Origin: Dastarcus helophoroides
Taxonomy: Eukaryota; Arthropoda; Insecta; Coleoptera; Bothrideridae
DNA: 64,000 bases
NCBI GenBank assembly: GCA_028583605.1
Contig: CM053326.1
Location: 50,094,159-50,158,158, forward strand
Direction: 5' to 3'
Below, in pieces: positions 1 to 64,000 of the stretch (within the stretch, counting starts at the first letter, position 1; every line of letters starts with the position of its first letter). The translations under genes were made by a program, and so were the position numbers. The notes under the pieces were generated by a model. That model was not told the DNA's origin. It did no database searches and saw only the letters and a program-made list of their open reading frames with translations.

Positions 1-191
1 TAAATTATAGATGGAATAGATTTGAAGTGATGAAAAACGGGGAACCCTATAATGAAGGAAATGACGCTGGATTAAGTTTCGAGTATTTACAAAGAAGTAT
101 AAATTATTGTAAATATAAAATGGCCCCAGATGTATTACAAAAACCGGAAGAGTTGGAGATTTTTGAAGATAATGTGTTACATGATTACTAA
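1..191 (+). CDS. C-terminal coding end of an unidentified gene (5' part outside window)
   Basis: Reading frame 3 is open from the window edge to a TAA at 189-191, giving about 62 residues ending in ...EDNVLHDY. The peptide is mixed and charged (for example RWNRFEVMKNGEPYNEG and LSFEYLQRSINYCKYKM) and reads like a globular protein tail rather than translated AT-rich noise. A poly(A) signal AATAAA follows at 329-334, consistent with a 3' end. I do not recognise the family. The start and upstream exons are outside the window, and the piece could be all or part of the last exon. Downstream, EI24 is convergent with it. Confidence 0.55.
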   Translation, partial: NYRWNRFEVMKNGEPYNEGNDAGLSFEYLQRSINYCKYKMAPDVLQKPEELEIFEDNVLHDY

Positions 192-328
192 TACAGCAAG
201 TTTAAATGTATCAGGGTAACTCAGTAGCTACAACGGACATTATTGTTTATTATAAAAACTATCAATATACTGCGAGTTGCTTACATAAGAAAAAAATTTT
301 AAAAGGTTTAAAAAAAAATATGTACTAT

Positions 329-334
329 AATAAA
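329..334 (+). promoter_or_regulatory. poly(A) signal of the partial upstream gene
   Basis: AATAAA lies 138 bp after the stop codon of the partial gene. No competing canonical signal was noticed closer to the stop. Confidence 0.4.
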
Positions 335-931
335 ATTTTGTTTGGCTTTTTTTATGTGCGCATTTGATGCTGGTTTTAAACATGATTTCTGATCCTCAGA
401 TTTTCACTTTTATTTGAAGAGCTAAAGTTGCATATTTTTGTGCTAATCACTCTCTGAAATTCAAAGTAAATTTAAAGACGTGTCAAAATTATTATCTATC
501 AATTATTTCCAAAGTAAGTTTAAAAAAACCAAACCAAAAAAATTAGTTTTACCAGATTTTCAGTAAAATATGATAGCATAAATTCTCCATATGTAGCAAT
601 AACCTAATTATTAAAAATCCCCGCTCACTAACGTGTGTCCACCACTGTGGCCTAAAAAAAAAAAATACAAAAAGGAAAACCAGTTTTATTTAGGTTTCAA
701 AATAAATTCAAGAAGTTTAGCTCTAAAGCATATTCTATTGTGAATATAATAAAATTATGAAATAATTGCGCAATTTGTTTTTTATTTTAATATTAATACT
801 TAATTTGGACAAAGCTTTAAAAAATAAAAAGACCAATTGTACTACTACCGTTTAATTAATTTAAAGAAATAAAAAACATAACAAATATAAGAAAAATAAA
901 ATTAATGGTAACAAGCATTTTTTTGTATAAA
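335..931. other. AT-rich convergent intergenic spacer
   Basis: This spacer lies between the partial + strand gene and the 3' end of EI24. It holds poly(A)/poly(T) runs and no coding-like frame or recognisable repeat. Nothing else was seen. Confidence 0.5.
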
Positions 932-937
932 TTTATT
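932..937 (-). promoter_or_regulatory. poly(A) signal for EI24
   Basis: The + strand reads TTTATT, so the minus strand reads AATAAA about 75 nt after the EI24 stop codon at 1011-1013, a normal spacing. Confidence 0.5.
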
Positions 938-1010
938 TTAAATATAGTTACATTACAAATAAGTCTTCTTGTCATTTCATTACTTCACATCAAAATTTAG
1001 ATGGAATCTG

Positions 1011-2901
1011 CTACTGCTTAATCGTTTTACTAATCACAGCATTAGTTAACACTATTACTGGTGTAAAAAGACGTAATGGGTAATCACTGAAACAAAATTT
1101 AAAAATCCAGAAGAACTCTTTCAAATTTTTTATCTTACCAAATGTCCACTATTGGATTGGCTTCATTTCCACTAATAATGAAAAATGGAAACAATATAGA
1201 GAATATGCAAGCACTGAAAAAATATAAAATCAATGAGAATAAAGCTTTCTATTCTATTTATATTACTTAATGATCCAAGAGCTGCTCATTTGTGTAAATA
1301 TGGTGAGTGGTAATCCAAAACCAATAAAATATGGCCAGTTTGATTCAATATAGGTCAACCTTTTGTGTAGTTCCCATCCCATACTGTACCATTTATATTC
1401 AAAAGCATATAGTGAATACAAAAGAGACATATGGATTAGACAAAATATAGTACCAAGCATATATATCGGTATATATTCCACAGCTAATGCTTGAATTAGG
1501 AAGCAAGACTGAACAAACATGCTAAAAGTAGTATCGGCAATAAATCTGCTGAACATAAACAGCTGCCTACTCTTATTATGTCTGTAAACTACAGAATCAG
1601 CAATATCCTAAAACAAAGAATTTATTAATCTAATTCAGTCAGTATATAAATTCAATTTTTGTTGTAAGAATTTGCAACAGAATTTGAACTTTATAAAAAA
1701 CAAGTTTACCTGGAACCACAAGCTGTTCACAATTTTGCTTAATAAAAATAAAGGAACCACCCAAAGTGACTTAAATATGAAAGAGAGCAAAGGTTTCATC
1801 CAAGACCAAACAAATTTTCCCATGAAAGAGTCTTTTCCAAATAATAGGCACAACAACCAATTGACTCCAGGTAATAAGCCAAATTCGAATAAGAGTATAC
1901 TTAAAAGAAATATTCCTCCATTTAGCACACCACATTGAATAATTCTTGTCATCACCTTAGATTCTCTGAAAAATAAAATGAAAGCATAACTCAAACATGT
2001 ATAATTAAAGCAAAACTTCAATTTCGTTGCCATTTGATAGCATAGTCGTAAATAGTTTAATAAATATTGTTCCTAATTAAGGTTCTTAACAGGGAAGGCA
2101 ACAAATTTAATGAGTTTATATGATTATGTGATTTAATGAGTTTATACATTAATGTTGGTATTTAAACTGTTTTTTTAAGAAGGTGATGCACTAAATTACA
2201 TAAAAAATCATTCGACCGTTTTCAGTCTTCCAGGCTCAATTTTTAAATTTTTGTTTAAATATCTCAATCATTAAAATCGAAATTCCCTCTCATTTTATAT
2301 TATTTATTATAGCATTTTGTAGCCAGTCAAATGTACAATAATACATGGGGGTGTTTTCTTTAACAAAGCCACTTTGGTGCAACAAACGGTATTTAATCAT
2401 GATGAATTAATAAAATCTGACCTTTTTGAGTTTAAAGGAAAAATGTTTTGATCAAAAGAATAATTGGGTGACTTGTTTTTACACAATAAGTTTTAAAATG
2501 TGCTTAATAAATTGGTTTGTTATGCAATCGCTTCACTAAATAGTAACTGTTAACATGTTAAATTTTACTATTATTACCACATACACGACAATACTAAAGT
2601 GCACTTTAGAAAATTTCAAACTATGTATAATTACGATTATTTTTAAACTTACTCATGTTTTTTCAAACTTCTCACTGGTGTGGTTTCTTTGGAGTCAGAC
2701 TGCCTTCTTCTAACTGGTGTAAATTTTGTAGGTGATAGTCTCGATAAAGTCCTTTGATTTATCTCTTTGTCTAAATAAAAAACAGTCACCATTCCCTTGA
2801 AGCTGTCATAGAGTCCACGGAGAAACGCATTTGCAATTCCCTGTTGATTTAATGCTGGATCAAAGTCCCTAACACTTCCTTCAACTTACCTTTAATTCCA
2901 T
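1011..2901 (-). CDS. EI24: EI24 (etoposide-induced 2.4 / autophagy) homologue, six coding exons
   Basis: The minus-strand coding exons are 2901-2890, 2840-2653, 1965-1710, 1607-1267, 1213-1139 and 1086-1011. They sum to 948 nt, or 315 aa, and every junction is GT..AG and in phase (human EI24 is about 340 aa). Family matches include RIIQCGVLNGGIF, VWSWMKPLLSFIFKSLWV, LSKIVNSLWFQ, HMSLLYSLYAFEYKW and IESNWPYFIGFGLPL. The protein is a multi-pass ER membrane protein with several hydrophobic spans after residue 70. EI24 is known from p53 response, ER-mitochondria contacts and autophagosome-lysosome steps. The N-terminus is inferred: a 12-nt first exon (ATG GAA TTA AAG) followed by a 49-nt intron gives MELKGIANAFLRGLYDSF, which aligns with the conserved amphipathic N-terminus. 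Without that exon the frame has an upstream stop and no ATG. Confidence 0.93.
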
Positions 2902-4012
2902 TATAATAATTTAGTCTTAAATTAATTCGTCCGACGAGTTTGATCAGTCTATAATTGTACAATGATTAGGTTAGTGTAAAATAAGTGATTTATAAGTATT
3001 ATAAAATAATTTGAACATAATTTCCCAATTTTCAAAACAAATTTACTAAATTTAACCTATTACTAATTTTCAAAGCAATGAATTTTGACTGATCTCATTT
3101 GGCTCATTAGAACTACCGTGAGAAGTGTGTGCAGTGTTGTCATTCTCGCGGGACATAATTTAAACAATTTGATCAACTATTTCACGTCACGACCCCAAAG
3201 TACTACTGTCTCAACTAAGGTGGCCGTTGACTTTTTTCTCAAAACAAGCAACCACCTAGGGTCCATTTCAGATAAATGTGATTAGAGTAAGGCGTAAAGT
3301 ATTAAATTAACCTTTAAATAAGATGCTAAATAAAACCGCCAGAACTTAAGCTACCTTCACGCCTAAAATATTCTGCTGTGTTGCCTTATTTCAGGGGTCT
3401 AACTAAAGGTCCTTCAAATATTGAGGAATTTTGTGAAAAAATAAGAATGAATAACAGTAAATATACTCTTTTTTTTAGGTTTAGGCCTAAATTTCTTTGT
3501 ATTTGATGCTGCTTTTGAAACTTCGCATTGAAATCCAAAAAAATTTTCTCAAACGAAAATTTGACCTTTAGAAATGTTGGTTAATTTTTCGTAATTTATT
3601 AATCTCGAAATTTCGATTTCCTTCTTACAATTCAATTTGAGTTCACAATCTCTTTTAAAATTTTTCTAACTAGACCTAAACTAAAAGATTTCAACTTTTA
3701 CAATAGCTTTTTTTTTTTTTTCAATTCGTGGGTACACAAACAAGACAAGTAAACAAACTATAGGATAACCCGAAGTTGACGTCTACATTGCTTATTTTTT
3801 TACCTGAATTCGCTACTTTTACAACATTTGACAACTATAAAGGACCCCGCCCACTGTCATTTATTTGACCTACTTGCGAGGTGATCTACTACTGCAATTG
3901 TCAGATGTCAAATGCTGCTTAAGCATAACCTCAACAAATTTTGACAACAAATGTCATTATTTTTTCATTACTTTTCAATAAATGTAAATAAACAGCTTAT
4001 GTACTAATCATT
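2902..4012. promoter_or_regulatory. divergent intergenic region between EI24 and TRAPPC4
   Basis: This is 1.1 kb between the two start codons, transcribed outward on both sides, so it must hold both promoters. It contains a T14 run near 3708-3722 and a GC-richer patch around 3845-3900 just upstream of TRAPPC4. No coding-like frame beyond short chance ones and no recognised repeat was seen. The exact transcription starts cannot be read from the sequence. Confidence 0.5.
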
Positions 4013-4718
4013 ATGGTAATATATGGTATTTATATAGTGTCTAAATCCGGGGGCCTAATATTTAATCTTGATCACAATGTTCCAAGAATCGAGTATGAAA
4101 AAACATTTTCTTATCCATTAGATCTAAAATTGCGATACGAAAATAAAAAAGTAATCGTTGATTATGGTCAAAGAGATGGAATTTGTGGTAAACTAAGTAT
4201 TGTTGTTTAGATTACATATATACCCATAATTTATTTTAGTTGGCCACATGCTTTATGCTGTGAACGGAATACCAGTGACTGGGAAACAAACGGATGATGG
4301 TAGAGACGTCTTCGAAATCTTAGAAAATAAAGACAACTTTCCAATAAATCTAAAATTTGGCAGGTCAAAAATGACAACAAATGAGAAAATATTTTTGGCC
4401 AGCATGTTTTATCCATTATTCGCTATTGCCAGTCAACTTAGTCCTGAACCAAAAAGCTCCGGTATCGAAATTCTAGAAGCAGACACTTTTAAACTAAACT
4501 GTTTTCAAACATTAACTGGAGTTAAAATCATGGCTGTATCTGACAGAAATCAATCTGGAGTTGAGCTGTTACTAAAAAAGATATATGAATTATATGCGGA
4601 CTATGCTTTAAAAAATCCATTTTATTCATTAGAAATGCCAATTCGTTGTGAACTGTTTGATTCTAATTTGAAAGTATTGCTTGAGCAAATTGAAAAAACT
4701 GGCGTTATAAATATATAA
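4013..4718 (+). CDS. TRAPPC4: TRAPPC4 (TRAPP complex subunit 4 / Trs23) homologue
   Basis: Exon 1 is 4013-4187, the 52-bp GT..AG intron is 4188-4239, and exon 2 is 4240-4718 (stop TAA). The 654 nt give 217 aa, against 219 in human. The junction rebuilds [14 protein letters not shown], matching the family's QRDGI..GH..LAINGM stretch. Other conserved blocks are [10 protein letters not shown] near residue 29, SNEK-like [34 protein letters not shown]-like [14 protein letters not shown] and [19 protein letters not shown] at the C-terminus. This is a sybindin/longin-fold subunit of TRAPP, the tethering complex and Rab1 exchange factor acting in ER-to-Golgi traffic. The ATG is the first in frame and begins [17 protein letters not shown] like the orthologues. 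It is intact and looks functional. Confidence 0.96.
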
Positions 4719-4724
4719 ACTGTT

Positions 4725-4730
4725 AATAAA
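4725..4730 (+). promoter_or_regulatory. poly(A) signal of TRAPPC4
   Basis: AATAAA starts 7 nt after the TAA stop, giving a very short 3' UTR. The inverted-repeat element starts about 20 bp downstream. Confidence 0.5.
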
Positions 4731-4750
4731 TATGAGATTTTTATTTGCTT

Positions 4751-4999
4751 CATATCGAGGGCTTTATAACAGCCGGAGAGAGCATCAGTGAAATATACAA
4801 TTCATAGGAAAAGGAAAAACACTTAAAATTCTACTGTCAGTTTGGTTTTTCTACTTGCAGCATACAAATAAATATGAGACATTTTGTTAACAAAAATTAA
4901 AGATTAGAAAATGTAGCAAAGTATCATAATTTTATTAAACAGAGCAGTAATTTGGTGACATTTTTTCACATGCTTCTTTGTTATAAAGCCCTCGATATG
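4751..4999. mobile_element. small inverted-repeat element (MITE-like)
   Basis: Perfect 21-bp terminal inverted repeats lie at 4751-4771 (begins CATATCGAGGGC) and 4979-4999 (ends GCCCTCGATATG), enclosing 249 bp with no coding. No clear target duplication is seen, so the superfamily is undetermined. Confidence 0.6.
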
Positions 5000-5965
5000 G
5001 GTGTGGTATGCTTGATATTGTCACATTTTTTTTTAAATTTCCAGTTTAACTTCGAAAATTTTGAGTCCCTCTGAAATTTTGAGATTTCACAATTTGATTT
5101 ACCTTCGAAATTCGGATTTTTCTCTCAAAATTTCATCTTTGATATGTTACATCTATCACGTCAGGAGTGCATTTAAGATTTTGATGAAAACCAAGAGAAT
5201 CCATTTTTATTATTCTCTCCATTCGCAAAGGGCAACCCCCGTTATGTCTTCAGCAGTACCGTGGGTAGAATGCATAAACAAGAATAGATGATGATAAATC
5301 GCTTTCTTAAACAAGGATAGACTTTGAGTCGATCTTTGAAGTAAAAAATTAAAAATTTGAGTTGATATTTTAAAATAAAAAGTAGAAAATCCAGAAACAA
5401 ACTTTGGATGTCAGAAAAAATGTATTTTTAATCTTGAGCGTTTTCTCAAAATTTGAAGTGTATTCTGGAGATTTTGAGAACTTTAAATTATCTTTCAAAA
5501 TTCTCATTTTTCCCAAAAATTTCGAGTTTTTCAGCAAGCTATGATTTTAATCTTGATATTTTCTCAGTTGGATGATTTTTTTGCAGAATGGAAGTAGCCC
5601 TAAAAAACAGTTACTGAGAAATGGATGCCACAATTTGAAAAAAATGAATTTCGATAAAAAATTTAAAATTTTCGGAAACGTTGATTAACAAAATTTGAGT
5701 TAAGAAACCAAGCTTTAAGAAAGTAACTTAAAAAAATCAAACTTTACGAATCCAGTTCAAATTTCTGTAAATTCAGATTCTAGATGGTCGAAATTTTCAA
5801 ATAAAAAACCAATGTTAAGGAAAAAAGGTCAAATTAAAAAAAAACCGCTTGAAATTTTGAGAAAAACTTCGAAATTGAGAAAACAATTAAAATTTTTCAG
5901 AGAAAGTCAACTTAAACAATAATACAGTTGACATAGAAAAAAAGAAAGTATTTCTAGAAAAAAAG
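5000..5965. repeat. purine-rich filler with TTTCGAAA-like motifs
   Basis: Up to about 5330 the sequence is unremarkable. After that the + strand becomes strings of gaaaaa, tcgaaattttg and gagaaaa in loose periodicity, the low-complexity filler that recurs through the window. No gene was seen. Confidence 0.6.
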
Positions 5966-7235
5966 GGGAATTTTTGCACAAAGTCAAAAAAGTCGACTTT
6001 TGCGGATAAAGCCAAAATCAGAAAAGGGTAAATTTTGAAGAAAGTATTCGAAATTCCAGAAAAAAAAGATGAATTTCGAGAAAATACGAAATTTTAAGAA
6101 AAATATGAAATTCTGAGAATGATGGACATCTGACGTTAAGAGTAAAATTTTGAGAATATCGTTATGAAAAAGACGAATTTTTGAATCAATCTAAAGTTTG
6201 ATAAAGACCAATTTTAAGAAAAAGTTTAGATAAAATTAAATTTCGAAGAAAAAGATCGAAATTTCAAATAAAAAACGAAAAAAGGGAATTTTTGCACAGA
6301 AAATCAAAAAAGTCGACTTTTGCGGATAAAGCCAAAATTAGAAATAGGTAAATTTTGAAGAAAGTATTCGAAATTCCGGAAAAAAAGATGACTTTTGAGA
6401 AAATACGAAATTTTGAGAAAAATACGAAATTTTGAGAAATAATGGATATCTGACGTTAAAAGTAAAATTTTAGGAATATCGTTGTGAAAAAGAGGAATTT
6501 TTAAATCAATTTAAAGTTTAAGAAAAACCAATTTTAACAAAAGTTTAGATAAAATTGGATTTCGAAGAAAAAATCCAAATTTCAAGTAAAAAACGAAAAA
6601 AGGGAATTTTTGCACAGAAAGTCAAAAAAGTCGACTTTTGCGGATGAGGCCAAAATTAGAAAAAGGTAAATTTCGAGGATAGTATTCGAAATTCCGGAAA
6701 AAAAAGATGAATTTCGAAAAAATACAAAATATTGAGAAAAATACGAAATTCTGAGAAAATGGATATCTAGCGTTAAAAGTAAAATTTTAAGAATATTGTT
6801 ATGAAAAAGACGAATTTTTGAATCAATTTAAAGTTTGAGGAAGACCAATTTTAAGAAAAAGTTTAGATAAAATTGGATTTCGAAGAAAAAGATCGAAATT
6901 TCACATAAAAAACGAAAAAAAGGGAATTTTTGCACAGAAAGTCAAAAAACTCGACTTTTACGGATAAAGCCAAAATTAAAAGAAGGTAAATTTCGAAGAA
7001 AGTATTCGAAATTCCGGAAAAAAAGATGAATTTCGAAAAAATACAAAATATTGAGAAAAATACGAAATTCTGAGAAAATGGATATCTAGCGTTAAAAGTA
7101 AAATTTTGAGAATATCGTTATGAAAAAGACGAATTTTTGAATCAACCTAAAGTTTGAGAAAGACCAATTTTAAGAAAAAAAGGTTAGATAAAATTGGATT
7201 TCTAAGAAAAAGATCGAAATTTCATTAAAAAACGA
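5966..7235. repeat. tandem array, about 318-bp unit, four copies
   Basis: The landmark GGGAATTTTTGCACA starts at 5966, 6284, 6602 and 6922 (spacings 318, 318, 320). Each copy also has GTCGACTTTTGCGGAT-like and TATCTGACGTTAAAAG-like landmarks in the same order. It is non-coding and built from the same gaaattt/tcgaaa filler. Confidence 0.85.
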
Positions 7236-7430
7236 ATCAAAAAAAGCGAAATTTTGAAAGAGATCGAGGCTGCAACAAGGATCGAAATGATAGCAAAAAG
7301 ATTAAATTTTAGAGGCATTTCGTTAAAATTTGGAATACCACAAAGGCAAATTGTATCGGAATTTCTAAAACTGGGGAATTTTAAGAAACGGTTGGAATTT
7401 GCTAGCTGAAAATTTATTTACTTTTGAGTA

Positions 7431-7548
7431 TGATAACGAAGGCTTCTAAAAGTGTTCGACGTTTCGCCCACTATCGTAGGGGGCTTCTTCAGGAAGAAGG
7501 AAAAGAAACAATAAATAAAAATAGAAAAATAAGGGAATATGCAGTGTT
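7431..7548 (-). mobile_element. FB2 fold-back element fragment with hammerhead-like hairpin
   Basis: This matches one arm of the FB2 fold-back at 43.1-43.6 kb, sharing GATAACGAAGGCTTC, GTGTTCGACGTTTCGCCCA and the AGGGAATATGCA end. On the minus strand 7454-7496 reads CTGAAGA, an extra A, a GCCC-C-CTA/TAG-T-GGGC stem, GAAACGTC, then GAAC. Confidence 0.6.
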
Positions 7549-8062
7549 TGTTTAAGACAGAGTTAGACGACAACATCATAAGCAACTTCATATTTACAAG
7601 TGTTTTGTGTGTTGCCTGGAAGCAGCCAGTGTTTTACAATCTGTTCGTGTCATGGTCATATTTTTCTCAGAATCATTACACTACAGAAATTCATGAATGA
7701 GAATAACTCCTTGAATGATTCATTCATAATCACGATTTGTTATATTTTTGAGTAATACATTTCTCGAAAATACATTTAATTAGTTTGTATAAAAAATATC
7801 CAAAGTTATGAATCAGTTTTACGTTTACGAAATATTCTGTTATAAATTAGATGGATAACAGATGAGATTAATGAATGAAATTCCAAAACGAATTAACGCG
7901 CTTGTAAACCTTGATTTTGTGACAGTGACTATTATTATGTAGAGTTTGTGGGGCACCTATGTACTCGTGTATTTTTAGCATTTTGCTGAATATTGCTCAC
8001 TCTTGAAAAATTTTTGTAGAAATTCTTAGAAAGGAATCTTTTTATTAAAATAAATAATACAG
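7549..8062. other. non-coding spacer
   Basis: AT-rich sequence of ordinary complexity with no open frame of note and no match to the other repeats of the window. Confidence 0.4.
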
Positions 8063-8362
8063 TAACATAATAATTACATATATTTCAGTGGGGTTTGGAT
8101 TTTAACTTGGGAATTTGTTTTGTAATCATCCGAAACATTTTTTTGGCAACAATAACAGAAGCAGGCATCTTTCAAAATCCATTTTAAAACTGAACACAGT
8201 TTACAGTTTTTGTAACTTAATAATTACATATAATTCAGTGGCGTTTGGAGTTTGACTTGAGGATTTGTTTTGTAATCGTCCAAAACTTTTCTTTTCGCAA
8301 CAATAACAGTAGCGGGCATCTTTCGAAATTCATTTTAAACTCAAACACAGTCACGATTTTTT
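8063..8362. repeat. tandem duplication, 150-bp unit, two copies
   Basis: AATAATTACATATA recurs at 8069 and 8219, followed in both by TTCAGTGG(G/C)GTTTGGA, TTTGTTTTGTAATC and CAACAATAACAG. Divergence between the copies is roughly one base in ten by eye. Confidence 0.75.
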
Positions 8363-8774
8363 AGCCTTGAATGTTTTCTCGCAATCGGTGATTTCTCCAA
8401 TTTTTAATAAGAAATGTTTGAATAATGCCAGAAAAAAAAGAAAAATTTGGCACCGAAGCTGAAATGTTCTGCAAGAACTAAAATTTTGAATTGAAATCTT
8501 CAAATTTCGCGAAAAAGGTAGATATTCCAGAAGAAAAAACACGAAATTAGTAAAAAATATATATTTAGTTTTGAGTGTTTTTTTTTCTTGGATATTTCCA
8601 GTGGAGATTTGAAACTTGCAGTTTAAATAGATTGGTTTTTAATTCTATGAATATATGGTAATAACAATATTAACTTAGTTAACTATTCCAATAAATAACC
8701 AAACGCTACAGCCCTTATTATCACACGTATAAAGTGTCGTTAGTTACGTTATTTAATTTTTTCAAGGAACAAAT

Positions 8775-9007
8775 TTTGGTGGAACGGACTGGTCTTTGGT
8801 TATATTCAAAAATTGAAATACTTGTTCCCTGAAACCAAGAAAGAATAAAAAACACAACAAAGGTTGCTCTAACGCGTTTCGAAAGCCAAGCTATCATCGT
8901 ATCTCTGAAGATAATAGCTTGTCTGTCGAAATGCGTTAGGGCAACCTTTGTTGTGTTTTTTAATCTTTCTTGGTTTCAAGGGACAAGATGTGTATTTCAA
9001 TTTTTGA
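8775..9007. mobile_element. FB1 fold-back element, nearly complete
   Basis: FB1 is the window's commonest element. It is a near-perfect palindrome beginning TTTTGGTGGAACGGACTGG and ending with the reverse complement CCAGTCCGTTCCACCAAAA, with arms containing CCTGAAACCAAGAAAG, AACACAACAAAGGTTGC and AACGCGTTTCGACAGCC. This copy lacks the last 40 bp of the right arm. Confidence 0.85.
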
Positions 9008-10746
9008 ACAAATTTTATTTAATGAAGTGTATACCACATTTAAAATTTAATTTAATAATTAATAAACTTAGTATTTGAGTGTTAAACTCGTAAGAAGTTT
9101 TTTAACTTATTTCAAGAAAATATGTTAGAATTATTAAAACGAATATACGTTTAATTACTTAGCCAACGAATATAGTTTACTTACGATTTCTTTAAAGATT
9201 TTTGGCAATCTCAGACGGTGCACATCCACTGGGGCTCTTGGTCAGTTTAAACTTTTTCCATTACCTCAATTGGGGATCATTCCGTGAGATTGATCACCCT
9301 TTTATAATCTCCTACATTAACTGGGTACCGACCCCAAAATATTCCTTAATGAGCCTTTAATTACGTATTTACAGGGAATAGGACAGTGAAATTGGGATTG
9401 TTTGGTAAAATAATTCCGAGAAAACTGCCTTGATTTGATGTTAAATATAAGTAATATCTGTTTGCATGGTCTGAAGGGGCGAGCTTTCTAGCCCAAATTT
9501 TAAATAACTTACTTTTTACCTGTTGTAAGGAACATTTGTCTTGATAAGTTTCAGTGTCAATCATTTAGCTGGATATCAGTATTTATTTTGTATTAAAAAT
9601 GTCAGTTTTATCCTCAGTCACCCTTCGGTTTTTTATCAGATTATTAGCTTCAGTTGCAATGTATATAATATGCAAAATGGTTATTTATCTGACTTTTTTA
9701 AGTCAGAATCAGTTACTTTTGTAACCGATTCTAAATTCTTTACTTAATCGATATCTGAGTTTGTTTTTGTTACCACACTATGACAATTAATCATATCCGC
9801 GGATATGGTCTTCGTTTCTTTGCACCGCTTATACCAGTTCTTCCTGGGAACATTCCAAAATAACTACTCACTACTCACCATGCGAAACTAAACTTACCAT
9901 ACTTGTACTCTCAGCCACCCATATACCGTCCGCATTCTTTAATTCGGAACAAGATTTTATCATAATTTTATAAGCGAAATTCCTGTCCACTTGTTTCCAG
10001 AAACAATGCTGAAGAATGTGCACACGTCATTGAATCTGCCTACGTTTGAATCATGGATGCCTCGGTTTTTAAAGGAATGGAAATATTAAAAAATAATAAG
10101 ACACACATCTTTAAACAATTTTCGAAATTCGATCCCATAAGAATTAATTTGGGGAAAATATTCCTAGCTAGTATGTGTTATATCAGCTAGATATATATGT
10201 TATCTCTTTTTTTCCCAAAATTTTGACTCTTTTTCACCAAAATTTTGACTTGAAGTTGAAAATATTTAATTAATAACAACTTATAAGTTAAATTAGTGAA
10301 CTTCACATTTCGCTATGGTTCATTCATAAATGTGAAGTCATTTCTTAAAAATTTTTATATGAATTAAGATATTTCGAATTTTTCTAAAAAAAAAATTGAA
10401 GTTTCGAACAATAGATTCGAGTTTTAAAAAGGAATTTTGGTTTAAAACTTCGATGTTGAAAAAATATTCGTTCGCCCTATAAAAAAACATTGTTTTGTAA
10501 AAAGTTTCATAATTTAAGGGGTATTTTCGTGGGAGTGAAAATTAGGAAACCCGTTCAAAAGAATCAGTTAAGTTGGGGCCCCTCTTGAGTAGCTGCAGTT
10601 GTGCGGCACACAACCTGCATACCCACGCGTGGCGGCCCTGCATGTTGTACATTTTTCCAGGTTGAATTCTATCGATTGGTTATGGTATAAACCTTAAAAA
10701 TATCATCTAGAACTCAACAACTCATCGCTTTCAGCATTTAATGTAT
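9008..10746. other. non-coding spacer, ordinary complexity
   Basis: Mixed AT-rich sequence. A GC-richer patch near 10577-10650 contains GGCGGCCCTGCATG. There is no coding frame of convincing composition and no repeat family match. From about 10370 it grades into TTTCGAAA-type filler. Confidence 0.4.
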
Positions 10747-11229
10747 TAGGAATGTAACGAATATTGGTTTTTCCAGTCTCTGGGTTTTTCATTTCCAACA
10801 TTCGTGAATGCGAATGCGAATGCTGACTTTGTGAAAAAACTGGCAATCAGAATAAATCGAGTTTGGAGAAAAAAAAAAACAGTTTCTAAGAATATTTCCC
10901 TTACAATTTCCATTTTCATTTAAAGTTTGACATAATCTTGAAATTTTCAAGAAATATTTTTCTTTAAATTTCGTAAACATATTATTCTCAAAATTTTTAT
11001 TTTCATTTTAATACAATTTTAGAAAAATAAACCAATTTTCAGAATAAGTCGAATTTTGGATAAAAAAGTAATAATTTAGAAAAAGAAGAATTATAATAAT
11101 AAAAAAACAGTTTTCGGATAAAGTTGGAATTCTCAAGAAATCAAATTTAATATAAAAACCTCACCATTTTTTAAAACGTAAAAAATATCGACGAGAAAAG
11201 GACGACTTTTGAGATAAAAATCGAAATTT

Positions 11230-12740
11230 CGAAAACTCAAACAAATTTTGCAAAAAAAATCCAAATTTCGAAGAAAAGATCGACATTTTGAGAAAGATCA
11301 AATTTCAAAAGTCAAAATTTAGTAACAATTCGAAATTTTCCAGATAGAGAGTCAAATTTTATCGAAATTTCGAAAAAAGGGCGAACTTTGAGAAAAATTT
11401 CGGAAAAAATTTGAATTTTCAGGAAAAAGGGTCGACTTTATATCTATTTTTTGACGATTGTCTGAATAAAAGAGAAGCTTCTTTCTCCCTGTCCCACCAC
11501 GACGACAGAAAATGTCCACGATTGAGATAAACGTCAAAATTTTCAAAAAAATACTTTTTAAAATTTCCAAATAAGTATTATTCTAAAAAATTTAACTTTT
11601 TTATCAAAAGATTCGCCAAATGTTGAGAAAAAAGGCGAAGTTTGATAAATAAATAAGTTGAGTAAGACACATTTAAAAAAAGAGTCGAAATTTTCAGAGA
11701 AAGTCGCATTTTCAAAATCACGTAATTTTGAAAAAAAATGACGAATTTTGAAATGAAAAATTGAAATTTTGGGAAAGTCAGATTTTGAAAAAAGAAACCG
11801 AATTTTAGAATAAATTCAAGATTTCAAAAGAATGTTTTCGAAAAAAGGGCGAATTTTGAGAAAAATTTCATGAAAACATTGAATTTTCAAGAAAAAGAGT
11901 CGAAATTTCTCAACTTTATATCTATTTTTTGGCGACTGTCTGAATAAAGGTGAAGCTACTTTCTCCCTGTCCCGTCACGACGACAGAAAATATCCGCTGT
12001 TGAGATAAACGTCAAAATTTTTTAAAAAATACTTTTTATAATTTCCAAATTAATATTATTCTAAAAAGTTTAACTTTTTTATCAAAAGATCCACCAAATT
12101 TCGAGAAAAAACGCGAAGTTCGATAAATAAGTTGAGTAAGACACATTTAAAAAGAGTCGAAATTTTCAGAGAAAGTCGCATTTTCAAAATCACGTAATTT
12201 TGAAAAAAAATGACGAATTTTGAAATGAAAAATTGAAATTTTGGGGGTCAGATTTTGAAAAAAGAAATCGAATTTTAGAATAAATTCAAGGTTTCAAAAG
12301 AATGTTTTCGAAAAAAGGGCGAGTTTTGAGAAAAATTTCATGAAAACATTGAATTTTCAAGAAAAAGAGTCGAAATTTCTCAACTTTAAATCTATTTTTT
12401 GGCGACTGTCTGAATAAAGGTGAAGCTACTTTCTCCCTGTCCCGTCACGACGACAGAAAATATCCGCTGTTGAGATAAACGTCAAAATTTTTTAAAAAAT
12501 ACTTTTTATAATTTCCAAATTAATATTATTCTAAAAAGTTTAACTTTTTTATCAAAAGATCCACCAAATTTCGAGGAAAAACGCGAAGTTCGATAAATAA
12601 GTTGAGTAAGACACATTTAAAAAAAGAGTCGAAATTTTCAGAGAAAGTCGCATTTTCAAAATCACGAAATTTTGAAATGAATTTTGAGATGAAAAATTAA
12701 AATTTTGAGAAAGTCAGATTTTGAAAAAAGAAATCGAATT
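11230..12740. repeat. tandem array, about 475-bp unit, roughly three copies
   Basis: Landmarks TTTGGCGACTGTCTGAATAA and CTTTCTCCCTGTCCC recur. The T/AATCTATTTTTTG word is at 11441, 11919 and 12389, giving spacings of 478 and 470. The second and third copies are the most alike. It lies inside the hAT-like element. Confidence 0.85.
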
Positions 12741-12926
12741 TTAGAATAAATACAAGATTTTAAAAGAATTTTTTGGAAATAGACGAATTTTGAGAAAAAG
12801 TCCAAATTTCTAGAAAATATCGAAACAAGGAAAGGATTAATCTTCAGAAAAAAATGAAATCTGGAATTTAAATAAAAATACTTTTTATAAAATGGGTCTA
12901 GATAAATTACTGCATTAGTGATTATC

Positions 12927-13073
12927 TTTGATGGAACGGACTGGTCCTTGGTTATCTTCAAAAATTGAAACACAGAACTTGTCCCCTGAAACCAAGAAAA
13001 ATTAAAAAATACAACAAAGGTTGCTATAACGCGTTTCGACACCCAAGCTGTCATCTTCAGAGAGAAACTGTTT
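12927..13073. mobile_element. FB1 left arm only
   Basis: Starts TTTGATGGAACGGACTGG and runs to CATCTTCAGAGAGAAAC. The right arm is absent. It is nested in the hAT-like element. Confidence 0.8.
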
Positions 13074-13488
13074 ATCTTAATAAATGCTGATCCCTTAAGG
13101 GGCCCATGAACCCCAGTTTAAGAAATCCTGCCTTAACAGTTGCATTGTTATTTCATAAATAATTTCGCGATTTATTGCCAAATACATTCGCAATATATTC
13201 GCATAATTTCTTACGAATGCGAATATTAAAAAACATGCGAATATTTGCGAATGCAAATGCGAACATTCGTTACATCACTAGTATCATGTATCATCTTAAT
13301 AATGATTTGGTATGTAAGTAGAATGCAACCTAGACTACAAATTCATGCAACCCTCCAGGCGGCGTGTATAGTGGCGAATCATAGGTAGCTGAATTACCAA
13401 CAGTTGAAACACTGCCACCTAGCGAAGCGGTTGCTCTCTAGGAAAGTTCCCAGAAGACAAGGATTCTAATGCACAGACCAATAGGTTT

Positions 13489-13588
13489 GAACATTTATTA
13501 GATTCGAAGTTTGGAAACCAAAGATAGGTTTCGATCTTGTTAGATCTCGTCAGTTTGGTATATCCGACTCGAATGCTAATAAATGTTC
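13489..13588 (-). ncRNA. hammerhead ribozyme candidate (type I), slightly degraded stem III
   Basis: On the minus strand: a long stem I arm, ACCAAA, CTGACGA, GATCT-AACA-AGATC, GAAA, CCTATC, TTTGGT, then the return stem I arm to GAACATTTATTAG's complement. Core and stem II are intact. The stem III palindrome ACCGGT has become ACCTAT. Confidence 0.6.
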
Positions 13589-13624
13589 CGACAAGTCTGT
13601 GAATTCTTTAGTACTTACTTGTCG

Positions 13625-13724
13625 GAACATTTATTAGCATTCGAGTTGGATATACCAAACTGACGAGATCTAACAAGATCGAAACCGGTCTTTGGTTCCC
13701 AAACTTCAAATCTAATAAATGTTC
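13625..13724 (+). ncRNA. hammerhead ribozyme candidate (type I), intact core
   Basis: The outer stem I arm GAACATTTATTAG (13625-13637) pairs perfectly with CTAATAAATGTTC (13712-13724). The inner stem I is ACCAAA (13654-13659) with TTTGGT (13691-13696), separated by internal loops. Between them are CTGACGA (13660-13666), stem II GATCT/AGATC with loop AACA (13667-13680), GAAA (13681-13684), and CCGGTC. The predicted cleavage is after the GUC ending at 13690. The G10.1-C11.1 pair and CUGANGA/GAAA cores fit the hammerhead consensus. Stem III (ACC/GGU) has no loop, so activity would need dimer pairing or breathing. Confidence 0.75.
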
Positions 13725-13752
13725 AAATCTATTGGTCTGTGCATTAGAATGG

Positions 13753-14517
13753 TTTGGTGGTCAAAATTTCAATGGAAAACGAAAGTTCTCATCGCTAATA
13801 TTTCCCTTTTCTACTAAAATTTTATCTTCATATTATACCCAATTTTCCAAGTTGTAAGTTGTACAACTTCGCTTGGGTATATGTCCGTCAATGGCCCCAA
13901 TATTTCACCTAATTGCAAATTACTGCAAATTCATGAATCATCAATGTTGACATCATTTACATAGCACATGTTTGCTAAACGAAATTCTCAGTAGTAATAG
14001 TGACAAATATTTTCAGTAATATATCACGGCTGGCGCCAAAAAATTTTCACTAAATTAATCCCACAACCTAGCGCACAGTGAATCATATTAACAGATCGCT
14101 CGATACACTTATGTTGACCCGAATGTCAAAGTTTTGCTGTTGTGCCAGCTAAATACACATATTTTCTTTGACGCCAACTTCAAATCTTATTTACATATTT
14201 TAAATTTTTGGCTCGATAATTAGCCATTTCTTAGAAGTAATATTTGGAATTCACCCGTATGAAAATAAAAGTAGTACGCATTCGTAATTTCACCTTCACA
14301 GGTCAAGGTGTAAAAATATACTCAAAATTTAGATAACTCAATTTCCAGTTTCCTGTTTTTAGAATTCCAATCTTAATTAAGTCTTTTCCTAAAAACCTAA
14401 AATAATATTTATGAAAAATCAAGAATAATGGGACAGTTGTAATGGTATTTTTAAATTACATTTATCCCCAAAATTAACTCTTTTAAGAAATTTGAGATTT
14501 CTGACATGTTTTGTTAA
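13753..14517. other. non-coding spacer
   Basis: AT-rich sequence with no repeat match. GC is slightly higher at 14020-14130. No gene was recognised. Confidence 0.4.
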
Positions 14518-14772
14518 TTTTGGTGGAACGGACTGGTCCTTAATTGTTTTCAAAAATTGAAATGCAAATTTTGTCCTCTGAAACTAAGAAAGATTAAAAA
14601 ACACCACAAAAGTTGCTCTAACGGGCTTCGATAGTAAAACTATCATCTTTCTTGGTTTCAGGGAGTTTCGACCACGAAAGATTAGAAAACACAATAAAAG
14701 TTGTTCTAACGTTTCGATAGCCAAGCTATCCTCTTCAGAAAGATACTCTCTCTGAAGATGATCTGACTAGTC
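14518..14772. mobile_element. FB1 copy, rearranged
   Basis: A full left arm is followed by a second partial left arm, with an internal inversion around the stem-loop. It ends in CTCTCTGAAGATGATCTGAC. Confidence 0.75.
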
Positions 14773-15930
14773 TTTCATAAAATAAGTATTTTTTTTGTAG
14801 AACGGACTAATCGTTCGTTATCTTCAAAATGTAAAATGCAAATCTTGTTCTCTGAAACCAAAAAAGATTAAAAAACACAACAAAAGTTGCTCTAGAGCAA
14901 CAAGAGTAACCTTTGTAATGGTTTTTAATCTTTCCTGATTTCAGGGGACAAGATTAGGGATGCAACATCGTTCAAAAAAGCATCGATGTTTGAACATCGA
15001 TATTTTTTTAAAATAAAACATCGATGTCTGAAACATCGGCATTCGGTAACGATACATCGATAATTTTCCGATGTTTTCTAAATATTTAATTGCAGGTTTG
15101 AGAAGTAAAATTACGAAGGTGTAGAAAGAACATCATTTTAAGAAGATTTTTTTAAATAAATTTTGAGATAAACGTTAACATTTCTACTTTTTTCCCCGTC
15201 ATTAAAATTAAAATTTCCAATTTTATTTCCTAATTTTGACTATCATTTTGCAATTTCGACTTTTTTCTCGAAAATTCGACTTCTTTTCAAAATTTCGCCT
15301 TTAATCTTGAAATTTCGACTTTTTTCTAGAAATATCGAGAATAAAGTCGAAATTTCGATTTTCATATCAATACAGATAAACACTTCGACTTTTATTTTAA
15401 AATTTCGAGAAAAAAGTGAAAATTTCTAGGTTGTTCTCTGTGGTTGAGTTAAGCAGATGAAGTAGGATGTATTCGGTAATTTTAATTGTTAATCACCCAA
15501 AATTCAACTTTTTTCTAGACATTTCTATGTTAAAATCGAAATTCGAGAAACAATTTCAAGAAAAAGGTCGAAATTTCGAGATTGATGCAAAATTTTAAAA
15601 TTAATGTCGAAAAGTTGACTTTAATCCTGGAATTTTCAGAAAAAATTGCTATTTCGAGTTGCTATCTCGAGAAGGAACTCAAAATTTCGCCTTTAAACTC
15701 GAAGATTCTATTTTTTTTATTGATGGCCTTTGTAGTCCTAATTTCATTAATAATTTGTTGTGAAATGACAATTATTTTTCTTTCCCAATTATAACTGAAA
15801 CTATATTTTATTTATTTGATCCAAATTTTGGCTTAAAACTTAAAAATCTACGTTTTTTGAACCGAAGATTACGTTTGAAGGTTAAAATTTTCAAAAAAAA
15901 AGTAGACATTTCAAGAGTAAAATCCAATGT

Positions 15931-16240
15931 TTTTTTCAATTTGTTTAACATTTCTTCGGCCCAGTTTGGAAATATTTAAATTTTTATGGTTTGTTGACAA
16001 TTTTATAAACAGTTTTTGAAATGCGACTACGTGATATTTAAATTTAATTTAATTTAATTTGTAAACTGTCATGAAGTGACGTTTTCAATAAATTTAAATA
16101 TCACGTAGTCGCATTTCAAAAACTGTTTATAAAATTGTCAACAAACCATAAAAATTTAAATATTTCCAAACTGGGCCGAAGAAATGTTAAACAAATTGAA
16201 AAAAACATAATATTTCCGGTCAATAAGGGTCTACCATGAA
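15931..16240. mobile_element. FB3 fold-back element
   Basis: Arms of about 113 bp containing CGGCCCAGTTTGGAAAT and AATGCGACTACGTGATATTT (15931-16045) return inverted at 16095-16207. The right side extends to GGTCTACCATGAAG. A direct repeat of about 14 bp, AGTAAAATCCAAT, flanks it (near 15917 and 16242), suggesting a long target duplication. Confidence 0.7.
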
Positions 16241-18756
16241 GAGTAAAATCCAATATTGGAAAAAACATTAACATTGAAAAGAAAAATTCAAAATTTTAAG
16301 AATTTCCACTTTAATTTCAAATATTTATAAAATATGCTCGATTTTTCGATAAAAAAGGTGAATTCCGGATTTAAAGAAAAATTCAAACTTCGGGAAAAAC
16401 TAAAATTTATAAATATACAATTTGGTTTAATACAAAACTTTGGAAATTTCAAAAATAAATGAATTTGAAAAATATCGAAATTTTTAAAAAAGCTAAAATT
16501 TTGAAACAGCAATTAAAATTTTGGGAAAATTAAAAAAAGACTAAATTTTGAAACAAGTTAATATTTTCATAAAAATTTAAAATTTTAAAAAAGTTAATAT
16601 TTGTTTTAAAAAAGTCAATATTTTGATAAAATTCTTTCAAAAACGGTCAGCAGAATTTTGTAAAACTGCCAAGCACAATAAAAATCGGAATTCTCAAGGA
16701 ATGTGAAGTTTTGAGAAAATATCGAATTCTGAAAATGTTTTTAAAAGAATTCGACCTTTTTTAAAATACGAAATTTTTGAATTTTCGATTAAGTTGAAAT
16801 TTTAATAACCGAAGCTTGAATCAAAATTAAATGGTCGAAATTTAGAAAAATATTGACATTTTAAGAAAAGTAAAAATTTTCAGATTTCCAAAAATGTTGA
16901 AATTTTAAAAAAGTCGCAATTGCAATTTTTTTCAAAACAACATTTTGAAAGAGTTTTAGAAATTGTAATTTGAAAATTAGTTATTTTTAATGTTAAAAAA
17001 TAGTCAACATTTTAAAAAGGACAGAATTTTAAAATAATGTCAAATATTGAAAAATATCGAAATTTTCAAAAAAAAGTTCAAATTTTGTAAAAAGTCGAAA
17101 TTTCTTGAAGAACATTGAAATATTTTAAGAGATGCTGAAATTTTCAAGAAACTTCAAATATTTTTATTAAACAAAATCTTTAGAAAAGCCAAAATTTTTG
17201 AAAAATCCTTCTAAATTAATTTAGAAAAGATAATTCTGAAATTTCCTAAAAAAAATCGAAATTCCGAAAAATGGCCAAAAATTTCAAACATAGTTAAATT
17301 TTGATAAAATATTGCGATTTAAAAAAGTCTAAAATTTGAAAAAAGATGAAATTTTGAAATAAAGTCCAAATTTTTAAAGAAAAATAATCGACAATTTAAA
17401 AATACAGTGAAATTTTCAAAAAAAAAAATCGGAAGCTTATCAAAAAATGAAATGTTTAGCAAAGTACAAATTTTTGAATTCTAAGAAAGTTTTGGAAAAG
17501 AAATTATCATTTTAAAGAAATTTGACGCCGAAATTTTGAAAAATGTTAAAATTTTCATAAAAATATAATTTTATTTTTTAAATCTAAGATTTCCAAAACA
17601 AGTGGAAATTTTGAGAAAACTCGAACCTTTTAAAAAAAGGCAGACTAGATTTTGTAAAAATGCCAAGCGTTAAAAAAGTCGGCATTTTCAAAATGAGCGA
17701 AGTTTTGAGAAAGTATCGAATTTGGAAAATTTTTGGAGTCCATTAATTTTCAAAAATAGTCAACAGTTTGAGAAGTCAAAATTTTCAGAATTCAAAATTT
17801 TAAAACGATAGAAGATTCCAAATTTTCGAAAAAATTGAACTTTTGAAAAAGAGGAATTTAAACAGAATATTAGAATTTTTAAAAATATCGACATTTTTCT
17901 AAAAAGTTGAAATATTCGAAAAAACAGCCGTGATTGAAAAAAAAAGTGGTATTTTAATAAATTCGAATTTTATAAAAAAGTTTTTTGAGCCGAAGGGTAC
18001 GTTCGAAGATTAAAATCTTCAAACAAAGAAGACATTTTGAAATTACAGACGTTCATTGGAGAAAAACATTTAAAAGTTAAACTGAATTTTTTTAAATTTC
18101 GACTTTAATTTCAAATGTATATACAAAATGTTCGATTTTTCCATAAAAAATTGAGATTAAACTCCAGGTTTGGAGAAGAAAGCTCAAATTTCGAAAAAAA
18201 AAAAACTAGAATTTGTAAAAGTAAAATTCGGTTTAATACAAAATTTTAGATTCGAGATTTTTAAGAAAATTTGGAATTAAAAGAATATGCACTTTTCAAA
18301 TTTGAAATGAAGTTTTCATAAAAGCTTCTAATTTCTATTATTAGTATTTCTAGTATTAGTATTAAAGTTTTTTATTAAAAAATTGACAACTTCTCAAATA
18401 TTCCAAAGTTGGAAATTCGGGTCGAATTTTCAGAATTCTGTTTTGGTTTTTATTGGGAAAGTATTACTTTTCATTCAAAAATTAGCCTTTTTTAAGAATA
18501 TTGCTTTTCATTGAAAATTTCGACTTCCTTGTAAAAAGAAAAATAAAATATTACAAAAAGTCGAAAATCTATATGTTTCTTAAAGCTAGAAATTTTGACA
18601 AAAAGTGGAATTTTGCTATTTAATTTTTTTCGCTTGAAGCTTAAAATTGACCAAAAAAGTTGATATTTCGACATTACAGTCGTATACATTCAAGGAAAAT
18701 GTCAATGTTTGAGGGTTAAACCTAAAATATTGACAATTTCTACAGTATTTAATTTT

Positions 18757-18965
18757 TCAAACATCGATTATAAACTGAACGATGTCTTGATGCCTTTTAT
18801 GCTTTGTAAACATCGATGTTACAACATCGATGGGAAAGCATAAAAAATATCGATACATCATTATAAACTGAACTGAACTGTCGATTATAAACTGAACGAT
18901 GTATCGATATTTTTTATGCTTTCCCATCGATGTTTGCAAACGATACATCGATGTTTTCAAAAGAT
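18757..18965. repeat. right subterminal repeats of the hAT element
   Basis: The words ATTATAAACTGAACGATGT, GGGAAAGCATAAAAAATATCG (shown reversed in the second half) and CATCGATGT are arranged as nested direct and inverted repeats, likely transposase-binding or fold-back structure. Confidence 0.6.
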
Positions 18966-19040
18966 CGAACTATCGTTTGCATCCCTAGACAAGATTTGTT
19001 TTCAGTTTTTGAAGATAACCAAGTACCAGTTCCACCAAAA

Positions 19041-19350
19041 TAGCAACTCCTTTTTTAAAAGTAAAAATTGATGCAACTCCAAACTTGTTAAAAAAAAGGA
19101 ATAAACGTATGTTTTGTTAAATTAAACTATCACAGAATGCATTTATGGCAAATCTTTTCGCGTAGCAGAAACAGTTGATCTAAGATTTTAAATGTCACAA
19201 AAAAAACCAATTATTCGATCGAAAATTTCATTATTTTGGCTCGGAAGTTTAACATGAACAACATATTTCTTATTAGTCATACAGTAATAACTGTTATTTT
19301 TTGTTATATCCTTAATTTATTACCATGTGTAACGCAGGGGGTACATGTAA
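19041..19350. other. spacer
   Basis: No gene or repeat was recognised. The first 50 bp share AACTCC..AAAAATTGATGCAAC wording with 33685-33735. Confidence 0.35.
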
Positions 19351-19590
19351 AACACGAGTTCTGCATCCTATATACTAGATGATAGCAGTGATGAAGAGTT
19401 ACCTCACTTAAAGGCGCCAAAAATAACAAAAAAAAGTGCCAGCAACCGCAAACTTCCTCTGACTATCTCATATATATAACTGGCACCGAGTCTGATGTGG
19501 AGACGCGATCGCCCGCCCGGCTTGCTAAAATATCAAAGAAATCAACTTCTAAAGCCTTAGAAGCCGATAATTTTCTAAGAATTACTTTCA
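19351..19590 (+). pseudogene. frameshifted coding relic, family unknown
   Basis: One frame reads ASYILDDSSDEELPHLKAPK and ends at TAA 19477-19479. The neighbouring frame continues TGTESDVETRSPARLAK and KISKKSTSKALEAD. The acidic then basic composition and higher GC look like a decayed protein, possibly of a transposable element, broken by one frameshift. I cannot name it. Confidence 0.4.
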
Positions 19591-19749
19591 TAAAATAGTA
19601 ATATCCGATCTAAACGTAATTATACCTTTCGAAGATTAGACATTGATAAATTGTTTGCTGCATATGTCTCTTATCACAGATGCTTCCTAATTTAAAATAA
19701 ACTATAGATTACGATTCGAAGCGAATTTCGATTTAAATCTTAATATATA

Positions 19750-20830
19750 AATGGAAAAGTTTTTGTCTGTCCCTTTGTCGCTGACAGATCTCTTCAGGTC
19801 GTCGTCGATGATATCTCATCCGAGACATTTGCGATTAAGGCAGGGGTGCCTCAGAGGTCAGTTCTGTCTCCTACTCTATTTCTGTTACACATAAACGATC
19901 TCTTAGCTTCAGCTTTCAATGCTATATGCAGCTACGCAGATGATAGTAACCTTGTGTCATCTTTTTTCTTCGACAATCCATTATCTATCGCTGCTTCAGA
20001 TCGACTAAGGAAACAGCAAATACAGACGATTAATCGGGATCTCGAGATTATTCTGGAATGGGGTAAGAACAATTTGGTCGACTTCAACGCTTCAAAAACT
20101 CAGACCGCGGTTTTTTCTAGGTTAACATTAAGGGATAATGCAACAAACATACCAATGGACGGTAAAATCCTTCCGATGGGATTCAATCTATCTATCCTAG
20201 GAGTGAATGCGAGAACTGACTTCTCTTGGGACGATCATGTGCGAACCATTGCCAAATTCGTCTCTCAGAAGCCAGGCTTTCTTTTTAGAGGTAAAATGTA
20301 CTTCACATCTCGTCAGCTATTAACACTATACAAAGCTCAAGTTAGGCCAACACTAGCCAATACTGTTCTCATGTTTGGAGTTCAGCCCCAAACTCACTTT
20401 AACTCCCTTGGATTCAATTCAAAGAGCGATTCGCTTAATTGATGACGAGAGTCTGACTGATTCTCTCGAAACACGAGCACAGGCGTATGGTTGGTGACTT
20501 GTCTCTTTTCTTCAAGTACTATCATGGAAGATGCTCGCAGGAACTAATAGGATTGAACCCCCAAGGGCAAGATTCTTGAGGCGTATTAGATAGTCGAAGT
20601 CCAAATTCCTGTGCGGTCCACTTGATACAGTAGGAGTACTGTCTACGGGGAGGCTTTTTTCTATAGAAGTACCAAGCTACGGAATGCGTTACCGAAAGGA
20701 ATTTTCCCCAAAAATTACAATCTATCCTTGTTTAAGAAGGCGGTTCATCGCCATCTATCCTTGTTTCTGCATCCTACTCGCAGTGCTTTGAAAACATAAT
20801 GGGGTTACCCTTTGCGAGTGGATTAAACTT
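19750..20830 (+). mobile_element. 5'-truncated non-LTR retrotransposon (LINE), degenerate
   Basis: This is the 3' part of a Jockey/CR1-type LINE. The first open piece (to 20442) encodes reverse transcriptase blocks GVPQRSVLSPTLFLLHINDLL-like and the catalytic-box region YADDSNL, then thumb-like WGKNNLVDFNASKTQ and LGVNARTDFSWDDHV. After 20442 the frame shifts but related coding continues (AIRLIDDESLTDSLETRAQ) up to about 20800, followed by an A-rich tail. The usual G in VPQGSVL is R here. The element is inactive. Confidence 0.85.
19846..20442 (+). pseudogene. reverse transcriptase domain fragment of the LINE
   Basis: 198 codons are open. The YADD box sits near residue 30 of the piece, with RT palm and thumb homology downstream. 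Endonuclease, RT fingers and the C-terminus are missing or shifted. There is no host function. Confidence 0.8.
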
Positions 20831-20857
20831 AAAAAAAATATTCAACGAACATTGATA

Positions 20858-20982
20858 TATCTTTCCAAAGATGATAGCTTAGCTATCAAAACGCCTTAAA
20901 GCAACCTTTATTGTGTTTTTTAATCTTTTTTGGTTTCAGGGGACAAAACTTGTATCTCAATTTTCACCAAATCCGCCAAAAT
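20858..20982. mobile_element. FB1 right arm only
   Basis: Runs from AAAGATGATAGCTTAGCTAT to ATCCGCCAAAATT, inserted just 3' of the LINE tail. Confidence 0.75.
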
Positions 20983-21612
20983 TAACAACAATAATAAAAT
21001 AAAAACAAAAAGTAAAATAATTCTAATGTAACTTTTTTTTAAATATTGGTGACAGTTTTGTGTGTAGTATTGTGTATATTTAAATGTTTATATACTCGTA
21101 TCCTGTTTTGAACAGTACCATTTGTGGTGACGATAACTTGTCAAGAACATAAATAAATAAAAAACCGAATGCTACGTTAATTTAACAACTCCCAAAAACG
21201 CCTCATCCCAAATTATATCCAATCAGATCCAAGGTAACATATTTCTTTTTTTCAAAGGGAGTTCTTTTTGGATGCAACAACTTGTTCAACCGGCAAATAA
21301 AACGTAAGACTTAATTTTAAATTATATCCCACATATGGATCAGTCCTGCTTCATCCACTAAAAGGATTGCCACAAGTTTGTTATATTTTCTTGTAACAAT
21401 GTACAGTGCCAATATCTCGTCTCCATTCAGTCGCACGTCCCCGGTGTTCGAGTAATTAACTTTATTTTTAGTAAGTCGCGTGTACACATCAAAAAATATT
21501 TTTAAATGCTATGGGTTTTCCCAATTATTCAACTATCAACAAACATATTGCATTCATTGAAAGTCGACTCAGGTTGCCAGCATAGTGTTAAGATTTTCTA
21601 AGAAATTGGTCC
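20983..21612 (+). promoter_or_regulatory. upstream region / 5' UTR of the ETS gene
   Basis: No coding. In-frame TAA stops precede the ATG at 21613, so that ATG is the first usable one. The promoter position is not readable. A further 5' non-coding exon upstream is possible. Confidence 0.35.
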
Positions 21613-22402
21613 ATGAATCAGTTAGCAATGATCGCGCCGAGCTGTGCTGGTGATTCAGAAGTCAGTAATCGCGATGCCGGTCACCTAATAACATCTTTTC
21701 AAAATCGCGAAAATTTAATTTTCCATAAATTAAAATCGTCAGAACTACTCCGACACCTTCTAAATAATGTTAGTTCTAATAAATCAATGAATCGAAAATA
21801 TGAATTTACGCGGCGCCATACAACCGTTAAAAAAAGTTCATCATTACAATTCGCCGTTTCCTATGAATCGATAAATTCGTTCGATAAGTATCCGACGATA
21901 CCCAGATCGGCATCGGTTCCTGTTACTTGTTCGTTAACGAAAACCGAAAATGAAACGTGTCCTAAACTCAGCAGCACCGCATCGTATGAAGTACAAAAAT
22001 GTAGATCGTTGGAAAGATATCTTAGCGAAGAAAGCTCCTCTTCCGTCGGTAAAAATGAAATATTTTCGGACGAAGAATTTGCAAACATTTCAGAAGACCT
22101 TATTACGAACAAATCTATGGAATTCATACTCGACGAAGCTGAAAAGAACTTGCATATACAATCTCCCCCTTCTAGTCATGCTTCCTGTGAAAGTGATCCC
22201 TTCGAATTTTCGGAAACGTCTCCCGTTTTTGATAAGTACAGTTCAAGTGAAATGCAAAGTGATAAGCCTTCGACCTCTCAGGAAGTAATTTTTAACAAAC
22301 GCAGTGTGTCCCTAGATAATGACAATGTTTATCGAAAGACAGAAAATACTGATGATAGTGATTATAGGGAAAGTGATGACTCGTTAGTTTTAGTTCCTTC
22401 GG
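21613..22402 (+). CDS. Ets21C: ETS gene coding exon 1 (long isoform N-terminus)
   Basis: 263 codons plus one base. The protein begins MNQLAMIAPSCAGDSEVSN and is Ser/Glu/Asp-rich and probably disordered, with no domain I recognise. The exon ends TCG-G before GTAAGT (22403). The leftover G joins AT of exon 2 to make Asp (DPLEW). The first in-frame ATG after an upstream TAA was taken as start. The frame stays open past the donor to a stop at 22432-22434, so an intron-retained product would end ...GKYLAAFVII. Codon composition is clearly less AT-biased than its surroundings. Confidence 0.85.
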
Positions 22403-22993
22403 GTAAGTATCTGGCAGCATTTGTAATAATATAAAAAAATATTGTGATTAATTGTAAAAAATTGGTAACAGTTATTGGGCTGGCAAGAAAGTAATTTAGT
22501 TTTTTTCACATACACAACGTTATTTAAATTTTTTTGAATGAATTCTGTGGATGATGTTTTTTAAGTTTTGAAATTTGATATCAAACAGATCGAGGTTCAT
22601 TTTTGAAGCGCGTGGTGAGAGATTTTACTTGTAGCTGATAGTTGTGGGTCAATTTTAACATGGAGTGCAAAAACGAACATTTTTGGCATATTTTACTTTT
22701 TTATTTCCGCCAAAGACGGAAAGCTGCAAAAGCTCATAAAGAAATATGTGAAGTTTATGGTGAAGATTGTATAACAGAACGCACTTGTCAGAATTGGTTT
22801 AAAAAATTCCGTTCTGGAGATTTTTCACTCAAAGATGATCAACGTTTTGGTCGACCTACTAAAGTTGATAACAATTAAATTAATGTCATTATTAAAGAGG
22901 ATCATCATATAACTCTTCAAGAGATTTCAGTGAGATTAAATGTATCACACACAACCATTGAGAATTACTTAAAATGTCTTGGACAATAGTTAA

Positions 22994-23229
22994 CCCTTTC
23001 GCGCCGAAGACCGTATATTCCCGTGTGACAATGTGACAAATAGTCGAAGAGTGTATTTATCCGAATTATATTTTTAATTTAGTACAATATTCTTGTAGAG
23101 ACGTCGATTATCGTACTTTTCCGGTAAATGAATGCTATAACGACAAAGACCATATGATTCCGTAAACCTCGAAAACTGCCCGCCTTATGGGCATACTTAA
23201 AAATAGGAAAATAGCACGTCGCGAAAGGG
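22994..23229. mobile_element. piggyBac-type MITE in the mariner
   Basis: 236 bp with ends CCCTTTCGCG..CGCGAAAGGG inside TTAA duplications (22990-22993 and 23230-23233), the target site used by piggyBac transposases. It interrupts the mariner reading at LGQ/VKNLD. Confidence 0.85.
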
Positions 23230-23281
23230 TTAAAAACCTCGATATTTGGGTTCCGCATAAACTGAGGGATATTCGATCGAC

Positions 23282-23316
23282 GACGAGATCTAACAAGATC
23301 GAAACCGGTATTTGGT
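23282..23316 (+). ncRNA. 5'-truncated hammerhead core at the left end of the retrozyme-like element
   Basis: The CGACGA remnant, GATCT-AACA-AGATC, GAAACCGGTA and TTTGGT are present. The upstream stem I arm and CTGA are lost at the insertion boundary. Confidence 0.6.
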
Positions 23317-23631
23317 TTCCAAACTTCGAATCTAATAAATGTTCAAACCTATTGGTCTGTGCATTAGAATCCTTGTCTTCGGGGAACTTTTTCCTAGAGA
23401 GCAACCGCTTCACTAGCTGGCAGTGTTTCAACTGTTGGTAGTTCAGCTACCTATGATTCGCCACTATACACGCCGCCTGGAGGGCTGCATGAATTTTTGT
23501 AGTCTAGGTTGCATTCTACTTGCATACGACATTGTTGGCGGTGGCCTTAGTTTCTCTATGGACCAAAGGTGACGGTAGTACTAAGAAATTACACGCTTGA
23601 CGTCCGTGAATTCTTTAGTACTTACTTATCG

Positions 23632-23731
23632 GAACATTTGTTAGCATTCGAGTTCGATATACCAAACTGACGAGATCTAACAAGATCGAAACCGGTATTT
23701 GGTTTCCAAACTTCGAATCTAATAAATGTTC
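23632..23731 (+). ncRNA. hammerhead ribozyme candidate (type I), intact core
   Basis: Stem I outer arm GAACATTTGTTAG (23632-) pairs with CTAATAAATGTTC ending 23731. Inner stem ACCAAA/TTTGGT (23661-23666, 23698-23703). Core CTGACGA 23667-23673, stem II GATCT/AGATC 23674-23687, GAAA 23688-23691, CCGGTA to 23697. The cleavage triplet is GUA here instead of GUC (both fit NUH). It is on the sense strand of ETS intron 1, so it would be present in the pre-mRNA. Confidence 0.75.
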
Positions 23732-24730
23732 AAACCTATTGGTCTGTGTATTAGAATCCTTGTCTTTTGGGAACTTTTTCTAGGAGAGCAACCGCTTCGC
23801 TAGGTGGCAGTGTTTCAAGTGTTTCAACTCTTGGTAGTTCAGCTACCTACGATTCCCCACTATACACGCCGCATGGAGGGCTGCATGAATTTGTAGTCTA
23901 GGTTGCATTCTACTTGCATATGAAAGATATTCATTTGACACAACGAATCAATATTTGCGATACATATCTTGAAAATGATCCCTTCTTGAAAAGAATCATT
24001 ACTGGTGATGAAAAATGGATCACCTACATTAACATCATTCGAAAACGATCATGGTCCAAGCATGATGAACCAACACAAACCACATCAAAAACTGAGTTGC
24101 ATCAAAATAAAAAGATCATGTTGTCGATTTGATGGGATGGTGTTGTGTACTTTGAGTCGTTTCGAAGGAACCAGACAATCAATTGGTATGTGTACTGCCA
24201 ACAGATAATAAAACTGGATGAAGCAATCAAAGAAAAAAGGCCAGAATTAGCAAATCGGAAAGGAATTCAGATGTATACTGCCAACAGATAATGAAATTGG
24301 TTAAAGCAATTAGAAAAAAGGCCAGAATTGGCAAATCGGAAAGGAATTGTGTTCTACCATGACAATGCCAAGCCTCACACATCTTTGTCAACTCGTGGGA
24401 AATTATTGGAGCTTGGTTGGGAAGTGATGTCGCATCCCCATACAGCCCTGACGTAGCACCTTCTATTACCATTTATTTCGCAGTTTGCAGAACTCTATGA
24501 ATGGCAAAAATGTTCCCAAATGATGATGACCTTAAATTGCACTTAGTTCAGTTTTTTCTGAGAAGGATCAGAAATTCTATGAGCTGCAACAAAGCATGAA
24601 ACTGCAACAAAGATGGCAAAAGGTCATTAAACAAAATGGAAAAATGTAATTGATTAAAACAGCTTGGTATTAAAAAAAAATGTGTTTTTTTATACGACAA
24701 AACCGAAATTACTTTCTTGGCAACCCAATA

Positions 24731-25028
24731 TTCCATGCCCTGTTGCGATTTTCTTTTTGGATATATCGATACAACGTAGTGCAGCTGACATCTTTTAAAT
24801 CAGCAACTGTTAGCCAAATCATTCCTTCTTCTACAGCTTCTCGTATATTAGGTACACTAGATAGGCACACATCACTGTTTCTGAGGAGGTTTCTAACCAT
24901 AAAAATCTAAGCAACTGTTCGCCAACTCATTTCTTCTTCTACAGCTTCTCGTATATTAGGTACACTAGACAGGCACATATCACTTTTTCTGAGAAGATTT
25001 TTGACCATTAAGACTTCAAAATCTGCTC
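24731..25028 (-). pseudogene. pogo/Tigger-type transposase N-terminal fragment, tandemly duplicated
   Basis: The minus strand encodes MVRNLLRNSDVCLSSVPNIR and REAVEEGMIWLTVADLKDVS followed by CTTLYRYIQKENRNR, with an HTH-like layout (psq/pogo type). A second, very similar copy lies directly upstream (FEVLMVKNLLRKSDMCLSSV). The assignment rests on the basic start, the REAVEE helix and the TTLYRYI recognition helix. Confidence 0.5.
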
Positions 25029-25239
25029 TTTTGGTGGAACGGACTGGTCCTTGGTTATCTTCAAAAATTGAAATACCGAACTTGTTCCCTGAAACCAAGA
25101 AAGATTAAAAAACGCAACAAAGATGAGTATCTCTCTGAAGGTGACAGCTTGGCTGTCGAAACGCGTTAGAGCAATCTTTGTTGTGTTTTTTAATCTTTCT
25201 TGGTTTCAAAGGATAAGTTCTGTATTTTAAATTTTCAAA
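25029..25239. mobile_element. FB1 copy, shortened centre
   Basis: Left arm intact to AACGCAACAAAG, then directly the stem-loop GAGTATCTCTCTGAAGG and full right arm to TAAATTTTCAAAAT. The terminal 25 bp of the right arm are absent. Confidence 0.8.
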
Positions 25240-25772
25240 ATCTGTAACAAAAACAAATAAAGTAGGTAGGACTCTATGAACCATTGCACTCCGAGATTAC
25301 AAAGACCACTTTAGGCTCGACAAGCTAAAATAAAATTTTTGAAGCAATTCAAGACGAGTCAATAATGATTAAAAAATGAAAAAAAAACTAAGTTACGAAT
25401 GAATAAAGTTTTAAAATAGCGTCTTCTTTCAATAACTTGAAGTTTTGTTGCATTTTTGTTCAGAACGAGATATGCTTTCAAAAACTTAAACTCAAAATTG
25501 ATGGCAAGAAATTTACTCACAAAATTGGGCTAAGTGACAGTTGCACATAAAAACCAAAAATTAATCAAATAGTAGCTTATGTTAGGCAAAACTTACACAT
25601 GCATGAAATATTGAGTTGCAAACAAGGGTGACGTCAAGGCAACAGGGGTGAGCACCATTGGGAAACCAAATATTGCAAGGTTGCAAGGATTATCAATATA
25701 GACAGAGTCTCTGAATAAAGAAGATAGCCCATTTTAGAAAGTGACTTTTCTCACTTTTTTCTTACTTTACCT
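25240..25772. other. intronic spacer
   Basis: Ordinary AT-rich intron sequence. No repeat or coding signal noted. Confidence 0.4.
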
Positions 25773-25893
25773 TAAATTAAAATACAGAACTTGTCCCCTG
25801 AAACCAAGAAAAAGTAAAAAACACAACAAAGGTTCTTTGTTTCAGTGGACAAATTCTGTATTTTAATTTTTGAATATAACTAAGGACCAGTCA
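25773..25893. mobile_element. FB1 copy lacking its hairpin centre
   Basis: Left arm to AACAAAGG joins TTTGTTTCAGTGGACAAATT directly. The ribozyme-like centre is deleted. Confidence 0.75.
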
Positions 25894-25986
25894 ACGGTTT
25901 TCTCCAGGACATGCTAATGGGCATAAAATACTCCATAAGTTTGTCCAATTGCTCGATTTTTTAAAATTTTTAATGATAAGATACAT

Positions 25987-26193
25987 AAATTGAAATACAG
26001 AACTTGTCCCCTGAAGCCAAAAAAGATTAAAAATCACAACAAAGGTTGCTCTAACGCTCTAACGCATGTCATCTTGGCTGTCGAAACCCGTTAGAGCAAC
26101 CTTTGTTGTGTTTTTTAATCTCTCTTGGTTTCAGGGGACAAGTTCTGTATTTAATTTTTTAAAGATAACCAAGGACCAGTCGTTCCACCAAAA
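25987..26193. mobile_element. FB1 copy
   Basis: Both arms are present except the outermost 45 bp of the left arm. The central loop is reduced to GCATGTCATCTTGGCTGTC. Ends CAGTCGTTCCACCAAAA. Confidence 0.8.
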
Positions 26194-26206
26194 ATAAGAT
26201 ACATAA

Positions 26207-26582
26207 TGTTACGAGCTTATCGTGGTTCGAATTGATTCACACGTGCATTGAAAATAATACCCACTTTATTACCAAACTAAACTTGGATCACCACAATTGA
26301 ACAATTAACTCATTTATTATTGACTTCTACTAACTGACTAATTACACTGACTCACTGACTCAAGGGAAAGCTGACCGCCATTTATAGTTTTGGCTCCCGG
26401 CTTCTAGAACTTTTTGGCAGATAAAGCTTATCGTTTGCCGAAATTTCTGGAACGCTTATCTGCCGTTTGTTTCGTTATCGCGGCCGCTTTCCCCTCATCA
26501 GATCCTTCTAGAAACTTTTTTTATTTACTAAATTCTAGAATTCTATTCTAAATTCTATTCCATCTATTTACATTGCGTTACA
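26207..26582 (-). mobile_element. solo LTR A (gypsy-type, minus orientation)
   Basis: Read on minus it begins TGTAACGCAATG and ends GCTCGTAACA. Inside are GAAATTTCGGCAAACGATAA, AGCCGGGAGCCAAAACTATA with a TATA-like ACTATAAATGGCGG, and AATAAAGTGGG near the end. It matches LTR B in these words. Two TGACTCA (AP-1) sites lie at 26348-26354 and 26356-26362. No internal retroelement sequence and no matching short target duplication was found. Confidence 0.75.
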
Positions 26583-26941
26583 ATGGCGGTGGCAGCTCGT
26601 TACAATAATAATAACAATAAACTAACAATTAATACATTATTTGGTAATATAAAATGAGAAACTAGAAACCACGAAATATTAAGCTTCATAAATCTTATTT
26701 AGCGCATTGTACCTAATAATAGATGATCATCCTGTTCTCAGAAAAGTCTCTTCTTAAAAATCAGTCTGGCCAGAAATTCCCTTTAAATTTGATACAACTC
26801 CATTTAACGCTTCTAAGAATCTATTAGCTAAACTTGCTCCTTCCTAAACTTCAGAGTAATTTGCATTGTTGATAAGACTAACATAAGTTTTTTTATTTGT
26901 TTTATTTTAGACATTTATTTATTTTGAATGTTAACTTTCAG
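26583..26941. other. 3' end of ETS intron 1
   Basis: AT-rich intron with a T-rich stretch before the acceptor TTAACTTTCAG at 26931-26941. No other signal. Confidence 0.45.
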
Positions 26942-27226
26942 ATCCTCTGGAATGGAACAGCGACCACATTAAATCTTGGTTGTCATGGTGCACGAAAAAG
27001 TTTTCCTTGAATCCGCAACCAGATTACAAACACTTTCCAGAAAATGGGTCCGATCTGTGTAGTCTCAAACTCAACGAATTCGAAAAATGTGCCAATAATG
27101 AAAGAACAGGTACAGTTCTGGCTAAACATATCGCTCATCTTCGACATAGTGTAACTGGAAGGCCTAGCAGCCCTTTAAACGTGAAGTGTGCAGCGTTTAT
27201 GGAAAACAATGAAGATGATGATAAAG
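26942..27226 (+). CDS. Ets21C: ETS gene coding exon 2: PNT (pointed/SAM-like) domain
   Basis: Residues 264-358 of the long isoform. With the G from exon 1 it reads DPLEWNSDHIKSWLSWCTKK, FSLNPQPDYKHFPENGSDLC and NNERTGTVLAKHIAHLRHS. This is the PNT pattern DP..W...HV..WL.WA...F.L......F..NG..LC.L....F......TG..L..HL..LR of ERG/FLI proteins. PNT domains mediate protein interaction and docking of MAP kinase partners. The acidic tail FMENNEDDDK precedes the donor G|GTAAGT (27227). The leftover G makes Asp with AT of the next exon, giving DDDK-DPYQ. Confidence 0.9.
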
Positions 27227-27807
27227 GTAAGTCATAAAAGTTGCGAAGTTGTAATGTTCTCCCCTATTTCTGATTTCTAACCGGGGTGCAATGTCTGGAG
27301 AGTGGACCACGCGGACCGGACGTTGTTATTCTACCCCAGGGAGACTCAAATCCTTTAATCTCTAACAAAATCTTTACCAGCTATAATGACTATTACTGGG
27401 AGCTTATCAATTTCACTAGTTTCAGCCGTCTGCGAAATAGCACCGATAAATTAAAATGACTTGATCCTATTTGAAAAAAAAAAAAAAAATGAATTTACAA
27501 AGATTTTTTAATGCGATATCTGTGACCATTACTAAACGTTTCGATATTTCTTTGAAGATGATGCTTGGGCTATCGAAACACGTTCTGTTTCTTAAATTTT
27601 TCTTGGTTTCAGGAGGCAAGATTTGTATATCAATACTGTCTTATAGCAAAATTCCACAGGTGAAGTCTTAGCAATAAAACAATCTTTAATTAATAATACA
27701 AAATGCACTATACAGGGAAGGTAGTAGAGCTCCTACAATTTGTCGAGAGCTTTACCATATTGACTCGTCCTGTTTAGCGTGGAAACTTTGAATAAATTCA
27801 GTTGAAC
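27227..27807. other. start of the 25.6-kb ETS intron 2
   Basis: Contains an A-run near 27475-27490 and an FB1 right-arm remnant at 27538-27645 (TTTGAAGATGATGCTTGGGC to GATTTGTATATCAAT). Otherwise no signal. Confidence 0.45.
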
Positions 27808-28563
27808 TGTAACGAAATGTAAATTGTAGAATTTAGTACATAAAAAAAGGTTTCTAGAAAGATCTGATAAGGGGGGGGGCGGTAACGAAACAAACGGGAG
27901 ACCAGCGCTCCAGAAATTTCGGCAAACGATAAGCCTTATCTGCCGAAAAGTTCTAGAAGCCGGGAGCCAAAACTATATAAGGCGGTCAGCTTTCCCTCGA
28001 GGCAGAGAGTAGCTTTCGATCGGCGGCCTCCGCAGCTGACAAAATTATCACTACAATAATGTTCACTAAAAGACGGCGGTCAAAGGAACGAAAGTTTCGG
28101 AACCGCGTTAAACTACCAAAGAACCATGATGATGCCCCGAGGCAGTTAATCAATGTAGTTAGTGAGTTACAGTCGACTCCCGCTAAAGTTGCGCCCGTTA
28201 AAGTTGTCCGTTCGTTAAAGTTGACAAGATGCGATCGCCAAAGTTGCGCGGATATTCCCTCCATCTAATTTTCGAACGACGAATTAGACTTCCGAGTTTT
28301 GGCGCCACTGTTGAATGACCCACTCAACCGCACAAGGAGCATTAAAACATATACTTTTTTCGACAATGGTAGGGATGGTAGAGGAGCAGTAACTTTAACG
28401 GTCGATACAGTCCCGTGGGCGCAACTTTAGTGGGAGCCTACTGTAGTAGTTAGAAGTTAATTAAACAGTATTAGTTGTAGCTGTAGTGTTCCGAGTTTGG
28501 TTTGGGAATAAAGTGAAATAATTCACACGTGGTAATCAATTTGAACCGATAAAACCCGCAACA
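27808..28563 (+). mobile_element. solo LTR B (gypsy-type) with a nested Tigger-like MITE
   Basis: Begins TGTAACGAAATG, ends ACCCGCAACA, flanked by the 4-bp direct repeat GAAC (27804-27807, 28564-28567). The promoter-like ACTATATAAGGCGG (27971-27984) is followed by an initiator-like TCAGCTTTCC, and AATAAAG sits near the end. It resembles LTR A over the U3 part but has extra R/U5 sequence. The open stretch at 28059-28265 (basic, begins MFTKRRRSKERKFRNRVK) crosses the MITE boundary and is probably chance. Confidence 0.8.
28170..28443. mobile_element. Tigger/pogo-like MITE nested in LTR B
   Basis: 274 bp with inverted ends CAGTCGACTCCCGCTAAAGT and ACTTTAGTGGGAGCCTACTG, flanked by TA on both sides. 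CAGTNGACTCCCG-type ends with TA duplication are typical of pogo/Tigger elements. No coding. Confidence 0.8.
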
Positions 28564-29916
28564 GAACTATAACTCTGAATCAGGTTGATTATTGTTTATT
28601 GGTTTTGTTTAGGGTTTTCCCCTACAGAGAATGAGAACCATTTACCAACTTTCTTTTTTCAAATTAAATGATATATCTTGTGACTTCTCCAACTTTCTTT
28701 TTTTAAATTCAATGTTATATCTTGTGACTTTTTCAATAGGATTACAATCCACAAGCAAGTGCCCCACCCTGCCCTATTCTAGTTACGCCTATGTATATCC
28801 AAGTATAGACATTTCATTCAACACAGATAAGTAAAAATGAAAAAAAAATCGCAGTAAAAATTGAGACACCCGACTTTTAGAATTATGAAGCTTTATCAAT
28901 TTCCATGTTAGCTCTCCACATAATCTAGTTTATTTTTCCCCCCAAAAACATATACAAAAGAATGGAAAGCGAGCCAAGTTACTGCTCGCATGCAAAATCA
29001 AGTGTCAACACTTACAAAGTTAATTACAGCGTAATAAATAACTTAGTAAGCTAATATGGTAGTTGAAAGGGCGTCCTGAATTGAAGCCAAAGATAATCCT
29101 ATCCCGGTTGGAATTTATCCCCTAATCCCGCCCCTATCTCATTATACAGCGCCGCGGGATTCGTGATATTGTTTTCTTGATTACCTGCTCCTTTCTGTCA
29201 TCGCATCTTAGTTATGCAAGGAAAACCATCAAGTCGTCGTATGTCAGTCCCTAGATTTCCATAATTAAACATAAAATCCATCCTAAGTTAAACGACCGGC
29301 TCTATTCTGACTGGGCAGGAGGTTTAAGGATAACGGAATTTGCATTCATATGTCCCTTGACATAAACGGAATAAAAGCTGAAAACAAATTTAAAATAGTA
29401 GGAATATTAAACATAAATTAACTCCTTGAATCCTATATTTTGTCAAATTACATGGTAAGACAATAATAGTCATTATTATTATTATTATTATTATATTATA
29501 TTATATTTTTGGAGTTCCATACCTTAATGATGAATATTTTCGGAGTTAGCACTAATTCAAGCAACGCAGTAATTGCGGTTGTAATCGAACATTTTAGCGC
29601 AATCCGACGCGATCTCATAAACTGTATTAGTCATGGATTTCTTGCGAATCAAGCTTTTTATCTGAGATCTTATCAACCCAGTTATCAGTTCCATAAATAT
29701 TTGGACTGATTGTAGAAAAAAGTATGTATATCTGAAAATGGACACTTTTTTTATTTTCCAATTATAACACTAGAAAATTTGGATAAAGTTTCAAATTCAT
29801 ACAAAAATAAAAATGATTTAATTTGATGATTGTTCACTTTAGTAATTGGTATGGAACCCTAAATTGTACGAGCCCGACTCGCTCTTGGCTGATTTTTTTT
29901 TATCAAGAACTATTAA
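28564..29916. other. intronic sequence of ordinary complexity
   Basis: No repeat family match apart from an (ATT)n tract at 29471-29506. GC-richer blocks at 29070-29230 with GATA-like words (AGATAA, TTATCC, CTATCTC) could be regulatory. That is only a composition argument. Confidence 0.35.
29471..29506. repeat. ATT/ATTAT microsatellite
   Basis: Simple run of ATT units grading into TATAT. Confidence 0.85.
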
Positions 29917-30005
29917 ATTCTAATACACAAATCAATAGGTTTGAACATTTATCAAAGTTTGGGAACCAAAAATCGGTTTCGACCTTGTTAGATGTCAGTC
30001 AATTT
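29917..30005 (-). mobile_element. degraded retrozyme-like fragment
   Basis: CAATAGGTTTGAACATTTAT and GGTTTCGACCTTGTTAGATG identify a minus-orientation copy whose hammerhead core is mutated and whose ends are missing. Confidence 0.55.
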
Positions 30006-30172
30006 AAAACATAAAATAAACCATAGAATACTTTCACAGTTTGTTTCTGTCGTTTGAAATATGAAAAATTGTAAATTAATAATTGTTGATAATGTTACAA
30101 TGTTACAAATACTAGGATTAGTCTTTAAAATAAGCAAATAAAACTTTCAAAGATTATTTACAACATAATACG

Positions 30173-30359
30173 TTGAAATACAGAACTTGTCCCCTGTAAC
30201 CAAGAAAGATTAAAAAGCACAACTCTGAAGATGACAACTTGGCTGTCGAAACGCTTTAGAGCAACCTTTGTTGTGTTTTTTAATCTTTCTCGGTTTCAGA
30301 GGGACAATTTTTGTATTTTAGTTTTTGAAGATAATCAAGGACCAGTCCGTTCCACCAAA
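30173..30359. mobile_element. FB1 copy with shortened left arm
   Basis: Left arm starts at TTGAAATACAGAACTTG and jumps from AAGCACAA to CTCTGAAGATGACAACTTGG. The right arm is complete to CCAGTCCGTTCCACCAAA. Confidence 0.8.
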
Positions 30360-32280
30360 CAAAATACGTGTTCAACAAAAAGGATAATATTTCTCTAATA
30401 CAAGAAAGTTTATCGGATTGCCTTTATACAATTGCAAGTGTGATAATAGCTTTTCCGAATGATTCGATTTATTTTCATTCTTCTATTGCTTAATCGCCCC
30501 ATTTCCAATTCTATCCACTTTCCGGGGAAACCGATTTACGCGTTCCGGTAATAGTTTCACCGGGATCTTATCTCTTCAATTGCTCCATAGATATAACCTT
30601 ACTTACCCTTTTCTATCACAGAGACGGTTTATTACGATTTAGTTTTTGACACAATGAAATCCCAACAATTTAGGGGCAATGTTAAATAAATCTTGAACAT
30701 TTAATAAAACATTGTATTGTTAGTAAACGAATTAGCTTCTCATTCGTATCTAGATTCAACTATCTGCATGTAACTGAAGGTTGCTTATGTAAAAATAAAT
30801 ATTTAGTCTACGTCTAGTCCATATGTATAACTAGTACCATTACAGTCTAGTTAATTAACAATTTAAAAAATGTGTTGATTCTTTCGACAGTTAATAAAAA
30901 TATGAGCGAGGGCTCGTTTAATGAGAAATGACATGTCTAATAAATCGCAAAAAATTTCAAATTCTCGCACAAACAGTTGCAAAAGTATTAAAAAATAAAG
31001 CTTGAAGAAAAAAAGGGCTCCACTTTTTCGCAAATAATTCCAAAATTGCGGGCAATTTTGGAAAAGAATCTTAGAGAAGAAAAAATTTCAAATAAAAAAA
31101 TTTTAATCCTCCAGATTTCTCCATCTCTATCTATATTTATCTCTAGTCTCAGTAATTTAAATTTAAAGTTGAAAATAGTGACGGCGAGAGAGACACAAAT
31201 AAGAGAATTATTACTTAAATTTTCCAATATATTATAAAACAATCATTTTTACGATTTATTCAAGGGCTCTAAAAAGCAACATGGTTCCAGCATAGTCGAG
31301 ATTATTTTTTCTCAATTTAATAGAAAGTATTTAATATAACTGACATATTTCTTAAGTAAATTTAACTAAGAAAAAATAATTAAAAAAATAACCAACCTGG
31401 GTCACAGAAATGTTAAATAAAATTAATAAACATAATGTTTTCGACCAATAAGAGTCTACCATGAAGAATAAAAAAAAAACTGTTTAACGTTATCGGAAAA
31501 GGCTCAAACTATTCGGTTTTTTTAATATGTGAAGGGTAAGATGCAAGAAATTCAAAAATAAGGGGTACACTAATGCACACATGAACAAAACTGTTTATTG
31601 CAATAATATTAAATCACCTTCGAATAAAAATATATTTTCATCGTTGAATCGTTATTGTCAACGTGGCACGTCAAGCTGGGAAGAAAATTTACGGGACAAT
31701 GGGATTGCTGGCAGGATTACAGAGCTGCAGGAGAGCATCTAAAAGTCAAATCTGGGCGCTCGACCTACACCAGGATTTCACTATAGATCAACCCGAGGGC
31801 TTAGCCTTACGCCCCTGCATTTATAACATCAAACTTAAGTGAAATAAAGGCTCCTAAACATTACCAATGTCCTACAAGAAGTTAGGCTTCTATTGTGTTT
31901 AAGAAACGAATAATATGCAACATGTATGCTTTATGGAATGCTGCTAATCGATTCATCAACTAAAACTAAAATTTTGGCTTTGTTTAGAGAAATTCTGTTA
32001 AATTATTGCTTGTCCTAGTGTCCTAATTAATAAATATCGAATAAAAAACCTTAGTGAATCATTTTTCACAGCTCGTTTATTACTAAATTTATTTTAATTG
32101 ACTTTAAACAAAAACATCAAAAAGGGAAAATTATAAAATGCACTATCCGCAGAAAAACATTATTTCCCATAAAACTTATTGATTTTAAGGTGCAAAGACA
32201 GAAAAGAAATACATAATTCAAAATAATATTTATTATCGAAAATTGCTTAGATGAAGTGACAATGTTTAAAGCAAGTGAAG
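30360..32280. other. intronic sequence with small repeat fragments
   Basis: A GC-richer block at 30480-30620 includes CTTTCCGGGGAAACCG, which resembles STAT or kappa-B sites. An FB3 remnant lies at 31390-31470 (AGTCTACCATGAAGAATAA). A GC-richer stretch at 31660-31830 matches nothing I know. No convincing exon. Confidence 0.35.
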
Positions 32281-32292
32281 AAAGTAAATTTA

Positions 32293-32365
32293 ATGTATGT
32301 ATGTATGAATGTATGTATGTATGAATGTATGTATGTATGAATGTATATATGTATGTCTGTACCTA
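32293..32365. repeat. ATGT microsatellite
   Basis: Runs of ATGT interrupted every 12 bp by GAATG, about 70 bp. Confidence 0.9.
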
Positions 32366-32549
32366 TTATTACATTTAAATACCTAATAAACAAACCCACT
32401 AGCTTCCTGTGATAAATATTGGTAATTTCCTAAATAAATTTAAATATAAAGACGATCCCAAAAATTGGATCCTATAGGGTAAAAATTAATGATAATAATG
32501 AAATGATAAAAAAGGAAAAAGTAAATTTAGAGCAGCATTATATAAGATT

Positions 32550-32778
32550 TTTTTTTGGTACAACGGACTGGTCCTTGGTTATCTTCACAAATTGAAATAC
32601 AAAGATTGTCTTCTGAAACCAAGAAAGATCAGGAAACACAACAAAGGTTGCTCTAACACTTTTCGACAGCCAAGAAGCCAAGCTATCATCTTCAGAGAGA
32701 AACGCGTTAGAGCAACCTTTGTTGTGTTTTCTAATCTTTTTTGGTTTCAGGAGAGTAGATTTGTATTTCAAATATAAA
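32550..32778. mobile_element. FB1 copy
   Basis: Left terminus GGTACAACGGACTGG. The hairpin centre is shortened, so the arms meet at AGAGAGAAACGCGTTAGAGC. The right outermost 40 bp are lost. Confidence 0.8.
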
Positions 32779-33954
32779 AATGTTCAAAATATTTTTTATT
32801 TTCTTCCATGCATTTTTGAATTCCATTGTGAAATGATCTGAAGACATTTGTGAACATTGCCGAAGTTACTTGATTGTTTCTGATTTTAATTGTCACACAT
32901 TTTTAATATCTCTTGGAGTCTCTTTATACGTCATCTTTGAGAAACTGTCACAGAAAGAAATCAAGGCATAATAAGTCAAAAGTTCTTGTCAGTTTTGTAC
33001 AAAATCCCTAATTAAAATTCTGTATTGTTACTTTTTATAATTCAATTTCGTACTACAGATAACTATACAAACATATAAAGTTGGCGGTTTTCAAATAAGT
33101 ACATTTAATAATGTGGTAAATAAGGCGATAAGACAATTACTATTTTTAAAAAAAATTGACATACATCTCAAAGTCGCTAACTGTTTTTTAATATCATTTC
33201 ATTTGCTACTTCAAGGCTATTTTTAATGTTACTGTACGCGAATAAAAATTTTCTTAGAAACATGAATGTAAGCAGCTGAGGTAGTTTATAATGTTTAGTA
33301 AGTTATTCGTAGGTATCCCGCTTCTTTCTAAAATAACACACTCTGATGGCTTCAGTACAAACAATTCTAAGAACAACCAAGGTGGTTGCATCCTATGAAT
33401 TAATATATTGTGGGTTTTCCTTTGTAGGAAGCCACATCAGCTGAATTTTAATTGATACTTTCTACAATTACATCCATCAAAGAAAACATGACAATAATTA
33501 CACTTTTATCCACATCCGAAGTAATAAAATGTAGAGAAAATTTGTTAAACATTTGCATAAATTATATATTTATGAAACATGATTTAGTTGCTTTATATTG
33601 TACATTATAAAACCAACGATTTGGTGTGGGAGAACCGGAAAATTGCCAATTATATTTTAAAAGTAAAAAAAACATTTTGTGTAACTTGCAACTCTTTTTT
33701 TAAGAGGAGAAATTGATGCAACTCCAGACTTGTTTTCTAGGCGTCAGTGTGTTAATTTTTAAGAACCAAACTTTTTTTCCATTTAACCTAATCCGCAATC
33801 TCTTATCATTCCCCACATACTCGTTCTGATTCTCCTTATTTTGGAGGTTAGTCCCATCATCAGTATGCTTTTACTTGCTATTGTGTGTACTATTAAACGA
33901 ATAGATATTGCTTGTTTTTAGATCGCTCCTGGTTTTCCACTTTACGTTTTCCTC
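32779..33954. other. intronic spacer
   Basis: Ordinary AT-rich intron. No element recognised except the short TTGATGCAACTCCA word shared with 19069. Confidence 0.35.
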
Positions 33955-34260
33955 AGAAAGTGTCCCCTCTGATTAAAAATCAGTTGACCAATTTAAAAAA
34001 AAACACAATAGTTGCTCTAGCAACTTGGCGATAGCCAAGGTATCGTTTTCAGAGAGATGTTTTTCTCTTGTATATCTCTCGCTATCGCTATCATCTTCAG
34101 AGAGATGTTTTTCTCTTGTATATCTCTGAAGATGCTAGCTTGGCTATCGAAACGCGTTAGATCAACTATTGTTATGTTGTTTAATCTTTCTTGGTATCAG
34201 AGGACAAGATTCGCATTTGAATTTTTGAAGATAACCAAGGAACAGTTCGTTCCACCAAAA
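33955..34260. mobile_element. FB1 copy with duplicated hairpin
   Basis: AGAGAGATGTTTTTCTCTTG occurs twice (34050 and 34102), so the central loop is duplicated. A TATCTCTGAAGATGCTAGCT-type hammerhead-like core is at 34121-34160. Right terminus complete. Confidence 0.75.
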
Positions 34261-34429
34261 AAAAGACCAATTTTGAAAATAACAAAAAATTGGTTTGACA
34301 TCAAATGATAAACACTAGATGATCAATACAAACCACAATCAAAACAAAACTGTTATCATATACCTAATATTGCCCACATGATTAATTTAAATAAAATGTT
34401 GGTATCTGATATTAAATGTTGTTTAAAAA

Positions 34430-34930
34430 GTGAAATACATAATGTCAAATGTAAATTTTCTGAAGGCTTGGCGGCTGATCCTGACGGTAAATATAAGCAA
34501 TATCGTTGCAGTGCACGTCTTATTGGGTTTTCCGCATCGTCAAGCCCCGAATAAGGAAACCTCCGCTCCCTTAATGTCGAGAGTTGAGAAGTGTAAATCC
34601 CACTTGAAATTCAGCGAGTTGCCCGATATCAGGAGCAATATATAACAGGGTGCCCTCCCCTTTTCCTTCCTACGTGTAGAATTTCCTTCCTCGACACTGT
34701 CGTATTTCCGAAACTTTCCTCATTCCAGATAATGCCACAATATTAATGATGGTTTTATATCTGCCAGTGCCCTCTTAAATTATTAATGTGCACTTTTTGA
34801 TAAATAAGACCACCAAGTGGGTCTAATTGAATTATTATACACCCCTTTTTGACCCCAAAATGATCTCTGTCGCCCGCTTGCTTCATTGTCGTCACGCTTA
34901 AATTGGGCCAATCTCAATATCAACAACTAT
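34430..34930. other. repeat-free GC-richer intronic block
   Basis: This is the least AT-rich, repeat-free part of intron 2. Between 34660 and 34735 it has several TTCC words (GGAA on the minus strand: CTTTTCCTTCCTACG, ATTTCCTTCCTCG, ATTTCCGAAACTTTCC), the core of ETS sites. It could be an enhancer or an unrecognised exon. Neither is shown. Confidence 0.3.
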
Positions 34931-34944
34931 AACAATGGAAAAGT

Positions 34945-35161
34945 TCTTCATGGTAGACCCTTATTGACCGGAAATATTATGTTTTTTTCAATTTATTTAA
35001 CCGTTCTTCGGCCCAGTTTGGAAATATTTAAATTTTTATGGTTTGTTGACAATTTTCTAAACAGTTTTTGGAATGCGACTACGTGAAAATTGTCAACAAA
35101 CCATAAAAATTTAAATATTTCCAAACTGGGCCGAAGAAATGTTAAATAAATTAAAAAAAAA
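34945..35161. mobile_element. FB3 fold-back element
   Basis: Left arm from CTTCATGGTAGACCCTTATT through GGCCCAGTTTGGAAAT to AATGCGACTACGTG, then the inverted return to GGGCCGAAGAAATG. The spacer between arms is almost absent here, unlike the 16-kb copy. Confidence 0.75.
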
Positions 35162-35440
35162 CAGAAAAGTTGCAAAGTTAATACGAAAAAGAATCATATC
35201 AGGTTCAAATAATCAAGGCAAAGAAAATAATACGTTACGTTTTAATATCATTTAAATTTACAAATTGTGTGAGTGCAGTTTGAATAGTTAACTATGTCAT
35301 TATCAAACTATTAACTTCCTATAAATATAACTTCGACCAAAATTAACAATAAAATAGTATATATGGTCCTCAAAAAATTCACGACACCATAGATATCCTT
35401 TCAGTCACCATAATCATTTACAGAGCTCCAATATTATAAC

Positions 35441-35871
35441 TTTCAAAAATTGAAATACAAATCTTGTCCCCTGAAACCAATAAAGATTAAAAAACACAAC
35501 AAAGGTTGCTCTAACGCGTTTCGACAGCCAAGCTGTCATCTTCACAAAGATACTCGGTACTCAGTATCTCTCTGAAGATGATAGCTTGGCTGCCGAACCT
35601 TTGTTGTATTTGTTAATCTAATAAATAAATAAATAATAATAATTACAAAATTTATCCCCTGAAACCAAGAAAGATTAAAAAACACAACAAAGGTTGCTCT
35701 AAAGCGTTTCGACAGCCAAGCTATCATTTTCAGATACGCACTCAGTATCTCTCTGAAGATGATAGCTTGGCTGTCGAATCTTTGTTTTGTTTTTTAATCT
35801 TTCTTGGTTTCAGGGGATAATTTTGTAATTCAATTTTTGAAGATAACCAAGGACCAGTCCGTTCCACCAAA
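35441..35871. mobile_element. FB1, two overlapping copies
   Basis: A first copy with a damaged right arm (ends TTTGTTGTATTTGTTAATCTA) is followed, after an AATAAATAAATAATAAT tract, by a second complete one ending CCAGTCCGTTCCACC. Confidence 0.8.
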
Positions 35872-36349
35872 AAAAAAAACAGTTTTTGATAATTCAGCTC
35901 GACAATCCGAATAGTTGGTTACATTTTTCGAACTAGGCTAGCACTTCATTGTAATTTTTTATGTATCGACATTCATGCATTGTGGATAATTTTTTGTGGA
36001 CATTTCTTCGAAATGAAACTTAGGTAGTGCCAAAAATGGAGTATTTTCAAACTCATTTAAACCTCATTCGGTGTTTGAATTAAGGCAGGAGTTTGATTAA
36101 AATTGATTTGCAGATGTTTGCCCTTTCATAAACTTTCATGGACCGTATTAAAAAAGGGTTGGCGCAGTACATTCACCTACATATGCCTTTTATGACGTTA
36201 TCTACCTTTTCATTAGCACCTCTTGCATTAAACTTCCTTCACTTTTGCCATGCCCTTATCGCTTATAAATCGTGAATTTGCATTAATGTCACACTGTAAT
36301 GATCCTTTATATCACGTCTTAAACAATAATGTACGATTTTTGGAGGCAA
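35872..36349. other. intronic spacer
   Basis: Ordinary complexity. No element or exon recognised. Confidence 0.35.
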
Positions 36350-38335
36350 TATATGAAATTTTGGGAAAAAAAGGATATTTTGGGTTAAATGGAAAATTTT
36401 GAGAATACTCCTTATGAAAAAGGGAAAAAGGGAAATTCTGCAATCAAATTAAATTTTGATAACAAGGCAACTTTTAAGAAAAAAGTTCAAAACAATTTCG
36501 AAGCAATTGAGAAAAAAATCAGAATTTTTGAAAACAAAAACGAATTTTCGAAATTTTGGGAAAAGGTCGAGGCTTCAAAAAAAGGACCAAAATTACGACA
36601 AAGATCAAAAAAGAGAGTCAAATTTTGTCGAGATTTCGATAAAAATGGATATTTTGAGTTGAATGGAAAATGTTGAGAATACTAGTTATGAAAACGGGAG
36701 AAAGAGGAATTCTGTAAATCAAATTAAATTTTGATAAAAAGGCGACTTTCAAGAAAAAAATTCGAAACAATTTCGAAGGAATTGAGAGAAAAAAAATCAG
36801 AATTTTTAAAAACAAAAACGAATTTTCGAAATTTTAAGAAAAGATCGGGGCTTCCAAAAAAAAAGGCCCAAAATTACGACAAAGATCAAAAAAGAGAGTC
36901 AAATTTTGTCGAAATTTCGAAACAAATGGATATTTTGGGTTGAATGGAAAATGTTGAGAATACTCGTTATGAAAACGGGAAAAAGAGGGATTCTGCAATC
37001 AAATTAAATTTTGATAAAAGGCGACTTTCAAGAAAAAAAGTTCGAAACAATTTCGAAGAAATTGAGAAAAAAAAATCAGAATTTTAAAAACAAAAACGAA
37101 TTTTCGAAATTTTGGGAAAAGGTCGAGGCTTCAAAAAAAAGGACCAAAATTACGACAAAGATCAAAAAAGAGAGTCAAATTTTGTCGAGATTTCGATAAA
37201 AATGGATATTTTGAGTTGAATGGAAAATGTTGAGAATACTAGTTATGAAAACGGGAGAAAGAGGAATTCTGTGAATCAAATTAAATTTTGATAAAAAGGC
37301 GACTTTCAAGAACAAAGTTCAAAACAATTTCGAAGAAATTGAGAAAAAAATCAGAATTTCTAAAACCAAAAACGAATTTTCGAAATTTTGAGAAAAGATC
37401 GGGGCTTCCAAAAAAAAGGACCAAAATTACGACAAAGATCAAAAAAGAGAGTCAAATTTTGTCGAAATTTCGAAACAAATGGATATTTTGGGTTGAATGG
37501 AAAATGTTGAGAATACTCGTTATGAAAACGGGAAAAAGAGGGATTCTGTGAATCAAATTAAATTTCGATAAAAAGGCGACTTTCAAGAACAAAGTTCAAA
37601 ACAATTTCGAAGAAATTGAGAAAAAAAAATCAGAAATTTTAAAAACAAAAACGAATTTTCGAAATTTTTGAGAAAAGATCGGGGCTTCCAAAAAAAAAGG
37701 ACCAAAATTACGACAAAGATCAAAAAAGAGAGTCAAATTTTGTCGAAATTTCGATAACAAATGGATACTTTGGGTTGAATGGAAAATGTTGAGAATACTC
37801 GTTATGAAAACGGGAAAAAGAGGGATTCTGTGAATCAAATTAAATTTCGATAAAAAGGCGACTTTCAAGAACAAAGTTCAAAACAATTTCGAAGAAATTG
37901 AGAAAAAAATCAGAATTTCTAAAACCAAAAACGAATTTTCGAAATTTTGAGAAAAGATCGGGGCTTCCAAAAAAAAGGACCAAAATTACGACAAAGATCA
38001 AAAAAGAGAGTCAAATTTTGTCGAAATTTCGAAACAAATGGATATTTTGGGTTGAATGAAAAATGTTGAGAATACTCGTTATAAAAAAGGGAAAAAGAGG
38101 AATTCTGCAATCAAATTAAATTTTGATAAATAGGCGACATTCAAGAAAAAAGTTTGAAACAATTTCGAAGAAATTGAGAAAAAAAATCAGAATTTCTAAA
38201 ACCAAAAACGAATTTTCGAAATTTTAAGAAAAGATCGAGGCTTCAAAAAAAAACGACCAAAATTACGACAAAGATCTAAAAAGAGAGTCAAATTTTGTCG
38301 AAATTTCGAAGATTGGACGAATTTTGAGAAAATGT
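36350..38335. repeat. tandem array, about 278-bp unit, seven copies
   Basis: Unit starts (ATGGAAAATGTTGAGAATAC) are at 36389, 36663, 36943, 37219, 37497, 37779 and 38056, spacing 274-282. Each has ATTAAATTTTGATAAA, AAGGCGACTTTCAAGAA, ACAATTTCGAAGAAATTGAG and AAAATTACGACAAAGATC in order. It is strongly purine-rich on +. The short open frames inside are by-products of the unit. Confidence 0.92.
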
Positions 38336-38385
38336 TGGAATTTGCTGACTGAATATTTTCTTTTGAGTGTTCAAGTGAGAGGTAG

Positions 38386-38412
38386 ACGAAGGACCAATCC
38401 GTTCCACCAAAA
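38386..38412. mobile_element. FB1 right-terminus fragment
   Basis: GGACCAATCCGTTCCACC is followed by an A-run, abutting the 278-bp array. Confidence 0.6.
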
Positions 38413-38723
38413 AAAAAAACTTTCGAGGACAAACTTAAGAGAATGAATTAAATGACATTCAAATAATTTTTTACACTAGACACTAGACACTATTCCGTAC
38501 ATTTCTCTTTGTCATAAAACATATTTTCTCTTTCACAAAAATGTCAACTGTCCTGAGAGAAGCTAACTTCTCCCAGGTGTGTAGCTAAGTCTGGGATAGC
38601 TTCTCTCTGGATAGTTGACTCTTATGTCAGTGAGAAATGTACTGAATAAAGGGTCTAATCTAAACGCACCTTTAGAGCAAGCGTGGTTGCGTTTTTCATA
38701 TTTCTTGGTTTCAGGAGACATTA

Positions 38724-39046
38724 TTTTTGGTGGAACGGACTAGTCCTTGGGTATCTTCAAAAATTGAAATACAGAATTTGTTCCCTGAAACCAAGAAAGA
38801 TTAAAAAATACAACAAGGGTTGCTCTAACGAGTTTTGACATCCAAGCTATCATTTTCAGAGAGATACATAGCAGTATATCTCTGAAGGTAATGCTTGGCT
38901 GTCGAAAAGCGTTAGAGCAGCCTTTGTTGTCTTTTTTAATCTTTCTTGGTTTCAGGGAACAAGTTTTGTATTTCAGTTTTTCAGGAAATGTGATTCCTAC
39001 ATTAATTTTTGAAGATAACCAAGGGCCAGTCCATTCTACCAAAAAA
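38724..39046. mobile_element. FB1 copy with an internal insertion
   Basis: Complete left arm. The right arm is interrupted by 25 bp (CAGGAAATGTGATTCCTACA) before TTTTTGAAGATAACCAAGGG and the terminus. A further right-arm scrap lies at 38672-38722. Confidence 0.8.
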
Positions 39047-39059
39047 TAAAAAAGTAGGA

Positions 39060-39333
39060 TGAATAAATTTTAGACAACGCGACTAATTAACAGTTAAACT
39101 GTAACGATGCTTCGGAACGTTCTGGCGGAAGGGGAAGGAAGACGCTCGAGGCGTCGGCGTCACAACAGCGTTCAAATTCACCCACCGATAACTTTTCCTT
39201 GTTTTGATCCAGTAACCATTTGATCTGCGACTGATATCAAATCTCACTTTTCGCAACGGTGCGAATTTTTAACGCGCGTTTGATAACATTTTAAGAATAA
39301 TTTTTTGTCATGTTAAACGAATAGGTGGCAGCC
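39060..39333 (+). promoter_or_regulatory. candidate internal promoter / 5' leader of the short ETS isoform
   Basis: A GC-rich, repeat-free island in an AT-rich intron. GGAA-type ETS words cluster at 39132-39147 (CGGAAGGGGAAGGAAG), next to GGAACGTTCTGG, which resembles half of a heat-shock element. A 4-codon upstream frame (ATG at 39310, TAG at 39322-39324) precedes the exon ATG. Inferred as a promoter because an in-phase ATG-containing exon follows at once. Confidence 0.4.
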
Positions 39334-39445
39334 ATGTGGAGGCTGCCAGGATATAGCCCTGAAGAAATTTTAGTTGCACGACGTTTAGCTGTACGTTCTC
39401 ATCATCCTGTACATAAAATACATACTGGAGGAATGTTGTATAATG
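39334..39445 (+). CDS. Ets21C: candidate alternative first coding exon of the ETS gene (short, PNT-less isoform)
   Basis: From ATG in a good context (GCAGCCATG) the frame reads MWRLPGYSPEEILVARRLAV, then RSHHPVHKIHTGGMLYN, then AAT-G|GTATGG. The phase-1 donor leaves G, which makes Asp with AT of the ETS exon at 52816: ...[15 protein letters not shown]. The product is 37 + 183 = 220 aa with the full ETS domain and no PNT. Composition and codon use differ from the surrounding intron. The donor is not ideal (GTATGG), and no homologous exon could be compared, so this rests on phase, Kozak context, composition and the known existence of a short fly Ets21C isoform. Confidence 0.6.
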
Positions 39446-39950
39446 GTATGGTTAATAAGATAATAAACATTTCATATGTTGTGTGGATAGTTCCTTGTTT
39501 TGTATTATTTAACAATTTTTAGAAGTTTTAATGCACTTTTTTTCTAAAGTAAGATTATGGTTTTATGAAATTATCGAATTAAATTTTTAATCCATATTTT
39601 TTGTTGTTAATAAAATTAATAATTCTTTGATCATACTCAGTGTTAATAAACTTGATTGAATCTTGTTCCCTTTTTTAGTGTTCATTTCAATCATTTTCAC
39701 CATTATTATAAAGCGAATTTTGAGCGAATAATTTTATGCTTCCCCAATTAGGAATATTTCGCTTACAATATAGTATAGGATGGGGTGGGAAAGCTGCACT
39801 CAAATAAAATCAATTTAATGTGTTTTCTTGCAACTAATTATATTTGTCCAAGGCTTTGCCTTGGAAGATGAAGGCCTTTTACCTTGATTTTTTGAATGCC
39901 TTCAATGTGATGAATATTGTAACTGACAAACTATATAATGTAGATTCTGA
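39446..39950. other. intronic spacer
   Basis: AT-rich. No exon or element recognised. Confidence 0.35.
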
Positions 39951-39952
39951 TT

Positions 39953-40240
39953 CACAGGCCAATAGGTGTGAACATTTATTAGATTCAAAGTTTGGAAACC
40001 AAAGACCGGTTTCGATCTTCTTAGATCTCGTCAGTTTCCAAACTTCGAATCTAATAAATGTTCAAACCTATTGGTCTGTTCATTAGAATCCTTGTCTTCT
40101 GGGAATTTTCCTAGAGAGCAACCGCTTCGCTAAGTGGCAGTGTTTCAACTGTTGGTAGTTCAGCTACCTATGATTCAGAATACACGCCACCTGGAGGGCT
40201 GCATGAATATGTAGTCTAGGTTGCATTCTACTTGCATATA
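39953..40240. mobile_element. retrozyme-like repeat with inverted junction
   Basis: A minus-orientation piece (39953-40034) joins a plus-orientation piece (to CTAGGTTGCATTCTACTTGC at 40240). A hammerhead core is retained at the junction. Confidence 0.7.
39971..40058 (-). ncRNA. hammerhead candidate with rebuilt stem I
   Basis: Minus strand: CTGACGA, GATCT-AAG-AAGATC region, GAAA, CCGGTC, TTTGGT. The upstream stem arm has been replaced by a copy of the complementary arm, so the outer stem is still nearly perfect but the inner ACCAAA is gone (GGAAA instead). Confidence 0.5.
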
Positions 40241-40702
40241 ATGTAGAAATTTAAATTATTCATTTCATAAATTCTACTTTCTAAAATGTTCCAAAAAATT
40301 AGAGGAACAGCAGAGATTTTCTAACATTGTTTGGGTATTTTAAGAACCATTATATCTTGTAAAAAATGTTCGTATTGAGATTAAAAAAAACATTTAAAAG
40401 CCTCAAGTTTATATTTCTCTTTAGACTCTTTAATCTCTAGATTCTTGTAAGTCAAAAGTATTACAAAAAAGGGTCGAAAAAGTTGATAAATGAGACTGAT
40501 TCTATCTCAAGTAGTTTCGAGATATTTTGGCAAAAAATGTTTAACAACCATTGGACAATCTGTTGCAGAAAGAAACCAAGCCACAAATTCTTAAATTATT
40601 AGATATTTAACATATAGTTTTGAAAAAGTCACAATCATTGCTGCAAAAATGAGTCAGGCCTCATTTTAAAATCTAGCAAATCCTATTTATTAACCAAAAA
40701 AC
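40241..40702. other. intronic spacer
   Basis: AT-rich. No element or exon recognised. Confidence 0.35.
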
Positions 40703-40902
40703 TTTTTTTGGTGGAACGGACTGGTCCTTTCTTATCTTCAAAAATTGAAATACAAATCTTATCCCGTGAAACCAAGAAAGATTTAAAAAACACAACAGAG
40801 GTGGCTCTAACGCGTTTCGGTAGCCAAGCTATCATCTTCCGAGAGATACTGAGTGTTTTTAATCTTTTTTGGTTTCAGGGGACAAGATTTGTATGTCAAT
40901 TT
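40703..40902. mobile_element. FB1 copy, right arm shortened
   Basis: Left arm and hairpin to GAGAGATACTGAG, then GTTTTTAATCTTTTTTGG to ATTTGTATGTCAATT. Confidence 0.75.
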
Positions 40903-40973
40903 ATGAGAAATATTAATTTTTGATTTTTTTTTTTTTATAAAGAGACAAAAATTCCGAGAACATTTTTATTTTT

Positions 40974-41120
40974 AATTGAAATACAAAACTTGTCCCCTGG
41001 AACCAAGAAAGATTAAAAAACACAACAAAGGTTGCTCTAACGCGTTTCGACAGCCAATCTAACATCTTCAGAGAGATACTAATTTCACAATTTTTGAAAA
41101 TAAGCAAGGACCACCAAAAG
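40974..41120. mobile_element. FB1 copy, right arm mostly deleted
   Basis: AATTGAAATACAAAACTTG to TCAGAGAGATACT, then only CAATTTTTGAAAATAAGCAA and GGACCACCAAAAG of the right arm. Confidence 0.7.
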
Positions 41121-41199
41121 AAAACATTTTTTTTGAAAATTTTAACTCTTTTTTTAAATTTCACTTCCTGAATTTCTTCTGTAACTTATTTCTAAAGAT

Positions 41200-41275
41200 C
41201 AACCTCTGTTGTGTTGTGTTTTTTAACCTATCTTGGTTTCAGGGGACAAGATTTGTATTTTAATTTTACAAAAAG
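41200..41275. mobile_element. FB1 right-arm fragment
   Basis: CCTCTGTTGTGTTGTG to TTTGTATTTTAATTTTAC, at the outer edge of the large inverted structure. Confidence 0.65.
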
Positions 41276-41499
41276 ACGAATTTCGAGAAAAAAGTTAAAT
41301 TTTTCAGCATTAGATAAAGGATCGGATTTTTGAACATTTCAAAATAAACTGATTTTGAAATGATAATGAAATGATGATGAAATGAAATGAAAGTTAAAAA
41401 AAGTCGAATTTTGAGAAAAAAACCAAATTCTCAAAAACAAAAACCAGTTTTAAAACAACAAAATTGCGACAAAAGATCGAAATTTTGAGAAAATTCGAA

Positions 41500-42260
41500 A
41501 TTTTGAAGAATAGGTGAGTTAAGAAAAAATCAAAAAGCTCAATATTTATTTTATTGTCTTGCCTAAGTCATTGTAAAATAAGCATCCCAATTTGTCCAAT
41601 ATAAGATAAATGTCAAATGAGAAGAAACTTGGAACCTTCAGAAAATTCGAAATTTCGAAAAATGATTGACTCTTAAGAAAAAGCCAAAAAGATCAATATT
41701 TATTTTATTTTTTTGCCCAAGTCATTGTAAAATAAGCATCCCAATTTGTCCAATATAAGATAAATGTCAAATGAGAAGAAACTTGGAACCTTCAGAAAAT
41801 TCGAAATTTCGAAAAATGGGTGACTTTTAAGAAAAAGTCAAAAAACTCAATATTTATTTTATTTTCTTGCCTAAGTCACTGTAAAACAAGCATCTTAATT
41901 TGTCCAATATAAGATAAATGTCAAATGAGAAGAAACTTGGAACCTTCAGAAAATTCGCAATTTCGAAAAATGAGTGACTTTTAAGAAAAAGCCTAAAAGC
42001 TCAATATTTATTTTATTTTTTTGCCCAAGTCATTGTAAAACAAGCATCCAAATTTGTCCAATATAAGATAAATGTCAAATGATAAGAAACTTGGAACCTT
42101 CAGAAAATTCGCAATTTCGAAAAATGGGTGACTTTTAAGAAAAAGTCAAAGAGATCAATATTTATTTTATTTTCTTGCCTAAGTTATTACCTAAGTCAAG
42201 CATCCCAATTTGTCCAATATAAGATAAATGTCTAATGAGAAGAAACTTAGTACCTTCAAA
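41500..42260. repeat. tandem array, 154-bp unit, five copies
   Basis: AATATTTATTTTATT is at 41541, 41695, 41849, 42003 and 42158. Each is followed by TTGTCCAATATAAGATAAAT and AGAAACTTGGAACCTTCAG. Confidence 0.92.
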
Positions 42261-42436
42261 AAATAGATTAAAAACAAACAGCTAAATTTTCCAATAAATT
42301 TCCTCGAAATTTTTCGTTTTTTACAAAGATTTAAAATCTCCGAAAAAACATTTTTCAAAACGTATACTATTTTATGAAAGGATTCGCCGAATATCGAAGA
42401 AAATGCAAATTTTGTTAAATAAATCGCGAATTTTTG

Positions 42437-42525
42437 CAGAAACACAACAAACGTTGCTGAAACAACGTTTGTTCTGTTTTTTAATCTTTCTTAGTTTCAG
42501 GGGACAAGCTCCGTATTTAAACCAA
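42437..42525. mobile_element. FB1 fragment
   Basis: CACAACAAACGTTGCTG meets its inverse AACAACGTTTGTTCTG, then the right arm to AGGGGACAAGCTCCGTAT. Confidence 0.65.
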
Positions 42526-42835
42526 AGAATTAATCTGCTGAATGAGTTGGGGTAGGTAAGCGACCTGCAGAAGGCGTCCAAGTTCTTTAATTCCCTTTTA
42601 CAAAACAAAAAAAGTTAATAATATATTTATATTTTCATAGACTCAGCTAAAATAGGACAGCGATTAGGACTATTGCTCCCGCCTGATTCAAATACTTAGT
42701 CAGTAGAATACTTATTTTTAACTGGGGGACCTTTTCTTATTTTCCTTTCAAAATTCGTTCTAGTTTTATTTCAAAATTTCTCAAAACATCGACTTTTTTC
42801 TTCATGGTGGACTCCTATTGATCAGAAACATTATT

Positions 42836-43090
42836 AAAATACAAATCTTGTCTCCTGAAACCAAGAAAGATTGAAAAACACAACAGAGGTTGCTCTAACG
42901 CGTTTCGATAGCCAAACTGTCATCTTCAGAGAGATACTAGCGAGAAAGTATCTCTCTGAAGATTATACTTGGCTATAGAAACGCGTTAGAGCAAACCTCC
43001 GTTGTGTTTTTCAATCTTTCTTGGTTTCCGAGGACAAGATTTTTATTTCAATTTTTGAAGATAACCAAGGACCAGTCCGTTCCACAAAAA
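42836..43090. mobile_element. FB1 copy, near complete
   Basis: AATACAAATCTTGTCTCCTG to CCAGTCCGTTCCACAAAAA, missing only the left 40 bp. A 12-bp loop TAGCGAGAAAGT separates the arms. It is preceded by an FB3 scrap (TCTTCATGGTGGACTCC, 42800-42836). Confidence 0.85.
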
Positions 43091-43183
43091 TCTCTGATTG
43101 TGATAACGAAGGCTTCCACGGCCAGAGTCAGTACAGGATATACTTCTTCCGAGATTGGACCGTGTCAAAGAACTACTAAAAGT

Positions 43184-43226
43184 GTTCGACGTTTCGCCCA
43201 CCATCGTAGGGGGCTTCTTCAGGAAC
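43184..43226 (-). ncRNA. hammerhead-like hairpin in FB2, left arm
   Basis: Minus strand: GTTC, CTGAAGA, A, GCCCCCTACGATGGTGGGC, GAAA, CGTC, GAAC. Same parts and pairing as the right-arm copy. Confidence 0.45.
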
Positions 43227-43489
43227 AAAGAAAGAAAAATAGATGAAAAGAGAAATATGAGGGAATATGCAAAAAAGAAAAATAAAAAGGCCAATTTCAA
43301 AACATCAGAGCACGGTAACTCAGTATGTCTACCATACCAGAGGCGAAACTCTTCTGAATTGAAACTTGATACAAAAGAAAGTTTAGGCAGAAGAGCACGG
43401 TAACTCAGTATGTCCACCATACCAGAGGCGAAACTTTTCTTTTTTGCATATTCCCTCATATTCCTCTTTTCATCTATTTTTCTTTCTTT

Positions 43490-43532
43490 GTTCCTGAAGA
43501 AGCCCCCTACGATGGTGGGCGAAACGTCGAAC
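43490..43532 (+). ncRNA. hammerhead-like hairpin in FB2, right arm
   Basis: GTTC (43490-43493) pairs with GAAC (43529-43532) as stem I. CTGAAGA 43494-43500 fits CUGANGA. One extra A precedes stem II (GCCC..GGGC, one mismatch, 43502-43520). GAAA 43521-43524 is followed by the palindrome ACGT and a GUC cleavage-type triplet ending 43528. The extra base between A9 and stem II departs from the canonical fold. Confidence 0.45.
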
Positions 43533-43623
43533 ACTTTTCGTAGTTCTTTGACACGGTCCAATCCCGGAAGAAGTATATCCTGTATCTCTGATTGTGTGAT
43601 TAAAAGTTTGTATTAAGCGATCA

Positions 43624-43682
43624 TTAAGATTTGTATTTTAATTTTTGAGGATAACCAAGGACCAGTCGGTTCCGCCAAAATT
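43624..43682. mobile_element. FB1 right-terminus fragment
   Basis: AAGATTTGTATTTTAATTTT to CAGTCGGTTCCGCCAAAA, directly after FB2. Confidence 0.7.
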
Positions 43683-44002
43683 AAGTTGGTAAATTTGGTC
43701 ATAAAATCTCTCTCTCAAAATTCACCCATTTTTCGAAATTTCGAATTTCCTCAAAATTTCGATCTTTTATCGTAATTTCGATTTTTTTTATAATTGGTTT
43801 TGTTTTTGAAAATTTGGTTTTTTCCTCGAAATTCGACTTTTTTTGGAAACTTTCATTTCATTTCATCATCATTTCATTTCATAAAAAAAGTGTATCTTCA
43901 GAGAGATACTAAAACTAAATATGTTAATTAATTTCACTTCACATTTCTGCACTTCATGTCTTATTTCAAAAAATATTTCAGAATAGTGTCAACATTCAAT
44001 AA

Positions 44003-44143
44003 TTTTGGTGGAAGGGACTGGTCCTTGGTTATCTTCAAAAATTGAAATACAAAATTTGTCCTCTGAAACCAAGAAAAATTAACATAATAAAGGTTGCTCT
44101 AATCTTTCTTGGTTTCAGAGGACAAGTTTTGCATTTCAACATT
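44003..44143. mobile_element. FB1 copy without hairpin centre
   Basis: Left terminus TTTTGGTGGAAGGGACTGG. The arms meet at AGGTTGCTCTAATCTTTCTT. The right end is cut at GCATTTCAAC. An FB3 scrap follows (44146-44175). Confidence 0.75.
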
Positions 44144-44643
44144 CAATGAAAATTTAAATATTTCCAAACTGGGCAGAAATGAATAAACATCGACTTTTTT
44201 TTCTCAAAATTAGTCTGTTTTCTTTTACTTTAAAAATTCGTCCTAGTCTTGAAATTTCGATATTTTTTCAAAACATCAACTTTTTTTTAAAACCGACTTT
44301 TTTCTCAAAATTAGTCTGTTTTCACAATATTTGTATTTTAAAATTTCGAATTTGTTTTTAAAATTCGACTTCTTTAATAACAAGCTGACTCCTTCAATAT
44401 TTTGGATAATTGTCTCAAAACTCTTCGTTTTTTTTAATCGAAATTTGGCCGTTTCTCAAAATTTGACTTTTTCTGAAAATTTCGACCTTTTAAAACCGGA
44501 AGTTCTGCAAAAATTCGCGATTTATTTAACAAAATTTTCGTTTTCTTCAATATTCGGCGAATCTTTTCATAAAATAGTATACGTTTTGAAAAATGTTTTT
44601 TTTTTTGGAAATTTTGAATCTTTGTAAAAAGCGAAAAATGTAC

Positions 44644-44735
44644 TGTTAACATTAGAGCGTGTCGGTAGTTCAAATTAGAGTGATGGTAACGCTACATCAT
44701 AATTTTGGTGGAACGAACTGAGCCTTGGTTACATT
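44644..44735. repeat. dispersed 90-bp repeat, copy 1, with FB1 left terminus
   Basis: TGTTAACATTAGAGCGTGTC and GGTAGTTCAAATTAGAG match 52499-52590. Both copies end in a degenerate FB1 left end (GGTGGAACGAACTGAGCCTT here). Confidence 0.65.
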
Positions 44736-44884
44736 TAACAAAATTTGCATTTTCTTCGATATTCGGCGAATCTTTTCATAAAAAAATATACATTTTGAAA
44801 AATGTTGTTTTTGCAGATTTCTAATTTTTGTAAAAAACGAAAAATTTCGTGAACATTTATTGAAAAATTCAGCTGTTTGTTTTT

Positions 44885-45540
44885 AATCAATAGGTACTAA
44901 ATTTCTTCTCATTGGACATTTATCTTATATTGGACAAATTGGGATGCTCGACTTCGGTAATGACTTAAGCAAGAAAATAAAATAAATATTGAGCTTTTTG
45001 ACTTTTCCTCCAAAATCGTCCATTTTTCGAAATTTCGAATTTTCTGAAAGTTCTAAGTTTCTTCTCATATAACATTTGTCTTATATTGGACAAAATGGAA
45101 TGCTCGTTTTAAAATGACTGCCAAGAAAATAAAATAAATATTGAGCTTTTTGGCTTTTTCTCAAGTGACCTATTTTTCGAAATTTCTAATTTTCTGAAGG
45201 TTCGAAGTTTCCTCTCATTTGACATTTCTCTTACATTGGATAAATTGGGATGCTTGATTTGACTTGAGCAACAGAAAAAATAAAATTTTGAGCTTTTTGA
45301 CTTTTTCTCAAAAGTCACCCATTTTTCGAAATTTCGAATTTTCTGAGGTTCTAAGTTCCTTCTCATTTGACATTTATCTTAAATTGGACAAATTGGGATG
45401 CTTGTTTTACACAATGATTTAGGCAAGAAAATAAAATAAATATTGAGCTTTTTGACTTTTTCTCAAAAATCACCCATTTTTCAAAATTTCGAATTTCCTT
45501 AAAATTTCGATCTTTTGTCATTATTATTTTAAAATCAGTC
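44885..45540. repeat. inverted 154-bp array, about four copies
   Basis: Reverse complement of the 41.5-42.3 kb array: TTCTTCTCATTGGACATTTA, TTATATTGGACAAATTGGGA and AAAATAAATATTGAGC recur about every 155 bp. Confidence 0.85.
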
Positions 45541-48450
45541 TATTTTGAAATGTTCAAAAATCCGATCCTTCTTGGTTTTTTTCTCGAAATTCGACTTTTT
45601 TTTGGAAACTTTCATTTCATTTCATCATCAATTCATTTCATTTTATCATCATTATAATTTCATTATGTTTTCAAAATCAGTCTATTTTGAAATGTTCAAA
45701 AATCCGATCCTCCTTGGTTTTTTTCTCGAAATTCGACTTTTTTTGGAAACTTTCATTTCATTTCATCATCAATTCATTTCATTTCATCATCGTTATAATT
45801 TCATTATCATTTCACAATCAGTCTATTTGGAAATGTTCAAAAATCCGATCCTTCTTGGTTTTGCTCTCGAAATTCGACTTTTTTTGGAAACTTTTATTTC
45901 ATTTCATCATCATTTCATTTCATTTTATCATCATTATAATTTCATTATCTTTTCAAAATCAGTCTATTTTGAAATGTTCAAAAATTCGATCCTCCTTGGT
46001 TTTTTCTCGAAATTCGACTTTTTTTGGAAACTTTTATTTCATTTCATCATCATTTCATTTCATTTTATCATCATTATAATTTCATTATCATTTCACAATC
46101 AGTCTATTTTGAAATGTTCAAAAATCCGATCCTCCTTGGTTTTGTTCTCGAAATTCGACTTTTTTTGGAAGCTTTTATTTCATTTCATCATCATTATTTC
46201 ATTTCATTTTATCATAATTATATTTTCATTATCTTTTCAAAATCAGTCTATTTTGAAATGTTCAAAAATCCGATCCTTCTTGGTTTTTTTCTCGAAATTC
46301 GACTTTTTTTTGGAAACTTTCATTTCATTTCATCATCAATTCATTTCATTTCATCATCGTTATAATTTCATTATCATTTCACAATCAGTCTATTTTGAAA
46401 TATTCAAAAATCCAATCCTCATTGGTTTTGTTCTCGAAATTCGACTTTTTTTGGAAACTTTTATTTCATTTCATCATCATTTCATTTCATTTTATCATCA
46501 TTATAATTTCATTATGTTTTCAAAATCAATCTATTTTGAAATGTTCAAAATTCCGATCCTCCTTGGTTTTTTTCTCGAAATTCGACTTTTTTTGGAAACT
46601 TTCATTTCATTGCATCATCAATTCATTTCATTTCATCATCGTCATAATTTCATTATCATTTCACAATCAGTCTATTTTGAAATGTTCAAAAATCCGATCC
46701 TCCTTGGTTTTGTTCTCGAAATTCGACTTTTTTTGGAAACTTTTATTTCATTTCATCATCATTTCATTTCATTTTATCATCATTATAATTTCATTATCTT
46801 TTCAAAATCAGTCTATCTTGAAATGTTCAAAAATCCGATCCTCCTTGGTTTTTTTCTCGAAATTCGACTTTTTTTGGAAACTTTCATTTCATTGCATCAT
46901 CAATTCATTTCATTTCATCATCGTTATAATTTCATTATCATTTCACAATCAGTCTATTTGGAAATGTTCAAAAATCCGATCCTTCTTGGTTTTGCTCTCG
47001 AAATTCGACTTTTTTTGGAAACTTTTATTTCATTTCATCATCATTTCATTTCATTTTATCATCATTATAATTTCATTATGTTTTCAAAATCAATCTATTT
47101 TGAAATGTTCAAAATTCCGATCCTCCTTGGTTTTTTTCTCGAAATTCGACTTTTTTTGGAAACTTTCATTTCATTTCATCATCAATTCATTTCATTTCAT
47201 CATCGTTATAATTTCATTATCATTTCACAATCAGTCTATTTTGAAATGTTCAAAAATCCAATCCTCCTTGGTTTTGTTCTCGAAATTCGACTTTTTTTGG
47301 AAACTTTTATTTCATTTCATCATCATTTCATTTCATTTTATCATCATTATAATTTCATTATCTTTTTAAAATCAGTCGATTTTGAAATGTTCAAAAATCC
47401 GATCCTCCTTGGTTTTGTTCTCGAAATTCGACTTTTTTTGGAAACTTTTATTTCATTTCATCATCATTTCATTTCATTTTATCATCATTATAATTTCATT
47501 ATCTTTTCAAAATCAGTCTATTTTGAAATGTTCAAAAATCCGATCCTCCTTGGTTTTTTTCTCGAAATTCGACTTTTTTTGGAAACTTTCATTTCATTTC
47601 ATCATCGATTCATTTCATTTCATCATCGTTATAATTTCATTATCATTTCACAATCAGTCTATTTTGAAATGTTCAAAAATCCGATCCTCCTTGGTTTTGC
47701 TCTCGAAATTCGACTTTTTTTGGAAACTTTTATTTCATTTCATCATCATTTCATTTCATTTTATCATCATTATAATTTCATTATCTTTTCAAAATCAGTT
47801 TATTTTAAAATGTTCAAAAATCCGATCTTCCTTGATTTTTTTCTCGAAATTCGACTTTTTTTGGAAACTTTCATTTCATATCATCATCAATTCATTTCAT
47901 TTCATCATCGTTATAATTTCATTATCATTTCACAATCAGTCTATTTTGAAATGTTCAAAAATCCGATCCTCCTTGGTTTTGCTCTCGAAATTCGACTTTT
48001 TTTGGAAACTTTTATTTCATTTCATCATCATTTCATTTCATTTTATCATCATTATAATTTCATTATCTTTTCAAAATCAGTCTATTTTGAAATGTTCAAA
48101 AATCCGATCCTCCTTGGTTTTTTTCTCGAAATTCGACTTTTTTTGGAAACTTTCATTTCATTTCATCATCAATTCATTTCATTTCATCATCATCATCATT
48201 TCAAAATCAGTCTATTTTGAAATGTTTAAAAGTCTGATCCTCCTTGGTTTTTTTCTCGAAATTCGACTTTTTTTTGAAAACTATCATTTCATTTCATCAT
48301 CATTTCATTTCATTTCATCATCATTTCATTTCATTTCATCATCATTATAATTTCATTATCATTTCAAGATCAATCTATTTTGAAATGTTCAAAAATCCGA
48401 TCCTTTATGTAATGCTGGAAAATTTAACTTTTTTCTCGAAATTCGTCTTT
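45541..48450. repeat. 141-bp minisatellite in dimeric higher-order arrangement, about 20 units
   Basis: AAATGTTCAAAAATCCGATC recurs every 141-142 bp. Two unit types alternate. Type A has CTTTCATTTCATTTCATCAT, CAATTCATTTC, GTTATAATTTC and a TTCACAATCAG end. Type B has CTTTTATTTCATTTCATC, CATTTCATTTCATTTTATCA and a TTTTCAAAATCAG end. The true period is therefore about 283 bp. Because 141 is 47 codons and the unit has no stop in two frames, frames of 891, 324 and 322 codons run through it. Confidence 0.95.
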
Positions 48451-48456
48451 TTGTAA

Positions 48457-48532
48457 AATTGAAATACAAATCTTGTCCCCTGAAACCAAGAAAGAGTAAA
48501 AAACACAACACAACAGAGGTTGCTCTTTAGAA
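48457..48532. mobile_element. FB1 left-arm fragment
   Basis: AAATTGAAATACAAATCTTG to AACACAACACAACAGAGG, at the right edge of the minisatellite. It mirrors the FB1 fragment at 41200-41275. Confidence 0.7.
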
Positions 48533-48730
48533 ATGTCAGAGAAGAAGTCCAGAAAGTGAAATTTAAAAAGGAGTTAACATTAACAAAAAAAATGTTTTCG
48601 GAATTTTTGTCCCTTTATAAAAAATTTCAATGTTTAAAATTCCAATAATTAATATTTCTCATAAATTGAAATACAAATTATAACTACAAATTAGCCACGT
48701 TGCCTAAAATTTATTCATCGTACTTCGAAT

Positions 48731-48978
48731 TTTTTGGTGGAATGGACTGGCCTTGGTTATCTTCAAAAATTGATGTACAAATCATCTCTCCTGAAAAACT
48801 GAAATATAAATCTTGTCCCTGAAAGAAAACACTCAGTATCTCTCTGAAGATGATAGCTTGGCTATCGAAACGTGTTAGAGCAACCTCTGTTGTGTTTTTT
48901 AATCTTTCTTGGTTACAGGGGACAAGTTTTGTATTTCAATTTTTGAAAATAACCAAGGACAAGTCCGTTCCATCAAAA
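48731..48978. mobile_element. FB1 copy with intact hammerhead-like hairpin
   Basis: Left arm disrupted after TTGATGTACAAATC. Right arm complete. At 48840-48880: CTCT, CTGAAGA, T, GATAGC-TTG-GCTATC (perfect stem), GAAACGTGTT, AGAG. Confidence 0.8.
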
Positions 48979-48999
48979 TTATGTCGTCCTTTTGTCAAA

Positions 49000-50085
49000 A
49001 TTTAATTGTTTTCAAAATTCGTCTTTTTTTTCATTTCATTCGAATATTTTCTCAAAATTTACTTTCTATGTGAAGTTTTCATTTTTTTTTGGATCAAAAT
49101 TTCATCTTTTTCCTCGATAATGGTTTTTTTTTCTCCGACATTAGTCTTTTTTCCCCGACATTGATCATTTTTCCCCGACATTGTTCTTTTTTCCCCGATA
49201 TTGCTCTTTTTTCCCCGATATTGGTCTTTTTTTCGAAATTTTGACCATATTTTTATTTAAATTCGCATTTTTAAATGTCGACTTTATTCGCAAAATTCGA
49301 CTTTTTTACTTAAGTGTGATTTTTACGGGACAATTTCCAAATTTTTGCTAATTTTCTAGTCTTTCTTTAAATGTTGATTACATTTTCTCTCCATTCTTCT
49401 TTTAAATTCCGTTATTTTTCTTAATGTTGAATTTTTTATGAGAATTTATACCCCATAAAATGTGAATTTTTAGAAACTTTGTTTTCTTAAATTTTTGAGT
49501 GTTTTTAAAAAAATTTATATTTATCTCAAAATCAGACTTTCAAAATTCTCCGAAATAGAAAATATTTGTTCGAAATTCGTCTTTTTTTTCGAAATTTCTT
49601 TTTCTAGAAATTTCCAATTTTTTTAAAATTAGTCTTTGTTATTGGAAATTAAGATTTATTTCCTCGAAATTTCATTTTTGTTTAAACACTTTCGAAATCT
49701 TAACTTTATCTCAAAAATCAAATTCTATTCTATTTCTATTCTGTTCGATTCTATTGCCTCGATATTCGTTGTTTTCTAGAAATTTCAAATTTTTTTTAAT
49801 TCGTCCTTTTTTATAAACAGCTATTCTCAAAATCTAACTATTGTCTTAAAATTTGGCTTTCTGCAAACGAAAATTTCATTTCTGTTTTACTCAAAATTGG
49901 ATCTTTTGTCGTCATTTTGTCTATTGTGTTCAATGTCGTTTTTCTTTTTTAATTTTGACTTTATTTATATATTTGACTTTATTCCAAAATTCCACTCTTT
50001 TTTTAAATTCACGTTCTCTGGAAAGTTTTGACCGTTGAAAATTCACCTTTTTTTTCGAAATTCCGTTATTTTTTTTTAGCATTGG
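49000..50085. repeat. pyrimidine-rich filler
   Basis: Same filler as elsewhere in T-rich orientation (TTTTTCTCAAAATTT, CGAAATTTC). It includes five short direct repeats of TTTTTTCCCCGACATTG at 49130-49225. Confidence 0.65.
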
Positions 50086-50095
50086 GTTTTCTCTA

Positions 50096-50350
50096 ATGCA
50101 GAGACCAATAGGTTTGAACATTTAATGAATTCGAAGTTTGGAAACCAAAGACTAAACTTCGAATCTAATAAATGTTCAAACCTATTGGTCTGTGCATTAG
50201 AATCCTTGTCTTCTGTTAACTTTTCTAGAGGGCAACCGCTTCGCTAGGTGGCAGTGTTTCAACTGTTGGTAGTTCTTTAGTTCAGCTATCTATGATTGAC
50301 TATACACGCCTGGAGGGCTGCATGAATTTGCAGTGTTCTACTTGCAATGG
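50096..50350. mobile_element. retrozyme-like repeat, hammerhead core deleted
   Basis: The stem arm GAACATTTAATGAATTCGAA meets its inverse at 50155 with the core missing, then continues to GGAGGGCTGCATGAATTTG. The rest of the unit is recognisable. Confidence 0.65.
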
Positions 50351-50670
50351 GTTTTCTTCTGAAAATTTCGATTTAGAATCTGAATTTCCAGAAATATGGA
50401 CTGGCTTCTTAAATTATTAGAGCACTGAACTAAACACTGTGGCTTATGATGTGCATAGAAGGTTTTACCCCTTAACCAAAACGGCAATTAAACAAATAAT
50501 TACGCGATACGTACGCTTGTAAACGCTAGTTCTGTTAGCGAAATACGTATTACGTAATTATTTGCTTAATTGCCAAGAATTGACATATTCGAATTGAAAT
50601 ATTCGAATAAAATGAAATAAAAAAAGACGAATTTTGAAAACAATTAAATTTTGACAAAAGGACGACATAA

Positions 50671-50907
50671 TTTTGATGGAACGGACTTGTCCTTGGTTAT
50701 CTTCAAAAATTGAAATACAAATCTTGTCCCCTGAAACCAAGAAAGATTAAAAAACACAACAAAGGTTGCTCTAACGCGTTTCAACAGCCAAGCTATCATC
50801 TTCAGAAAAAGGTTAGAGCAACCTTTGTTGTGTTTTTTAATCTTTTTTGGTTTCAGGGGACAAGATTTGTATTTCAGTTTTTGAAGGACCAGTCCGTTCC
50901 ACCAAAA
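50671..50907. mobile_element. FB1 copy
   Basis: Complete ends (TTTTGATGGAACGGAC and CCAGTCCGTTCCACCAAAA). The hairpin loop is deleted (CATCTTCAGAAAAAGGTTAG). Confidence 0.85.
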
Positions 50908-52369
50908 AAAAAAGTTTAATTGCCGTTGTGATAAAGGGGTAAAATCTTCTATGGACTTCTGGGTTCTTAAAGTTTAGCCTTTTCCCGAAATTTTGTTTTT
51001 TTTTAAATCCCGATACTTTTAAGAAAACGAGAACGCATTTTGGGAAAAATTAGAAACGTGCAGAAATATAATTTTGAACTCATTGCTTCAGTCATGCATG
51101 TTTCTTTTCCATATAGACTGATTTTTTCAATTTTCATCACAACTTCGTGATATTTGATAGTTAATTGATCTTTGTTTATATTAATTATTGACAGCTTTCG
51201 CAAATATTAGTAATCAGGAGTGTCCACTGTTCGGCACATGTTCTTGTGGAATTCTCCAGAAGAGAGAAATCTCTCTACCTGCCTTTCCTTCTCCCATCAG
51301 AGGGTGCCAGCCTGCCTGGTCAACCCTCGACATTTTATACCAATATATACATTCAAAAGGAGACCGTGAATAAAACCACATTTAAAAGCAAGAAACAAGC
51401 TTATCATTTTTCTGGTCCTTCGAGTACGATCAAGTCAAAATATATCGAACATCCACTATCAATTAGTTGCAACGTTGCCGTTTCAAAATAGATAAATTGT
51501 CTTATTTTGGGTTACGACTAATTCATTTAATGATTTTTTTTTATATTGATGTTGGTATTAAGCTCGATGTTTTTTTTTAATTCTTTTGCTCCTATATTAT
51601 TTTTTAAATCGTAGATTAAACAAGTTTTTAGGTTTTTCTTAATTTATATTTATAATTACAATATAAATAAACGATATTTTCTTGCAAACAGTTAGTTGTA
51701 TCAAAAAAATGTAAAAGACCAAACTTTTAGATATTTTAATGACCGACTAAATGATGTTATATGAATTCCAAATTTCTTGGTAAAAATATACAATTTCTAC
51801 TAAAAAATGTAAAGACTTCCCTCTATCACCCCTAAAGTTAGGTTTAACTTTTTTTTGAAATGAAAAATGAATATAGCGTCTAAAAAACCAGCTTCTTGCT
51901 AATTTTCAAAATATTTGATCGATAACTGTAGTCACAATTCGACATAATCGAATTTTCTTGCGCAACTTTTGATAGCAGCAGCCCGAAGAGCTGCATCTTA
52001 GGACATGTTTATAAAAAAAAATTATTTTAACCCCAAAAATACGCTTTTAAAATATATGCATCGAATTTCGAATCAGCCTGTAAAAAACGCGTGGTGGTGA
52101 CGCTAAACCATAAGTTTACCCCCTATCAAAAGTCGCCCAACGCGTCTAAGGAAAATTTCAGTTCAAAAAACCGGAGCGTCACTAAAACTACTGTAATTTG
52201 TAAACGAATGCTCAGATTGTTATGAAATTTTGACGCGTAATGTTTGAAAGTTGATTATTTTTAAAAATAATTCATTTATTTATCAATTATAAAAAAATTA
52301 GGCGGCCTGGGAACTGTTGTTAGAAGTGAAAACTCCTTAAATGTGGTTAAAATTCCTGTTCTTGTCAAC
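50908..52369. other. intronic spacer with one doubtful exon
   Basis: Ordinary AT-rich sequence. 51195-51362 is open in the phase needed for the ETS gene after an acceptor TATTGACAG, but its donor is weak and would replace Asp of DPYQ by His. See findings. 52085-52175 resembles 52580-52660. Confidence 0.35.
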
Positions 52370-52449
52370 GGTCGTGTGGTTCAGTGGTTAAGACGGCCGA
52401 TATCGTTTCATAGGTCTGATAAGTTGTGGGTTCGAACCCCGCCGTCGTC
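52370..52449 (+). tRNA. tRNA-like sequence (pseudo-tRNA or SINE head)
   Basis: An A-box TGGTTCAGTGG (52377-52387) and B-box GGTTCGAACCC (52429-52439) are both consensus. The T arm GTGGG/CCCGC with loop TTCGAAC is well formed, and a TTTTTT terminator follows at 52456-52461. Acceptor pairing is weak and no clean 7-base anticodon loop can be drawn, so a functional tRNA is unlikely. It is sense to the ETS gene intron. Confidence 0.5.
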
Positions 52450-52498
52450 AACGCGTTTTTTAATTCAATTACAAGTCTTACTCATAGTTACATAGTAC

Positions 52499-52590
52499 TG
52501 TTAACATTAGAGCATGTCGGTAGTTCAAATTAGCGCGATGGTAACGCTACATCGTAATTTGAGTGGAACGGACTGGACCTTGATTACATC
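52499..52590. repeat. dispersed 90-bp repeat, copy 2
   Basis: TGTTAACATTAGAGCATGTC to GAGTGGAACGGACTGGACCT. Same as 44644-44735 and likewise ending in an FB1-like left terminus. Confidence 0.65.
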
Positions 52591-52815
52591 GTAAGTTTTC
52601 CCCCTATCTAAAATCATCTAACGCGCCTAAAGAAATTTTCACTTAAAAAGTCATCTGCGTATTTATTAAGATGCTGCATTTAAATGCAGACCGTTAACAG
52701 ACACGCCACTGCTTTGTAATGTGATTCCCAGAGAAACCGCATACTAACGTCAAATGTAAACATTTCCAAGCCAAAAAAATGTTAAGAACGTTACACTAAA
52801 GATGGCTTCTTTCAG

Positions 52816-53053
52816 ATCCGTATCAGTTGCTGAATGCAGCATCGAGCCGATTGGTAGCCCAAGGTTCAGGTCAGATCCAACTGTGGCAGTTTCTCTTGGA
52901 ACTTCTCGGCGATTCGTCCAATGCCGCCTGCATAACATGGGAAGGCACCAATGGTGAATTTAAACTTACCGACCCCGACGAAGTGGCGCGCAGATGGGGA
53001 GAGAGAAAGTCTAAACCGAACATGAACTACGATAAACTAAGTAGAGCTCTCAG
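52816..53053 (+). CDS. Ets21C: ETS gene exon 3: first part of ETS DNA-binding domain
   Basis: Residues 359-438 of the long isoform. Acceptor GGCTTCTTTCAG. Reads [72 protein letters not shown]. This is the winged helix-turn-helix up to the recognition helix, whose conserved arginines (RALR) contact GGA(A/T). It is nearly identical to ERG/FLI1 here, so purifying selection is evident. Donor AG|GTGAGA; AG joins A of exon 4 to make Arg. Confidence 0.97.
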
Positions 53054-53579
53054 GTGAGAATCCCTGGAAAGAATTGTTTGCGGTTACAATTACTGTCACG
53101 TTCAACAAAACTAATTGCGAAACATCAATTTGTGCCGATTTGGTTAATGAAGGACGTTTATTTATTAATTGAACATGCGAATGACGAAATGTTGGCGTTT
53201 GCTTTTCTCAATGTCATTCCTTTATTCTTTTTAATTTGGACAAGGTTGTCTCGGGATATTCTCAGAATGACAATCGTTAAAAAGTATTTAAAGAGTTATT
53301 TTCTAACAATGAAAGCAAACTACCATGTTCTTGATGGCTAATATATCATATGATCCGTTGAAAAAGTCATCAAGTTGACTGAGACCATAGACAAATTAAG
53401 TATAATCTCCTACTGTGACACTCTTCTGTTTTTAATTTATGTCATCGGTGCGTATGTCTTAAATAGGTTATCGGTGATTAACAGCTGCAAGATTTTAATA
53501 CATTTGAACTACTCGCATCAAAGTTAATTGTGTTATAAAGATCTGGACAGGCCTCTTCAATATTTTTCTAAAGAAATGT

Positions 53580-53790
53580 TTTTTGGTGCAACGGACTAGT
53601 CTTTGGTTATCTTCAAAAATTGAAATACAGAACTTGTCCCCTGAAATCAAGAAAGATTAAAAAACACAACAAACGTTGCTCTAACGCGTTTCGACAGCCA
53701 TCTCTCTGAAAATGACAGCTTGGTTTCAGAGGACAAGTTCTGTATTTCAATTTTTGAAGATAACCAAGGACCAGTCCATTCCACCAAAAA
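53580..53790. mobile_element. FB1 copy, truncated hairpin
   Basis: Left arm complete to CGTTTCGACAGCC. The hairpin return is only ATCTCTCTGAAAATGACAGC. Right terminus CCAGTCCATTCCACC. Confidence 0.8.
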
Positions 53791-54360
53791 AGGAATCGAA
53801 ATTTTTAATAAAATTGAAATTTCCAAAAAGGAAAATTGTTAATAGACAAAACTTTCCAAAATAAAAAAAATCATAAAAATCGAAATATGCAAAAAATTAA
53901 AATATTAAATAAGTGTGAGCTTTCAAAAGAGTCAAACTGTTTAAAATGAGTAAACATTTCGGAAATGTAGGTAGTCGAAACAAGACAAGGACGAAATAGA
54001 GAATAAAATTGAATATTTCAAAAGGTGAAAATTTTCAAAAAAAGTCGAAAAAATTGGTCGAAGTTGTTTAAAAACTTCATTCAATAAAAATCTAATTCTC
54101 CAAAAAGTAGGAATTGTCAACGAAATGAGGCAAAATTGTTAACAGAAGTCAGTATTTTAAAAAAAAAGTCAAATGTTGAAAAAAACGTCGAAATGTTGAA
54201 AAAAGAGTCGAAAGAGGTTAAAATTTTCAAATTAATTTCGAGTAAAGTTGAAGTTTTGGTAAAAATGTAAAGATTTTCAAAAATGTGAAAATTTTGAAGT
54301 CAGAATTTTCACAAATATTAAACATCTAAGTTTTGAAAATAGTCGAAATTTGGTAAAATT
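53791..54360. repeat. purine-rich filler
   Basis: TCGAAATTTTCAAAA-type filler up to the pyrimidine tract. No gene. Confidence 0.6.
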
Positions 54361-54371
54361 GAGTTTTTGGC

Positions 54372-56895
54372 GATAATCACGCAAATCATCATCGTGTTCG
54401 TCATGGTAAATCTACAGAAACTTTTTGACTTCTTTTTCTTGTTGTATTTTCTTTCTTCTTCTTCTTCTTCTTCTTCTTCTTCTTCTTCTTCTCCTTTTCC
54501 TTTTTCTTCTTGTTCTTCTCTTCCTCCTCCTCCTTCTTCTTCTTCTTCTTATTCTTCTCCTCCTCCTCCTTCTTCTTCTTCTTCTCCTTCTTCTCCATCT
54601 TCCTCTTCTTTTCTTCTTTTTCTTCTTCTGCTTCTTTTCCCTTTCCTTCTTCCTCCTCTTCTTCTTCTCCTTTCTCTTTTTCTTCTTCTCCTCCTTCTTC
54701 CCCTTATTCTCTTTCTTCTTCTCTTTCTTCTTCTCCTTCTTCTCCTCCTTCTTTTCACGCAAATCACGCAAATCATCATTGTGTCCGTCATGGTAAATCT
54801 ACAGAAACTTTTTGACTTCTTCTTCTTGTTGTATTTCCTTTCTTCTTCTTCTTCTTCTTCTTCTCCTTCTTCTCCTTCTCCTTTTCCTTTTTCTTCTTGT
54901 TCTTCTCCTCCTCCTCCTTCTTCTTCTTCTTATTCTTCTCCTCCTCTTCCTTCTTCTTCTCCATCTTCCTCTTCTTTTCTTCTTTTTTTTCTTCTGCTTC
55001 TTTTCCCTCTCCTTCTTTCTCATTCCTCTTCTTCTTCTTCTCCCCCTTCTTCCCCTTATTCTCTTTCTTCTTCTCTTTCTTCTTCTCTTTCTTCTTCTCT
55101 TTCTTCTTCTCCTTCTTCTCCTCCTTCTTTTCCTCCTTCTTCTTCCCCTTCTTCTTCTCTATCATCTTCTTCCTCTTTTTCTCTTTCTCCTTCCACCTCT
55201 TCTTTTTCTTCGTCTTCTTCTTGCCTTTCTTCGTCTCCTTCTTCTCCATCTTGTTCTCCTTGTCTTTCTTCTCCTTCTTCTTCTTTTTTCTTCCCTTTCT
55301 TCTCCTTCATCCCCTTCTTCTCCTTTTTCTTTTTCTTCCTCTTCTTTTTCTACTTCTTCCTCCTCTTCTTCTACTTCTGACCTTTTTTCTCCTTCTTCTT
55401 TTCCTTTCCCTTCTTCCCTTTCTTCTACTTCTTCTTCTCCCTCTTCTTTTCCTTCTCCTTCTTCCCTTTCTTCTACTTCTTCTTCTTCTTCACCTTCTCC
55501 CTCTTCTTCTCCGTCTTTTCTTTGTTCTCCTTCTTCTTCTCCTTCTTCTCCTCCTCCTTCTTCTTCTTTTCTTTGTTCTTCTTCTTCTCCTTCTTCTTCT
55601 CTTCTTATTTTGTTCTCTTTTTTCTCCTTAGTCTTCTCCTTCTTCTTTTCTTTGTTCTTCTTCTTCTTTTCTTCTTGTTCTTCTTCTTTTTCTCCTTCTT
55701 CTCATTCTACCCTTCCTCTTCCTTCTTAATCTTTTTTTCGTCTTGCGTTAATCACGCAAATCATCATTGTGTCCGTCATGGTAAATCTACAGAAACTTTT
55801 TGACTTCTTCTTCTTCTTGTATTTTTTTTCTTCTTCTTCTTCTTCTTCTTCTTCTTCTTCTTCTTCTTCTTCTCCTTCTCCTTTTCCTTTTTCCTCTTGT
55901 TCTTCTCCTCCTCCTCCTTCTTCTTCTTATTCTTCTCCTCCTCCTCCTTCTCCTTCTTCTTCTTCTCCATCTTCCTCTTCTTTTCTTCTTTTTCTTCTTC
56001 TGCTTCTTTTTCCTCTCCTTCTTTCTCATTCGTCTTCTTCTTCTTCTCCTCCTTCTTCCCCTTATTCTTTTTCTTCTTCTCTTTCTTCTTGTCTTTCTTC
56101 TTCTCCTACTTATCCTCCTTCTTTTCCTCCTTCTTCTTCCCCTTCTTCTTCTCCATCATCTTCTTCCTCTTTTTCTTTTTCTCCTTCCACCTCTTCTTTT
56201 TCTTCGTCTTCTTCTTGCCTTTCTTCTTCTCCTTCTTCTCCATCTTCTTCTCCTTGTCTTTCTTCTCCTTCTTCTTTTTGCTTCCCCTTCTTCTCCTTCT
56301 TCCCCTTCTTCTCCTTTTTTTTCTTCCTCCTCTTCTTCTTCTACTTCTTCCTCCTCTTCTTCATCTACTTCTGCCCTTTTTTCTCCTTCTTCTTTTCCTT
56401 TCCCTTTTCCCTTTCTTCTACTTCTTCTTCTCCCTCTTCTTTTCCTTCTCCTTCTTCCCTTTCTTCTACTTCTTCTTCACCTTCTCCCTCTTCTTCTCCT
56501 TCTTCTTCTCCTTCTTTTTTTTTTGTTCTCTTTCTTTTTCTCCTTAATCTTCTCCTTCTTCTTTTCTTTGTTTTTCTTTTTTTTCTTCTTCTTCTTTTTC
56601 TCCTTCTTCTCATTCTACCCTTCCTCTTCCTTCTTAATCTTTTTTTCGTCTTCTTCTTTTTCTTCTTCTTCTTCCCCTTCTTCTTCTTCTTCTCCTTCCT
56701 CTCCTTCTCCTCCTCCTTCTTCTTCTCCTTTTTCTTCTTCTTCTCCATTTTCTCTGTTCTCCTTCTTCCCCTTCCTCTCCTTCTTCTTCTTCTTCTCCTT
56801 CTTCCCCTTCTTCTCCTTCTTCTTTTTCCCCCTTTTCTTCTCCTCCTCGTTCGTCTTCTTCTTCTACTACTGCTATTACTGCTACTACTACTACT
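54372..56895. repeat. 2.4-kb TTC-type polypyrimidine tract, three segments
   Basis: After CACGCAAATCATCATNGTGT and TCATGGTAAATCTACAGAAA, (TTC/TTCC/CTT)n runs almost without purines. The same leader recurs at 54764 and 55752, so the tract grew by segmental duplication (units about 390 and 990 bp, internally similar). It ends in CTACTACTGCTATTACTG at 56860-56893, only about 110 bp before the last ETS exon. Every frame on both strands is open for long stretches because the tract lacks stop codons. Confidence 0.95.
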
Positions 56896-57003
56896 TAATT
56901 TAAGAAGTTCTAAAATTAAACATAATTTCAGAAATGTATGCAGATTGGTGCAACGACTATCGCGTGCACATGTGTCAGCCTTAATGATTGTTTTATTTTG
57001 CAG

Positions 57004-57316
57004 ATACTATTATGATAAGAATATAATGTCCAAGGTTCATGGTAAGCGATATGCGTACAAGTTTGACTTTCACGGACTGATGGCCGCTTGTCAGGCGCAA
57101 GCACAAGGTCAGGGTGACGTTCCCGGCTATCACAAATATCAACCTCACCAGAGTGAACTAGGTGCAGCTCTCTATCCGACGACACACAGTACGTCACCGA
57201 AATTACCAAGCATTTTGCCACCAAGCGCGCAACATTCCCAAACTGGATTGTTTGCTCCTCCAACGTATTGGCCTTATTCGCCGAGTGGGTTCGAACATCG
57301 GGGACCTTTCAATTAG
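57004..57316 (+). CDS. Ets21C: ETS gene last coding exon: rest of ETS domain and C-terminus
   Basis: Residues 438-541. The acceptor TTTTATTTTGCAG joins AG|A to restore Arg, giving LR-YYYDKNIMSKVHGKRYAYKF. The ETS domain ends at DFHG. HGLMAACQAQAQGQGDVPGY follows, then a Pro/Ser/Tyr-rich tail (KLPSILPPSAQHSQ, FAPPTYWPYSPSGF) ending HRGPFN and TAG at 57314-57316. The tail with YW..SP.G resembles the FLI1/ERG transactivation tail. The three tyrosines and KYAYKF-type wing residues are intact. Confidence 0.96.
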
Positions 57317-57830
57317 TTAACTAAGCACCACTCCCAGTACATATTGAAATCGTTATTAAAATTCCTTTTTAACAATACAAAAACAGGCTGCTCTAGATCG
57401 TATATCACCAAAATGCTTAACTATATTTTAATGACGAAAACATTCTGCTTCAACGCGCAGGATTGTTGATAAAAAAAGGGTCACATAACTAAATGATTTT
57501 ATTGAAATATTTAATTTCCAATACGATTATTTCGATTATGAGTGATATTCCATATTTCAAAATGTCTAAGAAATGAGAAGTCAACAACTCGACGCAATTG
57601 CGCACTTCTACTGAGAGCGATCATTATTTCTCCAACGTACGCAATGAAACGTCAAAATTCTGTGAGATGTAGTTTCAGATTGCGATTGGGCAAAAACGGT
57701 ATCGCTAAAAATTCTCATATTTTAGTATTTTATTCACAGGATCATATAATATATTACTTTTCTTATTAAAAGCTTGTCCACGAAAAATTAAAATATCTTT
57801 AGGAACATTCTTCGTCGATACTTTTCATAT
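57317..57830 (+). other. probable 3' UTR of the ETS gene
   Basis: No coding. ATTAAA occurs at 57765-57770, and a canonical AATAAA only at 58850-58855 beyond the retrozyme-like repeat, so the 3' end may be either. Confidence 0.4.
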
Positions 57831-57992
57831 GCAAGTAGAATACGACCTAGACTGCAAATTCATGCAGCCCTCCAAGCATGTAAAGTGGGTAGTTGATCTA
57901 TCAACAGTTGAAACGCTGCTTCTTAGCAAAGCGGTTGCTCTCTAGGAAAGTTCCCAGAAGAAAAGAATTCTAATGCACAGACCAATAGGTTT

Positions 57993-58092
57993 GAACATTT
58001 ATTGGATTCGAAGTTTGGAAACCTAAGACCGGTCTCGATTTTGTTAGATCTCGTCAGTTTGGTATACCCAACTCAAATGCTAACAAATGTTC
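57993..58092 (-). ncRNA. hammerhead relic with mutated core
   Basis: Minus strand: ACCAAA, CTGACGA, GATCT-AACA-AAATC, GAGA (should be GAAA), CCGGTC, TTAGGT. The long outer stem I is kept. Confidence 0.5.
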
Positions 58093-58193
58093 CGACAAGT
58101 ACTAAAGAATTCACGAACGTCAAGCATGTGACTCTCATTGTCAGTGCTACCGCCACCTATTGATCCATATATCAAGTTAGAACTTATTTGTTA

Positions 58194-58293
58194 GAACATT
58201 TGTTAGCATTCGAGTTGGATATACCAAACTAACGAGATCTAACAAGATCGAAACCAGTCTTTGGTTTCCAAACTTCGAAGCTAATAAATGTTC
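58194..58293 (+). ncRNA. hammerhead relic, G5 mutated
   Basis: ACCAAA, CTAACGA (G5 to A), GATCT-AACA-AGATC, GAAA, CCAGTC, TTTGGT, outer arms intact. G5 is essential in hammerheads, so this should be inactive. Confidence 0.55.
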
Positions 58294-58320
58294 AAACCTA
58301 TTGGTATGTGTATTAGTATA

Positions 58321-59644
58321 CTTTACATGTTAAAAATCGTAACTTTGATGTTGAATTTTTTAGCTTTGGCACCATCAAGGGTCTTTTAAAATTACAGGTG
58401 GATAGGTAACACTACTGGAAACACCTGACACGCAAAATCTATAGAAAAGGTGACCGGTGAAGTACCTTAATTAGAATTTACACAAAATATGGTGAAGCAT
58501 TTTAGTTATACTTTGCATATGAAATTGTTTTTGTATTTTCAACTCACAATTATTTAAACTATATTAGTTAAGTATTTTGAGAAACTTTCCTATTTTGGAG
58601 TTTGATCAATGAATTAATTGTATGTCTTATTTTTAAGATGTTAAAAAAATATTTTTCGATTGCTTTAAAAGTAACTTTTTCTTGCGTTTCGCTAAAAATA
58701 TTTTTTAATTGTTATCTAAAAAAAATGCTGCATTCTTTGCTTTAAATATTTCTATAACTTAAAATCACAATGTTCCTTGTTTTGTTTTTTAGAATTAAGA
58801 ATTTGTGACATTTTAAACAATGCAATTGTATTTAGTTAATGTTATTGTTAATAAAAGTTTTTAAACTTACTTCTTTAGTTAATATCAACGTGTTTACAAG
58901 TAATTATCATCTGAGTGGAATAAGACAATTCCAAACTTCCAGAAAGGTAACGATTGAATTTTGAGATACAAATCAAAATTTCGAAAATAAGGCGTATTTT
59001 GAGAAACAGGTTGAAATTTCGGAAAGTCAAAATCACGAGAAAAAGGTTGAAATTTCCAGAAAATATTCAAAACTTCCAAAACGTAATACAATTTTTAGAA
59101 GAACAATTAAAATTTTGGGTACGAAATCGTAATTGAGAAAAAGACGAATTGTGAGAAAACCCAATTTTGAGAAACGATCGGAATTTTCAGAAAATAAAAT
59201 TTAAAGTAAAAGGTAGTTTCCGGTAAAAACCTAATCTTGTAAACTCGAAGAATATCGAAATTTTGAAAAAAGGTTATCATTTTCAAAGATGGCATTTTGT
59301 GAAAATTAAAAGTAAAAAGTCGAATTTTGGGAAAAGAAAAACGCAATTTTCAAAAATATTCTTCTCGAAATCGTAATATTTTTATTTAATATTTGAATAT
59401 TTAAATTTCGCTAAAGAAGTTGATTTAAGAAGTATGTTTCTGAAATTTATTAAATATAATTTTCTCGACTTATTTTTTAGCACTCAGTTCTAATTTGGAG
59501 AAAATAAACTAATTTGGCAAAGTCAAATTTTCAGGGAAAGCCAATTTCATGGAAAAATTTGACATTTCTAGAAACAGAAAACGCCACATTTTGAGATAAA
59601 AGTCAAAATTTGAAAGTGAGGCGAAATTTAAGAAACAAGTTACA
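58321..59644. other. spacer grading into filler
   Basis: AT-rich sequence, then from 58950 purine-rich TTTCGAAA filler. No gene. Confidence 0.4.
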
Positions 59645-59880
59645 TTTTGGTGGAACGGGCTGGTCCTTCGTTATTTTCAAAAATTGAAATACAAATCTTG
59701 TCCCCTGTAATCAACAAAGATTAAAAAACGCAACAGAGGTTGCTCTAACGCGTTTCGATAGCCAAGATGTTACCATATATCTCTCCGAAGATTAGCTTGG
59801 CTATCAAAACGCGTTAGAGCAAGATCTGTTGCGTTTTTTAATCTTTCTTGATTTCAGGGGATAAAATTTGTATTCCAAAC
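59645..59880. mobile_element. FB1 copy
   Basis: Left terminus TTTTGGTGGAACGGGCTGG. The right arm ends at AAATTTGTATTCCAA. Confidence 0.8.
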
Positions 59881-60375
59881 AAGTTGCAATTTAGGAGTTC
59901 GAAGTTTTAAACAAATCGTAAAAAAAATGACCAAATTTCGAAAAAAAACTGATTTTTGAAAGAAAAGTCCAAAATGTGATGTGTCTTCTACGAGAAACGA
60001 AACAAATCACGTTCTTTGAAAAAATTATGCTAAAGAAACAGTTTATTGTCGGAGAAATAAACTAATTTATGAATTCTATTTTAAACTTACTCTCTTCTTC
60101 ATAACAAATAAAGTGATGTTATTACAGGAGCTGTACTAGATATCTGGTGGGTGAGACAGATAAAATATATGCATGACAGGAAGTATTTATCAAATAAAAG
60201 TGGATACCCGAGTGAACCACTTACAGATATTAGGGACTTAGTGTTCTAGTCCTCTCTTCGGATTATGAGGCATCAAATATTTATGTGTAGTTATGTTTTT
60301 TGTACAACTTACATTGTACTCGGTTATGCTGGATTTACCACAACAAGTATGTCATTTTTACATTTTATAATTAAG

Positions 60376-60625
60376 TTTTGGTGGAACGGACTGGTCCTTG
60401 GCTATCCTCAAAAATTGAAATACAAATCTTGTCCTCTGAAACCAAGAAAGATTAAAAAACACAACCAAGGTTGCTCTAACGCGTTTCGACAGCCAAGTTA
60501 TCATCTTCAGAGAGGTACAGTATCTCTCTGAATATGATAACTTGGCGTTAGAGCAACCTTTGTTGTGTTTTTTAATCTTTCTTGGTTTCAGGGGACAAGG
60601 TTTGTATTTCAATTTTTGAAGATAC
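60376..60625. mobile_element. FB1 copy cut by the hAT-like element
   Basis: Complete up to TTTTTGAAGATAC, where the TIR element below begins within 10 bp. A clean hammerhead-like core lies on the minus strand at about 60477-60520. Confidence 0.8.
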
Positions 60626-60632
60626 TTAAGTG

Positions 60633-63600
60633 CAGAGCATCGAACCACTATTTTTTTCGTTCGGTTTTCGGTTTTCGTTCCGGGAAAAAAATCATATCGC
60701 TTCCGGTTTTCGTTCCGACACAAATAGCGGTTTTTTCCAGTTTTCGGTTCAGTTCCGGGTGACTCAATTTTTAATTTTTTAAAAGTCTTTATTTCTAACA
60801 TAATTGAGGCAATGTTCCCTTTTTTTAAATATTACTACTCTGCTAATGCTTAAAATTTGGAGAAAATATTTCTCGATTTTTCGAGTTTAAAAATTTCAGG
60901 ATTCTGGGTTCATTTTGAAATCAAACTTCAAAAAAACTTCGAACTTTGCAAAAAAAAAATTAGCTGATACCCGCGCTTTCGTCTAGATGAAAAAAGAGAA
61001 AGAATCCTTTGGTTATATACTTTTTGAAAGTTTCCATTTTTCTCAAGAATTCAAATTTTTATTGAAAATTCTGACTTATTTCGAAAATTTCGACAATAAA
61101 ACCCCATTTATTCACAAAGTCGATCTTTTCTCGCTCGATTTCCAAATTTTCGAAATTTTAACTTGCTTTTAAAAATTTCGACTTTTTTTGAAAATTTTGA
61201 TTTTTTGAATATTCTAAATTCCTCAAAATTCCGTCTTATTTGGTTGGTTTTGATTTTTTTGAACATTTTACTTTTATAATTTCCAATTTTTTCTTCAAAA
61301 GTTCGGGTTTTTGTGATAACTTCGATATTTTTTCAAAATTTGCTCGTTTCGGAATTTTTAAACTTTGTTGAAGAATCTAATTTTCCAAATTATCGATTTT
61401 TAAACTTTGAACAAATTCTACAAAACGAATTTAAGACTTAACTACATTTCAATTTTAAAGCAGCCTAAATGCAAAACAATTTAAAAAAAAATCGCAACTT
61501 CGAGGCTAAAGTCGAAATTTAAAAAAAAAAGTAAAATATAGCGTAAACAAAAGCAAATAAAAATTGGAAGTTTAAATTAGACGTTTTCTAACATGTTATC
61601 GTTTCAAGTTTACCCTCAAAGTTTCGACTTCAATTTCAAGGTCCCGGATTTAAATTGGAATATAAATGTTGTATTTTTCTCTTGAAATTTTGACTGAAAT
61701 TCCCAATTTCTAAAAAAAAATTAGAAATAGCGAGATTTTATCGCAAATTTTGAGAAAAATAACCGAATCGAAGAACTTTGGGAAGTTTTATGAAGTCGGC
61801 ATCGTGAAAAATCATTAGAATTGGAGATTTTGAGAAAAAAATTAGCATATTTAAATTAAAGTGAAATTTGAAGGAAAAATTCAAGAAAACTCGATTTTTT
61901 TATTATCTTAAAAAAATAGGGGTATCAGATTATAAATAAGGGAAAATCCAAGTTTGAGAAAAAAAAAACAAATTTTGAGTGTTTGTTCTGAAGAAAAACT
62001 TTTGGAAAAATTCGAATTTGCAAAAACAATTGCCAGGAAACTGGGCTTCAATGAAAAAGACTCCACTGCTTGAGTCCAAATTTAGAATAGTACATAAAAT
62101 TTTTATTTTAAACCCGAAAACCAGATAAGAAGTCTAAATTAGACATTTTCTAACATTTCATCGTTTCAAGTTTACTCTCAAAATTTCGACTTCAATTTCA
62201 AGACCCCGGCTTTAAATTGGAATATAAATGTTGTATTTTTCCCTTGAAATTTTGACTGAAATTCCTAATTTCTAGGAAAAATTAGAAATAGCGAGATTTT
62301 ACAGCAAATTTTGAGAAAAAAAAGGCCAAATCGAGGAATTTTGGGACGTTTTATGAAGTCGAGATCGTAAAAATCATTAGAAATGGAGATTTTGAGAAAA
62401 AAATTGGCATATTTAAATTAAAGTGAAATTTGAAGTAAAAATTCAAGAAAACTCGAATTTTTATTAATATCTTCAAAAAATATGGGTATCAAATTCTAAA
62501 TAAAAGAAAATCCAAGTTTGAGAAAAAAAAACAAATTTTGAGTATTTGTCCTGAAGAAAAAGTTGGAATTTTCAAAAAAAGTCGAATCTGCAAATAGCAT
62601 TACCAGGAAACTGGGCTCCAATGAAAAAGAATCCACTGCTTGAGTCTATATTTACAATAGCACATAAAATTTTTAATTTAAATTCTAAATTTTAAGAAAA
62701 GAAATATTTCGAAAAAAAGGTCCAAATTTCAAAAGGATCGAAAATTTTGAGAAATGGATATTCAAGTTATGCAACTTAAAATTCCATTTGGCTTAAAATT
62801 TTGAGAACAAAATCAACATTTTTTTAGAAAATCTGGAAATTATAAATTTCTAATCGAACTTTCAACGTTCTGGTAAACTCGTAATTTTGAGATGAAAGTT
62901 GCATGAATTTGTGTAAAATTTTGAAAAGGAAATTTCTAAAAAAAAATCCCTAACTTTGGGGTAAAGTAACACAGAATAGGAGTACCAGATTATAATAGGG
63001 AAAATCCAAGTTTGAGAAAAAAAAAACAAACTTTGAGTGTTCGTTTTGAAGAAAAAGTTGGAAATTGGAATTTGTAAATAAAATTGCCAGGAAATTGGGC
63101 TTTAATGAAAAAGATCCTACTGCTTGAGTCCATATTTACAATAGCACATAAAATTTTTATTTTAAACTCGAAATTTTAGGAAAAGGAAAGAAATATTTCG
63201 AGAAAAAGATCGAAATTTCAAAAAGATGCCGAAAATTTCGAAGAATATTCAAGTTATGCAATTTAAAATTCAATTTAGATTGAAATTTTGAGAATAAAAT
63301 CAACATTTTCTTAGAAAGAGTGGAAATTGTAAATTTCTAATCGAACTTTCAACGTTCTTTAAAGTAAACTCGTAATTTTGAGATGAAAGTTGCACGAATT
63401 TGTGTAAAATTTTGTGAAGGAAATTTCTAAAAAAATACCAAACTTAAGGGTAAAGTAAAAATTATTTTAAGAACATACGAATTCAAGAAACCGAAATAAA
63501 TCGTTATTTTGTTCCGGTTCTGTTCCAGTTCTGTTCCGGTTCTGTTCCAATTCTGTTCCGGTTATCGTTCCTACAAAAATAGTGATTTTTTTTCGGTTTC

Positions 63601-63633
63601 CGGTTTTCGGTTCAGTTCTAGTTTGAAGCCCTG
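60633..63633. mobile_element. hAT-like non-autonomous element with CGGTTTTCGTTCCG subterminal repeats
   Basis: The ends CAGAGCATCGAAC and (reverse complement of right) CAGGGCTTCAAAC match at 10 of 13 positions. Flanks CTTAAGTG and CCTAACAG match at 5 of 8, a possibly decayed 8-bp duplication. Both subterminal zones (60655-60760, 63505-63615) are rich in GGTTTTCGGTT and TCTGTTCCGGT. The interior is filler with a three-copy array. No transposase. Confidence 0.55.
61560..63470. repeat. tandem array, about 490-560-bp unit, three copies
   Basis: ATTGGAATATAAATGTTGTA is at 61654 and 62216. AAAATCCAAGTTTGAGAAAA is near 61944, 62508 and 63000. GCTTGAGTCCATATTTACAA-type words are near 62066, 62638 and 63123. 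Confidence 0.8.
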
Positions 63634-63746
63634 CCTAACAGCGACATTTTCTAAAACAAATAAGAACAAAAAATGTGTAGTAAGTTAAAGAATTTGGTTT
63701 TACGTTTCCCGGGATCACCTCAATGAATTTATAGTATTTTACTTAA

Positions 63747-64000
63747 TTTTGGTGGAACGGACTAGTCCTTGGTTATCTTCAAAAATTGAAAAACAAATCT
63801 TGTCTCCTGAAGATTGAAGATTAAGAAACCTGAAACCAAGACAGATCAAGACAGATTAAAAAACACAACAGAGGTTGCTTTAACGCGTTTCGATAGCCGA
63901 GCTATCATCTTCAGAGATACTATATATGTATCTCTCTGAAGATGTGTCTGCTTCCAAATAATCCGGTGTTACTTCCAGCATTTCAGTTTTTAATCTTTTT
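63747..64000. mobile_element. FB1 copy running out of the window
   Basis: Left terminus TTTTGGTGGAACGGACTAG. The left arm has a small internal duplication (CCTGAAGATTGAAGATTAAG). The hairpin is present and the right arm is disrupted after TCTCTGAAGATGTG. Confidence 0.8.

Follow-up and report, generated by a model that had tools for sequence, protein, structure and literature searches.

A retrozyme family in the beetle Dastarcus helophoroides whose insertions resemble those of Penelope-like elements

The window analysed here is a stretch of 64,000 nucleotides of the Dastarcus helophoroides genome (GCA_028583605.1, contig CM053326.1, positions 50,094,159 to 50,158,158 of the forward strand). 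On its forward strand, at 22663–24660 (right limit approximate), lies a decayed mariner element, recognised by its sequence, by an HTH_48 domain (E 2.3e-23) and by a partial DDE domain (E 6.6e-4; 20 bits, under its cut-off of 24), the two domains being located upstream and downstream, respectively, of a 651-bp forward-strand insertion at 23275–23925, hereafter copy B. An earlier note on this DNA had described an insertion splitting a mariner and made of 1.7 direct units of 387 bp. Both statements are borne out, as the sequence GATATTC is present on both flanks (23268–23274 and 23926–23932) with mariner domains on either side, and the direct repeats are spaced 387 bp apart and match at 94% over 155 nt (89–91% over the whole overlap). 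Specifically, copy B consists of seven bases following the left target site duplication (TSD; 23275–23281), a truncated first hammerhead corresponding to unit positions 359–387 (23282–23310), one full unit extending from predicted cleavage site to predicted cleavage site (23311–23697) and a second, partial unit (23698–23923) stopping at unit position 219, all on the forward strand. The unit has a GC content of 42.5%, hence below 50%, and the open frames overlapping 23275–23925 are at most 103 codons from stop to stop, too short for a reverse transcriptase (RT) plus a GIY-YIG domain. The same mariner carries a second, MITE-like insertion at 22990–23233, which begins and finishes with TTAA and has inverted ends TTAACCCTTTCGCGCCG / CGTCGCGAAAGGGTTAA (17 nt, 94%) placed 210 nt apart.

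The complete hammerhead of copy B, with a long helix I, maps to 23632–23731 on the forward strand; its core occupies 23667–23697 and cleavage is predicted after 23697. All the parts listed by the earlier note are present, namely CTGACGA at 23667–23673, the GATCT/AGATC stem II, GAAA and a GTA triplet ending at 23697. The note had also counted two hammerhead cores 387 bp apart: the second is indeed complete, but the first is a fragment cut inside the core, showing ACGACGA in place of CTGACGA and devoid of the 5' strand of helix I. The elements follow one another in the order CTGACGA core, 5-bp stem II with an AACA loop, GAA, ACCGGU, H17 and helix I. In this arrangement, ACCGGU can pair as a helix III made of a single A-U pair closed by a palindromic CCGG tetraloop, and helix I (ACCAAA/UUUGGU) continues outward through about 22 more pairs and an internal loop. 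Allowing up to three mismatches, the core pattern matches the window seven times; 100 shuffled sequences averaged 0.01 matches. When the Rfam models were run, a check that the earlier note had proposed for 23275–23925, Hammerhead_HH9 matches emerged, but below the gathering score; at gathering scores no model matches anywhere in the window, the best value being 36.6 bits against 52. The HH9 (RF02275) match at 23649–23720 reaches 35.2 bits (E 4.6e-7 for 801 bases, 3.7e-5 for the window), and with E-values up to 1 this model marks six places in the window, all six falling within copies of the same repeat.

From the fetched loci we collected 113 hammerhead modules that are unbroken across the predicted cleavage site, 82 of which keep all tested invariant positions. 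Nowhere does the module vary more than at H17 (0.41), which is A in 67 modules, C in 45, T in one and G in none, and every base observed conforms to the NUH rule. The A and C classes may reflect two co-existing subfamilies, one with GUA and the other with GUC triplets. Variability is higher at the CCGG of stem III (0.066) than in the rest of the module (0.039), and slightly lower in the core (0.027). Covariation analysis of the 75 modules that were aligned (74 of them distinct) revealed none beyond that of shuffled alignments. Folding computations indicated that the 100-nt hammerhead region folds better than its shuffles (z -5.90), as does the whole 387-bp unit as RNA (ahead of all 100 shuffles, z -5.68), and that in a free single strand an alternative fold is favoured over the hammerhead by about 9 kcal/mol. 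One of the two axolotl hammerheads is described as having a helix III with just one pair and a palindromic tetraloop, like those of other salamanders, and there dimers work much better (PMC7229834). The variability of the CCGG, the lack of covariation and the preference of the free strand for another fold count against such a reading here, although the last fits a need for dimers as well. Cleavage by the predicted hammerhead would probably take place in a dimer.

BLAST located six copies of the repeat in the window, among which copy B, with its direct-only layout, does not represent the commonest arrangement. Copies A (13310–13750; TSD with one mismatch), D (39943–40238; 12-bp TSD), E (50092–50349) and F (57823–58323) are inverted pairs, with arms placed head to head, and copy C (29917–30005, reverse strand) is a short truncated copy. 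Head-to-head inverted pairs therefore account for four of the six window copies, as well as for all three clear copies found, together with one 28-nt piece, in twenty 10-kb stretches evenly spaced at round-number places of the genome rather than randomly drawn. Three copies in 200 kb correspond to about 8,000 per genome, with a wide error. The genome searched comprises 539 Mb in 50 contigs; two queries returned 3780 and 5010 first-look candidates, 40 of each being scored, and we examined 27 loci besides copy B from the first and 20 from the second; copy F was among the queries. Exact patterns were not found in viral_contigs and genome_contigs, which cover viruses and prokaryotes. Dimeric or multimeric genome copies with TSDs, which the earlier note had suggested looking for, do exist, and its reading of copy B as a retrozyme, a short tandem element that encodes no protein and carries a type I hammerhead, agrees with the dispersal of the sampled copies and with their TSDs; what it overlooked is the head-to-head inverted layout with its two preferred 3' ends.

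Starting from the tabulated copies, we compared the ends of the arms, all read outward. Arm 3' ends cluster in two places, S, near unit position 60 (bin 50–70), and L, near unit position 217 (bin 200–230), which are offset by about 157 nt: 50 arms end at L, 34 at S and seven elsewhere. Copy B ends at L, copy C at S. Uncut copies in which both outer ends could be typed are mostly head-to-head inverted pairs, and among the 29 uncut inverted copies the script assigned one S and one L end to 25, where about half would be expected if arms chose their ends independently at the observed frequencies. Window copies A and F read L+S and copy D reads S+L. Of the remaining four copies, one is S+S (L046) and three are different: L009 ends at L and at position 131, L042 is irregular, and window copy E was read by the script as S plus 186, becoming S+L if the alignment is followed past a small deletion. 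As the loci retrieved with copy F were chosen by their likeness to an S+L copy, that query favours this class; without them, S+L pairs are 16 of 20 by script, or 17 when copy E is read by eye. The count also includes L051, which shares both flanks with L049, so that the two look like one duplicated insertion; with L051 removed, it becomes 24 of 28. Outside the count stand L053 and L059, in which an arm meets the edge of the locus (L053 looked L+L), L004, a complex copy called direct by the script, and L001, which is copy B itself. Two direct copies, L039 and L044, likewise have both flanks in common.

Retrozyme copies are bordered by TSDs of 7–14 bp, above chance and longer than 4 bp. A TSD score of at least 7 was obtained for 22 of 29 inverted copies, compared with 5.7% of mismatched flank pairs, and for 10 of 27 direct copies, compared with 5.4%; in each set the observed sum was reached by none of 20000 permutations, and in a first set of 15 copies by none of 10000. 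The possibility that an inverted copy is one composite element moved as a whole was rejected, as the 33 junction rows between arms show 32 different pairs of limits, only L051 and L058 being identical. Overlaps of 1–9 bases occur, as a raw count, at 16 of these 33 junctions. Inside the tabulated copies, the BLAST chains contain unit sequence only, bar short gaps, and no LTR-like ends are apparent in the arm table. By BLAST limits, arms whose 5' limit falls on or close to unit position 1 are few (in L002, L032 and window copies D and E), which indicates that arms do not usually end by run-off at the cleavage site. As read from the arm table, many 5' limits seem to crowd at unit positions 200–361, just upstream of the hammerhead. 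In six inverted copies (L009, L032, L033, L049, L051 and L054) the outer flanks carry a common repeat, 84–97% alike over 43–115 bp; the retrozyme thus often lies beside or inside that repeat.

By comparing the arms within and between 27 insertions, we assessed whether the two arms derive from one RNA. Similarity is higher between the opposite arms of an insertion than after re-pairing (0.863 versus 0.837, a difference matched by 1 of 1000 permutations), and yet the mean over all opposite-arm pairs (0.861) is lower than the mean between insertions (0.880), so that a shared template is weakly supported. In addition, the base at H17 is the same in both opposite arms for 20 of 24 pairs, which are not independent of one another, where a fraction of 0.52 would be expected at random. 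All together, these data suggest one shared RNA per insertion. In the 113 modules, picked for being unbroken across the predicted site, the template was uncleaved or religated. Circles may have served as template; nevertheless, H17 is constant within 18 of the 24 same-strand arrays and the other six mix A and C, which speaks against pure monomer circles having been the sole template, and heterogeneous multimers seem to have been used too, unless later conversion mixed the units.

Penelope-like elements (PLEs) co-exist with the retrozyme in this genome. Scoring 150 of 1070 genome candidates gave 91 GIY-YIG matches, and the reference locus of the family examined here, L073, holds in one 416-aa frame both an RVT_1 (E 4e-11) and a GIY-YIG domain (E 4e-6). 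One copy of this family is found in the window itself, at 50416–50958; it has two head-to-head arms, is split by another repeat, ends at positions 4072 and 4036 of reversed L073 and is flanked by a 13-bp TSD with one mismatch. Both arms are also present in L019, L070 and L072, and all four two-armed copies combine a short and a long end, one at 4036–4044 and the other at 4064–4078 of reversed L073. The offset between the two ends is 28–36 nt in these PLE copies, versus about 157 nt in the retrozyme. An inverted arm is lacking in L073 itself, L071 is only distantly related, and the match of L027 is confined to 36 nt. Among five PLE copies, TSDs exceed background in L019 (11 bp) and in the window copy, the other three being at its level. 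A common 3'-end motif of retrozyme and PLE was rejected, as the best candidate, AAACCT near the S end, is equalled in 1250 of 2000 shuffles.

This architecture closely recalls what has been reported for PLEs. Published copies consist of an inverted pseudo-LTR (pLTR) placed head to head with direct pLTRs, with TSDs of 8–10 bp and a 31-bp tail on one inverted pLTR (PMC3846280). How PLEs integrate is described as poorly understood; a purified PLE protein cuts and extends both target strands and begins reverse transcription inside the RNA, at a pair of neighbouring sites corresponding to the tail, and the PAc PLE protein is predicted to be a dimer (PMC11167929). The authors of that account observed no strand difference in start site, a result that alone does not predict the S+L rule. 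The retrozyme shares with PLEs (PMC3846280, PMC11167929) head-to-head arms, direct partial tandems, one longer arm (the tail), a variable TSD and a hammerhead in the repeat, and departs from them in showing no RT/GIY-YIG frame in the copies seen and an end offset of about 157 nt instead of 30–40 nt.

As to the element itself, its type I hammerhead, short low-GC tandem units without protein, multi-copy state and TSDs longer than 4 bp are those of the metazoan non-LTR retrozymes described in PMC7229834, and 387 bp lies within their unit range of about 150–450 bp. Those elements are described there as tandem, whereas here the uncut copies in which both outer ends could be typed are mostly inverted pairs, and two 3' ends are preferred; the invertebrate retrozymes of that account also have a longer helix III, which here is amphibian-like. 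The one-pair helix III with a palindromic tetraloop is shared with the hammerhead repeats of newt and axolotl, which measure 330–350 bp (PMC7229834) against 387 bp in this family. In this case, unlike the salamander repeats, the host is an insect, and the likeness is one of description. Another insect repeat with a hammerhead, pDo500 of Dolichopoda cave crickets, is a satellite family, unlike the retrozyme, and is likewise set beside it by description. Insects are mentioned in general terms among metazoan retrozyme hosts (PMC7229834). Cervera and de la Pena regard PLEs as strong candidate movers of retrozymes, since the two kinds of element have hammerheads and a tandem arrangement in common and are found together (PMC7229834), and a curation guide states that metazoan retrozymes may depend on PLEs for mobility (PMC8969392). 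The link has thus been proposed before; here it is the insertions themselves that carry PLE anatomy, and since the PLEs of this genome carry it too, the question of the mover becomes directly testable. A literature search that took in few subscription papers brought up no description of retrozymes inserted in the inverted, PLE-type manner, which is weak evidence of absence.

Taken as a whole, the data make it probable that this insect family belongs to the metazoan non-LTR retrozymes and that PLE machinery mobilises it in trans through two-sided target-primed reverse transcription. The anatomy, the two favoured 3' ends, their S+L pairing, the TSDs and the like anatomy of PLEs in this genome are read directly from the sequences. 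In the mechanism that we infer, a PLE protein would bind RNA of 387-nt units carrying the type I hammerhead and cut both strands of the target, and both strands would be extended on the retrozyme RNA, one being primed near unit position 60 (S) and the other near unit position 217 (L). The two cDNA arms would then proceed upstream through one or more hammerheads, halting at variable points, and their head-to-head joining would leave a TSD of about 7–14 bp. Where one arm is missing a direct tandem would result, copy B being, under this scheme, an insertion of which only the L arm remains. Hammerhead cleavage and a circular stage, if any, would likewise be part of this mechanism. More tentatively, with a confidence somewhat short of even, we propose that in each insertion a Penelope-type complex copies one retrozyme RNA from both cut strands, each strand being obliged to use a different start, S or L. 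If this were true, the retrozyme would be the SINE of Penelope elements, and in its S+L pairs the genome would preserve a fossil trace of target-primed reverse transcription from two sides. The S+L rule is also of interest for the integration of PLEs themselves. Counting against the PLE reading are the S+S copy L046, the end of L009 at position 131, the irregular L042, the mismatch in offset and the lack of a sequence tie to PLE, as well as the missing inverted arm of L073, the bias of the loci chosen with copy F, the weak support for a shared template and, for the hammerhead, the variable CCGG, a core that is only slightly less variable than the rest, the lack of covariation and the alternative fold of the free strand.

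An unlikely alternative, although the one that fares best, is that the element is an internally deleted PLE, the 387-bp unit being the pseudo-LTR of a PLE without reading frame, which would leave the insertion mechanism unchanged. Its insertion anatomy is as in PLEs, and pLTRs of PLEs can contain hammerheads whose helix III is very weak (PMC7761336). On the other hand, the unit has no significant sequence in common with the one PLE family examined, in which no Rfam hammerhead was found; apart from short gaps, the tabulated copies hold nothing but unit sequence; and the long helix I contrasts with the minimal PLE hammerheads in print. Considerably less probable is a SINE-like element moved by a LINE, with inverted copies arising from L1-style twin priming. 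The variable TSD length and the 5' truncation would suit LINE insertion, and the window does contain an RT fragment at 19744–20439 (RVT_1, E 8e-8), judged by eye to be of LINE type; nevertheless, twin priming leaves the inverted portion with an outer end that varies, and here both outer ends recur, no A-rich tail is seen at copy ends, and ARAGORN found no tRNA-like head in 23200–24000. Finally, a foldback DNA transposon, or a piece of satellite, in which a hammerhead merely happens to lie would account for inverted arms and tandem units and is disfavoured as highly improbable, since TSD length varies, arms stop at different unit positions, nearly every junction has its own limits, direct-only copies also have TSDs and the sampled copies are dispersed.

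Further features of the window deserve mention. Palindromic repeats at 50671–50907 and 38724–39045, the former sitting within the PLE copy at 50416–50958, belong to an abundant type with arms of 82–94 nt and give sub-threshold Rfam microRNA matches. A tandem array at 45518–48339 comprises 20.1 copies of a 141-bp unit (91% matches), and its long open frame is probably just repeat. A TRAPPC4-like frame (Sybindin) lies at 4230–4715, its named best matches being in insects, many of them beetles.
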